Below are positions 1 to 64,000 of a stretch of 64,000 bases of DNA, in pieces. The position numbers and the translations under genes were made by a program. This DNA is from Polytrichum commune. Lineage: Eukaryota; Streptophyta; Polytrichopsida; Polytrichales; Polytrichaceae. The notes under the pieces were generated by a model that made no database searches, was not told the DNA's origin, and saw nothing but the letters and a program-made list of their open reading frames with translations. Numbering within the stretch: position 1 is the stretch's first letter; each line of letters begins with the position of its first letter. The DNA is taken from the NCBI GenBank assembly GCA_950295325.1, contig OX485804.1, positions 24,614,001 through 24,678,000 of the forward strand, in the 5' to 3' direction.

Positions 1-293
1 CGGGCACACTTTGAAATTGGCAATCATCTCACACTAAAGTGTGTGTTTTGCATCCTATGAGAAGTGGGTGCATCTTTCTCAGTTGATTGTATAGTTGTTA
101 GTTGCAAAACCACCCTAGTAGGAGTTTTCTTTTTTTCTTTTTTTCTTTTCGGGGGGGGGGGGGGGGGGGTTGACACTGGAATGACTTGCTTGATGACTGC
201 CTTATAGTATAGTATCACATCTCACACAATGTCCGATATTGTGTTGGTTTAGGCTAACTTATGCAGTGTGTCATCATGGACACCATCTACTGA
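1..293. other. Non-coding lead-in with a poly-G tract
   Basis: No gene is seen. Positions 151-169 are an uninterrupted G run preceded by a T-rich, C-spaced tract, so any open frame here is only low-complexity sequence. The first 75 bases resemble 25,238-25,312 in the same orientation, so a dispersed repeat enters the window at its left edge. Confidence 0.5.
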
Positions 294-412
294 GGGCCAC
301 TTCACACACGAGCCAACAGCCCTGACCATGAAATTGTGAGAGCCCAAAAGAAAACTGTCCAAAGGTTGTCCAACACACCTCCATCATCATGTAGTGTGGT
401 CACGGATTCTAA

Positions 413-1014
413 GGGCCACTTCACACATGAGCCAAGAGCCGTGACCTTGTAATGGTGAGGACCCTTGACTCTCATCCAAAGGCCGTACCATGGGTGTTGG
501 GAAAGCCATTTTATGTAGTCTTTGGCCCTCAAGCATAGTGTGAAGTGAGAATGAACCATGTTGCGGGACCATTGCATATTTTGTTGGCGGAAAAAGAGGG
601 GAGGATTTGGTTTAATATAATATGTCTCCAATTTTATTAATTTAAGATAACTACTTGGTGGTGTTTGTCTGTCCTGGAATCTGTCTTGGAATCTGTCCTG
701 GAATCTGCCATGCAGTCTGTCCTGAAATCTGTCCTGCTGGAAAAAATATTAAAAAAGTCATGGTCTCCCAGAATTTGCGTCAAGCCCACCTCTTGGAGGT
801 GGGTCTGACGCAAATTCCGGTAGACCATGCACCCTTATCCACAACTAGCCATGTAGGACTCCATGTAGACTTTTCATCCACGAACTTTTCTTTGGGCCTT
901 TAGGCCTTCACCTCCTAGTGTGAAGTGAACTTGGACGGTCTCCGCCTTTTCGACCAATGAGAGCTCTTACATTGCCATGGTCAAGGGCCTTCAGCCTTGT
1001 GTGTGAAGTGGCCC
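413..1014. mobile_element. GGGCC-type MITE nested in 294-1398
   Basis: The element runs from GGGCCACTTCACACATG to GTGAAGTGGCCC and is flanked on both sides by TAA (410-412 and 1015-1017). Positions 771-792 and 796-817 form a short hairpin, 22-bp arms with 20 matches and a 3-base loop. The copy at 21,563-21,903 shares the ends and much of the interior, so the extra length here is partly later insertion. Confidence 0.75.
669..740. repeat. 12-bp tandem repeat inside a MITE
   Basis: Six consecutive units of about CTGTCCTGGAAT are present, the fourth more diverged. The period is a multiple of three, so the tract is open in several frames on both strands. I treat those frames as a consequence of the repeat, not as genes. 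Confidence 0.8.
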
Positions 1015-1398
1015 TAAGTGTAGTGTGAAGTCCCATGTGACCGGGTCCTTAACTAAATGCTATTTTAGTGAATTTCTATTTATGCGGGTCCTCACACATG
1101 ATATAATAGAATAATCCAACTGTTGTGAGCGTTCAGAGTGCCATGGTCTCCCAATTTTATGTTAGGCCTACTTCCTAGAGGTGGTTTTTGAAAATAGTCC
1201 AAGTGACCATGAAACATGATCCATTCAATGCCATGTAGGAATCCATGTAGGCTTTTACATCCATCTTGCACTCACATACTTATGTTGGTCCCTCAAGCGT
1301 AGAGTGAAGTGAACTTGGACTAGTTCTGCCTTTTCCACCAATGAGAGTGCTTGAAGCGTAATGGTCACGGGCTCTTAGTCACGTGTGTGAAGTGGCCC

Positions 1399-3079
1399 TA
1401 AGGAGCATAGGTCCAATATATATGCGTGCGCGTGTGTGTGTGTGTCTGCTACCTCATGCCACGAGGTGGTTAACCTTCAATACATGTGATAACAATGGAT
1501 TCAACCACCGGAGATGTGCCAAGTTTACATCTAAGTTTACAGAAACAACCAATCACTATATTCGGTAATCAGAGATTTTTTCATGATTTTGAGATTATTT
1601 AAGAATGTAGTTTTTCAAATAAAGAACAAGAAAAACACAACAATATATTCAATGTGACTTAATAAAGTGATTTGCATGGGTGGCACTAACCAATTGGCAC
1701 AAGTACATGTCATCACAACAAGAAATTGAGCTAGATATTAAACCCTTCGCATTTATTTTGAGACTTTCCAAAGTCTCTAATTAACGAATTACTTGCCCTT
1801 TCTTTACATGTTGGTTTTTAGTTCAAGTAAAGTTGGTCAAAGTCACCAAGATAAACTCCATCCTAGTGGAACTCACAAGCTGGGTCCACTTCACATTACA
1901 GCAAACCTCCACTTCCATGCTCTAATCTTTACGACTGTGTGGAGTTTTTGATCTTCATCTCGGAGATAACAAATGTCACTCTCTACAAAGTAAGTGGTGG
2001 GTAATGGCGTGTTTTAGTACGCCACATATTTTGGTTTACTGCACACTGGTATTCTGTATTCCAAAGGTGTGCAGAAAAGAAAAAGAAAAAGAAAAGTAAT
2101 GCCCGTATCTACTAACCGGCATGAATGTGAGCCCGTTGGTCCTATGATGGTCACAATGTTCCATGATACACTATAGGGTGTTATGCCTCCTTCTAAAGGT
2201 GTGCATATTAGTATGGGCAATTGTATAAGCTTATTACACGATGCATTGAAGAGTATGAGGTATGTAAGCAAATCCAGACATTAACCCAATGCCACAAATG
2301 CATATGCTGCTCAAAGGGTTGTAATGCTCATAACATTATTAAGCAGACTGAATGTGCACTAATTGTGTGGCATCCCATGATTATATTCTTTGGGTCCATG
2401 TGAACGAACGGACGTTGCTTAATAATGTCAGCTTGGATTGACGATGAGTGATGATAAACGTGATAAAGATAATCGGCAACAATAAACAAGGGAGAAGGGG
2501 CATTATTGTATACGAGCACACCTCTCACCCTTAAATGGTATGCAACCCGGAGGTTTCTTCTTCTTCTTCTTCATTTTTAAAAAGAAAAAAAGAAAAAAAT
2601 ATCAAAGTTGGTGGGTTCGTTGATGGATTTGAGACCGGATGTAGCTTTAAAGACTTCAAATTAGTCTAATTTAGGTCATTTGAGATGGATCAACAACAAA
2701 CCCATAAGAATTCAAGTTTTATGTTGGATGGATGAGAGGTACACTCATACGCCCCTCTTGAATTGCTACCTCCTTCACATGATGCAATAACTTACATGTA
2801 GAACAACCCAAAGCCCTCTCCATTGTCATTGGCAAATTCACGTTCAAGACTAAACTATGTCCAACATTTCCTTCAAAATATATTCTTGTGGTCTAGGGTC
2901 CACGATGGTTGCAAGTACTAGTTGCCATATGGGAGCTAAATGCGGGATTTCAAATGTTGTCAATGACATAGAATGGTATGCGTTAAATTTGAATGGATTG
3001 ATTGGAATGCAACAAATTGGACATGTGATCAAATTGTTCGAGTATCTAAGGCTAGCGGTAATGACCTCAAGGGAGTAGA
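1399..3079. other. No gene recognised
   Basis: The stretch is AT-rich. It contains a short GT-rich run (about 1,428-1,446), polypurine tracts near 2,079-2,096 and 2,579-2,597, and short open frames with no recognisable domain. Parts of 2,605-2,780 resemble 6,480-6,960 (the shared block includes GAGAGGTACACTC), so this is probably repeat-derived. Confidence 0.4.
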
Positions 3080-4372
3080 CATCTTTAACCAATAAACTAA
3101 GAGAGAGTTTGCATCTGATTAGAAGGAGTAATAGCGGGGAATATTCTAAGGAAAAGGCAATGGCAGACATTAAACGCCCCCGCACGAACTTTCAAGGGTG
3201 TCAGATTGAGGTTGGGGCAGCTCTCCAGGGAAATTTTTGAACCCGACCGAAAACTGCTGCCTGCTCCGCCCAACTTCAAAAAAATCATCGCCCTTGTATT
3301 CTTGAAGGCCACTTGACTACAAATCCCATATTGAGTACACTTTGCCTTCAAGGTCTAACATCCAATATATATGTGCACTTCCAATTAGTAAACAAGCAAT
3401 TGATTGGGATTTCATTCTAGAAGTGAAACCATCAATGAAGCACGTAATTAACTTGGAGGTCAAAAACATTACAAAATCCTCAGTAACAGTGAGGTTATAA
3501 TGTTTGTGACTCCATTTGAAATTGTCTTTGTCATTCTAAAATGATGTTGAAATTAGTGGTTTGATTTAGCATGTATATTTTATAATATTATGGGTAATAC
3601 CATCTATTTTCACAAGTATTCATTTAATAAATTAATTATAGTAAGTACTTTTATAACTAATTAGGCCTACTTAATTTGGTAAGCATAATTTTTGATTTAT
3701 TTGGGCTTAATTAGGATTAATTAGACTTAATTACATTCAATCACACTTAATTAGTTTGAATGCGTATGAATACTTGTGAAAGTAGACGGCATTACCTGAA
3801 AAAATATAAATTATACATACTAAGTCAACACACTAATTTAAGTGTCATTTTAGAATGACAAAGACGATTTCAAATGGTAAGTCACAAAAATTATAACCAA
3901 AATGTTAATGAGGATTTTGTAATGTTTTTGACTTCCAAGTTAATAACGTGCTTCATTGACGGTTTCACTTCCGGAATGAAATCCCAATCAATTGCTTGTT
4001 TACTAATTGGAGGTGCACATATATATTGGATTTTAGACCTTGAAGATGAAGTGGACTCAATACGGGATGTGTAGTCAAGTGGCCTTCAAGAATACAAGGG
4101 CGATAATTTTTTGGAAGTTGGGCGGAGCAGGCAGCAGTTTTCGGTCGGGTTCAGAAATTTCCATGGAGGGCTGCCCCAACCTCGATCTGACATCACCCAA
4201 AGTTCGTGCGGGGGTGTTTAACGTCCACCGAATGCAATTATTCTTTATAAGAAAATGGTGGATATGAAAATCACATTCTTTTTAGAATATGTTTCTCATT
4301 GCAAGAAAAATAATCCCCAGCTATTAGTCCTCCTAAACAGATGCAAACTCTCTTATTTTATCGGTTATAGAT
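3080..4372. repeat. Long foldback (inverted) repeat
   Basis: The left arm (3,080 to about 3,650) and right arm (about 3,760 to 4,372) are inverted copies that can be followed almost to the centre. Matched blocks include the pair at 3,170-3,350 and 4,040-4,220, which translate to near-identical peptides from opposite strands, and the pair at 3,520-3,545 and 3,855-3,880. The right arm has about 85 extra bases. The loop near 3,680-3,740 is made of TTAATTA-like words. No target duplication is obvious. A partial third copy of the outer arm lies at 33,872-33,985. Confidence 0.75.
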
Positions 4373-4609
4373 GCCTCAACCTTAATTGCTGACTTTGCAA
4401 GAAGACGTCTCCGTCATGAACTGCACTTGCCCGTGCTGTGGATTCCAATTTAAATTGGCACGATGAGCTGTTAGAGAGGCTCTCCGTTGCAGTTCCTATC
4501 AAAAGAAGGTGTTGTAATTAAACTCATGACCCCAATTTTCCTGCTTGTGGTAGGTGTTGACATATATTTACAACGTTAAAATTTATTAACACCACCGGTC
4601 TACACTTAA

Positions 4610-5113
4610 GGGCCGCTTCACACTATGGCCGAAGGTCGAGAGGTTGACGATTTCCACCAATCAGATTGCAGGAAACTAAGGATTTGGCCTCTTGATCTTT
4701 CACAACAAAGGCCAAAGTCTAAAGGCCGTCACTCTCCTAAATGCCTACATGATAGTACTTTTTGAACAAGGTGTTGGACTCTTGAAGGAAGTTTAGGTCA
4801 AACGGAAGTGGAAACCCAAACTATGGTTGACAGGTCGTCGATTTTTCTTTTCATGTAAAAAAAACCTAAAAAATGACAAAATCTTGGCCGTTATATTGGA
4901 GGGGTTGCTTTGGGCAAGGAATAAAGTGGGATGCTCCTTCTTCCTTTGGACTTTGGGCTTGGCCTTTGGAGGCTTCACACTATGCCTGACCGAAGAATCC
5001 AATTCCTTGTATTTTATTGGCTATATTCAACCCAGTTCTTCGAACTCTCAACAAAGTTTGGCCATTCAATCCCACGGCCTCTCAACTTGGACAGCCATAG
5101 TGTGAAGTGGCCC
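4610..5113. mobile_element. GGGCC-type MITE
   Basis: Ends GGGCCGCTTCACACTATGGC and the inverted GCCATAGTGTGAAGTGGCCC enclose 504 bp, flanked by TAA on both sides (4,607-4,609 and 5,114-5,116). It is the reverse-oriented relative of 28,178-28,668. There is no coding capacity. PIF/Harbinger-type by target duplication. Confidence 0.8.
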
Positions 5114-5116
5114 TAA

Positions 5117-8100
5117 GTAGTAAAAGTTTCTGGAGCAAGTTGATTGACCCTGATGTTATTATTGTTTGAGAGGACTGATCACGATTTATTACCGCTTGCA
5201 GTGAATCTGCTGCCATAAGTTGTTTCCTTCACACAATTCCTTCCTGCCAAACAGTGAGTGTCAGTCCGGGAAACTGTTCAGATTTGCTGGGTCAGTTCTT
5301 AAGGTCACCTAGCCTGCACCGAGTTAAGTAACGTACCCCAAAGGAGAGGGAGATAAGTAGGCCGGTGTAACTTTCAAGTCACCAATCGAATCCTTGAATG
5401 CTCACAGCCTAGCTGCCTGAAGAAAGACATTCGGAGCAAGGAAAGTGGTGGCCTTTCTCCAGTTTAAGTTAAGTTAACTTTAGCCCTGATTTCCTATATC
5501 ACAACAAGCCTTACAATCCATTCATCACCCATCAGCCTTACCCTAATTTGTAACCAGCATTTATGGCCTTTTGCCGCAACGATCATGGGGTCACCCACCA
5601 AACCTTTGTTAGTTTGGGAGTGCAACAGGCAAACCTCTTTGAGCTGGGCCCTCCCTCTATTCCAGACGTAAAGAGGATCTAGTGAAAAGCTGACCTCACC
5701 ATGTTTTATGATTAATTCATCTCAAGTGGATTTCATTAGACTACATGCGGATATTTGATGTTGATTCTTGGATCGATGTGTTTTCACTTTGCATTTTCTC
5801 TTTGCATCCACTTTATATTATAACCAACAATTTTGACCCAATTGTTTTTCATTTCATATTAAAAAAGCCCCATGTTAGATAGTTTGTTCTTCAATTCTCA
5901 CATGTCACTCCTCACCACTCACATGCTAGCTTCCCTCCATCTAGAATGCTCAACAAGTTTTAAGCATGTAGTCTTAATATTAATATTAATATTAATATTA
6001 TTAGTTTTTTCTCAACATATGTCTTTTGGTGTTTGTTCGTAGATTCACACACAACCAAATACATGTGTTCATTGAAGAACAAACATTTAAATAAGCACAT
6101 CTACATTAGGTACATTGATTTGTGCAATTAGGTTGACTCACACCAATTTATCAACATTCTACGATAATTTGAATGATGATTATCACAATCACCAAATACT
6201 ATTTCATTTTACTATGGTTTTTAAATGGATGAATAACAAAACTTATAAGTTGGGATTTCATGTTGACCCCAAGTCATTTGAATGGGGGAAAAGGCAACCT
6301 AATTGCACACATCTACGTAGATGGCTCCAACTTAGTAGCCCTCTAGGAGCAAGGCTTGACATAAGTATGACAATCGATATTGGAAATTCATACAACATCC
6401 CATATGTAAATAAGTATAAGTTGTTCAAAGGACAAGAGGGAATTATCACATATAAGCATACCTCTTATTCATCCAACATAGAAACCTCGAAATTGTATGC
6501 ATTCCATATAATATCATCAGATGTCAAATTATCCTAATTTGACTTGACACCATGAGTATAGTTCAACCCACTCAAGACGAATGAGCCACAAAGTTATAGG
6601 AGGTCAAGTTTTCGTGCTGGGTGGATTGTTGGAGAGGTACACTCCTATACAACAATTCCCGTACAACTGTTCAAAAGGGGATCATTCACGAAAACAAAGA
6701 GGAGTTATGTACATGTTCACAATACCTACCGAGGACGAAGTGGGGTTCTCTACAAGGCATCATCGTATGCTTGACATTCATTACAAAACCTGGATCGATG
6801 ACACCAATACCAGACAAAGGAGGATGAATACGTTGATTTCTATTGTATAGCAAGGGGATATTGTTCAAAAACATATTAATTAACCCTCAAACTGAGTTCA
6901 GAGATCCCGTATTCGTCTAATGAGATGAATCAACAACCAACCTACAAGAGACATGTTTTTACAATTACCCCCTTGGTATTTGTTAGGAAACCAATACTGG
7001 CAAGACATGATCTAATAAGTTAGCACTGGCTATTGCTGCTGCTGCTGCCGCCAATGATCTTGCTGTACCTGTATCCCCTCCACCCAACTCCCTTTTCCTG
7101 TCTGTAACTGGAATATTGGTTACTATTGTCTTTTCCTTTGCAGCAGATGCTGCAGCTGACACACTTGCAGGAAATTAAACAAACTGATGATCTCCTTCCA
7201 CCACACGGATAACATTGGAGCTCCAACCAAACACACCTGGTGCTGCTTGCAGCTCCAACAAGCTTTTACAAATACGACATTCTTCTTCGTCCTACATATA
7301 TATACTTGTTTTGTCTCTGCAGCTGCAGCTGCAGGCGAAGCTCATGGTGGCGTATGTATGTATCCTAGTCCTGTCTGTCTACTTTTGATGAGATTTAAGG
7401 TACGCGGGTGTCATTCGGTTCGTCTTTCATGTTCGATCTCCGACTTCTACCGATTAGGTTTACACAACGAAACTTGTGTTGCATCAGCAAATCTATGATG
7501 AAGTATCATGAAGATCGGATTGGAAAGCGGAGTTCGAATCTTGATTTGGGTATGGATATTGGAAGTGCATTTTTGTTGATATACATAGGTCCTCCCAGAT
7601 GTGTTCACCATTGGATGTGAAGTGGTTATTGAGATTTGAAAACCTAGTCGATCCCTTTTAAAACGTGTGTCTTTATGGTGTTTGTTTTATGATCCTTTCC
7701 AAACCACATACCAGTCAAATATAGGTGTTTGAGAAAAGTAACCGAAGAATACTAACATACCTTATGCAAGTCTTAATCGTTTACTTTTCTTGTTCTCCAT
7801 CTTTTTGGGTAAATTTTGTGCCTTGCAATTTTGTGCTGCATTAGCATGATATGATATGATGTGAACGTTGGCCCCTACTAGGGCGAGCATACATGGGGAG
7901 TCTCATCACCTTTGGGCTACTCCCACCTACCGGTGGATGCATTAGCAAATCTATGATGAAATATCCACAAAAAACCGGATTGGAATTTGCGCTGGTGATC
8001 ATGGTTATCAAAAGTGCATGTATGTCAATTCTTTGATTGAAAACATAGCCACCCCCCTCCATTCCCTCCCGATTATGTTGACTATTGACTGTAGTGTACC

Positions 8101-8299
8101 AAATAAAATCTAGATATACATTTCAATTCTTCCAAACATGGGTATTTGTGGTGTTTGTTTTTAGATTCACACCTAACCACACAACAACATTCAGATGTGG
8201 ATGTTCAATTAATTGCACTTGCATACCTTAGAAAATGCGGCCTTATTAAGGGTAGTTTCAACTCCTCAAACAATCTGGACCGTTTGATCAGAGCAGAAT
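5117..8299. other. No gene recognised
   Basis: The stretch holds a TTAATA microsatellite at 5,974-6,003 and CAG/GCT-rich words between 7,030 and 7,340. I looked at 5,270-5,460 for a 5S rRNA-like sequence and did not find one. Sequence shared with 2,605-2,780 suggests repeat fragments at 6,480-6,960. Confidence 0.4.
6214..6537 (+). CDS. Unidentified open frame, 107 codons
   Basis: This is an open frame starting at the first ATG and ending at TAA. It is open without an ATG from 6,115. A frame this long is somewhat unexpected in such AT-rich DNA. The translation contains no motif I recognise, no signal peptide and no membrane segment. It has no recognisable partner gene, and repeat fragments lie on its 3' side. 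It may be a remnant of a transposon gene or chance. I keep it only because its length stands out. Confidence 0.15.
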   Translation: MVFKWMNNKTYKLGFHVDPKSFEWGKRQPNCTHLRRWLQLSSPLGARLDISMTIDIGNSYNIPYVNKYKLFKGQEGIITYKHTSYSSNIETSKLYAFHIISSDVKLS

Positions 8300-9200
8300 A
8301 GAACTTATCTCGGTGTGGTTCATGTTCTCATTGTTGCAATGTTTTCTCTTACCAAGGATGGCTACCATCCATTCTCCAACATTATTGGTCCTCGGAGCCG
8401 GTTCGATTCCTTGAGCCTAGCCTCTCTTCATGCTTGCTGGACCCACTCCTTTCCTTGGTGGATTCTTGTGTAGCATTCATGCTTGGATCCACGGCTGTTC
8501 TCCCATCATTGCTCTTCGGCTGCAGTTCTTGGATCAGCTTCGCCTAGGTTTGTCTTCCCAAATCCTCTATTCTCGTTGTGCATGTGTTTGCTAATCCACT
8601 AGTAGTGTGGGGAGTATGGTTATTCCCCTTGCCTTCAATGCAATCTGCTCGGATCTCTCCACACTTGCTCTCTCCCAGCATGCTATTAATGAGCTTGCTG
8701 CTGAAGCCTCCAGCACTGCAGCTTTGCATCTGTCTATTCGTCGTTTGTTCCGTTGTTTCTAGGGTCCCATCGCTTGTAGTTGTCAAGTGCCGTATCAATG
8801 TGGCCATCACCTGCCTCGGTACGATTACGATCACGCCTGTGTTAGCCGTTGGGTTTGGCCACTCGGGTGTTGCTTGTGCAGCTCCTGCCTCCAAAAGGGA
8901 TTAAAGCGGTATTGTTTCTCTCTTTGCAGGTCTTTGTTGTTCTCTCTTCCACATGTACAAACCCATCGTCTTCTGCATTTATCCTTGCCCCTTACTCATC
9001 TAGATTTGGCCATCCAGATCTCGATGAGTTCTCTCGATTCTTCCATTTGCATTCCCCACACTCCATGATCTGGTGGGAGAGTGATAAACAAAAACAACAT
9101 CTCACTGGGAGATGGTCGTAGTCCGCCAAACCCTCTGTGAACTAACCCATCTCCACCGCAATCGATCTCTAGGGACATGCCATACCATTTTGACAAGTTC
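8300..9200. other. GC-richer block with open frames on both strands
   Basis: The base composition is visibly more GC-rich than either flank, and frames are open on plus (8,578-8,904, 8,787-9,068 and 8,849-9,121) and minus (8,544-8,894). Plus-strand peptides near 8,620-8,750 contain an alanine/serine-rich helical-looking stretch. I cannot name a family. It looks like a decayed coding insert, perhaps from a mobile element. Confidence 0.3.
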
Positions 9201-9873
9201 AGGGCAATACCAAATCAGGGTTTTCCCACGAGTCATCATTGGGATTGAGATCAACCGCCTCCCCTAGCTTCTCTGCGAGATGTCTTTGAAATCGTCCAGT
9301 TTCCAAGGGTATTCGCTCTAGGGTAACCCAAGTGATGATACACAAAATCTCATGGGTTGTCCAAATTGAATCTGGCAAACCACTTGTTGCACAATGCAGG
9401 TACCCACTTTGATTTATGGGCTGAATTCAATGAAATCTGAGTAACAACATCCGAGTTCTCAGTTCTCAAAATAAAATGAAGCCCCTTCATGCTTGCTGAA
9501 TCCACACCGCATCCTCAGGAGGTAGAATAACGTTCATCAATCCAAGCCGTCGCGACTGAGCAGAAGCATCTAGCCACCATCGTCCGAGGATCTTACCAAC
9601 AAGTGTATGCATGGTATGATATCGATTCTAGGTTGGATCACCCACTAGTCCATCTACACCAGATTTCCCAACTCAGAATGCGGCAGCTATTCACGCAAAC
9701 CCGTTTGGGGTCACTACCCCTTCTGTTCCGCGTAATAGATTCATTCCAAGCTCCGGAGGTGGGTGCTATTTGATCCTGCGATGAGCTCCTCTGTTGCTTG
9801 ATCCGCTAGCCAGTCTTCCATGCAACCACTGTTATTGTCGATTGGGCTTCTTAACTTGTCTGCATAACTGCTA

Positions 9874-10245
9874 CACTAAATATCAGTTTAGTGGCACCGA
9901 TTCTAATTGCCTTGCTCAATGCTAATTGTAAACTGTGGTGTAGTGTCACCAACACTAAATGCTGAGCCAACATTTATTTGTCATTCCTTGTAAATTTATT
10001 AAGGGATTATGGATTTACACTGTTGCAATTATTGTCACTTACCAAGTGATTTTTCACCAAATTTTCAATCATCCATGACAATATTTTTGTCACAAGTCAC
10101 AAGAGAAGGTAGGGTTTTAGTCAATCGATGAACTCATCAATCATCCATGATAGTATTTGCTCACTTATTTAATATACGAAGTGTCATCCAACAAGTTACC
10201 ACAGTGACATGAAATATTACATGACACTATATATCATATTTAGTG
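9874..10245. mobile_element. TA-flanked MITE with CACTA-like ends
   Basis: The left end begins CACTAAATATC and the right end is ATATTTAGTG. TA flanks both sides (9,872-9,873 and 10,246-10,247). The inner part of each end repeats TAGTG in the opposite sense, so each terminus is itself a small palindrome. A TA duplication points to a Tc1/mariner-type mobiliser and not to CACTA transposons, which make 3-bp duplications. Confidence 0.65.
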
Positions 10246-10247
10246 TA

Positions 10248-12495
10248 GTTTGTGCCATTGCACTATACCGCTCACCAACCCTAATCACTCCAAAGTCGAT
10301 ATGCCTAACTTGTGTAGACTCACACAATGACAAGCTACACAATATATGTAGTAGAGACGTCTATTCCCAATAAGGACCCCATCAGTTACTTATAGGGTAC
10401 CATGATTTCAATCACGCTGAGACTCAATTTCAATTATGCCGGAAACAATAGTGTCATGACACATGTATGGTTTTGAGTGTTAATGTGAGGAGGAATGAGC
10501 GGTTATCGTAGACTCTAGACATTGACAATATGTTCATGCCAACTTTTGGCTTCAAAAAATCCATAGTAATTTCAATTTACGGAATAAAATTACCGAAAAA
10601 TTTGCAGTCCTCCTAATTGCTATCTTCTTACATGGGAAATTTTACACCGCCTTATACTTCTCCAAACTTGGCGTACAATCTCTTAAGTGATTGGTTATGG
10701 GTGCCTCTACTCTATACATACTACGCCTACTACAAACCACACCCCTAACACTCTTTGACAACTCGACTTTGAATGGCAACCACGTCAATCACGATTTGTA
10801 TAATGTATGAAGTTTGCAACAATCTGGATGTGGTGCTTGGTTCACTGTGGGCATGCTAGAGGCTTCCTTCTAGGGTTACGTGTTCCCGATTACCCGGAGT
10901 TATGTGTTGCTCTAACATTTTACCGACATTATCATTTATCATCAACTAAATTATATCATATCTTCAATGTGCATACTATCTACTTATGTCATTTGGGTAG
11001 AAAATGATACTCTCAGTTAAAAGTTATAGCATTGCATAACTCCAAATGGTAACCCATGCTAATTAGACAAAACAATGTACTTAAGAACTCAATTCAGTCT
11101 GAATGAAGTAAGTCTACGTGTGAGAGTGTGCTGAAAACCTGTAATGACACATGTTTGTAACTACCTTCTTTAAAGTGGGAGGTCAATGTTCATCACTTTG
11201 CTGCTTAAGAATAAATTGAAGTCACTTCAAAATGGCCAGTTGCTTTGAATTTTGAGTCACTAACCAATTGAGAGAGCATAAGCCTACATGTTTTGACTTA
11301 GGTGGGAAAGACTACCTAATGTGCCATGAAAACTCAGTATAGCCACAAAAACAATATCAGGAATAACTTAATTAGTATCTTTAATAAGGAGTTTGATTTT
11401 AAGGGATCCAATGGAGCTAATGCAACATAGTGTTGTTAAGCTTCGTGCTCCCTCATCCTTTCTAGATAAAAGAGAGTTTCATTTCTAATGAGGACTTTGT
11501 CATGACATTAAGATTAAGGCTGTCGTTTTTTGAAAATCATAACATGTTTATTCATGGTCTTTGGGCATTGTTTTATCTTATGTAGGATAAGAAAGCATGA
11601 GGTTGTTATGTTATGGATGTCATTGGGGTGTTACATGTTGCTTTTTCAACATTAAGTTGTATGATGCCACAATTAGGGTTTAAGTTTCTCATGTTAGCTC
11701 CACATGGGTTCTCCGTCTTGCTATTCTCCACCCACTTGTCCGTTTGTTTCTTCACACCTTTGACACATATTTAATTTCGATATTTCCTTCTATAAAGAAA
11801 CTGCATGACATTTGAAAATTTCTCGATTCAAGAAAGAATGACCCCCAATGGTGGCACATCATAACACTATATGACCTCAAATGGACTTACGTTGTAGTTT
11901 CCATGGACTCCGGATTAAGACCTTGGATAAAAGGCTACCATTGTCAATGCATAGTAAATATACATATAAAAATTGTTAAGACAAATTCTACATCTAGTTG
12001 TCATGCTCACAATAAAGGTTTGTTTATGTATTTATTTTTAAAGTCAAGCTAATACTGTAGGCACTTCCAACTCCGAAAACATTTATGATAGTTGGATTGG
12101 TTCAAGAATTGTCTCATCCACAAAGATTGTCATTTCAAGTTTCAAGATTCAAAAAGAAATGCAAGAATTGTAAGAGGTCAAAGTGATAGTCTCTTACTCT
12201 TAAAAAGATCACACATGCCTATCCCAATTGTGCTCACTATTGAACCTCAAATAGTGTCTATATTCTATGCAAACAACTTGATCTCATCACAACACAATTC
12301 TATTATTGGGTTCATTCTTGACTACAAACCTTGCCTTACAAGTCACTAAAATAGAGTCATCCAATCAAGAAGAGTGACCACACTATAACTACATTATACC
12401 TGTAATGGATAAGTGCAATATAATATTGTGGACACATTTGTTGAACCATTGAATGGGGAGAACCGAATGCCAGTTACAATTAATTGGCTCAAGGG
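10248..12495. other. No gene recognised, one dispersed repeat pair
   Basis: The stretch is AT-rich with short open frames only. Positions about 11,430-11,600 match about 20,270-20,430 (shared words include GCTCCCT followed by CTTTCTA, and ACATGTTTATT), so a diverged dispersed repeat of unknown class is present. Confidence 0.4.
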
Positions 12496-12856
12496 GAGAC
12501 CACACGTGTTTGGAAACGCCAAATTCAAAATGAAGATCGGTGGGCCAAGGTAAAAGAATTTTGGCCTTGACATGTGCCTCACTTTAAGAAGCTTAGTTTC
12601 AAGGTTGGTTCCTCTTTTTTGGGTTAAAACCGTCCATTTTTTACTCCGTTCGGAACTGAAGGTTTTAAGTCTTACAAAACCATTGTCTTGGATTGGAGTT
12701 GAAAATTAACATTTATACCCAATAAAAGAGGGGACCATCCTTGAAACCGAGCTCCTCGAAGTTAGGCACAAGTCAAGGCCGAAATTCTTTAGCTTGGCAT
12801 ACTAAACTTTGTTTTGAAAGTGGTGTTTTTTGAATGTGTGTGGCCTCCACACAAGT
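12496..12856. mobile_element. Foldback element, near-complete palindrome
   Basis: The arms begin GACCACACGTGTTT and end AATGTGTGTGGCCTCCACAC, and the inner parts pair as well (CCTTGACATGTGCC against GGCACAAGTCAAGG). The centre is about 12,660-12,720. A better-preserved relative lies at 13,867-14,402. It is non-coding and its transcript would form a long hairpin. Confidence 0.6.
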
Positions 12857-13025
12857 TTGAAAAATAGCCAATTGAAGTTCAAAACTTAAGGAGATTACCG
12901 ATTGTTTTAGAAGAATATGTGGAATAAACTGCGGATTCATAAGGAAAGATTGACAGATGTCAACATGTAACCGGTTACACTTGGAAACACTAGGATATTG
13001 ACTGATTATGTCCAAAACTCTCCTT
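12857..13025 (+). repeat. Dispersed repeat R1, copy 1
   Basis: Recognised by the shared order of words: CAATTGAAGTTCA, then AGATTACCGAT, then ACATGTAACCGGTTACA and GGAAACACTAGG. It directly abuts the foldback element on its left. Confidence 0.6.
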
Positions 13026-13317
13026 GGGCGCTGTGCCGAACTACATGATTTCATAATTTTAATGTAAGTAAGTTATCAATGGTGAGGTTTTATTGCCAAA
13101 GTTGTTACATTGCACACGGTTGCAAACAAGAACGTTTGTGTATATAAATGCCTCCATCAATAACCTGTCAAAGAGTGGCCAGTTGCAGCATTATGAATCA
13201 TTTTGTTCCCCATGCCACCAGAGTAGTAAGCAGCCTGGATAGTAGCCTGGAAAGCTACAGAATACGAATCTTGTGCAGGTCCAGGAGTTTATTTGATGAG
13301 TTTGTCACACTCCTTCA

Positions 13318-13440
13318 CAATACACCATTTATGTCAGTTAGTGTCATGTACAATTTTTGCAAAGGGCCTAAACTAGATACCTAGAGGTCACAAAGTGTCA
13401 ACCCCGCTAATTGTCGATATGATACATCTCAAACTTTGTA
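13318..13440. repeat. End fragment of a TA-flanked MITE
   Basis: The block with CACCATTTATG, TTAGTGTCATGTAC and GGGCCTAAACTAGAT matches the left parts of the elements at 26,598 and 31,225. The other end was not found, so this copy is truncated or very diverged. The rest of 13,441-13,866 shows nothing I can name. Confidence 0.5.
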
Positions 13441-13866
13441 ATATCAACCCCCGTAACGTCATTCACTTTCAAATATTCTGAAACCTTAGGTAAGGGATGT
13501 TCTTAGTTAAAATATCATTCTTTATTGTCACATTTCTCTCCTTTATATCATGGGTTTTGTCATTACTGCAAACCACTAAAGAAGTCAACCACATCCTCTC
13601 ATTGCGCCACATGTCAATATGTGGAGTGTCTTCTTCTTCTTATTATTATTCTCATACTTTTCTTATGCCACTTGATGAATTGTTGGTGCATGAATATGCC
13701 ACATTGTCCAAGAAGGCCAAGTGGGGGGTTGACATGTGTAGATGGACCATGTGTTATACTACCGCAAATTTCCCATGTGAGGATCTATTCTAAGCTCTAA
13801 ACCCTAATCATGAACCCTAGTCTCTTCCCTTTCACACGTGTTGCACATCTCTTGGCAACTCAATCC

Positions 13867-14402
13867 ACCAACATAGCAAGCTTGTCTCATGTTATTTTAT
13901 CCTAACCCTACTCTTGACTATAGCTGGTATATGCAAGGGTGCATAATTCATGTGGAGGCCACACATGCTCAAAAATGTTGGTTTCGAAATAAAATTTGGT
14001 AAGCCAAGGCTTGTAAAATAATTTCGGCCTTGACATGTGCCGAAATTTGAGGAGCTTGGTTTCAAGGATGGTCCATTTTTGTTGTTGTTAGAATTGTATG
14101 TTTCCAACTTTGATCTAAGACGGCGTTTGAAAGGCTTAAAAAATCCTTTTTCGATTGGAACTGGAAACATACAATTTTAACCCAAAAAGGGACCAACCTT
14201 GAAACCAAGCTCTTTGAAGTTAGGCACATGTCAAGGCCAAAATTATTTTACATGCCTTGGCTTACTTATTTTTCTTTTAAAAACCGGCGTTTTTGAATGT
14301 GTGTGGCCTCCACATGAATCAGGACTCTTACCCTTGCATGTATAAGCTGTAGTCGGGAGTATGTCAACAAAGAATGACATGAGACATGCTTGCCATGTTG
14401 GT
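13867..14402. mobile_element. Foldback element, near-complete palindrome
   Basis: Inverted arms can be followed from ACCAACATAGCAAGC at the left to GCTTGCCATGTTGGT at the right. They pass through TTCATGTGGAGGCCACACA and its complement, to a centre near 14,125 where TTGTATGTTTCCAA faces TGGAAACATACAA. The arms are about 250 bp. No clear target duplication is seen. It is the same family as 12,496-12,856. Confidence 0.7.
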
Positions 14403-15378
14403 CCCATATTTTAGACTAAATATGAACTTAGAGGTGAGGGATCTATAAAGGGGACACTATTATCAAGTTATAAGGTATGCGGGTATTATTTGATTATTTA
14501 ATTTAATTGGTAACTTATAATTGATTGGTGCAAAGAACAAATATGTGTACAGTGGATTGGAATAAGCAAACATGAGTAAAAGGCTACTTGCCAATGAAAT
14601 GAATTTTGATTTTGAAGTCCATGAAGTAAGAAAGGCTTATGGGGCCTAAGGTATGTCAAGATGGAGTTATATTTTAATTATTTTAATTATTATAATTTGA
14701 GTGGTTTCTTAGAGAAATGGAGTGTAGTGACTTTTGTAAGATAACAACCAATATCAATTTGGTGACGAAGCTGGTAATAAGACTTGAGACTACCTAGCTC
14801 TACATTTTGAAACAGGAAAGCAAACCTCCTTGAACAAAGTTATGAAGAGGCCAATCCAGAAAGAAATAAGAAACAATGTCAATGTATAAACATTGACATG
14901 CAATGTCTATTCACCAAGTCCATGTAAGCATCGGGGGGGGGGGGGGTGTGGAATGGCTTATTACCTATGGTTCGAAGTTTGCATTGTTGGGGGTGCTCGT
15001 GAGGCCTTCAATGCAATTGGCAAATTTAGGGTTGTTGGAGCTGAAGGTTTGTTGATAAGATCTGCAAGTTTTTGGAGTAGGGTGCAGTGACAAACTTGGG
15101 GGTATCGTACATAGGCCACTTACCGCTCACAACCACTAACCGTGCACTTCACCGTTCACTACTCTATTGTTCACCGTTTGTCTCCTCTATTGTTGTTTTG
15201 TTCTTTGACAATGTATCTTGTGATACTGCATGTGTATGAGCTTTTCTTTGAATATATCATCGGGATAATCTGCTTGTTTGAAGGAAGTTAAAATGCCAGT
15301 GGAAACATACAGAGGTAGATGGTTTACAACAATATCTTACTGCATAAAATTGGTCAATGGAGTAGCACACTAGAGTGA
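14403..15378. other. No gene recognised
   Basis: The stretch is AT-rich with a G run at about 14,934-14,946. The plus-strand frame across 14,893-15,090 owes part of its openness to that run and shows no domain. Confidence 0.4.
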
Positions 15379-15624
15379 ATCTCTGTAAGCCTGACAAAGC
15401 TCAAAATCACTCATGCAGGTGGAGCGAAGAATGATGAAAAAATCCGGAAGCAGCTTGAAAAGGAGAAGGTAGCAGAACTGAAGAAGAAAGAAAAACAAGA
15501 ATGCCCAACAGATAATAAGGTTGAGAAAAAGCAAGAAATGAGGCTTAAAAGCCAACAACGTCCAATAGTCGTGTTTGCCAAAAATAGAGCTTCTTTTGTA
15601 ACGCATGTAGCAAAAGTTGAATGA
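15379..15624 (+). pseudogene. Possible orphan exon, Lys/Glu-rich
   Basis: An 81-codon frame without an early ATG ends at TGA (15,622-15,624). Its middle (15,421-15,550) encodes a strongly charged run such as KQLEKEKVAELKKKEKQE, typical of a coiled coil. A plausible splice acceptor (TCATGCAG) ends at 15,418, so the real exon may start at 15,419. This charged pattern is unlike the surrounding AT-rich frames. It could be one exon of a host gene or a captured fragment. No flanking exons were recognised, and I do not assign a function. Confidence 0.3.
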
Positions 15625-16433
15625 ACATTGATAGTGCACGCTTAGTGGTTAAGGTAGTTAATTTCCAATGCCCAATACAGTTGTATAAAGAACTATGAAA
15701 AGACCATGATTTTTCAATAAAAATTTCCATTTTACTTTTCAACACTAATATTAAGTGAGCCATTAATTTAATTCAAATACCAAATTTGGAAAATTTTGCT
15801 ACCCACCTCAAAAAATAAAACATCAAAGTCAAATGTGCACGGTTAGTAGCTTGCTTACGATATTCGTAGATTGGGAGATGGTGATAGATTTACCGATAGT
15901 TTGTTGCGAGGTTTGAGAGCGCAGAGGTGGATTAGTGCTAAGAATACTATTTTGTGTTTGAAACTTTTCTGTATTAGAGGGATTTCCTCCTTGTCGATGT
16001 TGTTTGGTTGCCAAATATGGTGTTGTTATGGTGTCTTTGCTTGTTCTCCATTCGTTTATTTCGATGCTTGCCTGTGGTGAGTGTGAAGCACTTTGTGGAA
16101 GTGGCGCACTAGTGGAGTGTAGTCGTGTCTTGCTTGTGTGCCTCAGTTTTTAACAATGTTGTAAGAGCAAAAATGGCACAGTATGTTATAAATAAGGATC
16201 ATGATAGTTGGACACTAGCTAATTTCAAAGGGTGAGGCTATGATTTGAGGAGCTGTAGGCAACGTTAGCTTTGCTGTGAGTGGTGACAATGATAGTTATG
16301 ATTAGGGTTCACATTCATAGATGAAGAAGTCTTTGGAGAAGGTTCATTTTTTGTGATGTGGAAGGAGTTCACATTCTTAAGACCATTAAGACTTGCTTGA
16401 GAGCATCAAATGTGAATTTTGATGGTGTTGAGA
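15625..16433. other. No gene recognised
   Basis: Only short open frames are present and none has a recognisable domain. No inverted-repeat ends were found. Confidence 0.35.
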
Positions 16434-16670
16434 TCAATGAACAAGGAGAATCGACCGCTAATTACAAACGAACCGGTTGAAAAATGTTGAGCTTAAAAAA
16501 CAACTAATTGAAGTTCAGGACTTCAGGTGAATTACTGATCAGTTGGAGTAGTTTGTAGAATACACTACAAATTCATAATGGAAAAAAATGGAAAATCACA
16601 ACATGTAACCGGTTGGACTTGCAAACACTAGGATTTTGACCGATCATGCCCAAAAACATCCCAAAACATT
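16434..16670 (+). repeat. Dispersed repeat R1, copy 2
   Basis: This copy carries AACCGGTTG at its left and ACATGTAACCGGTTGGAC followed by CAAACACTAGGATTTTGACC at its right, in the same order as the other copies. Confidence 0.7.
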
Positions 16671-17288
16671 GGTCGAGATGCTCCTTTCATCAAGCTTTCA
16701 ACCTCTCTAGTGTAAAAGGGGCCTCAATCTTGGCCATCCACCTTTTAAGTTGAGGAGAAGTTGCCATCAACGTCCTCGTGCACATCATGTGACTCTTTGA
16801 TTTAATTAATGGGTGGATCAAGGATAATGTGGAATGAGTGTCTAATGGTGTTCATGTCTTACCTACATCCACCCAATGATATTCACATCATTGTGTGAAA
16901 TAGTGCATATTCTTTGCACCCACCAATGGCCGTTGGGACCAAGCTAGCATTTTAATTTTGATTTCTTTGCATTGAAAACACCACATCCATGTCCATGTCC
17001 ACTTTATATTATATCCCGTGACCAAGGCTTTTGAAAAGTGATGTAAATTCATGTTGGTCACAGTCTTCAAACCTCCGATTGTGATAACGAGAATTTTATT
17101 TTTATTTTTATCATGGTCCTTAGCTTCCCGAACTGTAAAATCAATTCATTTCACATATATATTTTTAAGGGGAGTGGATAGGTGGCCCTAGTGACTTAGA
17201 TGGGTGGCCAAGTATTTGAGCACCTTCATAAGGTGGTGGCGATATGTCAAACCACCTTATGGAAAGCCAACCATAATATCAGAAAGCA

Positions 17289-17597
17289 CACTAAAAAGCC
17301 CTATTATTGTGGGTGAAAAATTAGTGTGGAAATAATTAGAGTGGGCCACTGTAACCCTCTAGTCGGGGTGAAATTCATGTGGGTTTGAGACCTCGGGTCT
17401 TCGCTGCAATCTTCCTTACATAAAACAAAATAGCCACCTCACATCAAAAGTTTTTTTTAAAATTTTTTTTAAAAAAAAAACACCCACATCAATGTTATAG
17501 GAAGACAATGTGACCCACACTAATTTCCTCCTTGAAAAAATTAGTGTGAGATCTAAAATAATTACTGTGGCCCACAGTAATAGGACTCTTTAGTAGC
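17289..17597. mobile_element. Palindromic MITE-like element
   Basis: The ends are inverted: ACACTAAAAAGCCCTATTA on the left, and TAATAGGACTCTTTAGT on the right. Inner blocks with AAAAATTAGTGTGG also face each other. The boundaries and target duplication are unclear. It carries A- and T-runs in its centre and no open frame. Confidence 0.45.
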
Positions 17598-17814
17598 GTT
17601 GTTTGCCATTTTCTTCAGAAGCTTTCTTCCCGGTCTACGTTAGTAAGAAAAAAATAGTTACTGTGGGTAAAAGCCGTCCACTGTATGTTTACGGTGCTTG
17701 ACATTGTTGTCTGAACGTTGGCAGTAAGGTCTATGCTACACTATTGCAGTTAATGTGAATGAGGTACAAATTTTGTCCCATTCGGAGGGCGGGTGAAAAT
17801 ATCCAAATTGAGGG

Positions 17815-17950
17815 CCATTGGTCCAAGATGACCCTAAACTACCGGATGATAATGGAGAGGTACTCAAAATCAAATGCAATAGTTGGCGGTTCAATTCCCA
17901 GCCTTGACTTCTCCTCTCTACTTGATGGAAAAACTACAGCAACCATGTGG
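17815..17950 (+). repeat. SINE-like fragment (family S2)
   Basis: The segment matches 27,381-27,621 (GTCCAAGATG, GGATGATAATGGAGAGGTAC and GGTTCAATTCCCA). The last word resembles a tRNA B box, and TGG-containing sequence about 35 bases upstream could be an A box. The 3' part is missing. A tRNA-derived SINE is the best guess. Confidence 0.4.
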
Positions 17951-20269
17951 CGATGAGAAGTTCACATTATTTTAGAAGCCTTGATCATGAGAAATCTCAC
18001 ACTATTTTAGAGTCATGACACTTCTTGTGTCCCCCCCCCCTCAAAAGAAAAAGAAAAAGAAAAAGGAATATTCATGATCATGGTCAGCGGTCCGAAGCCT
18101 TGACCATGAGAAATCTTGGATCAAATTTAAACATCTTGGTCACGGGACATAGTGTAAAGTGGACTTAGACTGGTGCATAGTGAAATTAATGAAACTCTTA
18201 ATTTGTTGGAAAATCATGAATAGATTTTACGTTAAAACACATGTTGAAAAATAGATGCTACACATATAATACACTAAAATTAATTTGGCTCAATATATAC
18301 CATAAATTTTGACGGTCACCTTCATTCTCTGTTGAGACAACTTATTTGGATGTCCCCACCGCAAAATTTTGGGTGATCACTAAACATTGTTATTTTTTGG
18401 ACATGTAGCATTCTATTTTATTGTCTTAGTCATGTTCTGACATGGTCAATATCTTTTGTACGATGACCTTCTGTAAAGCGAAATGGGACCACCCCTTATT
18501 TCTCAATCAATGAAGGAATTTAGAAAGTTGTGGTCATGGTCCTTGGTTGCTAATGTAAACAAGCCCTCACAACTCCCTGTTGCGCATTCATATTGCCTTC
18601 AATCAAGGTTTGTGATCTTTTTCAGCTACAACCTTAAGTGCACAATGTATGTGTGGACTAAGCTAGTCCAAGTGCATATTTAGTGAACAATGTCTTAACG
18701 GTTTGAGTTAGTGAACCCTCGTATTTAAGTTGTGTGTGCCTTATGTGGCCACTTGTCTTACGTGACTAGCTAGTTTGTGGTTTTTCTTGGACTAGATTGG
18801 CACACATAAATTGGCTAAATTTTGATCTTGTGTATATCAAATGTGATCCAGCCATTGTAGGTTGAGTTGCACAATCTCGGAGCAATCATCTATATTCATT
18901 CATGAAACTTGATGTCGCTAATTGAAGGAGAATAACAATTTTGAGACTACTTCCAAATGAAGAAGGTGCAAAGTGTTATTTTGTACGTAATAACTTTGAG
19001 ATCGTTTCCATATAGCCAACATGAGACTCATACGTAGAGTCTCGAACATATAAGATGCTTGTTTAGATGTTAGTTACTATACTTTCAACCATCATTTGAC
19101 ACATAGTTGTCATTCTAGGCACGTGTGAACTTCACAATGTTGTCCGCCCCCCACACCACCACTTTATGAATCATGGATTGTGCACTTTGACTAGAGACTC
19201 TTAGAGGACTTGAACTAGTATGATTGCAAAATTCTCACAAGCATCTTTCTTTCATAAGTGCTACTAAAATAAGTTATCCGTCTCAATGATTAAACTCTCA
19301 AATGGATTGTGGAGTTGCGATTGCTCACAATAACACATCATTGATTAATGAGTATATGTAGACGTCATCAATCCCGCTTGGGAGGGAGGGGGGGACTCAA
19401 TGTAGCCCGTATGGTATCATGTGCATGTACAAAAGGTATTCAATTAAAATTGGCTTCCATAGTATACATATGGGTAGGGTATAGTTTCACATGGTTTTGT
19501 ACAAATGAATAGCATGGTACTGTGCATTATGGGGAAGAAGTAACTATACCCTAAGGCCCCCTTAAGGTTTCTTACAAAATGAGTGCATTGTATCCAAATA
19601 CATCTTATACCCCCGGGAAGTTCATATGTGCTAATCCAGAAGGCAATACTTGTCATCCCAGCATGTCATATTTTATTGACCTTGTCCATACAAAGTGATT
19701 TATGAGCATATATCCAATTAATGTCAATTTCTTTTTCCAATTGTTTATATTTTGTATACACAATTATGCTCAGTTGTAAGACTCGTACATTAATATTTAT
19801 GTATAGTCTCATTTTTGTCATGAATTTTTTTTTTGTATACAAGGGCTTTAATAAGGGGTCATGCACTCACATGGCTCTGACTCTCAAAGAAATGTGCCTC
19901 CACTTGTCTTTCAAGTGGATAGTGAACTTAATTCACCAACAATGGACACTATCACAACTATTTTCCACAATTGCATGGAGTGGGTACATTTATTTTCTAA
20001 AACAATCTTCACCACTCGTTGCAACCCCCCACATTTGAATTGTCCATTCTCAAAGACACAAAAAATAAATATATTCAGTGTTTATGTGCTTGTCCTGTGT
20101 TATCATCAATCTATGAGAGTAAGAAATTTGGTGTGGAGGTCTATTGAAGCACAATGCATGGGACGGCCACAAGATCTATAAGAACCTCTAGCTTTAGCTA
20201 TGTGCGAAACACATCCTTCGATGCCCCATATGTCACAACTACAACACTGGCCATGTGCTTGTACATAAG
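17951..20269. other. No gene recognised
   Basis: Positions 18,000-18,170 contain worn words of the GGGCC MITE group (CTTGACCATGAGAAATC and GTGTAAAGTGGACTTAGA). The remainder has only short open frames. Confidence 0.4.
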
Positions 20270-20430
20270 ATTGCTAAGCCTCATGCTCCCTTGACCTTTC
20301 TAAATGAAAGAGTTGTTATGGCTTTGGGTGTCTTGTTATCGCACTAAGGTCATCGTTTTTTTTGGAGAATTACAACATGTTTATTTCTAGCTCTTGGTTG
20401 GATTATTCTCCTCCCTAGCGTAAGTGGCAG
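20270..20430. repeat. Diverged dispersed repeat, partner of 11,430-11,600
   Basis: It shares the order CTAAGCCTCATGCTCCCT, TTTCTAAATGAAAGAG and AACATGTTTATT with the partner copy. The class is unknown. Confidence 0.4.
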
Positions 20431-20689
20431 GTGGAGCTAAGCAATGCTATGTACATCTTTGTAAGTTTTATGATTGCTTTTTGTGAGTCAAATATACTTG
20501 ATCTTTGGAAGTCTTTGTCATATTGGATGCACCTTATAAAATCTCCCCCAATCTACAAAATTTTAAGCATTGATTGCTATGGGGTGCATTCCATCGATTT
20601 TAAAATTTTCATACTAGCTTTGATGTCAAGGGCATTGGAGTACAATATCACCAAATTTATGCTCTATCCACTTGGAAGGTAGGCGGCGG

Positions 20690-21360
20690 GAGTATCCCAT
20701 GGGGTTGGACTCTTTGTTGGAAACCTAATTGATGTGCGTAGTCAATATGAAATCAAATCCCCTATGTACGCCAATTTTATATAGAGAAAAATGCATATGT
20801 ACTAGCTACATCCTATAAAATGGATTTATGTATTTAGACTAAGCTTTTCAGTTTAATGTGATAAATGCCTCCACTACATATACAATATATAAATCATGAT
20901 TTACGACTTTATATGAAATCCATGTTCACTTTTCAATGAGAGAATCGTTGAACAAGTTTTCATCCACATCATGTAACTCAATGATTGCATCAAAGAAAAG
21001 ACCAATGCACGTCAACTTAGCCACAACATGGAGATCAAAACTCGAGGAAGCCCATGATCACTCCAAGAGCTTCCAGTTTGTAAACACTTAGAACCCAAAA
21101 TGTAAACCTTAACAAGAACGGACAAGGTAGTCATTGAGGACTATTAGGTCCATAGGATAATAGTGGATGAAAATGTGAATTGTATGAGACTAAAGCATTT
21201 ATTGTCAAGTATTTCTCTAAACCTTAGGGCCCCCTTTTGTACATCTACCTTTACTTCAAATCTATAACCTTCTTGGATGTACACACCTGAGGAAAATAAT
21301 ACCTCTCCCTTATGAATACTATGTGCACTAGTGCCTCAAATAATACCCCTTCTTACATTC
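20690..21360 (+). repeat. Long dispersed repeat R3, copy 1
   Basis: It can be aligned by eye with 29,210-29,900 along most of its length. Shared words include TTGGAAACCTAA, ATGCCTCCACTACA, CTCCAAGAGC and AAAATAATACCTCT. A 5' piece also occurs at about 41,745-41,930. Frames are interrupted on both strands. The repeat is probably a remnant of a once-coding mobile element, but no diagnostic domain remains. Confidence 0.6.
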
Positions 21361-21562
21361 ACGTTACTTTGTATGTAATATGAAGAATCCACTCCTGGAG
21401 GCGCTACCGTCACCATTTGGAATCACACTATGCTATGGCTATTATTTTATCTACCAACAAAGGTCAAATGTGTCATTTGAACACTATAAAACATAAAGGA
21501 TTCACCATGATAAACACTCGCACTCTAAACCAAAGATTGTAGTGTTGTGACCACACTATTAA

Positions 21563-21903
21563 AGGCCACTTCACACATGGGCCAGGGGCCGTGATTATGT
21601 AATAGTGAGGGGCCTTGATTCTCATTAAAAGGTTGTATTTAGCTACCTAAGGCCCTTGACTTTGACATAGTTTGCTAAACTTTAGTGTCAGGCCTACCTG
21701 TTGGAGGTGAACTTGACACAAATTGTGCCTGACCATAAAACATTATCCATAGTTTGCCATGTAGAAATCCATATAGACTATACATCCATGATATTTCTTT
21801 GAGCCCTTAGGCCTTCACCTGGATAGTCTCGACCTTTTTGACCAATGAGAAATCTTAAGAATGCAACGGTCACAGGCCTTCAGTGCCGTGTGTGAAATGG
21901 CCC
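21563..21903. mobile_element. GGGCC-type MITE
   Basis: 341 bp from AGGCCACTTCACACATGGGCC (first base changed from the usual G) to GTGTGAAATGGCCC, with TAA on both sides (21,560-21,562 and 21,904-21,906). It is closely related to 413-1014 and preserves a worn form of the internal hairpin around 21,690-21,725. Confidence 0.75.
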
Positions 21904-22689
21904 TAACTCTTAGCCAACTCTGCACGTGAACAACTCAATTATTTCTAATATCTCCTGACACATCATATATGAGTCCTGACACGCAATAAGGGCCATCGCC
22001 AATGCTCAATATCATTTCTTAAAAAAATAAAAGCAAATTTAAGCTGAACTGAAAATCCAATTATTGTTGACAATAAATGAAACATTCATGATAGGTAAGC
22101 AAAATGAAATTTGAATCCTATGATATGGAATAGGTTACCAGGTACTATTGTAGTAGTTTACCAAGTTCCTTGGCAAGCATTAGGTAGATAGTGGTTCAGT
22201 TTCCTAACACCTACCAAGGGGGTAATAGTAAAAACTTATTCTCTAGAGGTCTGTTATAGGTTCATCTTCATTAAGCTTAAGATACCAATTCAGAGTTTCT
22301 AAATTTTATTTAGGGGGCGATTTAGTTTAATATATCAACTTGATCTACAATAAACATTCTCATCCTCCCTGCCCATGGTTCACCTCCCCCTACAATAGGT
22401 GTTGTGAATATTCACCATGTAGATAGAGTTCCAAGTGAACCTTCGATACAAACCTTCGATCCAAGTGTACAAGAGATTTCAATTGGTATGAACACACATG
22501 ACATTCCTCAGCTAAGCATAGTCATTCTCTTACGGTTGTTTATAGAACACGGTTCCTCCTTCCTTGCACACTATAGATTTGTATTGAAAGTCTTGGAGAT
22601 ATTAGCACCCTAGCACTTTAGTTCTAACATCTAGGTATTTATCATGATTCTTTGGGGAGTGATCATGTGGGAATTGACATAGATGGGCC
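21904..22689. other. No gene recognised
   Basis: The stretch is AT-rich. The 69-codon frame at 22,404-22,613 shows no domain. I see no repeat ends. Confidence 0.35.
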
Positions 22690-23045
22690 ATAATAATTGC
22701 AATTTTGAGGAGATACGTGGGCCTCATGTGGTTGCTCTTCTTCACCAGACACCCATATTTTAGGTTGTACTTGCAATTAACAATGGGTACAAGAAAGACA
22801 TGTGTTACAATCCACTGAGATTAAACCTTGTGCACAAAGTATAATAACCATCATAGATTCAATTAAGGACACAATTAGGAGGGCCTATGTGATTGTATAA
22901 TGAAACATGCTTTTGGGATTCTTGTAACTTTTTCACCTTTGCTCCATTTAAAAAAAGCATTTAATTGACGATCTTTGTGATTCATACTTGCTAACTCCCG
23001 AGTTGTACCAATGGTCATAATTGATTGTGGAGTTGAAAGTGCCCA
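22690..23045 (+). repeat. Dispersed repeat R4, copy
   Basis: It shares TGTGTTACAATCC, GGAGGGCCTATGTGAT and GTTGAAAGTGCCCACAATAGG with 34,297-34,830, 36,690-36,910 and 39,090-39,430. The class is unknown. The block ends just before a MITE. Confidence 0.5.
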
Positions 23046-23083
23046 CAATAGGGTACATGTCTCAATCCTTCAATGTCAACTAA

Positions 23084-23243
23084 GGGTCACTCTACACTAG
23101 AGCTCGAAGGCTAATTTTTTGTTGTTGGTTGAGCTGTTGGAGATGGTCCATGTCCACTTTACACTAGACCTTGAGGGCATGAGAGACCAAAAGAAGTTTG
23201 CATGGATGAAAATCCTACATGGCATTCTTGTGTAAAGCAACCC
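23084..23243. mobile_element. Short GGGTC-type MITE
   Basis: 160 bp from GGGTCACTCTACACTAG to TTGTGTAAAGCAACCC, with TAA on both sides (23,081-23,083 and 23,244-23,246). It is the smallest member of the TNA-flanked group. Confidence 0.65.
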
Positions 23244-23246
23244 TAA

Positions 23247-24559
23247 ACTATGATGTGGCTTTAAATACCAAAAGTAAAAATTAAAGAAATTATGTGGTTT
23301 GTCGATACTTCATATGTGACATTTTTTTTAAGAAAAGTGATTCTTCTATGAAAATCCTCTCTTTTCCTAATGAGATTCTTTGATTGAAGAAATCATGATG
23401 CGAAGAAATGATGCACAACTTACCATCATGTAATGACGCTTTATTAAGGTAGAAAAGTGGAAAGCATTGAGTAATCACTATTGGTGCACTAGACTAGGAG
23501 TGAAATGATTCTTGTGTGGACCCAAAATGACTTATTGTAAAGTGATGGCCTGAAAAGGATGAAGTCATAGATAAGATATAGAGATTAGCCGGAGAGGTCA
23601 TGTTTCACACCACTTGGGATCACTTTTGGGTGCCATGGAGTTGACCATTCTGTGTGCATTCATATGCAAAGTAGGATGATTTCATACGTGGATTAAGGGA
23701 GATTCTATTGTGCAGATTAGGGATTTGACTTACTCGACTCTTTGAAAAAGTGTAACTAATCATTTAAATGGAATAACATTACAAAACAACTTGCAGGTCT
23801 CATCATTTCCTCTACTCCATCTCCAAAAAAATATCGCACATATTTCATGCCACTCTATCTGGCCGAATTAGCTTATTTTCACCATTGTCCATTTTTCTAC
23901 CTTATATATGGTGAATCTGAAGAGTTTCCTTCAAATTGGAAGTTGGTGCTGTGTCAAACCTCCCATTTCGCATTTGGATCCGTTTAAGATCTTCAATGCG
24001 AGCATTGAAGAAACTGAAGGCAGCCCATTCAACGACTGTGCAATTACTCATACAACGGTTTATGAGATTGACCGATATCCGTCGATAAGTTGGTGGAAGC
24101 ACGGGAACTGAACCGATTTTGGAGCATGAGAATGCGTGTGCGATCTATAGTAGCTAGGTATTGAAATCGATGTGCATCTTAACTTATTACTCCATGTAAC
24201 CAAGTCAAGGCACTCAATGACTACCTTTACGATGAAGCATTGTCAGCCTGCTGCCCGCGAGAGACATGATTATCAATTATACTTCCCATGTTTGTGTTTG
24301 GGATTTGTTGCGGAAATAAAATATGCTCATGTGGGAGCATTGTTTGGAGCTAGCTAGCTCACCTTTCCCAGACCCAATTATTGGAGGAGACCTACACCCT
24401 CGAATTTAATGATCGTCAACGAACAATTATCAAGTGCCAATCTCATCTCCTGCATTCCAACGCTCGCTCCAGCTTATGATTGTACACAAATTGATGAGCC
24501 ACTCTGACTCCAATTCTCGTGAGGTCAGGGATAAGGTAAAGTCAAGCGGCGGCCTAATT
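23247..24559. other. No gene recognised
   Basis: Short open frames overlap on both strands near 23,900-24,110 (67 and 66 codons), which indicates composition and not coding. No repeat ends were found. Confidence 0.35.
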
Positions 24560-24785
24560 AGTGTCTCGGGAGAATTTTAGGCATAATCAGTCAAAATCCC
24601 TCGTGTTTCCAACTTCCAAGCCCAACCAGTTGCACGTTGTGATCTTTCAGTTTTCCTTTGTTAATTTGGGGTATATTCCATGGATTCCTCTAAAATGGTT
24701 GGTATTCCTGAAGTCTTGAACTTCAACCAATGTTTTCTCAAACTCAACCGGTTCATCTGTAACCATGGTTGGCTCTCCCCGTTCA
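24560..24785 (-). repeat. Dispersed repeat R1, copy 3 (reverse)
   Basis: Read on the minus strand it keeps the R1 order. On plus it shows CCCAACCAGTTGCACGTTG, then TGAACTTCAACCAATG, then CTCAACCGGTTCATCTGTAAC, and ends at CTCCCCGTTC. Confidence 0.65.
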
Positions 24786-25660
24786 GTGGGCCTAATCTAG
24801 CTAAGTTCTTCATCGTGAGTGCACTTATGTTTTGAGTGGTGTGTGATTAGGTGTGGATCTAAGATCTGCTCTACATGAGAAGTCAAGGTCAGTTTTAGGG
24901 CTTTGACATGTGTAAATCTTTGGACATGATTGGTCTAATCCACTAAATCAACCTCAATGTCTTTATATACATCCTGGAGTCAAGGTCATTCTTAGAATTT
25001 CGTATTCTAATCAAGTGGCATCATATTTTAATGTACTAAAGACAAAATCTGACATGGCACGAGGGAAGAGAATTGGGTTGGACCAAAACGAAAACCCAAT
25101 TTGTTTCCTTGAAACCGTGTTGGAGCTTCCGCCCTTCTTGGCATGAGTCAATTCTCACTTAAATAATTAATTTAGTGAGAAAGAATCAGAGTTCTCACTT
25201 TAATAATGAATAAGATATTCATATGAGGAAAATGACTACGGACATGTGTCAAATTTTGGTAATCATCTTACAGCAAGTTTGCGTTTCTTATCCTATGAGG
25301 AATAGGTGCAAAGCTAAAAATGTCCATGTAAGGTCTAGTCAGCACGCACATCATTGAGGTTTCCAATGAAGAGACCGAGGTGAGAGAAACCTTGCATACC
25401 CAAGTTACCATTCGGGTCAACACCACTCTAAACTATGTTGATACTACAACAATTTCACCTAGGTACAAAGATTTTTTGCATGATACATCGACCTGAATAA
25501 TATCCAAAAAACAAAAATACTGTCACATACATGTACCCTACTTGTTATAAAAAGAAAGAAAGAAAGAAAAGGTGCAATCCTCATAAGTACCCGAATGATA
25601 TCAAAATAACATGATATCAATCCAACAACACATAGATGATATGATTTTCTGAGCAATCCA
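24786..25660. other. No gene recognised
   Basis: Positions 25,238-25,312 match the first 75 bases of the window (AATCATCTTACA, TCCTATGAGGAATAGGTGCA). A GAAA-rich purine tract lies at about 25,551-25,569. Confidence 0.4.
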
Positions 25661-25860
25661 ATGAACAGGAAGAACCGACCGCCGGTTGCAGATGAAGCGG
25701 TTGAAGTTCAAGACTTCAGAAAGGTCGCTGATCATTTCAGAGGAATCTATAGAATATATCTCAAATTTATAAAGAAAAACCGAAAGAACACAACACATAA
25801 CTGGTGGTTGGACTTGGAAACACTGGAGAATCCTGACCAATCATGCCTGAAAATCTCCAC
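25661..25860 (+). repeat. Dispersed repeat R1, copy 4
   Basis: It starts in GAACAGGAAGAACCGACCG and ends in ATCATGCCTGAAAATCTCC. A 120-codon frame runs through it, but other copies are not open in the same frame, so I do not call a gene. A TTTTGG-repeat tract (25,889-25,920) follows. Confidence 0.65.
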
Positions 25861-26090
25861 GCACTCCGCAGTGGAATCTTCGTATAATTGTTTTGGTTTT
25901 GGTTTTGGTTTGGTTTGTTTTGTTTTGCCCTGTGCACACACGTACTTACCTGGTCTGCCACATGACCCTGTTATATATCTTCGTCATCAACATTACCGCC
26001 AACTTGAAGCTGCCGATGGCTAACAATTCCTACCTGCTACTAAGCCTGTGAGGCAGACAAAACTCCGACAGGTCCACGTATTCCCAATCA

Positions 26091-26213
26091 TAGAGAGAGA
26101 GAGAGAGAGAGAGACCTCAACCGTGCTCCACAATTCAGATCTGAAGCACCAGCGTGTACTTACCTACATTTATACTTACATTTATACTTACATATATACT
26201 TACATACTTACAC
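26091..26213. repeat. Microsatellite pair: GA run and ACTTACATATAT run
   Basis: About 12 GA units (26,091-26,114) are followed by four imperfect units of TACTTACATTTA/TATA (26,157-26,213). Confidence 0.7.
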
Positions 26214-26325
26214 AGCACGGCTTGCATGGAACCTGGGAGCAATTTGATCGATGGAAGCCACCATTTGTCCCACATGAAATGGAATCGATTTCAAATTCCA
26301 GGGCGCCGTAAGCCTCATGGGACTA

Positions 26326-26564
26326 CACTGTTTAGGGTATGTAGTGTGTCACTTACTATTTGGACTTACGTTGTGGTGAAGATTTTATTATTATTGTTAT
26401 AGATCTCTTTCTTTTCTTTTTTGGGTCAGAGAAGGTCAAATTGGTTGTTCGGACACTGTAGAACATGAGCATCATTGTTTTTAGTAGAAACTTACGTTGA
26501 CAATAAAGTGTTCTAGCAATGCATAACTCGGAATAGCAAGTGATGCTAAATAGCGAAAACGGTG
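26326..26564. mobile_element. TA-flanked MITE, short
   Basis: 239 bp from CACTGTTTAGGG to CGAAAACGGTG, flanked by TA (26,324-26,325 and 26,565-26,566). The subterminal blocks GTGTCACTTACTATTTGGA and TCGGAATAGCAAGTGATGC are inverted and match those of 27,201-27,671. Confidence 0.65.
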
Positions 26565-26597
26565 TAGAAGTACTTGAAGATGGTGTCGAAAAGACTA

Positions 26598-27110
26598 CAC
26601 AGTTGATGGTATTTAGTGTCATGTACACTCTTTGCGTAGGGCCTAAACTAGGTGCTTAGAGGTATGAATGTGTCATGTCTGCTGATTCTCAATATGATAC
26701 ATTCGTCGACATAAGTGACTATTTTAAGTGAATTTTTTTACTGTACGGAGTTTAACGTGGCACGTCGGGATGATAACACATTGAGATGATGTAAGGGGGG
26801 TAGATGTTATTGAGCATACTAATGGCAAGTGTCATGTGTTTACATTGTAGTATGCAAGAGGAAGACATTTTTTAGCACACTTAATGGCACATGTAATTTA
26901 TATACACTTTAGTCTACTTGTAGACCATTGTGTAACATAGGCATACATCTTGTAGCAGTATGGCACATACTCATGCCAAGATACAATTGAACGCCGAGTG
27001 TCATGAGGTGACACTAATGATGAAGTTGGTCATTAATGTAACCTAGCATATGCCTCAAATTAGGGTAAGCGACACTATTACGCATGTGACACTAATTACC
27101 ATTAATGGTG
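26598..27110. mobile_element. TA-flanked MITE
   Basis: 513 bp from CACAGTTGATGGTATTTAG to TAATTACCATTAATGGTG, flanked by TA (26,596-26,597 and 27,111-27,112). It is a close relative of the element at 31,225-32,659 and supplies the empty-site reference for it. Confidence 0.7.
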
Positions 27111-27200
27111 TAATTCTCTACAATAACGGAGTGTGGTGGTTTCGGTAAAATAGAGGTTAATGTCAACTTGATGGTCCTTTTCAAAGAAAGCTTAACACTA

Positions 27201-27671
27201 CCTTAAACCATTTATGGTTTTTAGTGTCACTTACTATTCGGAATTATGCAAGGCTATAACTTCACGCTATAGATTTCATTCGTTACCAACAAAGGTTACA
27301 TGGATTATACAAACATTATACAACATAAACAACTTTACTTGGTAAAAAAGTTACATTCTTAACAAAAAGTTTTAACACTACCAGTCCAAGATGCCCCTAA
27401 ATTACTGGATGACAGTGGAGAGGTACCCAAATCCGAACAGAGTGGTTGGCAATTCGATTCCCAACTATGAAATCTTCTCTCTTCTTGACAGAAAAACCAA
27501 GAGCCCACCCACCGCAAGGTAGGCAATATATCCCACCTTGCACCTAGGAGATCCTTGAGCAAGGTAGGACAGACATTCTCAAATTCACGTCGGATTGCCC
27601 GACGTTGTCTATTATTATTATACAACTGAGTAACTCCGAATAGTAAGTGACACTAAATAACATAAAGAATG
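27201..27671. mobile_element. TA-flanked MITE carrying a SINE-like insert
   Basis: Subterminal blocks TTTAGTGTCACTTACTATTC and GAATAGTAAGTGACACTAAA are inverted, and TA flanks both ends (27,199-27,200 and 27,672-27,673). The outermost bases of the left end are more diverged. An S2 SINE-like segment occupies about half of it. Confidence 0.6.
27381..27621 (+). repeat. SINE-like element (family S2)
   Basis: A box A-like word TGGATGACAGTGG (27,406-27,418) and a box B-like word ATTCGATTCC (27,452-27,461) have tRNA-type spacing. The segment ends in GTCTATTATTATTAT, a simple 3' repeat of the kind SINEs carry. A truncated relative lies at 17,815. No clear target duplication is seen. Confidence 0.4.
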
Positions 27672-27673
27672 TA

Positions 27674-28174
27674 GTACTACATCCTGAAACAGGACGAGAA
27701 ACTCTATCTTTAAGGTAATTCTAGAAAAGACACTTAAATACCACAAAGTGCGCCTCATTTTCAACTTCATTTTCAGAGCAACCTTATATATATAAAAGGT
27801 TGTCTTTCGAGCTTTTGCTGCACTTTTTACCCCACAAGAAAGCGTTACGAATGGTGGTAACTTCAATCCCAAGACAGTTACCTACCTAGACTTACCCACT
27901 TCCTTAATGCTCAGACGAGAAATCAAGAGGCGGCAGAAGTAGTACGGTAGTTTAGTTGCAGGAGGCTTACATGTTTGAAGTTGCGTATTGATTGAATACT
28001 CATGGATGCTCAGAGATAATAATATTATTACTACTCTGACTGCGTACTGACTGCCACACCTAACCTGGGCCTGACATGCGAAGTTTGAGACCGTATTCCA
28101 TGCTATTTGATGTTATCCGTATTTTCAGGGGTCCACAAGTTCAACCTCTAAAGGCCCAAATGACTCATCTCAAT
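27674..28174. other. No gene recognised
   Basis: Unique-looking sequence with a minus-strand 84-codon frame (27,618-27,872) and no domain. It is slightly more GC-rich than its flanks. Confidence 0.35.
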
Positions 28175-28177
28175 TCA

Positions 28178-28668
28178 GGGCCGCTTCACACTATGGTCAT
28201 CCAAGTCGAGAGGCCATGGGATTGAGTGGCCAAACTTTGTTGAGAGTCCAAAGAAATGAGCTGAAAATACATAGTCAATAGAATATAGGAACTTGAGTCT
28301 TTGGTTGGGCATAGTGTGAAGCTCCCAAAGTCCAATGGAAGAAAGAATATCCCATTTTATTTCCTGTCCAAAACAACCTCTCCAATCGAATGGCCAAGAT
28401 CTTGTTAGTTTTTTATTTTTTTGTAATGAAAAAAAATCGACAGCCTCTCGACCATAGTTTGGGTTTCTAATCATGTCTGACCCAAACTTCCTTCGAGAGT
28501 CTATTGCCTTGGTCAAAAAAGTACTACCATGTAAGCGTTTTGGAGAGCAACAACCTTTGGACTTTGGCCTCTAGTGTGAAGGGTCGAGAGGCCGAATTCT
28601 TGGTTCTTGCAATATGATTGGTGGAAATCGACGGCCTCTTGACCTTTGGCCATAGTGTGAAGCGGCCC
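28178..28668. mobile_element. GGGCC-type MITE
   Basis: 491 bp from GGGCCGCTTCACACTATGG to CCATAGTGTGAAGCGGCCC, flanked by TCA on both sides (28,175-28,177 and 28,669-28,671). It is the reverse-oriented partner of 4,610-5,113. Confidence 0.8.
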
Positions 28669-28691
28669 TCATTCATGTTCTGAAAAAACTA

Positions 28692-28909
28692 CACTAAATA
28701 TGATATGTAGTGTCATTTACTATTTAAAGGTATGCGGTGCTATATCTTTCTATTGTTAATGTAATTTTTCATCAAGTAAGGTTGTTGATGTTTTATAACG
28801 TCCAATCAAGTAATTCGACATTTGTTGGTTAAATATGAGATATACAATTAATAGATAGAGCATTGTGTAATTCCAAATATTAATTGACACTATAATATCG
28901 TATTTAGTG
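28692..28909. mobile_element. TA-flanked MITE, compact
   Basis: 218 bp from CACTAAATATGATATGTAG to ATATCGTATTTAGTG, flanked by TA (28,690-28,691 and 28,910-28,911). It is the shortest clean member and shows the ends of the group best. Confidence 0.7.
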
Positions 28910-28939
28910 TACTTATCTCTAACATAATATTACTCAGCT

Positions 28940-28970
28940 ATGTATGTATGTATGTATGTATGTATGTATG
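28940..28970. repeat. ATGT microsatellite
   Basis: Between seven and eight uninterrupted ATGT units are present. Confidence 0.9.
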
Positions 28971-29209
28971 CACTGTGGGGCTAGGATTCTGTCAGACATT
29001 CTGCCTATTTTATTATAGTTATTTTCTGCATTTCGGGTGTGTCAAGTCTAAGTATTCTTCATTCATTGACAAGCATCACTGGCAACTAGACCAATCCGAA
29101 CACGTGATTATTAAAGATATTATTTTAAAGTTGCCAACTTACACCAAAATCTTGCACGATAAATACATAATGAGTATAAGGATGTATACCACCTCAACAT
29201 CAAGTATGA

Positions 29210-29900
29210 GTTGTGGATTGTTCATTGGAAACCTAAATGATGTGCATGATTCATCATGAAATTAAACCCCTTATAAACGAGAAGTTTATAGAGAAGACCA
29301 TATATATACTAATGGCACCCTAGAAAATAGACTTATGTATTTATACTAAGCTTTTCGAATCAATGTGATGAATGCCTCCACTACACATACAAAATAGATA
29401 TCATGAATGAAATAGGCATTTAATATACATTGAATTCAATTCCACTTTCCAATGAGACAATCATTGAACATGGTTTTGTCCATAGTAGAAACTCAACAGT
29501 TGTATCAGAACAAACTTAGACAAGAGCACCATGAGTTAGCCACCATCCACAAAGCAAAACTCAAAGAAGCGCATGAGTGCTCCAAGAGCCTCTAGTTTGT
29601 AAAAACCTAGGACCTAAATGCCAACCCTAACAAGAACATACATGTAGTCATTAAGAACTATGACCATTTGGCAACATTGGACGAAAATCTAAATCGGATG
29701 AAACTGACACATCCATTGTCAAATTTTTCTCTAAAGCCCTCTTCAGTATGTCTACTTTTACTTTAAAGAAAATAAATAGCCTTTTGAGATGTACATACTA
29801 CAGAAAATAATACCTCTTCCTTATATATACTATGTACGCTAATGCCTCCAAGAATACCCCTACTTAAACTCATGTTCATTCATACGTGGTATGAAGAGTC
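29210..29900 (+). repeat. Long dispersed repeat R3, copy 2
   Basis: Same orientation as 20,690-21,360 and visibly diverged from it, with scattered indels. Around 29,530-29,700 a plus frame reads as a charged, helical peptide before it is interrupted, which hints at former coding. Confidence 0.6.
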
Positions 29901-30079
29901 CAGCCCCCGGGACACAAAGCCCCCTCACGATTATGAGTTATCTACCAATAACACTTTGAACCCTGATGTCTTTTGAAAACATAATCCAAAGAAGACATAC
30001 TTTGGTGTGTTGAAATCCCCCTTTCAATTACTAAAGAGACACACTTAAGATACTACCAATTAATAATAACTTATATACC

Positions 30080-30262
30080 CGAAATAATAACCAGTTGAAG
30101 TTGGACACTTGAGGAGAATCACCGATCATTGTAGAGGAATCTATAGAAGAATATACCTCACATGAATGAAAGCCGAAACCGGAAGATGTGTAACATGTAA
30201 CCGGTTGGATTTAGAATCACATGGATCTTGACCGACTATATTATCTATGCCCAAAAACTAAC
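30080..30262 (+). repeat. Dispersed repeat R1, copy 5
   Basis: It includes CCAGTTGAAGTTGGAC, TAGAGGAATCTATAGAAG and ACATGTAACCGGTTGGAT. One of the few CATGTTAC-type words outside the MULE (30,190-30,197) occurs here. Confidence 0.65.
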
Positions 30263-30990
30263 TTCCCGGGCATGGCAGCCAAACAATTATTGCACAATAA
30301 CTTATGAGTTGATGTGTTATCTTTGTCTCCTCTCCAACTCAAACAAACTAACAACATGGAGTGTGGTCTCGGGTCCTTGGCACATGATATCCACCTACCC
30401 ATTGACTCCATAGGTAGTATATTTGTGCACGAAAAATAACGGAAAGTTGCCGTGCATCAAAGGGAGGATCATGCCATACTAATAGTTCCAAAGCCACCGA
30501 GAGATTCGCATCGCGGCCTAAGAGAGGCCGCCACATCCTTATTCCGGGTACAAAGTGCACTCTATCCCATGCAAATAATATCCACACAAAAAAGCTACTC
30601 CCGGAGAAATGATAGCTACTCGGGTGTACACTAGAGTGCGTATCCGTATAGATTTAAGATTCTCTCAAAGTTTAAAGAGGTAGGAAGAGGAGGTCCCATT
30701 TTTTCATTATTAGCATACTCGGAGTCCTATGCAATCGTCCCACGTCAATGAAAGAGCAATACAAATCTACCACAGTACTAGATCTACAAATTTTCTAATT
30801 ACATAAGACAAGTTTCCAGTGATGTAGGTCAATTGCCTAGGACTCATATGTTTGTAGTGTTTGCACCCAACTTTTAGAATTAGGCTCTGATACATGATGA
30901 GCTAGCAAGCCCTTCATAGAAATTTTTCTCAAAGAAGGATCAAACCCACAATTTTGTTCATCTTTGAGGGACTTTATAGATAACTCTACA
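30263..30990. other. No gene recognised
   Basis: Frames of 60-79 codons on both strands overlap at 30,348-30,634, which points to composition and not coding. A TATA/CACGA-type word near 30,416-30,436 has no gene downstream. Confidence 0.35.
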
Positions 30991-31220
30991 CTAGTGTCCG
31001 GGAAGTTTTTGGGCATAGTCGGTCAAGATCCTAGTGTATTTGAATCCAACCAATTACATGTTGACATCTTCCGGTTTTGCTTTATTCAGTTGAGGTATAT
31101 TCTTCTATAGATTCCTCTAAAACAATCGGTAATTCTCCTGAAGTCTCCAACTTCAACCGGTTATTCTCAAACTCAACTGGTTCATCCATAACTAACTTGT
31201 TGGTTCTCCCCGAGCCCTGC
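30991..31220 (-). repeat. Dispersed repeat R1, copy 6 (reverse)
   Basis: This is the best-kept copy. On plus it runs CTAGTGTCCGGGAAG, GTCAAGATCCTAGTG, CTTCAACCGGTTATTC and CTCAACTGGTTCATCC to CTCCCCGAGC. A TA-flanked MITE starts five bases after its end. Confidence 0.7.
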
Positions 31221-31688
31221 TCTACACCGTTATGGTATTTAGTGTCACGTACATTACTTGCAAAGGACCTAAACTAGATGCCTAGAGGTTTGAAAGCGTC
31301 AAGCCCGCCATTTGTCCATACGATTCGATTCATCAACATAAACAACTTCTTTAAGTGAAAAAATATCTACATTATGACATTTAGAGTAGCACAGTGGGAT
31401 ACTTTAGATGTTAGTCTTGCGTATGAGTATGCAAGAGGAAAATGATTTTGAGCATACTAATAGCAAGTGTCATTTGTGTACACTGTAGTCAACTTGTAGA
31501 CAATTGTGTAACATACGCATGCACCTCATAACACTATTGAACATACTCATGCCAAGATATTAGTGAGCGCACTTGAATGCCAAGTATCATGAGGTAACAT
31601 TTATGGTGAAGTTGTTAATCATCAATAAAACCTAGCATACGCCTCAAAATAGAGTAAGTACGTGACACTATTACCCATGTGACACCAA

Positions 31689-32641
31689 GGGCCACTTCAC
31701 ACACAAGACTGAGAGCCCATGACTAGTGGATCATGTTTCATGCCAATGGATCATGTTTCATGGTCACTTGGACTATTTTCCAAAACCACTTCTTGGAGGC
31801 ACGGGTAGGTCACTCTAAGGCATTTTTGTGCACCACGTGCGGCTGGGGTTTTTTTGTTTTGGGGCTATTTACCTTCAAGGGCTTAATTAAAGCCTCCCTA
31901 TAATTACTTAAATTTCAAAAATGGCCCATTTGTTTGCGCCCTTCCATTACTTATATTGTCCAAGTCACTGCAATTTTTTGTACTCTATATTCCTTTTAAG
32001 TAATAAAAGCTAATCTACTTCCTAACGCATTGACGAGTGTTAAGGGAAACCATGGAAACAAAGAAGGATGCAAACAGTAATATCATTGCAAATAAAGTTA
32101 TGAAGAAAACACATAGGAGACCATAGCAAACATACTAAACATACCTTCTAGGATCCTTATCTTCAGCCCCTATATTAATTTTACAAAAAAATAATGGCCC
32201 ACATTTTATGTCCATCTAACTTACTTAAAATGGGATTGTCTACATTTAATGGCCCCTTCATTATTTGGAATTCCTTTATAATTTTTATTTCAAATGATTT
32301 TAATCTTCTCTATATTATGCCGCACGTCGTTTTTAAAATGCACTAAGTGACCTACCCGTGCTTGGAGGTAGGCCTAACACAAAACCGGGAAACCATGGCA
32401 CTCTGAACGCTCACGACGGTCGGTTTATTCTATTTTATCATGTGTGAGGACCCGCATGAATAGAAATTCATTGAAATAGCACTTGGTTGAGGGCCTACTG
32501 ACATATGACTTCAAACTACACTTGAGGATCCGTGACCACATTACATGATTTTGGAGGTAAGTTAGGACGGCCTTTGGACACTTTCTTTCGGGCTCTCACA
32601 ATTTCATGGTCACGGCTCTTGGCTCGTGTGTGAAGTGGCTC
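31689..32641. mobile_element. GGGCC-type MITE, middle level of the nest
   Basis: Ends GGGCCACTTCACACACAAG and CGTGTGTGAAGTGGCTC are inverted. Flanks are CAA (31,686-31,688) and TAA (32,642-32,644), one base apart. The comparison element at 26,598 has TAA at the matching place, so the left copy has probably mutated. It is the reverse-oriented relative of 294-1398 without that element's insert. Confidence 0.75.
31800..32360. mobile_element. hAT-type MITE, innermost level of the nest
   Basis: 561 bp with inverted ends CACGGGTAGGTCACT and AGTGACCTACCCGTG (15 of 15 matching). They are flanked by a perfect 8-bp duplication CTTGGAGG (31,792-31,799 and 32,361-32,368). The 8-bp duplication is the hallmark of hAT transposition. 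It is non-coding, so it depended on a partner elsewhere. Confidence 0.85.
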
Positions 32642-32661
32642 TAAATTCCATAACCGGTGTA

Positions 32662-33205
32662 AGGTAGAAATACCATAACCCGTCAACCACCCTCCAGCCG
32701 TGCACTAGACCGCTGTCATAATGGTGAAGTGCCATTTCTAAAATCGATCATGGCTCGGCGGCAACTTTAATGCGTGTAACTTACACTTAGTGTAGCCAAT
32801 GAGAGTCAAGTGTTAATGTACTCATGAGGCAACCGATTCAGGTGATACTCTGTATGGAAATGCGGATTACCATGTTCGGTGTAGGGAGAATCTAGTGAAC
32901 GAGTAGGGGGTTGGACAACTTTCCACTATGAAAATTTGTAGCATTTTTTGTATAGGGCAGAAAAGTATGAAACAACTTGCATTCTTCATGAATCCTTCTC
33001 GTCTATCTTGGAAAATCATCTCATGATTGTTCCAACCAGATCTTCAATGCGAATCACCTTATTTTCACGGATTATGTTATTTCTACCTTAGTGTCTGTGC
33101 ACGTTGGTTTTGTACATAGCTTCCACAAAAGCCCACAGTAACCTAATCAGTTTCTCCTCCCAGTATCAGAGTACTTGAACGCAGACAGAGCAAATGATAG
33201 CTATC
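32662..33205. other. No gene recognised
   Basis: Nothing with ends, tandem structure or a convincing frame was found. Confidence 0.35.
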
Positions 33206-33544
33206 TTACTCAGGCATATATACACAGTGTGTCTCAGTGTACACTAGGGTTTTGTACATGGTATCCAGCACGTGAATACATACAATTCTAGTTGGGAATG
33301 GTGCTGATGCATGCCATTGTTGTTTGTTATTGTACACAGGAAAGTACTCCTGTCGCACGGACTGCTCTAGTGAAGAAGGGAACTGGGAACTCTGGTTGTG
33401 TAGAATCGCCAATTCCTGTGTCTGTGGAGAGTGCAAATTTAGTGTTGTAGGTATAATCGGTGTTTGCTCAATATATACACTTCCGAAGGTGCACCTGTGA
33501 AACCGATCACTGTGGCATACCATTTGGAGAGTCTCGTCGCTCAT
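33206..33544 (-). CDS. Unidentified open frame, 112 codons
   Basis: Reading from ATG at 33,544 to a stop at 33,206, the peptide is polar and rich in Ser, Gln and His, with no membrane segment. The word CCTATATATCC lies only about 10 bases before the ATG on the minus strand. That would suit a promoter only if translation begins at a later methionine. No family is recognised and no flanking exon is evident. It sits in one of the less repetitive parts of the window, which is the main reason to keep it. Confidence 0.2.
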   Translation of the reverse strand: MSDETLQMVCHSDRFHRCTFGSVYIEQTPIIPTTLNLHSPQTQELAILHNQSSQFPSSLEQSVRQEYFPVYNNKQQWHASAPFPTRIVCIHVLDTMYKTLVYTETHCVYMPE

Positions 33545-34296
33545 GCAATGGATATATAGGTCCCCTCAATTACGTCGACTGTTGAGCCTAGAATGGTTAA
33601 CATGTTATGAGCATGTAGTCCGATTTTCTTTGAACACATGTTTTTTTGGTGTCCGTTCTTGGATGCACACTTCAGAATAAAAATCACTCAAATGTAGGTG
33701 TTTGATTGAGATGAGTAATCACATTAAGCGCGTCGGCCTTACAAGGTCATTGGGATGCGGGTGCACACGGTGGAACCAAACAACCTATGGCAACAGTGTG
33801 ATGTCTAAACATGATTAATGAGACTAATAAAAGGTGACTCGGCATTCTAAGGGATATTAGAGTTGAATTCGAGACATCGATAAGCGATAAAATAAGAGAG
33901 TTTTGCATTTGTTTAGGAGGAGTAATAATGGAGGATTGTTTTTCTTGTGAAGAGAAACAAATTTGAAGGAGGATGCAATTATTTAAGAAGATTTATGGAT
34001 CTAGATATTGCTACAAATTTCAAAGTGAAGATCTTAAGGGTACACATAGTCGCTCTATAGATTAACCCATAACTTCTCATCTCAATACTACTCCTTGGCT
34101 ACGAAAATTTGTCAAAACGCTTATGATTGTAATCAATCACAAGCCACCTGCACATAAACTTTAACTTTGTTTGCCTAAAAAAATATAGATATCATTTATG
34201 TCGGCATTACATGACCCTAGTGAGCGCTTAAAAGGACCTAGTTGACTATGGATGCCTCGACCTTAGGCTAAAAGTAGAGCAAGTTGTTGCCTCTCC
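33545..34296. other. No gene recognised, one repeat fragment
   Basis: The only recognisable structure is the foldback-arm fragment at 33,872-33,985. Confidence 0.35.
33872..33985 (+). repeat. Fragment of the 3,080-4,372 foldback arm
   Basis: AAAATAAGAGAGTTTTGCAT, then TTTAGGAGGAGTAATAATGG and ATTGTTTTTCTTG, match the outer arm read on the minus strand from 4,360 downward. Only this outer part is present. Confidence 0.6.
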
Positions 34297-34830
34297 ACTA
34301 AGGTGTGTGGGCCTTATGTGGTCATGTCCCTTCTTAATCGGACAACTCTATTTGAGTGGTGTGATTTGGCAAGGCTTGTAGTAAAGAACCAACACTAAAA
34401 ACACACATGTTACAACAAAGGGAATACCACTAAGGTATGTGGATCTTATATGGTTAGTTTTCTTGATCAAATACCTATATATGAGTGATATATGGAAGAG
34501 CTTGTAGCTAAAGTATATGCCAAAAAGACGTGTTACAATGAGATTGGAGTATGGCCCATGCTCAAAATACAAACAACATTCTCAATTCAACAGTTTTCAT
34601 AATTTGGGAGGGCCTATGTGATCACTAAAAGAGATAGAGAATCTTCATTATGACTTATTATAACTTCTGCATCTGAACTTCGATCTTGAAACTCGCAATT
34701 CCACTCATTGCGATCTGCAATTGATTGCAAAATGCGACAATTCATGATCCATTCAACGACCAAAATTGTCCGTGAAGTTGGAAGTGCCCACAATAGGCCC
34801 ACATAACTTACCCATGTTAAAAACTTGCCC
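34297..34830 (+). repeat. Dispersed repeat R4, copy
   Basis: The longest R4 copy seen: GTGGGCCTTATGTGGTCA, TTTGGCAAGGCTTGTAG, GTGTTACAATGAGATTGGAG, GGGAGGGCCTATGTGATCA and GTTGGAAGTGCCCACAATAGG. Some words occur twice (34,300-34,440 and 34,440-34,540), so it may be partly duplicated. Confidence 0.5.
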
Positions 34831-36689
34831 CCGACAGGATTGCGGCTCCTGCATCTCAATTATGCACCAATACCCTAAATTGGGAGTCTTTCAAATCCAT
34901 TCAATAAAGTAACTTCCAGGCTACATACCATTTTTGGTTGTTTTTCTGGTGAATGATCAACTAGAGGTACGGTTGTATGCAATAATTCTCTTTCGCCGGT
35001 TTTGAAGTTTACCACAGTATCTGTTTTGGATCACTCCTATATAAGACCTGTACAAAGGATGCAACATAGCCGCAGCAAAAGCCCAAAAATCGTACCTGTA
35101 TGATTCATAATTTTATACTCCAGATAAGCTTAAAAGTCGGATTACATATCAAGGTCAACACAGGTGCTCAGTTGAGGGGCATGGGATCTTTCGCATGTTT
35201 CTCTCTAACCTGGAAGTATGTCAGCGGTGCAGGGAAAATCTAACTGTTGAGTTTGTGACTTGTCCAGGGTGTTTGGAAACGTTTCTGGAATGCAGGATTT
35301 GGTTGTTGAACGCTGGAAGTTGGTAACTGGAGTCTGGGAGTTTGAGTAAGTAGCCCAGTGAACACTTTGATACCATCAGCTTACCCCTCAGAATGCACGT
35401 CCTCACAGTTGGTTGAACACCGGTGGACTTCAGAATTTGCTAACCTGAAAAGCAGTTATGTTGTAGTTACCTGCACACATCATGTTCCAAACAGGCAGTA
35501 CAATGTCTGCTGTGAGCCATATTTTGTGTTAAGTATGGAAAACGTAATTTGTGATTCCTTTCTAGGACCGCTCACATTCACATGCCAATCAAAATCAATA
35601 AGGGTATGCAGGCCTTGATGGACAGTTCCAGCTCCATGTACACAATTTGGCGTTGGATGGGATCGCGAGTTGTCCCAGATTCCCGTTAGCAATTGTGAAT
35701 CATGAAGTTTGTCCTTTGAAGTGTCAAGGTTGGATTCGAGTGTGAAGCAAAAGTTGTAAGAGGTTAGAGTGAAGAATCTTCGTTCTCTTGAAACAAGCGA
35801 TCCTTCCCAATTGTGTTAAACTATTACATTTAGAATATTGTCCTTATTTTAAGCACATTAGTCCGATCTCATCATATCACATATTGCTCTGATGTCCGTT
35901 TTAACTACAATCCTTGCTATATACCACTCAAGTAGAGGCGTTGTTACAAGACTAGTGTTTGATTGAGGGCCGCATATCTTAGACATTTCTTCTAGCACAG
36001 GGACATGGAGCAACTCAACTTTTTTCAAAGTTAAATACCCCCTTACACATGAGTACTTGAGCACAAGTCTTGCACAACTTTAAAAAATACATAACTCCAA
36101 TATATATATATATATTGGTAGTGAATGTCATTTTGGTTAATCAATACCCACATGATTAAGAAAGGTTTGCACTCTAGAGCTCTTCTATATAGTTATAGAC
36201 ACAACACTACAAGCATGAGTCTTGGACAATTGTTGTGCATCACTATAACCTTATTGTTACTAAAAAATTCGCAAATCTACCTCAATGATAAGTTTGCATT
36301 GTTCTTACACTGATGTAGGATGATAGCCTAGGACTCATGCTGGTAGTGTAGTTTTGACTTTCATACTCGACAAAGCTCATCACACAAACTATGTGCAAAG
36401 AACAAGGAAAATGGCACACAAGAATATACAAGAACAGGACAACAGGAGGATTTGCAGATGTATCTGGATCGTTTCTCGATATCTTTCAGGATGAAACCTT
36501 GGAAAATGATGCACAATAGATGTTACAATCATTAACAACAGGTATGTGTCTTGAGATCTGGCTGTTGATTGCACAGTGAAATATCCCACCCCATACAAAG
36601 AAGTAAAAAGGACATAGGATCGAATACAAGTTCATGCTAATTAAATTGGTCCTGTGAGAGTAGAAGTTGCATCACTCCCATCCCCATAT
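34831..36689. other. No gene recognised
   Basis: Short frames overlap on both strands (35,221-35,692). There is an AT microsatellite at about 36,103-36,115. I see no element ends. Confidence 0.35.
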
Positions 36690-36910
36690 TTAAGGAATGG
36701 GGGTGTTATTCGACTATTTTCGTGATCGGACACCTATGTTTGACTGATGTGTGGTTTGGTGAGGATCAAAGAGCAAACACCGTGAAGACACATGTTTAGT
36801 GCAAATTGGACTATGCCTTCATATTTTATAAACTGTTCCACACTCAAAGGTGAACATAATTGGGAGGACCTATGTATTTAGTTAAGGAATCAACAAACAT
36901 GCTCTTCTGA
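36690..36910 (+). repeat. Dispersed repeat R4, copy (weak)
   Basis: It keeps GACTGATGTGTGGTTTGG, AGACACATGTTTAG and ATTGGGAGGACCTATGT in the R4 order and lacks the 3' block. Confidence 0.4.
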
Positions 36911-39089
36911 TAACCATACCTAATCAAGGGAGGTCCAATTTTCAATTCGATTTTTGCTGATGCTTCATTGTAGAATTGCTAGTGCAACACAAGTTTTGTT
37001 GTGCAAATCGAATTGGTAGAATTTGGAGAATATGAAAAACGAACCGAGTAACACCCACATACCTTGTCATTGTTATCTGGTGAGTTCCGTCAAATGAACC
37101 AAGTTCAATTCAAGGATTTCTTTTTATCTCTGAATGTCCAGATTTATATCCACAACGAAGATTGAGATACAATCACGTAATTGACACAAAGGCTGATACA
37201 TGTCAAAGGCAGAAGCTCAACGCATACCGATCACAGTGGTATGTCTTGAGGTTTAATATATCCATCACACTGTAAGCCTGCATGAAAATATAAGCTGAAA
37301 GTCATGGGGATTCCTTGTATCCAACAAGAAATCCACATCAAGCATTCAAATGCGGGTTGCTATTTACGCTGTTTCTGTTTACTTTTAGACACAAGGAGTT
37401 TTGGGCGATTGATGACCTAGGAAAGCATCATGCGGTGAAGTAGACAAAACATGGGGAATGGACAAAATGTGTTTCAAAGGATAAAACCTAGATATATTTC
37501 CAGGTGTTCAACTGTACTCAAGATTCAACTTGACAACTAAATTGAAGTGGGTGGGTAGTTTTTATGAGATGCAACAAATTATCTGGCATGAAGGAGTTCA
37601 CATTTTCATGGCCAGTAATTGAGATTAATTATTTTATGTCTATAGTAAATGCAGAATAAAACAACAAAATGACATGTACAGATAATCAAAGTTGCCGAGT
37701 TCGTGGTTAACATAAACTGGTATACCTGTTAGTAATAGACCGGAAATTGTCTTCTGATTCAGACGATCGCAATGAATCTAATTGTCACCTTCATTCACTG
37801 CACATATGTAATAGGATTAGATGGGTCCATGCCGTCTTGGCCCTTTCACCTGTACATATGGCACATCACTTGAACATGGTCCCCCACCTTTTCGGAATGG
37901 TGTGGAGCTGTGTAGAATGGTGGGGTGATGGCCTCATCACCACCACCACGATATTGTTCCTTGTATATAGTTTGATAAATCATTCATCATGTGTTTTACA
38001 GATTTATAGGAACAGAGATTTATTTGGACAAGGGCTGTCACTGGGGCTGCTGTTGGAGATTATCAAGTAGACGATTAGTTCTGAGGGAAATTGACAAATT
38101 TGCACCAAGCATCATAAAGATTTAAATCTATGTGAAATTTCTTCACAAAGTTTTTGATGAACCAATGGATTGCAAGTGCAGGGGTGCATCCAAAATTGAA
38201 GAACCCAGAACTACAATGAATGAATTCAAGCACAAGAGAGGGTTAGAAAACATGCAAAACAGAGTTGAAGAGTGATATATCAAGCCTCACATTGTTGTCC
38301 ATGAGTATTGTCACAAAACGGATATAGATTCTGCCAATCACCATGGATCTTTGCAGAGTCCTTAAACTCCCAAACATGGAAAAATTCACACCTTCACCAA
38401 GTAATGGAAGTTATAGTGGATTCTGGGATGTAAATATGAGGGATTTCTCTGCTTATTCTGGGCTCTGTGGGCCTTATGTGGTCACCATTCTTCTGAATTG
38501 GACTCCATATTTGACATTGCAGGATGTATGAGAAAAAATTACCATGGGAAAGATTGGAGTTTCTGAGTACTTTCGACCTCGAACATCACTTTGACCCCAA
38601 ATACCACTCAAATATAGGCGTTCGTAATATAGGTTTGAATGACTGCCTAAAACTGATAACGTGGACCAATTTCACATGCATTAACTTCACACTGAAATGC
38701 AATTTTGTTTTTGGGAAATTAGCACATTCCGCAAAATTTACGAACACTTATGGCACCATATCAGGACAAAAATATCAGGCACCTTCAAGATGTGATCAAC
38801 TTGCAGGAGTCCTGAGTTGTCCGTGGAGTTGGAAATACCTTATCCATTGGCTGAAATTCTCTAGCTCTCCAGTCTCCTACCCTAACCCACATCATCTCAT
38901 TAAAATCAACTCTCAACCTCCACAATTCTGAGACACATACTTCATGGCTTTGGGTATTACATAAGAAGCCAATTTTAATTTACATTTAAGATCTCTGTGT
39001 TGTCCTCCCCTACGTGCCATACTGCATTCTTCCGCTCGTTCTCTGCTTAGTCTTAAGGTACATAAGTCCAAGTCACTTTTGAGTCTAAA
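36911..39089. other. No gene recognised
   Basis: Plus frames at 37,747-38,070 (107 codons) and 38,524-38,931 (135 codons) have no recognisable domain. 38,463-38,525 carries an R4-like word (GTGGGCCTTATGTGGTCAC). This is the longest stretch without clear transposon ends. Confidence 0.35.
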
Positions 39090-39430
39090 TTTGGCACCTG
39101 TATTCGAGTGGTACATGGCAAGACTTGTTGTGAAGGACAGACATCAGAAACTCATGTGTTACGATGAGATTAGACCAAGTGCTTAAACTATAGATACTGT
39201 TCCGAGTTCAAAAGAAAACACTATTGGGAAGGTCTATCTGATCATTTTCAGAGAACAAGAATTGTCACTTTGACTTCTTAGAGTTTTTTGCATCTCAACT
39301 TCAATTCTGGAACTTCAAGACTTGACAATAGTTATAAATTGAAAGTGACAACCACATGAGACAATTCTCAATCTGATCCAACAGCCAATTTCTTTTGTGC
39401 AGTTGGAAGTGCCCACGATAAGGCCACATG
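39090..39430 (+). repeat. Dispersed repeat R4, copy
   Basis: It contains GTGGTACATGGCAAGACTTG, GTGTTACGATGAGATTAGA, TATTGGGAAGGTCTATCTG and GTTGGAAGTGCCCACGATA. An R1 copy follows about 35 bases later. Confidence 0.5.
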
Positions 39431-39464
39431 CATCAATAAATCTTGTCAGAGTGTATGTCAATGT

Positions 39465-39680
39465 CAAGGACGAGTTTGGGCAAAATCGGTCCAGATCCAA
39501 GTGTTTCCAAGTCCAACCAGTTACATGTTGATATCTTTTACTTTTCCTCATTAACTTAAGGCATATTCCATAGAGTCTCCCACAACGATCGGCACTCTTC
39601 CTAGAAATCTTGAATTTGAGCTGACTGCTTCTCAAACTCAACTGGCCAATCTGTAACTAGCATTCGGATCTCCCCTGTTT
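39465..39680 (-). repeat. Dispersed repeat R1, copy 7 (reverse)
   Basis: On plus it shows AAGTCCAACCAGTTACATG, ACAACGATCGGCACTC and TCTCAAACTCAACTGGCC, ending in CTCCCCTG. It is more diverged at its AACCGGTT words than other copies. Confidence 0.6.
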
Positions 39681-40334
39681 GCAGGTTTGTACATTGGCAG
39701 AGTCCCAATAGCAAACCATTCAATCGATCTTTGAGCCGTCTAGTAAAAGGCAAGGAATTGCAGGTATGAAAACGTTGATGAGACTTTTTAAGGAAAGAAG
39801 CAGTAGGCGATGTCACATGTTGGGAACTCAAATCTCACCTATTCAAAGATTTAGTGAAACCATCCCTATGTACTTCCAGTCCCATTAACCTTTTCGACCT
39901 CCCAGACATTAAAATCAATTTCATTTCATGTCATTCTCTTTCTCAGATTCCTGGGCAACTGTGCACGGATGACATTCAGGTGGTCTGTGACTTTGTTCAT
40001 TTATATATGTGTGTGAAGCAGTGTATGCTGTATTTGAATTAGGTAAGAATTTAAGTAGAAATTATACCTGTCCCTCATGTAGCACACATTGATTTCATGA
40101 GATGAAATTCAAACTTGGACGAGGCTGCTCAAGTAGTTAATCAATGTAAATGCAGTTATCATGTCCACCCAATATTCCACCCTCATTGACAGATTCTCTA
40201 AAGCTTTGATGCAATGATGCTGGCCATGCACTCCAACATTTGCAACACATGTATAAATCACACTGCCATGGTGACAAGTGAGTTCCATCTTTGGAACTGC
40301 TCATTGCTTTGTGGTTCCCGACTTGGGGATCTCA

Positions 40335-40871
40335 GGGGTTGTTTACACCGTGGACCATGAAGTCGTCCAAGACCCTGTTGTAAAATCTATGATTGGCTAT
40401 TGATTTCATCTTGGGACCACATCGGTTTACACCAAGGAAAAAAATGTCAGAGTGACCATGACGTTTGAGGCCCCCAAAAGACATATTTTAAGGCCTACAT
40501 TATCCACTGACATGGTCCAACAGGTTTTGCGGTGGGAGAGGCAAAACAAGTTCTCTAGTAGAAAAAGGCAAGGGCCCATGACATAGAACTATTGTTATAA
40601 TGAAATTTTAATGAAATTTTCTTTTGGGAAGAAAAGATGAAGACAAGAGAAGACAAAAGATTGGTCAAACTTGATTTTTTTTCAGAGATGCCCTTTTTGG
40701 TGCATGGTCATTCCTCTTGGTGCACATTCGGTTTACACCTAGTGAGGGGCCCAAAGGCTTTCTAAATTAATTTTTAGGAAATCAGACCATGGAAATTGGA
40801 CCATCAAGTCAAAGCATGGAAAAGGCCATCTTCCATGGTCCAACTTCATGGTCCATGGTGTAAACTGGCCC
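40335..40871. mobile_element. TNA-flanked MITE, third sequence type
   Basis: 537 bp from GGGGTTGTTTACACCGTGG to GGTGTAAACTGGCCC, flanked by TCA on both sides (40,332-40,334 and 40,872-40,874). The subterminal ACCATGAAG blocks are inverted. The interior differs from the other GGGCC elements, so this is a separate family with the same target preference. Confidence 0.75.
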
Positions 40872-40874
40872 TCA

Positions 40875-41744
40875 ATAATTTAATGAAAACATGTTACGTT
40901 TTATTACCATTCCCTCTACCAACTTGTAGTGGCCAGTGTCCAACTTCATAGTATGAAGTAGACAACATTTACAATTATCTGATGAGAATTTGACCCTTCA
41001 AGGCCGGTGTGTGTCTACACAGTCTACATGACAAATTGTACGAGCTCAGGACAAGTCTTAAAGTGGAATTTTATCAAGTCCATGATTTTCAATATATCTT
41101 AATTATAACCTAGTCTAAATAACTAGGAATTGAAAATATGGTCATATGTGACAATGGTGACAAAGGATACTTAGTACATGTATGTGAAAACGGGTCATGC
41201 ATTTGAAACTTGAGTTTTTGAGAATCTCTCATAAAATGTGTATTGATTAGTTCGATATTTATAAGCCTTTTTCATTTACTTGTGGTGTATATATGTCACA
41301 GCCTTAGGTCCGAGTGCAATATCAAGGGTTGCCTGAGAACCATCTTACAGTTGAGCATTTAAACCAAATTGAGCGAAAGGCGTAGCATGTAATGTAAACA
41401 TGCTAGAAGCACACAAATGTGACATGTTCTAAAAGATCATGTACGAGCTATGGGTTAAGAATCATGAAACAAGTGGGCAAAAAACAACTAGGAGGAATTT
41501 ATGTTATAGAATCCATCTATTTTTTCATGAAGCACCAAAAGCAACATGCCTATTGCGGGAGGTTTTCTTTACATAAATTTTAAGAGATGCACTAGTAGGT
41601 TGTATAGGAGAGCTTGAATTGTCGTCTTTTCTCAAGAGTCATGTATATTTGACAGAAGTTCAAATTTTGTAAATTTCTATGAAATTAAAGAGTTTGTGAG
41701 ATCATTCTCTTATGGTTGAATTTGGAATCGGGAGCACCTAAACC
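40875..41744. other. No gene recognised, one duplicated block
   Basis: Positions 41,258-41,334 match 41,930-42,012 just upstream of the LINE frame (CCTTAGG, TGCAATATCAAGGGTTGC). This may be a second, 5'-only LINE fragment. Confidence 0.4.
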
Positions 41745-41930
41745 TAGGGGTGGTCTCTTCATTGGAATTCTAAACGAAGTGCGTGGGTCGCTATGAAATG
41801 AACTTTCATATATATATATATATATATATATGAGATACTTATAGAGAGAAAAAAGTGTATGTACAAATGACATGACAAATAATAAAGTCATGTATTATAC
41901 TTACGTTTTCAATCTATATGTATGGATCTA
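41745..41930 (+). repeat. Repeat R3, 5' piece with AT microsatellite
   Basis: GGTCTCTTCATTGGAATTC and TACTTATAGAGAGAAAA align with the starts of the R3 copies at 20,690 and 29,210. An AT run interrupts it at 41,808-41,832. Confidence 0.45.
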
Positions 41931-43640
41931 TATGATATTTTCTTAGCCCTTTTCATTAATTTGTGTTGTACATATGTTTTGGCCTTAGGCCCGGGTGCAA
42001 TATCAAGGGTTGCTCATTTAACTCGCATGAAATTAAACATTATAACTCACAACATTCATGGTCTAAATGATCCAGAGACCATTTGCAAGGCGAGACACTT
42101 CATTAACTCGCTAATTTCTGAAATAGATATTGCTATGCTTCAAGGACATAAACTTAAAGGGAGATTCTTAGCAAATTTAGGTAGGAGAATTATGATAAGA
42201 TGTGCAAGCTGGATCCTTGAGGCAGCACCTGGGGAGTAGAGTTGGCTCAACCTCATGCTACAGGGAAAGGTGGAGTAGGCTTCCTCCTAGCCAATAAGTA
42301 TGTTAGGCTAGTCACAAAGCATGGAGTTCTTTATGATAATAGGGTTGTATGGATAAAAATAGAGGGCATTGTGGGGGGTAACATCGGGATTGCATGTGTG
42401 TATGCCCCCAACATGCCCACTAAGAGAAGACACCTATGACACATTATGACAGACTCTCTTCCCAAAGATTGCACCTGGATTATGGGAGGGGGGGGGCTTT
42501 AATATGATAGAACGGCCAAGTGATAAACCTAATGACTTCGGACGTGCAATCGATGATTTAGAACAATTTAGTTGGAATAGGCTAATGGAAACTCTCCAAC
42601 TTCAAGATTATTTTGTCCATCAAGGGGGGCCTAGAGTCTCTTGGACCAATGGGCAATATGGGCAAACAAGGAGGCTAGCAAGATTGGATAGGTTCTATAC
42701 AACCAATAATGATGAATGAACCCCAATAGGCATATTTCATACATGGGCACTATGTTGCTTTGGATCACTCCCCATTTCAATTAGAAATATTCATTGGTAG
42801 TGAGATACGTAGGATGTCCTCCTTTAAGTGGAATATCTCTACCCTCAAAGGGGACCTCGCAGAGGAACTAATGATAAGGTGGGCTTGTATGTTTGAAGAT
42901 GCCTCATTTTTCTTCAAGCTTTAGATAGATGTTTTGGGTTTTATAGGCAATACAACAAGCATAAGGTTAGGGAATGCAAGAGGGAGGAATTGGATACAAA
43001 GGCTAACCTTGAGGTGGCCATTGCCATTACGCATGAGGATGTGTATGATGTTAAGAAACAAGGAGGGGTCTCTAGGCTAAAGAAGATAGTAAGGGAAATA
43101 GAAAGAGGAAAGGCTAGAGGGCTTGCTATTTGATCTAGAGTGATGTGGAAACGAGTAGGGGATAGGTGCTCAAAGGAATTTTTGAAAGGTGTAAAACAAA
43201 AAAAAATACCAAGCGATTATTTCGGAACTCAAGGATAAACATGGCCGGGTTTTTATAGAGAGGGCAAACCCAGAGATAATTTATCTTGACTTTCACAAAG
43301 AACTCTATAGCCACATGGAGATTTCTAATAATGCTTTAAGGGAGGTATTTGATGGACTCAACCCACATTTACAAGGGCCATGAACATGACCCTTACAAGA
43401 GAGATTACAACACATGAACACTCTCAGCCGCCATAACCTCAATGACTTCTAGGAAGGCACTTAGACATGACAAGCTTCTGGGAGCTTTGATCAACCTCGG
43501 CTATGACTACCATATACTTATTCTTAAAAAGAAAGGATGTGGGATTATTAGGGTTAAACCTTAGAACTTTGCTTTGAATCATGCATGCATCCCCATTTCA
43601 TTTTAAAAGGAGATAACACAAACGCATGATGGGTTGGTTG
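41930..43640 (+). mobile_element. LINE 5' fragment with APE-type endonuclease, decayed
   Basis: From about 42,028 the plus strand encodes, across several frames, the blocks of a LINE apurinic-type endonuclease: NIITHNIHGLND, DIAMLQGHKL, ACVYAPN, a GGFN block (42,494-42,505) and SWTNG...RLARLDRF. The usual catalytic glutamate after LQ is glycine and the GDFN aspartate is missing, so it is inactive. A stop near 42,238, a frame change just after it and several later breaks confirm decay. A charged linker (about 42,960-43,130) follows. Only the first part of the reverse transcriptase region seems present before about 43,640, which is the opposite of normal 5' truncation. Confidence 0.75.
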
Positions 43641-43929
43641 TTTCTCATCCGCAGATTAAAAAGAAGTAACATTTTCCAGCATTCCTACACAGCGTGAGAG
43701 AGCTACCTCTGATCTCCTGATTGAGAGCTTTCAGCCAAATCTGTAAAAATTTGTGGGGACGGTTTAGGTCCCACAAATTTTTCTGTCACAAATTGATCTT
43801 TTAAAGTTGCAAAGCGGGTACCTTCTCCAAGTGAACTTAGAATGGAATAAAATATTTTCTCACCAAAATCCCACTAAAGTTGTTTTTTCCATGTTAGCTG
43901 GAAAAATCTCATCAAGTTTGGCTCGGAAG

Positions 43930-44740
43930 GGGTTGAAATCTTCCGCTGTGTGTTGACTGGCCTCTGCTAGAACCCTGATCACCAATTCCGCCATTCTAAA
44001 GTCCCGCTTTCAATCTTCTCTAGCGATCCATCCCAGGGGTAGTCTCCCAACGTCAAAGTAGTATAGCTTAATTTAAGTTCAACCTCACTTCCAAAAGCAG
44101 GATGCGCCTCCACATCTTCATCACTGTTGTCCGCGTCGTCATCAGGGTTGTAGATCATGTGGCTAACAAGAGTTATATTCGACAGCGTCCTTGTCAATGT
44201 CGAAGACGATTTTGTCGCTCGATGCCCAAAGCTTCAGAAGGAAAATGTGCTTTCATCGAATTCTTGAAGACAACAGGCTGGAACGTCGGCGAGGAATAAT
44301 TGTTCGCGCTCAACATTGGAATGGATCGCGTCATACTACTCCCATTGCATCGGATGCTGCTTGCACATATGACTCTTGATGTTGTCGTTCCGAAAGGGCG
44401 TGCACCACCCTTGCACATTAGTCGTAGCCTTTCGTTTAGACCCAACTTTTTCCTCTCTACCAAATACACAAGGGCGATTTACAGCATTCCCTCTTGGCAC
44501 AATTCCCTCTTGTGTGCGGGAAAAACATAAGAATTCCTTTCAAAAGGAGGGAATTATGTCAAAGTGGGAATGTTCATAGTGGGAAAACCATCCCTTCTCC
44601 AATGTGGGAATTTCCCAAATGCACCCTGTGATACAGCGTAGAATCGACATTGCAGTCCATGACTTTCGATGTCTTCGGGTCACGAGAAGTAACCTTCACT
44701 CCATACATGATGTCGTTCTCCTTAACATAAGACGACGATC
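43930..44740 (-). pseudogene. Decayed zinc-finger (BED-like) gene, minus strand
   Basis: Minus-strand frames read in order from about 44,710 to 43,980: a short N-terminal block with VTSRDPKTSKVM, a finger-like block (44,470-44,339) containing WCTPFRNDNIKSHMCKQH, a block with HFPSEALGIERQ, and an acidic block IYNPDDDADNSDEDVE (about 44,150). Frames change between blocks and a stop follows the finger block, so it is not functional. About 140 bp of inverted-repeat-ended DNA (44,483-44,624) interrupts the first finger half. The C..H-x4-H spacing suits BED-type DNA-binding domains of DNA transposons, but a host gene is possible. Confidence 0.5.
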
Positions 44741-44760
44741 AAAGCGACATAGATGCAAGA

Positions 44761-47434
44761 ATGAATCATACGTGAGCGTTGAGCTATCGCAGTGTTCAAA
44801 CAAGCACGAGAAGATTGTTTCTACACTAGACAAACCTGCATCCCACTACGACACCCACTATCTACACGGCCTTATTTTAGGCACATCCACCAAGGCTAAT
44901 TTAGGTCATTTAGGCGGCACAGCCTCCGATCGCCTAATCTAAACACCCATGCTTATGACTGACAACCAATGGTCGTTGGTTGTCTAGTCCATGACCTCCC
45001 TACTGCTCACCTTCTACATGATGATTCATTGTTCACTAACAAAAAAACACCCAAATATGTGGAGTCAATATTTTCCATTTTCTTACAAGAACCTTAAGAC
45101 ATGACTTCAGGGCCAAGAAGTTGAGGTCCCCTCTGCAACACACTGTAAATTACCCAGATCAAGCCTTCTCACACGAAGCTGCACAAATTGAATCGAGGTA
45201 CACTTTGAGTGTTGATTGATCGGGCCTCAGAAACTACATGTAACTTAGTTCAGAAAATATATTGTAACCTATCTGCACGAAGCTGCACTATAACACGATC
45301 ATGGGACACTTCAAAAGAAACCGATTGGACATACTTCAGCTTCGATCAGGTAGATCATGACTGAAGTATAATACCGTATGTACGTATGTTTCATGCTTCT
45401 TTTATTGCAGTGTATCCATTTCCTAGTGTCATTTGATCCCCTCTAAATTCAACTGGATCCACCCTACTTTGAGTACCGTAGATTGATAGCAAGTTGGCCA
45501 TATTCTGTCCAATAATTTCAGAGAAAAGGTTTAGATAGTTTGTAGAAACAATTTAAATAAATTAGGTAAATATGCATATGTATGTTTATTCATTTAGGCA
45601 CATAGCATATCTTACGTACAAATCCATGTACTTTAACTTTTTCTTCATTCATTCATGACTTTGGGTTGAGCTTTCCAAGGCACCAAATTTCTTAACAATG
45701 AGGCATTTTGATGGGTTTTTTTTTCCTTTCTTTCATTTAGACCATCTAGCCCAATAATTTCAACAACAACCAAATACAAAAATTAAAAATTACACTTCAT
45801 TGTTTTGAATTATTTTTTCCACCCAACCTGCTATCAACCTACGGTACTCTAAGTAATCCCAATTTATAACTGCAGCTGCAACTAACCTATGCACTTGATG
45901 TTTGCAAAAGCATAATACACTCATCAGGTTTCAGCCCTTCAATACGCGCTTGTTAGTGATGCAAAGCCAATCACGGGCATACTTACTTAGGACAAGAGTT
46001 TGGATAGCATGTCCAACACTAAGAACGGCTCATAATGCAACCCTAAAAGTCCGTTCGTAATGCACCCAGTCATAACTTTGAAGAGATTTTTTGCATACTA
46101 GGATGGAAACCATTCTGAACTTGGATTGTGAATTTTTTTTTCCCTTGGATAAGATATCTTGCATTTGGATGAAGACCATGTAGTTGGCTGATAAGATGTT
46201 TCAAAACCGGACCAGATCTTGGATCGTACATGAAATCCTTGCCTCTTAAAAACTCGTATTTAAGTAAAATTAGACATTTTGGGTGTTCTTGGTTGTATGG
46301 GTGGATTTGTTGATATGTGGTTGATTTAGTTTAAATGCATTTAAATTTGATGGGAGATATGTAAATCCTTATTGATTTTTTTGAATGCTATATAATGTTG
46401 AAATATGACCCAAATGAGTCAATATAAATTTTTATATGTCAAGTCTATATAATTGATTGAAGAATAATGAGAATCCAATATACTCTATTGAAGGATCCTA
46501 CCATACAATTACATTGGAGGATCCAACATCCTCTCATATTAATTCAACATCGTGTATTTATGGATTGGACCTTGCTTCAATTTTTCTTAAATATAAATTT
46601 CAAACACTCAGCGTGATTTTGTTGTGTCAAAGAAAGGACCCCCTTTTTTTGAATTCTCCTCCTTTCCACTGAAGGATATTACAAGGGTAAAGAATATTAC
46701 AGGTAGCTTGGAATGCACTATGTTGCATGAATCACCCTTGTGTCTTAACTTGGGGTGAACACTTAGTAAAAATATTGGTACACACATGTGCATTAAGAGG
46801 GTATATATTTGGGGTCAATTATGTAAGTGACCTTGATTTATTTGCTCCCTTTTGTTACAAAAAACACACAACACGTTTTTAATATCATTGAGCATGTTGC
46901 TACTAAAGTAGTGTAGAAGAAAGATACATATAAACACCGGCTCCAAATTGGAGCAAGCATAACTGAAGAGCCTCTTAGCCTCGGTCTATCCCCTCCTCTT
47001 AGGGGTGGGCTCTATGTGTGGTATCCAAGCATGGGTTGCCACTAGGGCAATTTAATGGGGGTCTGAAAATGGTTATTAAGGATTGTGGTCATGTGGGTTT
47101 AGGCACCTTGGGTTGAGCAAGCAGGTCAGTGAGTGATGTGGTGTAATGTTTGCGAAGGTTTGTGTTTCAAACCCTTACAAATCCTTAGGAAGCTAGTGTT
47201 GCAGGAAAGTCATGTCCCTCAACAGAGTTTAAATTGTGGCATCCATCAACTACTTCTGCAATTATTAGGGTTTGTTGGGGGTTGTGGGAACAAGTGTGAG
47301 GTACGAGTTTTTGTTTCAAGTCATTATTTGTTGAGGATTAGTGCAAACAATGATCTAATCGCAATTGTGTGTAGGCATTTATGAAGGGGAGTCTGAGTTG
47401 GGTTGTGAGGATGTTGGAATTATCTTTATAGATG
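44761..47434. other. No gene recognised
   Basis: AT-rich with a few short frames. No inverted ends or tandem arrays were seen. The right edge is the MULE target site. Part of 46,930-47,430 is slightly more GC-rich but carries no domain. Confidence 0.4.
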
Positions 47435-47443
47435 CCACCGCTT
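47435..47443. repeat. MULE target duplication, left copy
   Basis: CCACCGCTT, identical to 59,669-59,677. A 9-bp duplication is diagnostic of Mutator-superfamily insertion. Confidence 0.95.
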
Positions 47444-47940
47444 CCCTAACATTACCAAACCCAAAGGAGGTAAATGCGGTCCACATTTCGAGGCCTGTCA
47501 GAGGCTGCCCTGTACACCACGCCCTCAGCAGCCGGGACCCGCCCTTGCTCGAAACCCACCCCCTGCCGGCCCGGGCCATGCTGCCACGCGGTCACCTTTA
47601 CGCGCCCACCCACCCCCCGAGGCCACGTCCTCGCCAATGTCTCATCTCATGCATCCAGCCGGCATGCCCATTCTCTTGTTACAGTGACATCCCATCTGCC
47701 TCCATCATGGCATCCCATGGGGACCATGGGCGGCATGCGCCCATCGAGGCGAACCCATCTCCCTCGAGGGCCAGGTTTTGAATTATCTATTTAAAGCACC
47801 TCCATCCAACGATGGCTTCTCTTTTGCCTTGTAACCTGCACGCTCCGGATCTCTGCCCCAGTGGAGTGCAGGAGTGATGCGGCACTGATGCAGCGAAGAT
47901 TGCAGCACTGATGTTGCGAAGGGATTACGGGCATGATTAG
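47444..47940 (+). repeat. MULE left terminal inverted repeat
   Basis: It pairs with 59,153-59,668. It is GC-rich for the first 340 bases and then AT-richer. It contains a TATA-like word TATTTAAAG (47,788-47,796). Relative to the right copy it lacks 46-48 bases near 47,585 and has a 23-base local duplication near 47,900. Open frames of 100-138 codons cross it but occur equally in the right copy facing the other way, so I treat them as composition. Confidence 0.92.
47788..47796 (+). promoter_or_regulatory. TATA-like box in left TIR
   Basis: TATTTAAAG faces inward toward the transposase gene and is mirrored at 59,273-59,281. In MuDR the TIRs act as promoters, so this is a candidate distal start for the transposase transcript. 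Confidence 0.45.
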
Positions 47941-47974
47941 CATGTCGGATTATTGCCGCACTACAATCTCTTGC

Positions 47975-48395
47975 AGGAATTGATGGGAATCAAAGTTTGA
48001 TTTGCTAAAGTGTGGCTTTGGTTTTCATCTTCCTTTGCAACAATCCATTGAACCTTCCCTCTTCACTTATTGAAACCTAATCATCAGCTGCAGTACAATC
48101 TCCTCCACTTCCTGCTGGGTTTAGAGCAATGATCCACTGAAGTTTGATTTCATGTTTCATATTTCTGGCCACAAGTCTATTCAACCATCTCTCCTCATTT
48201 ATTGTAACCTAATCATTAGCTGCACCACAATCCCAACCACTTCCTGGTAGGTTTAAAGCAATGATCTGCTAAGGTGTGATTTCATGTTTCATATTTCTTT
48301 GCAGTAGTCTATTCAACCTTCCCTCATCATTGAATGTAACCTAATCATTAGATGCACTATAGTCTCCTCCACTTGTTGTTGGGTTTACAGCCACC
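47975..48395 (+). repeat. Left subterminal tandem array, about 131-bp unit, 3 copies
   Basis: The word AACCTAATCAT recurs at about 48,076, 48,209 and 48,339 with CTCCACTTCCTG, GGGTTTA, AGCAATGATC and TTTCATGTTTCATATTTCT between. The same unit in inverse orientation forms the right array (57,945-59,085). Terminal arrays of this kind are candidate transposase-binding sites. Confidence 0.85.
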
Positions 48396-48551
48396 AGGAA
48401 AGAGCACCGGATAGACAGTGCGTTCTTTCCACGCACAGCGCTCTCACTAACTGCGTTTTTCATACAAATTTGCAGATCTGGATTGAGGCATCGCTTTTGT
48501 TTCATCTCATGTATTCCTTTATTGCACGTCTCTTGCATAGAGGTATATAGT

Positions 48552-48559
48552 TATAAATA
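48552..48559 (+). promoter_or_regulatory. TATA box of the transposase gene
   Basis: TATAAATA lies 62 bases before the ATG at 48,621, which leaves a normal short leader. It is a better-placed core promoter than the TIR box. Confidence 0.5.
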
Positions 48560-48620
48560 CGGATTTGATGCCCCTTTGTAACATCTGTGTCAATGTTTTC
48601 ATCACAGATATAGGGCTTCA

Positions 48621-51427
48621 ATGGGTGACTATGTTACTGGTGCCGCTGTTCAGCCATGTGGTGCATTGCATACCAACGTCCAGCTTCTTCCAGATGAACA
48701 TCTTGCCTCCCAACGGCCACCTTGTATGTCGCGTGCCGTAGAGCCTTCCTACGAGTCCACGTACCAGGAGGTACACAAGGCAGACTTTGAGCGGCTCCGC
48801 GGTTTACTTCAGACACCCGAACCAGACACTTTCACGCACAAGGATCTCACGTGGGCAATCCAGATCCGCGCGAAAGGGTTTAGGGACGGTCCCAAGACTC
48901 ATGCTCCAGTTTCCGTAGCGTACATACCATGGGTAAGAGTACATGATTTCGTGAAAGGTGAGGAAGCTCGCATTGATGGTCCCTGCAAGTTTGTTTGCCA
49001 AGGCTCTCCATCGAACCAACAGGGGAAACTTACGTTCCCCCGATGGAACAGCTACTCCACCGTCATGAGGTGTGTTTGTAACATGTAATTTGAATTCCAT
49101 TGTGCATGTTCTCATGTTACTGATTTAAAAATTAAATGTTCCCATGTGTATGTGACTTGCACTCCCAACACATGTTGTTGACTCCATCGCCGACTACCAG
49201 GTATCATTGTCAATATGGCCCAAATGACAATGCCTCACATATACCAGTGGTTACGAAGGACATGTACCAGAAGAAACGAAAGCTCGACGTGAAGGGCAAG
49301 TATGTTCCAAACGGAAAAGGTCACACAGGACCACGCACATCAGCGAGGATGCGTGGATCAGGGCAACGAAGGGGTTGCCAGTGTGGATTTGTCGTGAAAC
49401 AATTCTACCTGGAGCCCTCAGTTGCAGAAATAACATACCATCAGATGAAGCATGTGAACTTGAATGGAATATTCTGCCATGGGTCCACAAAGATTGGCCA
49501 TAAGAGCAGATTCTCCAGCCATCTCTCCGTGCACGTCCGGGAATTCATCATGTGTCATTTGCGGCTGGGTTTGTCTATCCCCCAAATAATGGGAAAACAC
49601 AGAAAACGCTTCATGGAAGTGTGCGAGCAAGGGGAGGAGCTCACACGAGACCTCTTCATTTCTGAGCAAGACATCCGCAATGTCGTTGGCCGCCTCGCAA
49701 TAGAAACATACAAACGCGACAACAACGATGCAAAATCTATACGCATGTGGGTGCAAGAACATTCCTCTCTCGTGTTCTACTATAAAGAGTCAGGTATACA
49801 TGTTCGGGGGGCTATTACACGTGATAATATTCCATTCACAATTGGCATCCAGACATCTTGGCAAGAAGAGATGATGCTAAAGCACAGACACAAAAAAACC
49901 GTCTCCATTGACGCCACATTTGCAACTAACGAGAACAAGGTTTGTTGTTACCATACACCCACTATGAGCATGTTACACACCACGTCCACGCTAAGTGATT
50001 TGCTGTAACACTATTGGTTTTTTTCCCTCAAGTATATCCCAAATCGTAACATGTTATTTTCTTTCCCCTTGCAGTTTCTATTATACACCTTCATGGTGTT
50101 TGATGACTGGCTGAATGGAGTGCCCGTGGCGTACATTGTTACTTCTAGTTCCAAGCAACCTGATTTTGAGCCATGGATGAAGGTACTCGCAAAAAAATTG
50201 GCGTCCCTGCAACCTGACTGGGCGCCGAATGCATTCATTACAGATTGTGCGCAGGCTGAGATTGGAGGGTTGCAATCCGTGTGGCATGGAGTTAAAGTGT
50301 TCTTGTGCCTCTGGCATGTTCGTCGTGCATGGTTGAAGCAAGCGGTAGCGAAAATCAAAGACCACGCTATACGGGCTGCTGTGCTCAAAGGACTGGGTCG
50401 AATTATGTACAACACAAAGTATCCCCGAGGAGATGGAATGGGGCCTTGGGCCATTCGGCAGTTGAATGCTCTTAGAGAAAACTTCCCCATTGTGAGCAAT
50501 TTTTGGGCTTACTTTGACAAACAATGGGCAGATAAGACTGATATGTGGGTTGTTGGCCATCGTAACCTGCCATATGCAGGGTATGACACAAATGCTGCAA
50601 TTGAGAGCTACCACTCAAACCTTAAAGCCACCTTGTATGCATCAAAAGGCAGAGCGCATGGACGTCGCTTGGATTGGGTCATATACGAGTTGACAGGAGA
50701 AATTTTTTCCCATTATTGGTACCAGGCAATAAGGAAACAACACATGTTCGTCCCAAACTTGAAACAAGAGCAATTTGTTATCAACGTTGTGCTCAAAGCT
50801 AGGGAAATCCCTGACAGTTGTGTCACCCTCCCCATTGCAAATGACGGTCCAGCATTGGTAACGTCCATGAATAACGCGACGAAGTTGTATTCTGTGTACA
50901 GCCCGGACTGTGAATGGGGTTGTTGTGATTGCATGTGGGCACTTAAGGGCAACATATGCAAACATCAGATAAAGGTCCTCATGATACTCCATCCCGAACT
51001 TGCTGAAGGAACTATTACACGTTACTATGGGTCCCTTGCAGGCACATGTGAGGGTGGTCATGCGAACATGTTGGATCCTGTCGTGCATTTCCCAGAGGAT
51101 TGTGATGATACTAGGCCATCTTGCACTGCCGCGACGGCTCTGCATGGTACTACTGGCGCTCGCATCACCGCCAGTGTTACGGACATGGAAACCACTGTCC
51201 GTAACCTTGCAACCGAACTCATGGCGGCTGCCAGAGGCGACACTTTCTTGCTAGAACACCTGCTAGCTGACTTCCACATTGTCCGGGGGAAACAACAAAT
51301 CTTATTGGCTCAAATGAAACATGGCTTGGTGGAGCCATCGCAAGTGGAATTACATTTCAGCCCGAACGACGACGGCAGTAACATGTCACTAAAGCGGAGG
51401 AAAGACTTCCTGGAGCGTCAAAGATAG
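48621..51427 (+). CDS. MULE transposase, three exons, about 846 aa
   Basis: It catalyses cut-and-paste transposition of the element in the nucleus. Exons are 48,621-49,069, 49,201-49,939 and 50,075-51,427. Both introns are GT-AG (131 and 135 bp) with matching phases, and no internal stop is seen. Residues 122-234 hold Cys/His pairs (C122, C126, C209, C211, H230, H234) consistent with a WRKY-GCM1-type DNA-binding fold. The catalytic core has D387 (SIDATF), D453 (FITDC), the CLWH signature (C474, H477) and E573 (AAIESYHSNLK). A SWIM zinc finger closes it with C680, C682, C691 and H693. The start ATG lies 62 bases after TATAAATA. Length and domain order are normal for MULE transposases, and it is probably functional. 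Confidence 0.92.
49070..49200 (+). other. Transposase intron 1
   Basis: GTGTGT donor and CTACCAG acceptor. Splicing joins codon 150 as AG|G. The intron carries two of the CATGTTAC words (49,078 and 49,113). Confidence 0.8.
49940..50074 (+). other. Transposase intron 2
   Basis: GTTTGT donor and a strong polypyrimidine tract ending CCTTGCAG. The phase is zero, three codons after the first catalytic aspartate block. It carries two CATGTTAC words (49,969 and 50,046). Confidence 0.85.
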
Positions 51428-51434
51428 ACATGCA

Positions 51435-51461
51435 CATGTTACTGTGGAGGACGCATGTTAC
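51435..51461. promoter_or_regulatory. Pair of CATGTTAC motifs between two genes
   Basis: Two exact copies (51,435-51,442 and 51,454-51,461) lie just after the transposase stop codon and about 60 bases before the TATA box of the small gene. They belong to a set of 16 exact copies in the MULE. Confidence 0.5.
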
Positions 51462-51520
51462 AGACCTTGGCACATGTGTCAGCCATTCCCACATGCGGGT
51501 GGAAGTTCCAACATTGCCCA

Positions 51521-51528
51521 TATAAAGG
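51521..51528 (+). promoter_or_regulatory. TATA box of the small third gene
   Basis: TATAAAGG in the context CCCATATAAAGGTCG, 150 bases before the ATG at 51,671. A pyrimidine-rich leader follows. Confidence 0.5.
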
Positions 51529-51670
51529 TCGTGACGCTTTCATCTTCTACACTTCCACCACCCTCTCTTCTTTCACTCTCCCATTTTAGGGACCATAGAA
51601 ACGTGCAACTCAAGCCACTAGCACGTGGCCTGCCTTATGTCATTTTGCCTACTACCTCATTCCAAACACC

Positions 51671-52024
51671 ATGCCTCCCTTTCACGTAGCACGCATTAGT
51701 GCAGCTGTTTGGAAATGGTTATGCAGATGCCCTGATGTCATTGGACCAGTTCATGACACGTCTAGCGATGAGGAGTTCTACACGCCGCCAACAAATCCTC
51801 TGCGCCTTGCTGACGAGCAGTCCGATGTTACCGACTTCATGCCCCACAAACTTCCTGTGCAGGGGGCACTATCACCAGCGCAAAGTGTCCGGCTGAGGCG
51901 AAGACATGCACAGGTTGTGCGGCAGCTCACAACCCCACATCCTGCCGTTGCGCCTTCCCCACACGGCCCGTTGTTGGCATACCAACGACCAATTAAGGTG
52001 TATAGGCCAAGTTGGGCTCCTTAG
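51671..52024 (+). CDS. Small MULE-borne protein, 117 aa, unknown role
   Basis: One exon is read from an ATG in good context (ACACCATGCC) to TAG. The protein is Pro- and Arg-rich with an acidic patch (TSSDEEFYTPP, about residues 30-40), a basic patch (RLRRRHAQVVR, about 73-83) and no membrane segment. It lies in the same orientation as the transposase, about 245 bases after its stop, and has its own TATA box. That argues for a separate gene and not a read-through tail. The codon composition matches the neighbouring transposon genes, not the AT-rich surroundings. I recognise no family. It could instead be a downstream exon of an alternative transposase transcript. Confidence 0.45.
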   Translation: MPPFHVARISAAVWKWLCRCPDVIGPVHDTSSDEEFYTPPTNPLRLADEQSDVTDFMPHKLPVQGALSPAQSVRLRRRHAQVVRQLTTPHPAVAPSPHGPLLAYQRPIKVYRPSWAP

Positions 52025-52097
52025 TTTGATTTTCAAGGACTATCTCATGTTACATTGTGAACAATGTTTTCAAATGAATGATACATTTTCCCAGTTT

Positions 52098-52175
52098 GTG
52101 GGTATTGATTTAAGCGCCCCATCTGTAACGAGTGTTGTGGGTATTGATTTAAGTGTTCCATCTGTAACGAATGTT
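52098..52175 (+). repeat. 39-bp tandem duplication
   Basis: Two adjacent units (52,098-52,136 and 52,137-52,175) differ at only a few bases. Each contains TCTGTAACGA, a one-off variant of the CATGTTAC word. They lie in the 3' region of the small gene. Confidence 0.85.
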
Positions 52176-52575
52176 TGTCTTCAACCCCCTGCATTGCACC
52201 CATAGCATTTCCCCTATCACCAACAGTCATCCACACAGCTTGACCTTAAATTCCCTTTGCATTAATAGGTACGCCAGAAGCATATGCACTTATTCTCAAA
52301 CTGGGAAAACAGAATTGGGTCATGTTACAAATGTTGCAATTGTTACACAGTACAAAGTTCATCACCCATAAAGTACAAAATATCAATCATAACAACAAAC
52401 CCACTCATACTAACACCTACTATTTCCCGTTCTTCCCACCCAATCACTATTTACCTGCAAGTCCATGAATGCACTATCAAATTTTTAAACTTGTAACATG
52501 TACCTTACTTCTAACCTAGGATACAATGCATGTAACGGGTCCTCCGTTTGCCCTGGACGTCTATTAGGAGAGGAT
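52176..52575. other. Convergent 3' region between plus and minus genes
   Basis: AT-richer, no gene. It holds CATGTTAC words at 52,321-52,328 and 52,493-52,500, in opposite orientations. The minus-strand accessory gene ends at 52,576. Confidence 0.6.
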
Positions 52576-53117
52576 CTATTGAGTAGCATCTATGACAGCC
52601 TCCTGTGCAATCTGGGATACTTCAGCAAATGTATCGGCGGCCACAAGCACGGGCGGATCGTCAACCTGAGATGACGCGGCCGCTTCAAGTTCCTGCCCCA
52701 AATTTCGTGTTACAGCAAGTGAGGGCGTGGGAGTAAGTGACACCGAATCTTGCCAGTCCAAATCCAATTGACTGGGCAATTCCTCCAAAGACTTCTCTTG
52801 AGTCATAGGTATCTCCCATGCGGGTCCAACATGCACGTCTGCATCTGTGGAGGCAGCGTCCTCTGCATTATATTGGGGGTTTGGTTCCACCCGGGGCTGC
52901 ACAACCTCTGCCGATTCTGGTATGCTAACACCGCATACATCGTCGGCCTTGCTGGCATTCGTAACATGCACCTCACATTCTTGAATATCCACTTCGTGTT
53001 GGGTGGCTTGTGGAGGATGTACTTCCGATTGTTGGCAACGTTCTCTACTGATATTTTCTGCAACAGCTCTGAGCTCGTACAAGTACTCAGTGGGTTCCGG
53101 CGGTGGGACCATAACAT

Positions 53118-53217
53118 CTGCCAGCCAGTACACACATTGGCATTGTTACGTTTGTAACTTCTGAAAGATATGTTGAAAACAATACATCATGTCACAAATG
53201 AAAGTCCACAATTTTAC
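53118..53217 (-). other. Accessory-gene intron between exons B and C
   Basis: On the minus strand GTAAAATTG donor and CTGGCTGGCAG acceptor, 100 bp. It joins G|AT to make Asp, keeping frame on both sides. Confidence 0.7.
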
Positions 53218-53794
53218 CTGGGTTGGCAAGAACATATCCAATGTCCATGTCCTCTCGGTATTGTAACCATCTGTCGTAACATGCAAGGAAGCGTAAAGAC
53301 GCACTAGGAGGATCCCGAATGACCCAGGCACTGATCCACATCTGTGCGTCATGGAAGGCCATGTCTTGCACAGCTCTAAACTGAGTTGAATTGCACCATT
53401 TCCGCAACTCTGCCCACCAGTGAGGGCTGGGATTTTGTAACTCCCTCCAAGCAGCCTCCACATCTGCAACCCATTGGTATAGCGAATCCACCGGCCTGGC
53501 TCCTGCAAACACTACTAGAAAATCATGACCAAATCAACAGAAAATCAATAGATTTGTGTTGATTTGGGCACTGCAATGACCTATTTCACTGAATTTGTAA
53601 CTTCTTGCCAAAACCAACAGTTTGGTGCCTACTTTTTGTTGATTCGAGTAGTACAATGGCCAAATCAACAAAACTCACGCAAAATTAGAATCTTTAGAAT
53701 ATTCCATTATCCTTTTGGAAAAAAAATTGAGTATTTTGAAATCTTTTTAAACCATTCGAATCTTTTGGAATCTTTTGGAATCTTGAATACTACT

Positions 53795-54320
53795 AAATAC
53801 TGTAAATAATATATTGCAGATTATACTATAAATAATATAGTGCAGGGTATACTATAAATAGTGTATGCAGATTATATTATAAATAGTATATTACATAATA
53901 AAGTATAAATAGTATATTACATAATATAGTATAAATAGTATAATCTGTAATATACTTAAAATAGTATAGTTTAAACTATACTATAAATAGTACAATCTGC
54001 AATATATTAAAAATGTGATATGATATATTATATTATAAATAGTGTATTCTGAAATACATTATTTATAGTATAACTTGCAATATATTATTTTTAGTATATT
54101 TTTGAAGATATGTTAATATTATATTTTAGAATATAAGTAAATACTACATTTCAGAATATATGTATATAGAACATGTCAAAATATACGTAAATAGTATGTG
54201 TCAAAAAACACATAAATAGTATATTTCATAATATACATAAATAATCTATTTTAGGATATACGTATATACTAAGAATTTATTTAAATAGTATATATCAAAA
54301 TATATTGTAAATAGGTTTGA
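53795..54320. repeat. AT-rich minisatellite with internal palindromes
   Basis: About fifteen degenerate units of roughly 25-35 bp are built on ACTATAAATAGTATA, which is itself close to palindromic. The middle of the CACTA element consists of this tract. Confidence 0.7.
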
Positions 54321-54342
54321 AGTGTTCCTCACATACAATCTA

Positions 54343-54785
54343 CCCTCTATAAATGTTAACCTCCGGGAGTGGATCAAAGTTAACATTTATAAAGGTGTTA
54401 ACATCTAACAATCATAAAATTATTTTTTTGAGCAATATACAAATCTTAACATTTATAAATATAAGCAATTGTGAAGAGTGCTTGTGAGAGAATACCATTC
54501 ATAAAATTGCAAACCCAATTAAAACTTTATTTCAATATCAAGTTTACAAATCATGGGTGAAGTATGAATCAATGGTTCTTTGGTAATTGAATGTGTAGTC
54601 TTTATCATCCACCTCATGGTTGTATTTCATTTGTTAACATTTATAAAGTTAAATTTACAAAGAAGGGAGTACCATTTTGTTAACAATTAACACGTTTAAC
54701 ATTTATAGTGTGCAATATGTGGGGAGTAGAAGAAAGTTAACATTTAGAGAGGGTTAACACTTATAGGTGTAACATTTATGGAGGG
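54343..54785. mobile_element. Small inverted-repeat element inside the CACTA
   Basis: Ends CCCTCTATAAATG and CATTTATGGAGGG are inverted with one mismatch, and GTTAACATTTATAAA-type words recur several times inside. No target duplication was found, so the boundaries are provisional. Confidence 0.45.
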
Positions 54786-54827
54786 TGCACTATAAAACGG
54801 TTTAAAGCACTCCCTTTATATCAAGAA

Positions 54828-55010
54828 AGTGTGTTGACTTGGTGGTTAGAACCACCAAGTGGGAAGCCCAAGGTTGGGGGTTCCAATCCCTTGGCCCGCA
54901 ACTATGACCTCTAGCCTAGCCTAGCAAGCCTAGGCGAGTATGTTGGAGTTGATGGGGACGTAGTTTGTGATGTGGTAGTAGTCTGAAATTAATTTTTTTT
55001 GCCCGAACAT
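54828..55010 (+). repeat. tRNA-derived SINE inside the CACTA
   Basis: A box A-like word (TTGGTGGTTAGAACC, 54,839-54,853) and a good box B (GGTTCCAATCCC, 54,879-54,890) have tRNA promoter spacing. The unit ends in a T-rich tail (AATTAATTTTTTTT). It is not a tRNA gene because no acceptor stem closes around the boxes. Confidence 0.6.
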
Positions 55011-55826
55011 CCAGGCCGTAAAAAATAAAATTTTCCGGAAAATCCGGAAAGTAAAAAAATTGATTTTTATTTTTATTTTTATTTTTGTTGGTAAACTTTT
55101 GATGACCAGATCAACAGAACAGATCAACAAAACCGTGTTACAGAGTGTCCAGGTCAACGCGTCCTAAGTAACAACCGCGACCAACATTTTTTTGTTGATC
55201 CGGACGCAAAATTTTCTACTAGTGAAACAACACGAAATCCTCTTCTTTCAAGTACGACGTTGCTAGCTGCCAAGCATGCGGGCCATCTCCATCGACTTCT
55301 TTTGCGACCCCCAACCATTTCATGATGTTGGCTCCAGTGAGGCCATTCTGCGGGTGTAATAGCACAGGGGGCAATAGGCTATAATACTTAAGAAAACATC
55401 GAAGGAGAAGAACTGACCAAGGCACCGGGTACACCCTCTTCACCTTAGATTGTTGCAATAAGACTTCACGCACATTCCAACCCTCAACAGCTGTATGAGA
55501 CAAGGGGTAAGGGGGTATGAAGTTGGCGCAAAGAGGATTGGCTAGAAAAGAGGCATAGAAAGGGTGCCACCCCCAAGTAGCTTGCAGCAAACGCGGGTAA
55601 TGCTCGTCATCCCACTATTTCATGGCCTTGGCAATGGCTTCGTTGACCTTTTTTTGGCGGTCGTCCTCCCATTGCTTTCGTTCTTTGACCACCTCCCGCA
55701 TGACGAAGATGTGTTGCACGTAAGTGATTAGAGATGCCGTCTCCACGTCCATAGCGGTGGCATCCTCAATGTTGCTGACGACCCTCACCACAGCCTGCGT
55801 GATTAGAGGTGTTATTTCTGGTTTGC

Positions 55827-56051
55827 CTGCATCAACAAGTACAGAACATGTTACGAGCAAGTTAACATTCCCAAACACATGTTACGACTTCATTACCATC
55901 TGTCAACACATGTTACAACCGCGAATCATAGAGACAACAAGAACGGCAGCATGAGTGTGGTCACAAATGAAGAGGAAATGTTACACTGTTACAAGAGGAA
56001 ATGCATAATATCATAAACTGCAAAGAGGGCATAAAAACATGTAGGTGTTAC
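55827..56051 (-). other. Putative accessory-gene intron A/B with three CATGTTAC motifs
   Basis: On the minus strand GTAACACC donor and TTGATGCAG acceptor, 225 bp. Exact motifs lie at 55,847-55,854, 55,878-55,885 and 55,909-55,916, spaced 31 bases apart (both intervals are 31). The splice phase is one base off, see the gene entry. Confidence 0.5.
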
Positions 56052-57506
56052 CTGGTGTGAAGAAGAATAAAATCTGCCGTATGCGGCAAACAGTCTATCC
56101 ATGAATGTTGGGTGGTTTTTCCATTCATGAACCTGAGCCTCGAAGTCTTCATATTTGCCGTGCTCCAAATCAAAGGCCAGAAGACCACAGGCCATCAAAT
56201 GGAATAGGCCCGGGGGTTGTATTGGCGGCCTCAAAGGTGGTTTGGGGATGTCCATCTTGACAGTCCCGCGCGCTGCAGTTGCGACTTTCAGGTAGAAAGC
56301 ATGGCGCTCCTTTCGAAGCCCCAATGCTAAGTCGTGCTCCTCTCTTGGAGTCTCCATATGAGTGGCAGGTGTAACAGGTGGAAGAGGCGCGTCTGGCGGT
56401 ACATGCGCAGCAGGAGAGGGCGGCACCTGCTTGGTAGGAGGGGGAGCCAGCAAAATGGCAACCCTCTCTGGTGAAGGGCAACGAGTTTGGAGAGGTGTGA
56501 CCTGAATGGGGTGGGGAGGAGGTACTCTCTGGCCAGCTGCGGAAGGATGCGCAGGTCGCGGAGGGTTCGGTGGCCGCTCATCTCCACCAGCCGCATGTCG
56601 CGAATGCAGGGGACTATGTTTTCGGTGCTGAGTTCTGAACTGTCGGCTGGAATGGAAGACGCGGTGGCCACCCTCCATTTCTGTATGGCTCCGTTTCTTC
56701 GGCCGGACAAGGGGCGCCTCGTCCTCATCACTTTCATCATCGGGGAGCTCAACAAAAGTTGGTGGCTGACGTGGGGCAAAATCTTGCCTGGGAGGGAGTG
56801 GCGGTTTGCATTTGGGTGGCGGCCGGAAATCTCTGGGTGGGGGAGGGTAGGCTGTCAATCTCTCCAGCGTCGCCTCCATGAACGAACGCACCTGAACCCT
56901 GGCTCCGGGGGGAGGGAGAGTGACATCCCTGAGCTCAGGGTTTAAATCCAGCCATACCTCATCCTCGTGGAGGTTGTCCCACAATTCCCCATCACCACGC
57001 TGAAGAGCAAGTTTGAAATCCTTACCTTGTTTTGCCGTCTTCAGATTGGGATACACAGGCAGTTCCCACTTTGCTCCACGCGAGTTCACTGGTCCACACG
57101 AGCAGCCTCCAACTCGGTGGTCTGTGAGCCGTAGTTTGCTAGGAAATGATCCTCTGCAATAGACGCACATCCAATCGTCCCTGGCCTTGTCCCCATTCCG
57201 AGTGCGGTTGCGAGTACACTCCAACTTCAACTCAATGTAGACATGCCGCCTGACGTGCTGCTCCACCCACCCCGCAGAATCCCGGTTGACGTAGTACACA
57301 ACCTCGTCCCCTTCCGCCATAGTAGCTTCGGCCTCGCAGTCCCTATCCTGCAAACATCCCTCAGAGTCAATGGCCATGAAGAGGGCACTTAGAGGCCCGA
57401 GGAAGAAGGAGGACGAATGAGTGCTTGCGGCACGGGGAATATGGCGGCAGGTTCCCGGATGCGGGTCGCCGGAGCCCTCCGGAGGAAGGAGGGCAGCGAC
57501 ACCCAT

Positions 57507-57944
57507 TCTAACACACTGCAAACCCTAAAAACTGAGAGTAGATGAGTGCAGTGCCTTTAAGAAGCTGAAGTGACCAGAACACATGGAATGCAGAAAAGAT
57601 AAAGCACAAAACTTTCAAGTGCAATCTGGGCTCCCACGAATGAGGAAGACACCGGAAAAAATAGCCAACACAAACTAACGGAAACTGCGACATGTTACAA
57701 GAATGTAGGCTACTGGGATGACACACACCTGTTGTAACCACCGTGTGCGCACGGTGTGCTTGTCCGACGATGAAGGTAGTCGACAAAAATAGCACGCCTT
57801 GCTGGAGTTCCGCAAATTAAGCCTTACACCTGCTGACAATGAGGACATGAATTAGAATTGTGGACAACATATTGGCCGGCACACTTGACCACTTCATTCA
57901 TACAAACCAATCACTCCATGGACGAGACCAGAGTGCGGCAAAGA
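57507..57944. other. Upstream region of the accessory gene
   Basis: The leader and promoter zone of the minus-strand gene. I find no strong TATA box close to the ATG, so transcription may start in the right TIR (TATA-like 59,273-59,281). One CATGTTAC motif occurs at 57,691-57,698. Confidence 0.45.
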
Positions 57945-59085
57945 TTTGGGCTGTGCAACAAATGATTAGGTCAGGCTATATGAACAGTGATGCTTCATCA
58001 CATTATTGCAACCTAAACCCAAAATGATTTCACATCTGAACGCATCACTGTTCTAAACCCATCACAAACTGGACGGGACTGTAGTGCAGCTAATGATTAG
58101 GTTACAATAAATGAGGAGGGAAGGGTGAATGGCCTATTGCAAAGATATATGGAAAATGACAACATAGTTTAGGAAATCACTGCTCTAAAACCAGCAGGAA
58201 GTGGAGGAGATTGTAGTGCAGCTAATGATTAGGTTACAGTCAGTGGCGAGGGAAGGTTCAATGGACTGCAGCAAAGAAATATGAAAAGGGAAGCCACATT
58301 TTAGCACAACATTGCTGTGAACACAGGACGAAGTGGACAGGACTGTAGTGCAATTAATGATTAGGTTGAATGGACTATTGCAAAGAAAAATGAAAAATGA
58401 GGCCATAATTTAGCAGATCATTGCTTTAAACCCAGCAGGAAGTAGAGGAGACTGGAGTGCAACTAATGATTAGGTTTCAGTAAATGAGTAGGGAAGGTTT
58501 TTAGGACTGTTGCAAAGAAAGATGAAACATGAAATCACACTTTAGAATATCATTGCTCTAAACCCAGTAGGAAGTGAAGGAGACTATAGTGCAGCTAATG
58601 ATTATGTTACATTCAATGAGGAGCCAAGGTTTAATAGGTTGTTGCAAAGAAATATGAAAAATGAAGCCTAACTATAGCACACCATGTCCCTAAACCTAGC
58701 AGGAAGTGGAGGAGACTATAGTGCAGCTAATGATTAGGTTACAATAAATGGGGAGGCAAGGTTGAGTGCACTGGTTGCCCACAAATATGAATAATGAAGC
58801 CACACTTGAGCACCTCATTCATCTAAACCCATCACTTCCTAAAAGATGTTGTGTTGCGGCAATAATCCTAGGTGTTTGGCAAATGAGTAGGTTACAATCA
58901 CAGAGAAACGATGGTTGAGAAGACATTCCACCCAAATATGAAAAACAAAGCACTCTTGACCTAATCATTGTTGCACTCCAATCAGTTCGTGGGACATACT
59001 GTACCACAACAATAATCCAAGGTGTGCAACACAATATAAGGTTACAGTCGATCAGAAACAATGCTTGATTGGACATTTGCAAAGA
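57945..59085 (-). repeat. Right subterminal tandem array, about 131-bp unit, 8-9 copies
   Basis: CTAATGATTAGGTT recurs at about 58,091, 58,223, 58,353, 58,464, 58,597 and 58,729. More worn copies lie on both sides. Most spacings are 130-133 bases and one is 111. The units are the inverse of the left array, so the two arrays extend the TIR symmetry inward with unequal copy number. Confidence 0.88.
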
Positions 59086-59152
59086 AACATGAAAAGTTCT
59101 GTCACTTACCTTGTTTGTAACCACCATGTTCGAAAGGAAGCGCTGAAGATGT

Positions 59153-59668
59153 TAATCATGCCCGTAATCCCTTCGTTGCATCAGTGCCGCATCACTCCTG
59201 CACTCCACTGGGGCAGAGATCCGGAGCGTGCAGGTTACAAGGCAAAAGAGAAGCCATCGCTGGATGGAGGTGCTTTAAATAGATAATTCAAAACCCGGCC
59301 CTCGAGGGAGATGGGTTCGCCTCGATGGGCGCATGCCGCCCATGGTCCCCATGGGATGCCATGATGAGGCAGATGGGATGTCACTGTAACAAGAGAATGG
59401 GCATGCCGGCTGGATGCATGAGATGAGACATTGGCGAGGACGAGGCCTCGGGGGGTGGGTGGGCGCGTAAAGGTGACCGCATGGCAGTCCAGCGTGGACA
59501 CTGTGACAGCCTGGCGCCATCAGCGTGGCAGCATGGCCCGGGCCGACAGGGGGTGGGTTTCGGGCAGGGGCGGGTCCCGGCTGCTGAGGGCGTGGTGTAC
59601 AGGGCAGCCTCTGACAGGCCTCGAAATGTGGACAGCATTTACCTCCTTTGGGTTTGGTAATGTTAGGG
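59153..59668 (-). repeat. MULE right terminal inverted repeat
   Basis: It is the inverse of 47,444-47,940. It holds an extra block of about 46 bases (about 59,482-59,529) absent from the left copy. Confidence 0.92.
59273..59281 (-). promoter_or_regulatory. TATA-like box in right TIR
   Basis: On the minus strand TATTTAAAG, the mirror of the left TIR box, facing the accessory gene. With no good box nearer the gene, this is its best promoter candidate. Confidence 0.4.
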
Positions 59669-59677
59669 CCACCGCTT
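59669..59677. repeat. MULE target duplication, right copy
   Basis: CCACCGCTT, identical to the left copy. Confidence 0.95.
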
Positions 59678-59678
59678 T

Positions 59679-60478
59679 GCCTAGGCCTCGGGGGGTGCAC
59701 CTTTCATTAAAACCTAGAATCACGTGCGTTCACTGCATACTCTAAAAACCCCCTATATACAAGTTTTTTTTTGTGAAATGAAGTAATACACATACAATTG
59801 CAACAATAAATATACAAGTGACAATATGTATACACAAAAAATATCCATTCATATATAGTCATTAAGATAAGTATACAAATATGCTTTTGAACAATAATCA
59901 ACCCCTATAATATGTATAACAAAATATCCTAGCTTTCATAAGCAAAGTCGTTGAAAACTTTTTCATCTCCCGGATGTAACTCATAAACATTTGATTCACC
60001 AATATATGTCATTATAGCCAATGCAATTATTGTCTCTAAGTCTACCATCAAATGATCAGTAAGATCATATGTCCACTTGTTGTTAGCCCCTTTTTGATTC
60101 CAACATAAACCAATCTCCTTGTTACTTTGAGCTGAACGAATCATTTCAAAACCCTAATACTGCCTCTTTCCCCGATATTACCTTGACACCTTGTACATGG
60201 TTCATACTACCCTATAAGGTTGCTAACGAAAATCGTTAATCCTAGTTAATCCTAATTTCATCCAATATGAAAACTTATGATATGTAGTATAATAACAATA
60301 CCATACAAGTACAATTATTGTATACTTTTTAAATGTCTTCCATATATGTACGTAACTATAAATTATAACATGTATAGCATATGTATACGTAATACGGCAA
60401 GGTCCAAATCAATACCCCTCCTGTGCACTCACGTATACTCATACATGTTTAGTATAGTGCACCCCCCGAGGCCTAGGC
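59679..60478. mobile_element. 800-bp element with perfect 22-bp terminal inverted repeats
   Basis: The left end starts GCCTAGGCCTCGGGG and reaches GTGCAC at 59,700. The right end (60,457-60,478) is its exact inverse. No convincing target duplication was found (TTT and TTG flank it). The interior is AT-rich. A minus frame at 59,929-60,144 (71 codons) reads like a real peptide (QKGANNKWTYDLTDHLMVD) but I cannot name it. The MULE landed one base outside the left end. The TIR shares a 15-bp block with the MULE TIR. Confidence 0.6.
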
Positions 60479-60654
60479 TTGTGGTGATGTAGAAGACATA
60501 AATTTATAGAACATTATGTTTGTTGCTGAAGTGAATGCAAAATATGTGCTCGAATGCAAAAACAAGATTTAAGTATATTTGGATTTATGCAAAAAAAAGT
60601 TGGACAATTCTAACAGCCAACATGACGTATACTAGATCTTAAAACCACACAAGC

Positions 60655-60963
60655 ATGGTGGTTGGCAAACATGGAATACAAACATTCAAAGTTGCGATTA
60701 TTGTGTTGTTGCTTTTGTTGTTGTCGTATGATGTTTTTGTCCCCACAAATGCACATCCCTTAATGTTTTTGAACAAGTGGTTTGTCCAAATTTTTTACTT
60801 AGTTGTCAATTCCAACAAACCTACAGTTAGTTACATATTTAGAGAACAAACACTTCAATCTAGCATACAAGACAACTCGAAGTCAAGTCTCCCATGTAAG
60901 CAAATCAAAACCAAACAAGGGCCCTCTTACGCCATAGCGAGCAACAAGCATATCCCACCCTAA
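60655..60963 (+). CDS. Hypothetical small secreted peptide, 102 aa
   Basis: It is read from an ATG in favourable context (AAGCATGGTG) to TAA. Residues 13-27 are a hydrophobic run (VAIIVLLLLLLSYDV) after a basic N-terminus, followed by VPTNA, which looks like a signal peptide with cleavage near residue 34. The remaining 68 residues are basic with no transmembrane segment. The tail (KQGPSYAIASNKHIPP) loosely recalls plant secreted-peptide motifs but matches none I can cite. No TATA box or intron is clear. It may be chance. Confidence 0.25.
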   Translation: MVVGKHGIQTFKVAIIVLLLLLLSYDVFVPTNAHPLMFLNKWFVQIFYLVVNSNKPTVSYIFREQTLQSSIQDNSKSSLPCKQIKTKQGPSYAIASNKHIPP

Positions 60964-61599
60964 GCACATGATGCATTGCAATGATATAGAGATAAAATAT
61001 ACTTGGTGAGACAATCGCAATAAATTCCACCAATACTTGCCTAGTGTTTATATACACTATGACGTGACATCATCAATTGAAACAAAACCACATAAATTAC
61101 AATATTTACATCATGACCTCAAGTCTTGCAATCATTGTAATGAGTCATGGTAGGGTCATGGTTTAAAGTATGGGCTATGTTTTTTATACGGCCCCACTTA
61201 TTTTAATTGATCAAAAAGGGACAAGTTAAGCCAACCCTACATGTTTCCCAACATTTATCTCCTAAGGATTAGGTACCTTATATTTTAGCTCACGTGGTTT
61301 CCAAACTTTCTTTAAGTGCCTACCCCTAGTGTCTTAAGCATGGGAAGGCCATGACATGAGGACTTTCAATTGGGGGCAAGCTCCCAAATTCGGGGCAAAG
61401 GCCCTCAGTCTCATAAAATCCTCCCTATATGTAAAGATTTCTGCCTAAATTCAATTTAGGCTCAATAATGCCCTTAACCCACAAAGGACCCTTAACCCCT
61501 AAAAGCCGAGACGGATTTCTTCGGCCATGTAATCACCTTTGCACGACTATACCACTGTACACGTTTATGTTATAATATTCAAATTTTGGACATACGGGT
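60964..61599. other. No gene recognised
   Basis: AT-rich non-coding sequence without repeat ends. Confidence 0.35.
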
Positions 61600-63130
61600 A
61601 ACTAAAAATTTGTGTAAATTTTTTTAATCTTACAAAGATGTCAATTGTTGAATCATGTCTATCATATGAGGTGAACAATTCCTTCAACAAGCTTCTCTAT
61701 CCGACTGAATTTGTTTAGGCAATTTTAGGGAGATTTTGCTTCGGCCTTTAGGGGGTTGGTATTCACGGAATGTCTTGGGTTGAGGGCCTCACATCTTATG
61801 CAAATGGCATAGGTGGCCAAGAAGTATGGATCGCAGGTTCTACTATAAAACCATTTGTCATGCCATAATCGAGTACTTGTGTGAACAATCGCAACTATAC
61901 AAAAGTGCCAATCGTATGGTTATATCTATCATAAGAAATGCACAATTTCTTCAATAAACTTTTGTATCGGATTGACATGTTTTAGGCAATTTTGGGAAGA
62001 TTTCAGGCCTTGGACAAATACCAAAATAACTATGGTTAACTAGATTTTTTTCAATACATTTTAGGTAACAACCATAGTTAACTAGAAAAATTTCAAACCA
62101 ATTTGAAGAACAACTATAGTTAACTAGAAAATTTTAAGACCAAATTCAAGAACAACTTTAATTGATTAGAAAAACTCCAAGTCTTATTACATATTCGAAG
62201 AAGTTTGCCTAAAATAACATTATTCATATGCATAGTAATGTTATTTCGGTCTGAGTGTGGGGAATATTCAGTGGAATATTGTCAGTCCCACATAACATTG
62301 CAATGCGTCTGAATAATGTTATGCTTGAGTTGCTTGAGTTGAGGGTCTTTAATATGCTCGGGCCATCAAGAAGCATCAAGAAACTCCTTTATACCATCAC
62401 TCACATTGTTGGGCTCCAAAACAACCTCCATGTACACCACCAACACAAATAACACACTACACCATATATGATATTTAGTGTTTGATTAGATTTAGTGTTG
62501 TTACCACCCTGTCTTGCTCAACACTAATTTTCAATTCTTTGATAATTAGTGTTACACATAAATGTACCACCACCTTCCCTACCGCCACCTCCCTTCTCCT
62601 TTTATCATTGTTAAAAAAAAATTCCATATCCTTACTCACACTAACTTCATGCATGTAACTTCCACAGATTACCATAGTTGATATTTAGTATTTGAGTTTA
62701 CATTCAATGTTACTTACTTTCATAGGGTTAGTGATGTTTAGTGTATGCATTCGTATTTTGTGTATTAAACACTAAATATAATATCTAGTGTAGTGACATT
62801 ACAACACCGCAACAAAATTCCGTGGATAAGCTGCGCTCAACTTTAGTTAACTAGATTTAACTAGAGTTAACTAGATTTTTTGGCGAAACAAATTTAAAAC
62901 AACTATAGTTAATTATATTTTCTGACAAGTCAAATCGCAAACAACCATAGTTGTGAAAGGCAAGTAGTTAACTAATACTTGAATTAGTTGGCTAGTTGTC
63001 CAAGGTTTGGAAGATTTTGCTTTCGGCCTTGATGGGTTAAAATTCCACGTGAGGGCCCTACATCTTATGCAAGTGGCATAGATGTCCAAGAGTTCTAGTA
63101 ATAACATCATGGGTCATGCCATAACTGTGT
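61600..63130. repeat. Degenerate tandem duplication with GTTAACTAG array
   Basis: Blocks at 61,733-61,872 and 63,012-63,130 match (ATTTTGCTT, CATCTTATGCAA, GGCATAG and GTCATGCCATAA). The block at 61,680-61,745 recurs at 61,952-62,016. Between them, units of about 53 bases carrying AACTATAGTTAACTAGA repeat at 62,030-62,170 and again at 62,845-62,960. A TA-flanked MITE (62,460-62,790) interrupts the array. Confidence 0.55.
62460..62790. mobile_element. TA-flanked MITE
   Basis: 331 bp from CACCATATATGATATTTAG to AATATAATATCTAGTG, flanked by TA (62,458-62,459 and 62,791-62,792). It is the reverse-oriented close relative of 63,623-63,973. Confidence 0.7.
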
Positions 63131-63620
63131 AGGCATGATTTCCGATGCCATTCAACACGTACCGAGCCTTCAACACGTACTAGCAATCTGTCAAAGTTGC
63201 TAGTTATGTTTCAAATACTTAACTTTCAAGTCCCTCGTAAATCAAGGTAATAAAATCTAGGTTAGAATTATATGTGTGTGCATAATGTAAAATCTAGACC
63301 AATTATCTGTAAGAGAGGACATAGAAAAATGAACTATTTAGAAATAATTAAACCCTTCATGTTTTCTTCAGCTCGATTCGGACTCCTCAGTGACATACTG
63401 CATTTTGTAATTGTACAACATGAATATAGATTATGACATGGCTTTGGGAAATAGTGATAACTCAATGTCTTGCAAGGCTATTCTTCTTGGAGTTTGAACA
63501 CAAATGAACAAGGAGAGTTTGATGAAGATTTTATTTCATCTAGTATAAAGAAAGAATACACAATTGGTACAAACAAGTTAAAAGCAGTTAGGGTCAATAT
63601 GTGAGTTGGAGGTGCAAAAC
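63131..63620. other. No gene recognised
   Basis: AT-rich spacer between the tandem duplication and the last MITE. Confidence 0.35.
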
Positions 63621-63622
63621 TA

Positions 63623-63973
63623 CACTAAAAAGGATATTTAGTGTTTGATACAGTAAATACGAACGCTTACACTAAATGTCAATAACCTTATGAAAGTAAG
63701 TAACATTAAATGTAAACTCAAACACTAAATATTAACTATGGTAATATGTGGAAGTTTACATGTTTGAAATTAGTGTTAGTAAGGATATGAAGAAAAATAA
63801 TTAAATTTAAAAAAAAATGATATCCATGCTTCACAAAAAGGGAGGTCCAAGTAGGGAAAGCAACAACATATTTATGTCTAACACTAATTATCAAGGAATT
63901 GAAAATTAGTGTTGAACATGGTAGGGTGGTAACAACATTAAATATAATCTAACACTAAATATCCTTTCTAGTG
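63623..63973. mobile_element. TA-flanked MITE
   Basis: 351 bp from CACTAAAAAGGATATTTAG to ATATCCTTTCTAGTG, flanked by TA (63,621-63,622 and 63,974-63,975). Blocks such as CTAATTATCAAGGAATTGA face their counterparts in 62,460-62,790. The last 25 bases of the window beyond it are plain. Confidence 0.75.
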
Positions 63974-64000
63974 TAGTGGGTTATTGTGGGAATTATGTAA

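Follow-up and report, generated by a model that had tools for sequence, protein, structure and literature searches.

We found that a single 8-bp word, CATGTTAC, occurs in 16 exact copies, counting both orientations, within the 10,510 net bp of a Mutator-like element (MULE) of Polytrichum commune, and that 13 of these copies fall in its internal non-coding DNA, which totals 1,652 bp, and three in its 5,754 bp of coding sequence. With their unrelated flanks, few near-misses and both orientations, the copies look like scattered sites, each maintained on its own, for a protein that binds double-stranded DNA. We consider it possible, if somewhat short of an even chance, that the word is read by a protein encoded by the MULE family, most likely keeping the chromatin of the element transcribable in a VANC-like manner.

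The element occupies positions 47444-59668 of the window, the whole 64,000-nt stretch of DNA that was analyzed. It is a MULE: the 9-bp target duplication CCACCGCTT flanks it on both sides, its TIRs are approximately 455 and 498 bp long with arms of 122-196 nt that are 97-98% identical, and it encodes the MULE transposase domain PF10551 (E 1.1e-11, passing the Pfam cut-off). The subterminal repeats contain AGGTTACA. The net length excludes a 1,715-bp CACTA element (53510-55224) bounded by CACTA/TAGTG ends, with AAA at either side. Gene models were obtained by reading splice sites off the sequence. The transposase gene (48621-51427, + strand), which has TATA motifs at 48544 and 48552, encodes 846 aa in an open frame spread over three exons (48621-49069, 49201-49939, and 50075-51427) separated by GT-AG introns (intron 1, 49070-49200; intron 2, 49940-50074), and also carries a SWIM-type CxCx(n)CxH pattern. 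It is followed by a small ORF of 117 aa (51671-52024, + strand), for which Pfam gave no match at E values up to 10. Convergent with the small gene, and separated from it by intergenic DNA, is an antisense accessory gene (52576-57506, - strand) with three inferred exons (56052-57506, 53218-55794, and 52576-53117). This copy of the accessory gene is broken, as exon 2 contains both the CACTA insertion and an in-frame TAG.

The distribution of the word follows the non-coding spaces between and within these genes. Two copies are located in transposase intron 1 (49078, -, and 49113, +; span 49078-49120) and two in intron 2 (49969, +, and 50046, -; span 49969-50053). Two more lie between the transposase stop codon and the small ORF (51435 and 51454, both +; span 51435-51461), 86 and 67 bp, respectively, upstream of a TATAAA at 51521, and three between the small and accessory genes (52046, +; 52321, +; 52493, -; span 52046-52500). 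Accessory intron 1 has three (55847, 55878, and 55909, all +; span 55847-55916), and one is found upstream of the accessory start codon, in the presumed leader or promoter (57691-57698, +). The coding copies are in the transposase (51378-51385, -), accessory exon 3 (52961-52968, -) and accessory exon 2 (53276-53283, -). The word is thus present in each of the two transposase introns and the two intergenic gaps, in the first accessory intron, and in the accessory upstream region; no exact copy was found in accessory intron 2, upstream of the transposase gene, or in the terminal DNA (3,104 bp), although one of the 16 becomes terminal if the boundary is moved to the accessory start codon. Ten copies are in the + and six in the - orientation. 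The preliminary description had listed the same 16 starts, which were exact without exception; its count of 13 non-coding copies holds on our gene models, the spacing of the intronic triplet is exactly 31 bp as it had stated, and the two words that it placed just upstream of a TATA box are those preceding position 51521.

CATGTTAC is the most frequent 8-mer in the MULE. Its expected counts there are 0.42, 0.72, and 1.53 under Markov models of orders 1, 2, and 3, corresponding to Poisson P-values of 3e-20, 1e-16, and 1e-11 for 16 copies, so the enrichment that had been proposed survives a composition-matched background. Among 200 simulated sequences per order (600 in total), the word reached at most 3, 5, and 6 copies for orders 1, 2, and 3, and the top 8-mer of any kind at most 8, 10, and 10. 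These simulations and expectations rule out chance or composition as the origin. When words were ranked by the order-3 model, the subterminal-repeat words ACCTAATC, CCTAATCA, and ATGATTAG came before CATGTTAC, and with orders 4 and 5, models that already contain most of the word, it was outside the six listed top words. The remaining 51,775 bp of the window have three copies (30190, 34406, and 40890, the last previously given as about 40892) vs. 2.8 expected. The CACTA insert has none, as had been noted, but it is a weak control because the probability of finding zero there is 0.025 at the MULE-internal rate. At the outside rate, 0.10 copies would be expected in the internal non-coding DNA instead of 13 (P 8e-24), and the excess over the coding sequence of the MULE itself is also pronounced (P 9e-7). 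In eight overlapping 10,510-bp tiles left of the MULE, no dispersed 8-mer exceeded 8 copies, the top one being the AT-rich AAATTTTG. With the 16 words masked, the internal non-coding DNA yielded no further dispersed word comparable to CATGTTAC: most of the words listed were of the GTTACA or GGGAA type or were CAGATGG words, the longest having 3 copies.

The copies could be functionless, left over from former tandem arrays or from some other process. The 31-bp triplet would fit such an origin, its units 2 and 3 being identical at 42.5% of the 40 flanking bases, more than any other pair. All pairs of flanks among the 16 copies are, however, less than 50% identical, and these unrelated flanks rule out recent duplication. 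The mean flank identity (26.5% vs. 25.1% for random positions; sd 0.7, 200 random sets) is 2 sd above random, so a faint shared ancestry of some of the sites is possible. Decay of an array should have left many one-mismatch words, yet the 24 one-mismatch neighbors together have 14 copies in the internal region, each at most two, vs. 9.9 expected by chance. With near-misses this close to chance, neutral decay of an array is disfavored, and we regard the remnant explanation as improbable. A signal acting at the RNA level, in splicing or as a small-RNA target, might be suggested by the introns, which house seven of the 16 words. However, relative to transcription five words are sense and seven antisense, with four beyond the assumed transcription spans, and further words are intergenic. 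This mixture of strands argues for recognition of DNA rather than RNA and makes an RNA signal extremely improbable.

Among DNA-binding readers, the main rival to a family-encoded protein is a host transcription factor whose sites are used for MULE expression, for example a trihelix factor of the GT-3 type. GT-3 is reported to bind 5′-GTTAC-3′ (PMC4783932), which constitutes the five 3′ bases of CATGTTAC, and binding of such a factor here is putative. Two words precede a TATAAA, as described above, and even without the 16 words GTTAC occurs 11 times in the internal non-coding DNA vs. approximately 2.4 expected. However, CATGTTAC is three bases longer than this core and exact in 16 places, and CAT precedes GTTAC in 13 of 24 cases in internal non-coding DNA vs. 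three of 82 outside the MULE, so the signal exceeds the core. Moreover, ten of the 13 non-coding words are intronic or 3′ of genes, none is upstream of the transposase TATA motifs, and within the rest of the window the word is at background. We consider a host factor a serious though rather unlikely alternative. Alternatively, the transposase itself could bind the words as internal sites for assembly or self-regulation. The terminal DNA contains 15 GTTAC, all 15 followed by A, so that one protein could recognize the internal sites strongly and a terminal variant more weakly. Nevertheless, the exact word is absent from the terminal DNA, where the transposase would be expected to act, and 12 of the 15 terminal GTTAC belong to subterminal repeats or TIR pairs and are therefore not independent. 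Sites of the transposase appear decidedly unlikely.

If a family-encoded protein is indeed the reader, a sequence-specific double-strand DNA-binding protein would cover the internal non-coding DNA of the MULE via CATGTTAC, and the most likely effect would be to keep or render its chromatin transcribable, the role that VANC proteins play in VANDAL MULEs. The accessory protein would be the first candidate, since exon 1 contains one canonical C2HC zinc-finger pattern. A single C2HC finger usually specifies fewer than 8 bases, which counts against the accessory protein as reader. Pfam matches to the accessory gene were all below the cut-off, including a weak one at the finger (zf-C2H2_4, E 0.71); matches to solved structures were at chance level (best E 0.076), and structure predictions from single sequences gave unreliable folds (mean pLDDT 37.6 for the accessory finger region, and 31.1). 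Because the CACTA insertion and the in-frame stop disrupt the accessory gene here, the sites would be read by a protein from another copy. Searches of the window with blastn and tblastn found no other family copies, and relatives of transposase exon 3 and accessory exon 1 were not found in viral and prokaryote contig collections, which says little about plants.

Together, these features may represent a second, independently evolved, sequence-specific anti-silencing system comprising a long-TIR MULE, a non-VANC zinc-finger accessory protein, and an exact, scattered 8-bp word without tandem arrays, a suggestion that we hold to be somewhat unlikely. Were it true, such code words would evolve repeatedly, tandem arrays would be dispensable, and how binding leads to the loss of silencing could be tested with a different protein. 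Our literature search, in which sources were available in part, turned up motif-guided anti-silencing by transposon proteins for VANDAL-type MULEs only, and a search for the exact CATGTTAC string gave no plant-transposon paper by title among the matches listed. Even with a host reader, the sites suggest selection on single short words in the introns and gaps of a MULE.

A short, many-times-repeated transposon motif read by an element-encoded protein would resemble the TnpA motifs of En/Spm. Those motifs are subterminal and serve transposition, whereas the terminal DNA of the MULE has none of the 16 words. The closest parallel is VANC21 of Arabidopsis VANDAL21 (Hiun), likewise a MULE with a short motif enriched in its introns and intergenic DNA and rare elsewhere. 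The VANC21 motif YAGTATTAY is described as occurring in densely packed arrays with a common orientation, frequently within tandem repeats, in introns, intergenic DNA, and terminal non-coding regions (PMC5735166). CATGTTAC, in contrast, is dispersed in both orientations, with one 31-bp triplet only, and is absent from terminal DNA. Its five matches to YAGTATTAC are no evidence of relationship, since 30% of random 8-mers match it equally well. VANDAL elements have short, degenerate, or absent TIRs, unlike those found here, although some VANDAL-clade elements do carry TIRs (PMC6446971). The VANC domains DUF1985/DUF287 had no Pfam match in nine exon pieces (E up to 1) or in the spliced transposase and small ORF (E up to 10), although a diverged relative is possible, and neither published motif, YAGTATTAY or AGTTGTMC (VANC6), occurs in the MULE. 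Given these differences, we did not assign the element to VANDAL. Of the VANC-like reading in the preliminary description, the dispersed, non-coding word, element-specific within the window, stands, while anti-silencing and the proposed reader are putative; no VANC domain was matched, and the two VANC motifs and, apart from the triplet, tandem arrays are absent. The VANC6 word of VANDAL6, AGTTGTCC/AGTTGTAC, which lies within tandem repeats (PMC5735166), has no copies in the MULE and seven in the rest of the window. VANDAL6 is a related MULE with a different word, i.e., the words diverge; what the present element shares with the VANDAL/VANC systems, in one copy and one window, is a short motif that is specific to the element and enriched in its non-coding DNA.

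The Mutator-like element (MULE) extends from 47444 to 59668, delimited by a perfect 9-bp target duplication (CCACCGCTT), and is interrupted at 53510-55224 by a CACTA insert with AAA at either side; net of this insert, its length is 10,510 bp. The exact 8-mer CATGTTAC, counted in either orientation, is the commonest 8-mer of the MULE, and all 16 positions given in the preliminary description were borne out; outside the element it has three copies (30190, 34406, and 40890). Markov models of order 1, 2, and 3 predict only 0.42, 0.72, and 1.53 copies, and in 200 simulations per order no 8-mer of any kind exceeded 8, 10, and 10 copies, respectively, so that the excess persists against a composition-matched background, the comparison proposed in that description. 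At order 3, words from 132-bp subterminal repeats outrank CATGTTAC, and it is absent from the six top words listed for orders 4 and 5, as would be expected of a model that already includes most of the word. The remaining 51,775 bp of the window contain 3 words vs. 2.8 expected, and the CACTA contains none, which is a weak control (P = 0.025). In eight overlapping MULE-length tiles to the left of the MULE, no 8-mer had more than 8 dispersed copies, the most frequent one being AT-rich.

Other repeats were observed in and around the element. The TIRs are unequal, the right one exceeding the left by approximately 43 bp (their alignment has 45 gap columns), with the extra stretch located at approximately 59480-59530, between the aligned arms. 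Inward of both TIRs are mutually inverted subterminal arrays of the ~132-bp repeats (47998-48391 and 58021-58825), many copies of which contain ATGATTAGGTTACA; these are possibly end-recognition DNA, separate from CATGTTAC. The inserted CACTA has an AT-rich array of 25-26-bp units of the ATACTATAAATAGTATA type (53797-54314), and the right flank of the MULE has 42-bp-spaced repeated units with AACTATAGTTAACTAG (62028-62168 and 62859-62957), near inverted repeats at 62448-63985.

We classified the words according to gene models in which splice sites and open frames were judged by eye and then verified by translation: a three-exon transposase gene (846 aa) with a MULE domain, a small ORF of 117 aa, and an antisense accessory gene (52576-57506, minus strand). 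With these inferred models, 13 of the 16 words are located in non-coding DNA, in agreement with the earlier claim: all 13 fall within internal non-coding DNA (1,652 bp), the other 3 within coding sequence (5,754 bp), and none within terminal DNA (3,104 bp). The internal/terminal limits (48600 and 57720) were our choice and place the word at 57691 among the internal ones; with 57506, the position of the accessory start codon, as the limit, 12 are internal non-coding, 3 coding, and 1 terminal, and the non-coding concentration stands. Relative to the rate outside the MULE, 0.10 words would be expected in internal non-coding DNA (P = 8e-24) and 0.33 in coding sequence (P = 0.005), the latter indicating that coding DNA is also mildly enriched. 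The words occur in two transposase introns, two intergenic gaps, accessory intron 1, and 5′ of the accessory start. No exact word was found upstream of the transposase TATA motifs or in accessory intron 2, which has just two GTTAC cores.

Recent duplication was ruled out as the source of the words, since their 40-base flanks are mutually different (all pairs <50% identity, highest 42.5%), although mean identity (26.5%) is 2 sd above that of random sets (25.1%, sd 0.7). The 24 one-mismatch neighbors total 14 copies vs. 9.9 expected, close to chance, with none present more than twice. The base directly on either side of the word is never C (16/16) but varies otherwise. Ten words are on the plus and six on the minus strand; under assumed transcription spans, 5 are sense, 7 antisense, and 4 unassigned. 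From this pattern we infer dispersed, separately kept sites that would be read by a protein with strict recognition of double-stranded DNA. When the 16 words are excluded, GTTAC remains enriched in internal non-coding DNA (11 vs. ~2.4 expected), and terminal DNA has 15 GTTACA, of which 12 are accounted for by subterminal repeats or TIR pairs. CAT precedes GTTAC in 13/24 cases in internal non-coding DNA and in 3/82 outside the MULE. GTTAC may be the core of the word and CAT its specificity half.

The main rival to an element-encoded reader is a host factor: GTTAC binding by GT-3 trihelix factors is reported in PMC4783932, and such a factor could therefore read these sites. However, the three further exact bases beyond GTTAC, together with the intron and 3′ positions, argue against a plain promoter role. 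The leading candidate source of an element-encoded reader is the accessory gene, whose exon 1 contains one canonical C2HC finger pattern (WMCVYCRGSFPSKLRLTDHRVGGC) with weak Pfam support (E = 0.71); all other Pfam matches of the accessory pieces were below cut-offs, the best being CecR_C (E = 0.0044). The transposase has a SWIM-type pattern, and the 117-aa ORF had no Pfam match. In this MULE copy the accessory gene is broken, as the CACTA lies within exon 2, with the open frame continuing at both sides. A second lesion, an in-frame TAG at 55615-55617, lies upstream of the CACTA in the same inferred exon; there may be a splicing alternative around it.

The preliminary description had proposed a case akin to the motif-guided anti-silencing proteins of Arabidopsis VANDAL MULEs. 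According to PMC5735166, VANC21 binds YAGTATTAY in the non-coding DNA of VANDAL21 (introns, intergenic stretches, and termini), where the motif forms dense arrays of the same orientation, frequently inside tandem repeats, and VANC6 targets bear AGTTGTCC/AGTTGTAC. The likeness of our word to VANC21 YAGTATTAC is no better than chance, and no related loci were found in viral and prokaryote contig collections. Because protein domain, words, arrays, and TIR structure are not in common, we did not assign this MULE to the VANDAL system. What the two do share is the principle of an element-enriched short motif, and from the one copy examined we tentatively regard VANDAL/VANC-like working as the best single mechanism for the word, while considering it somewhat less probable than the other possibilities combined.
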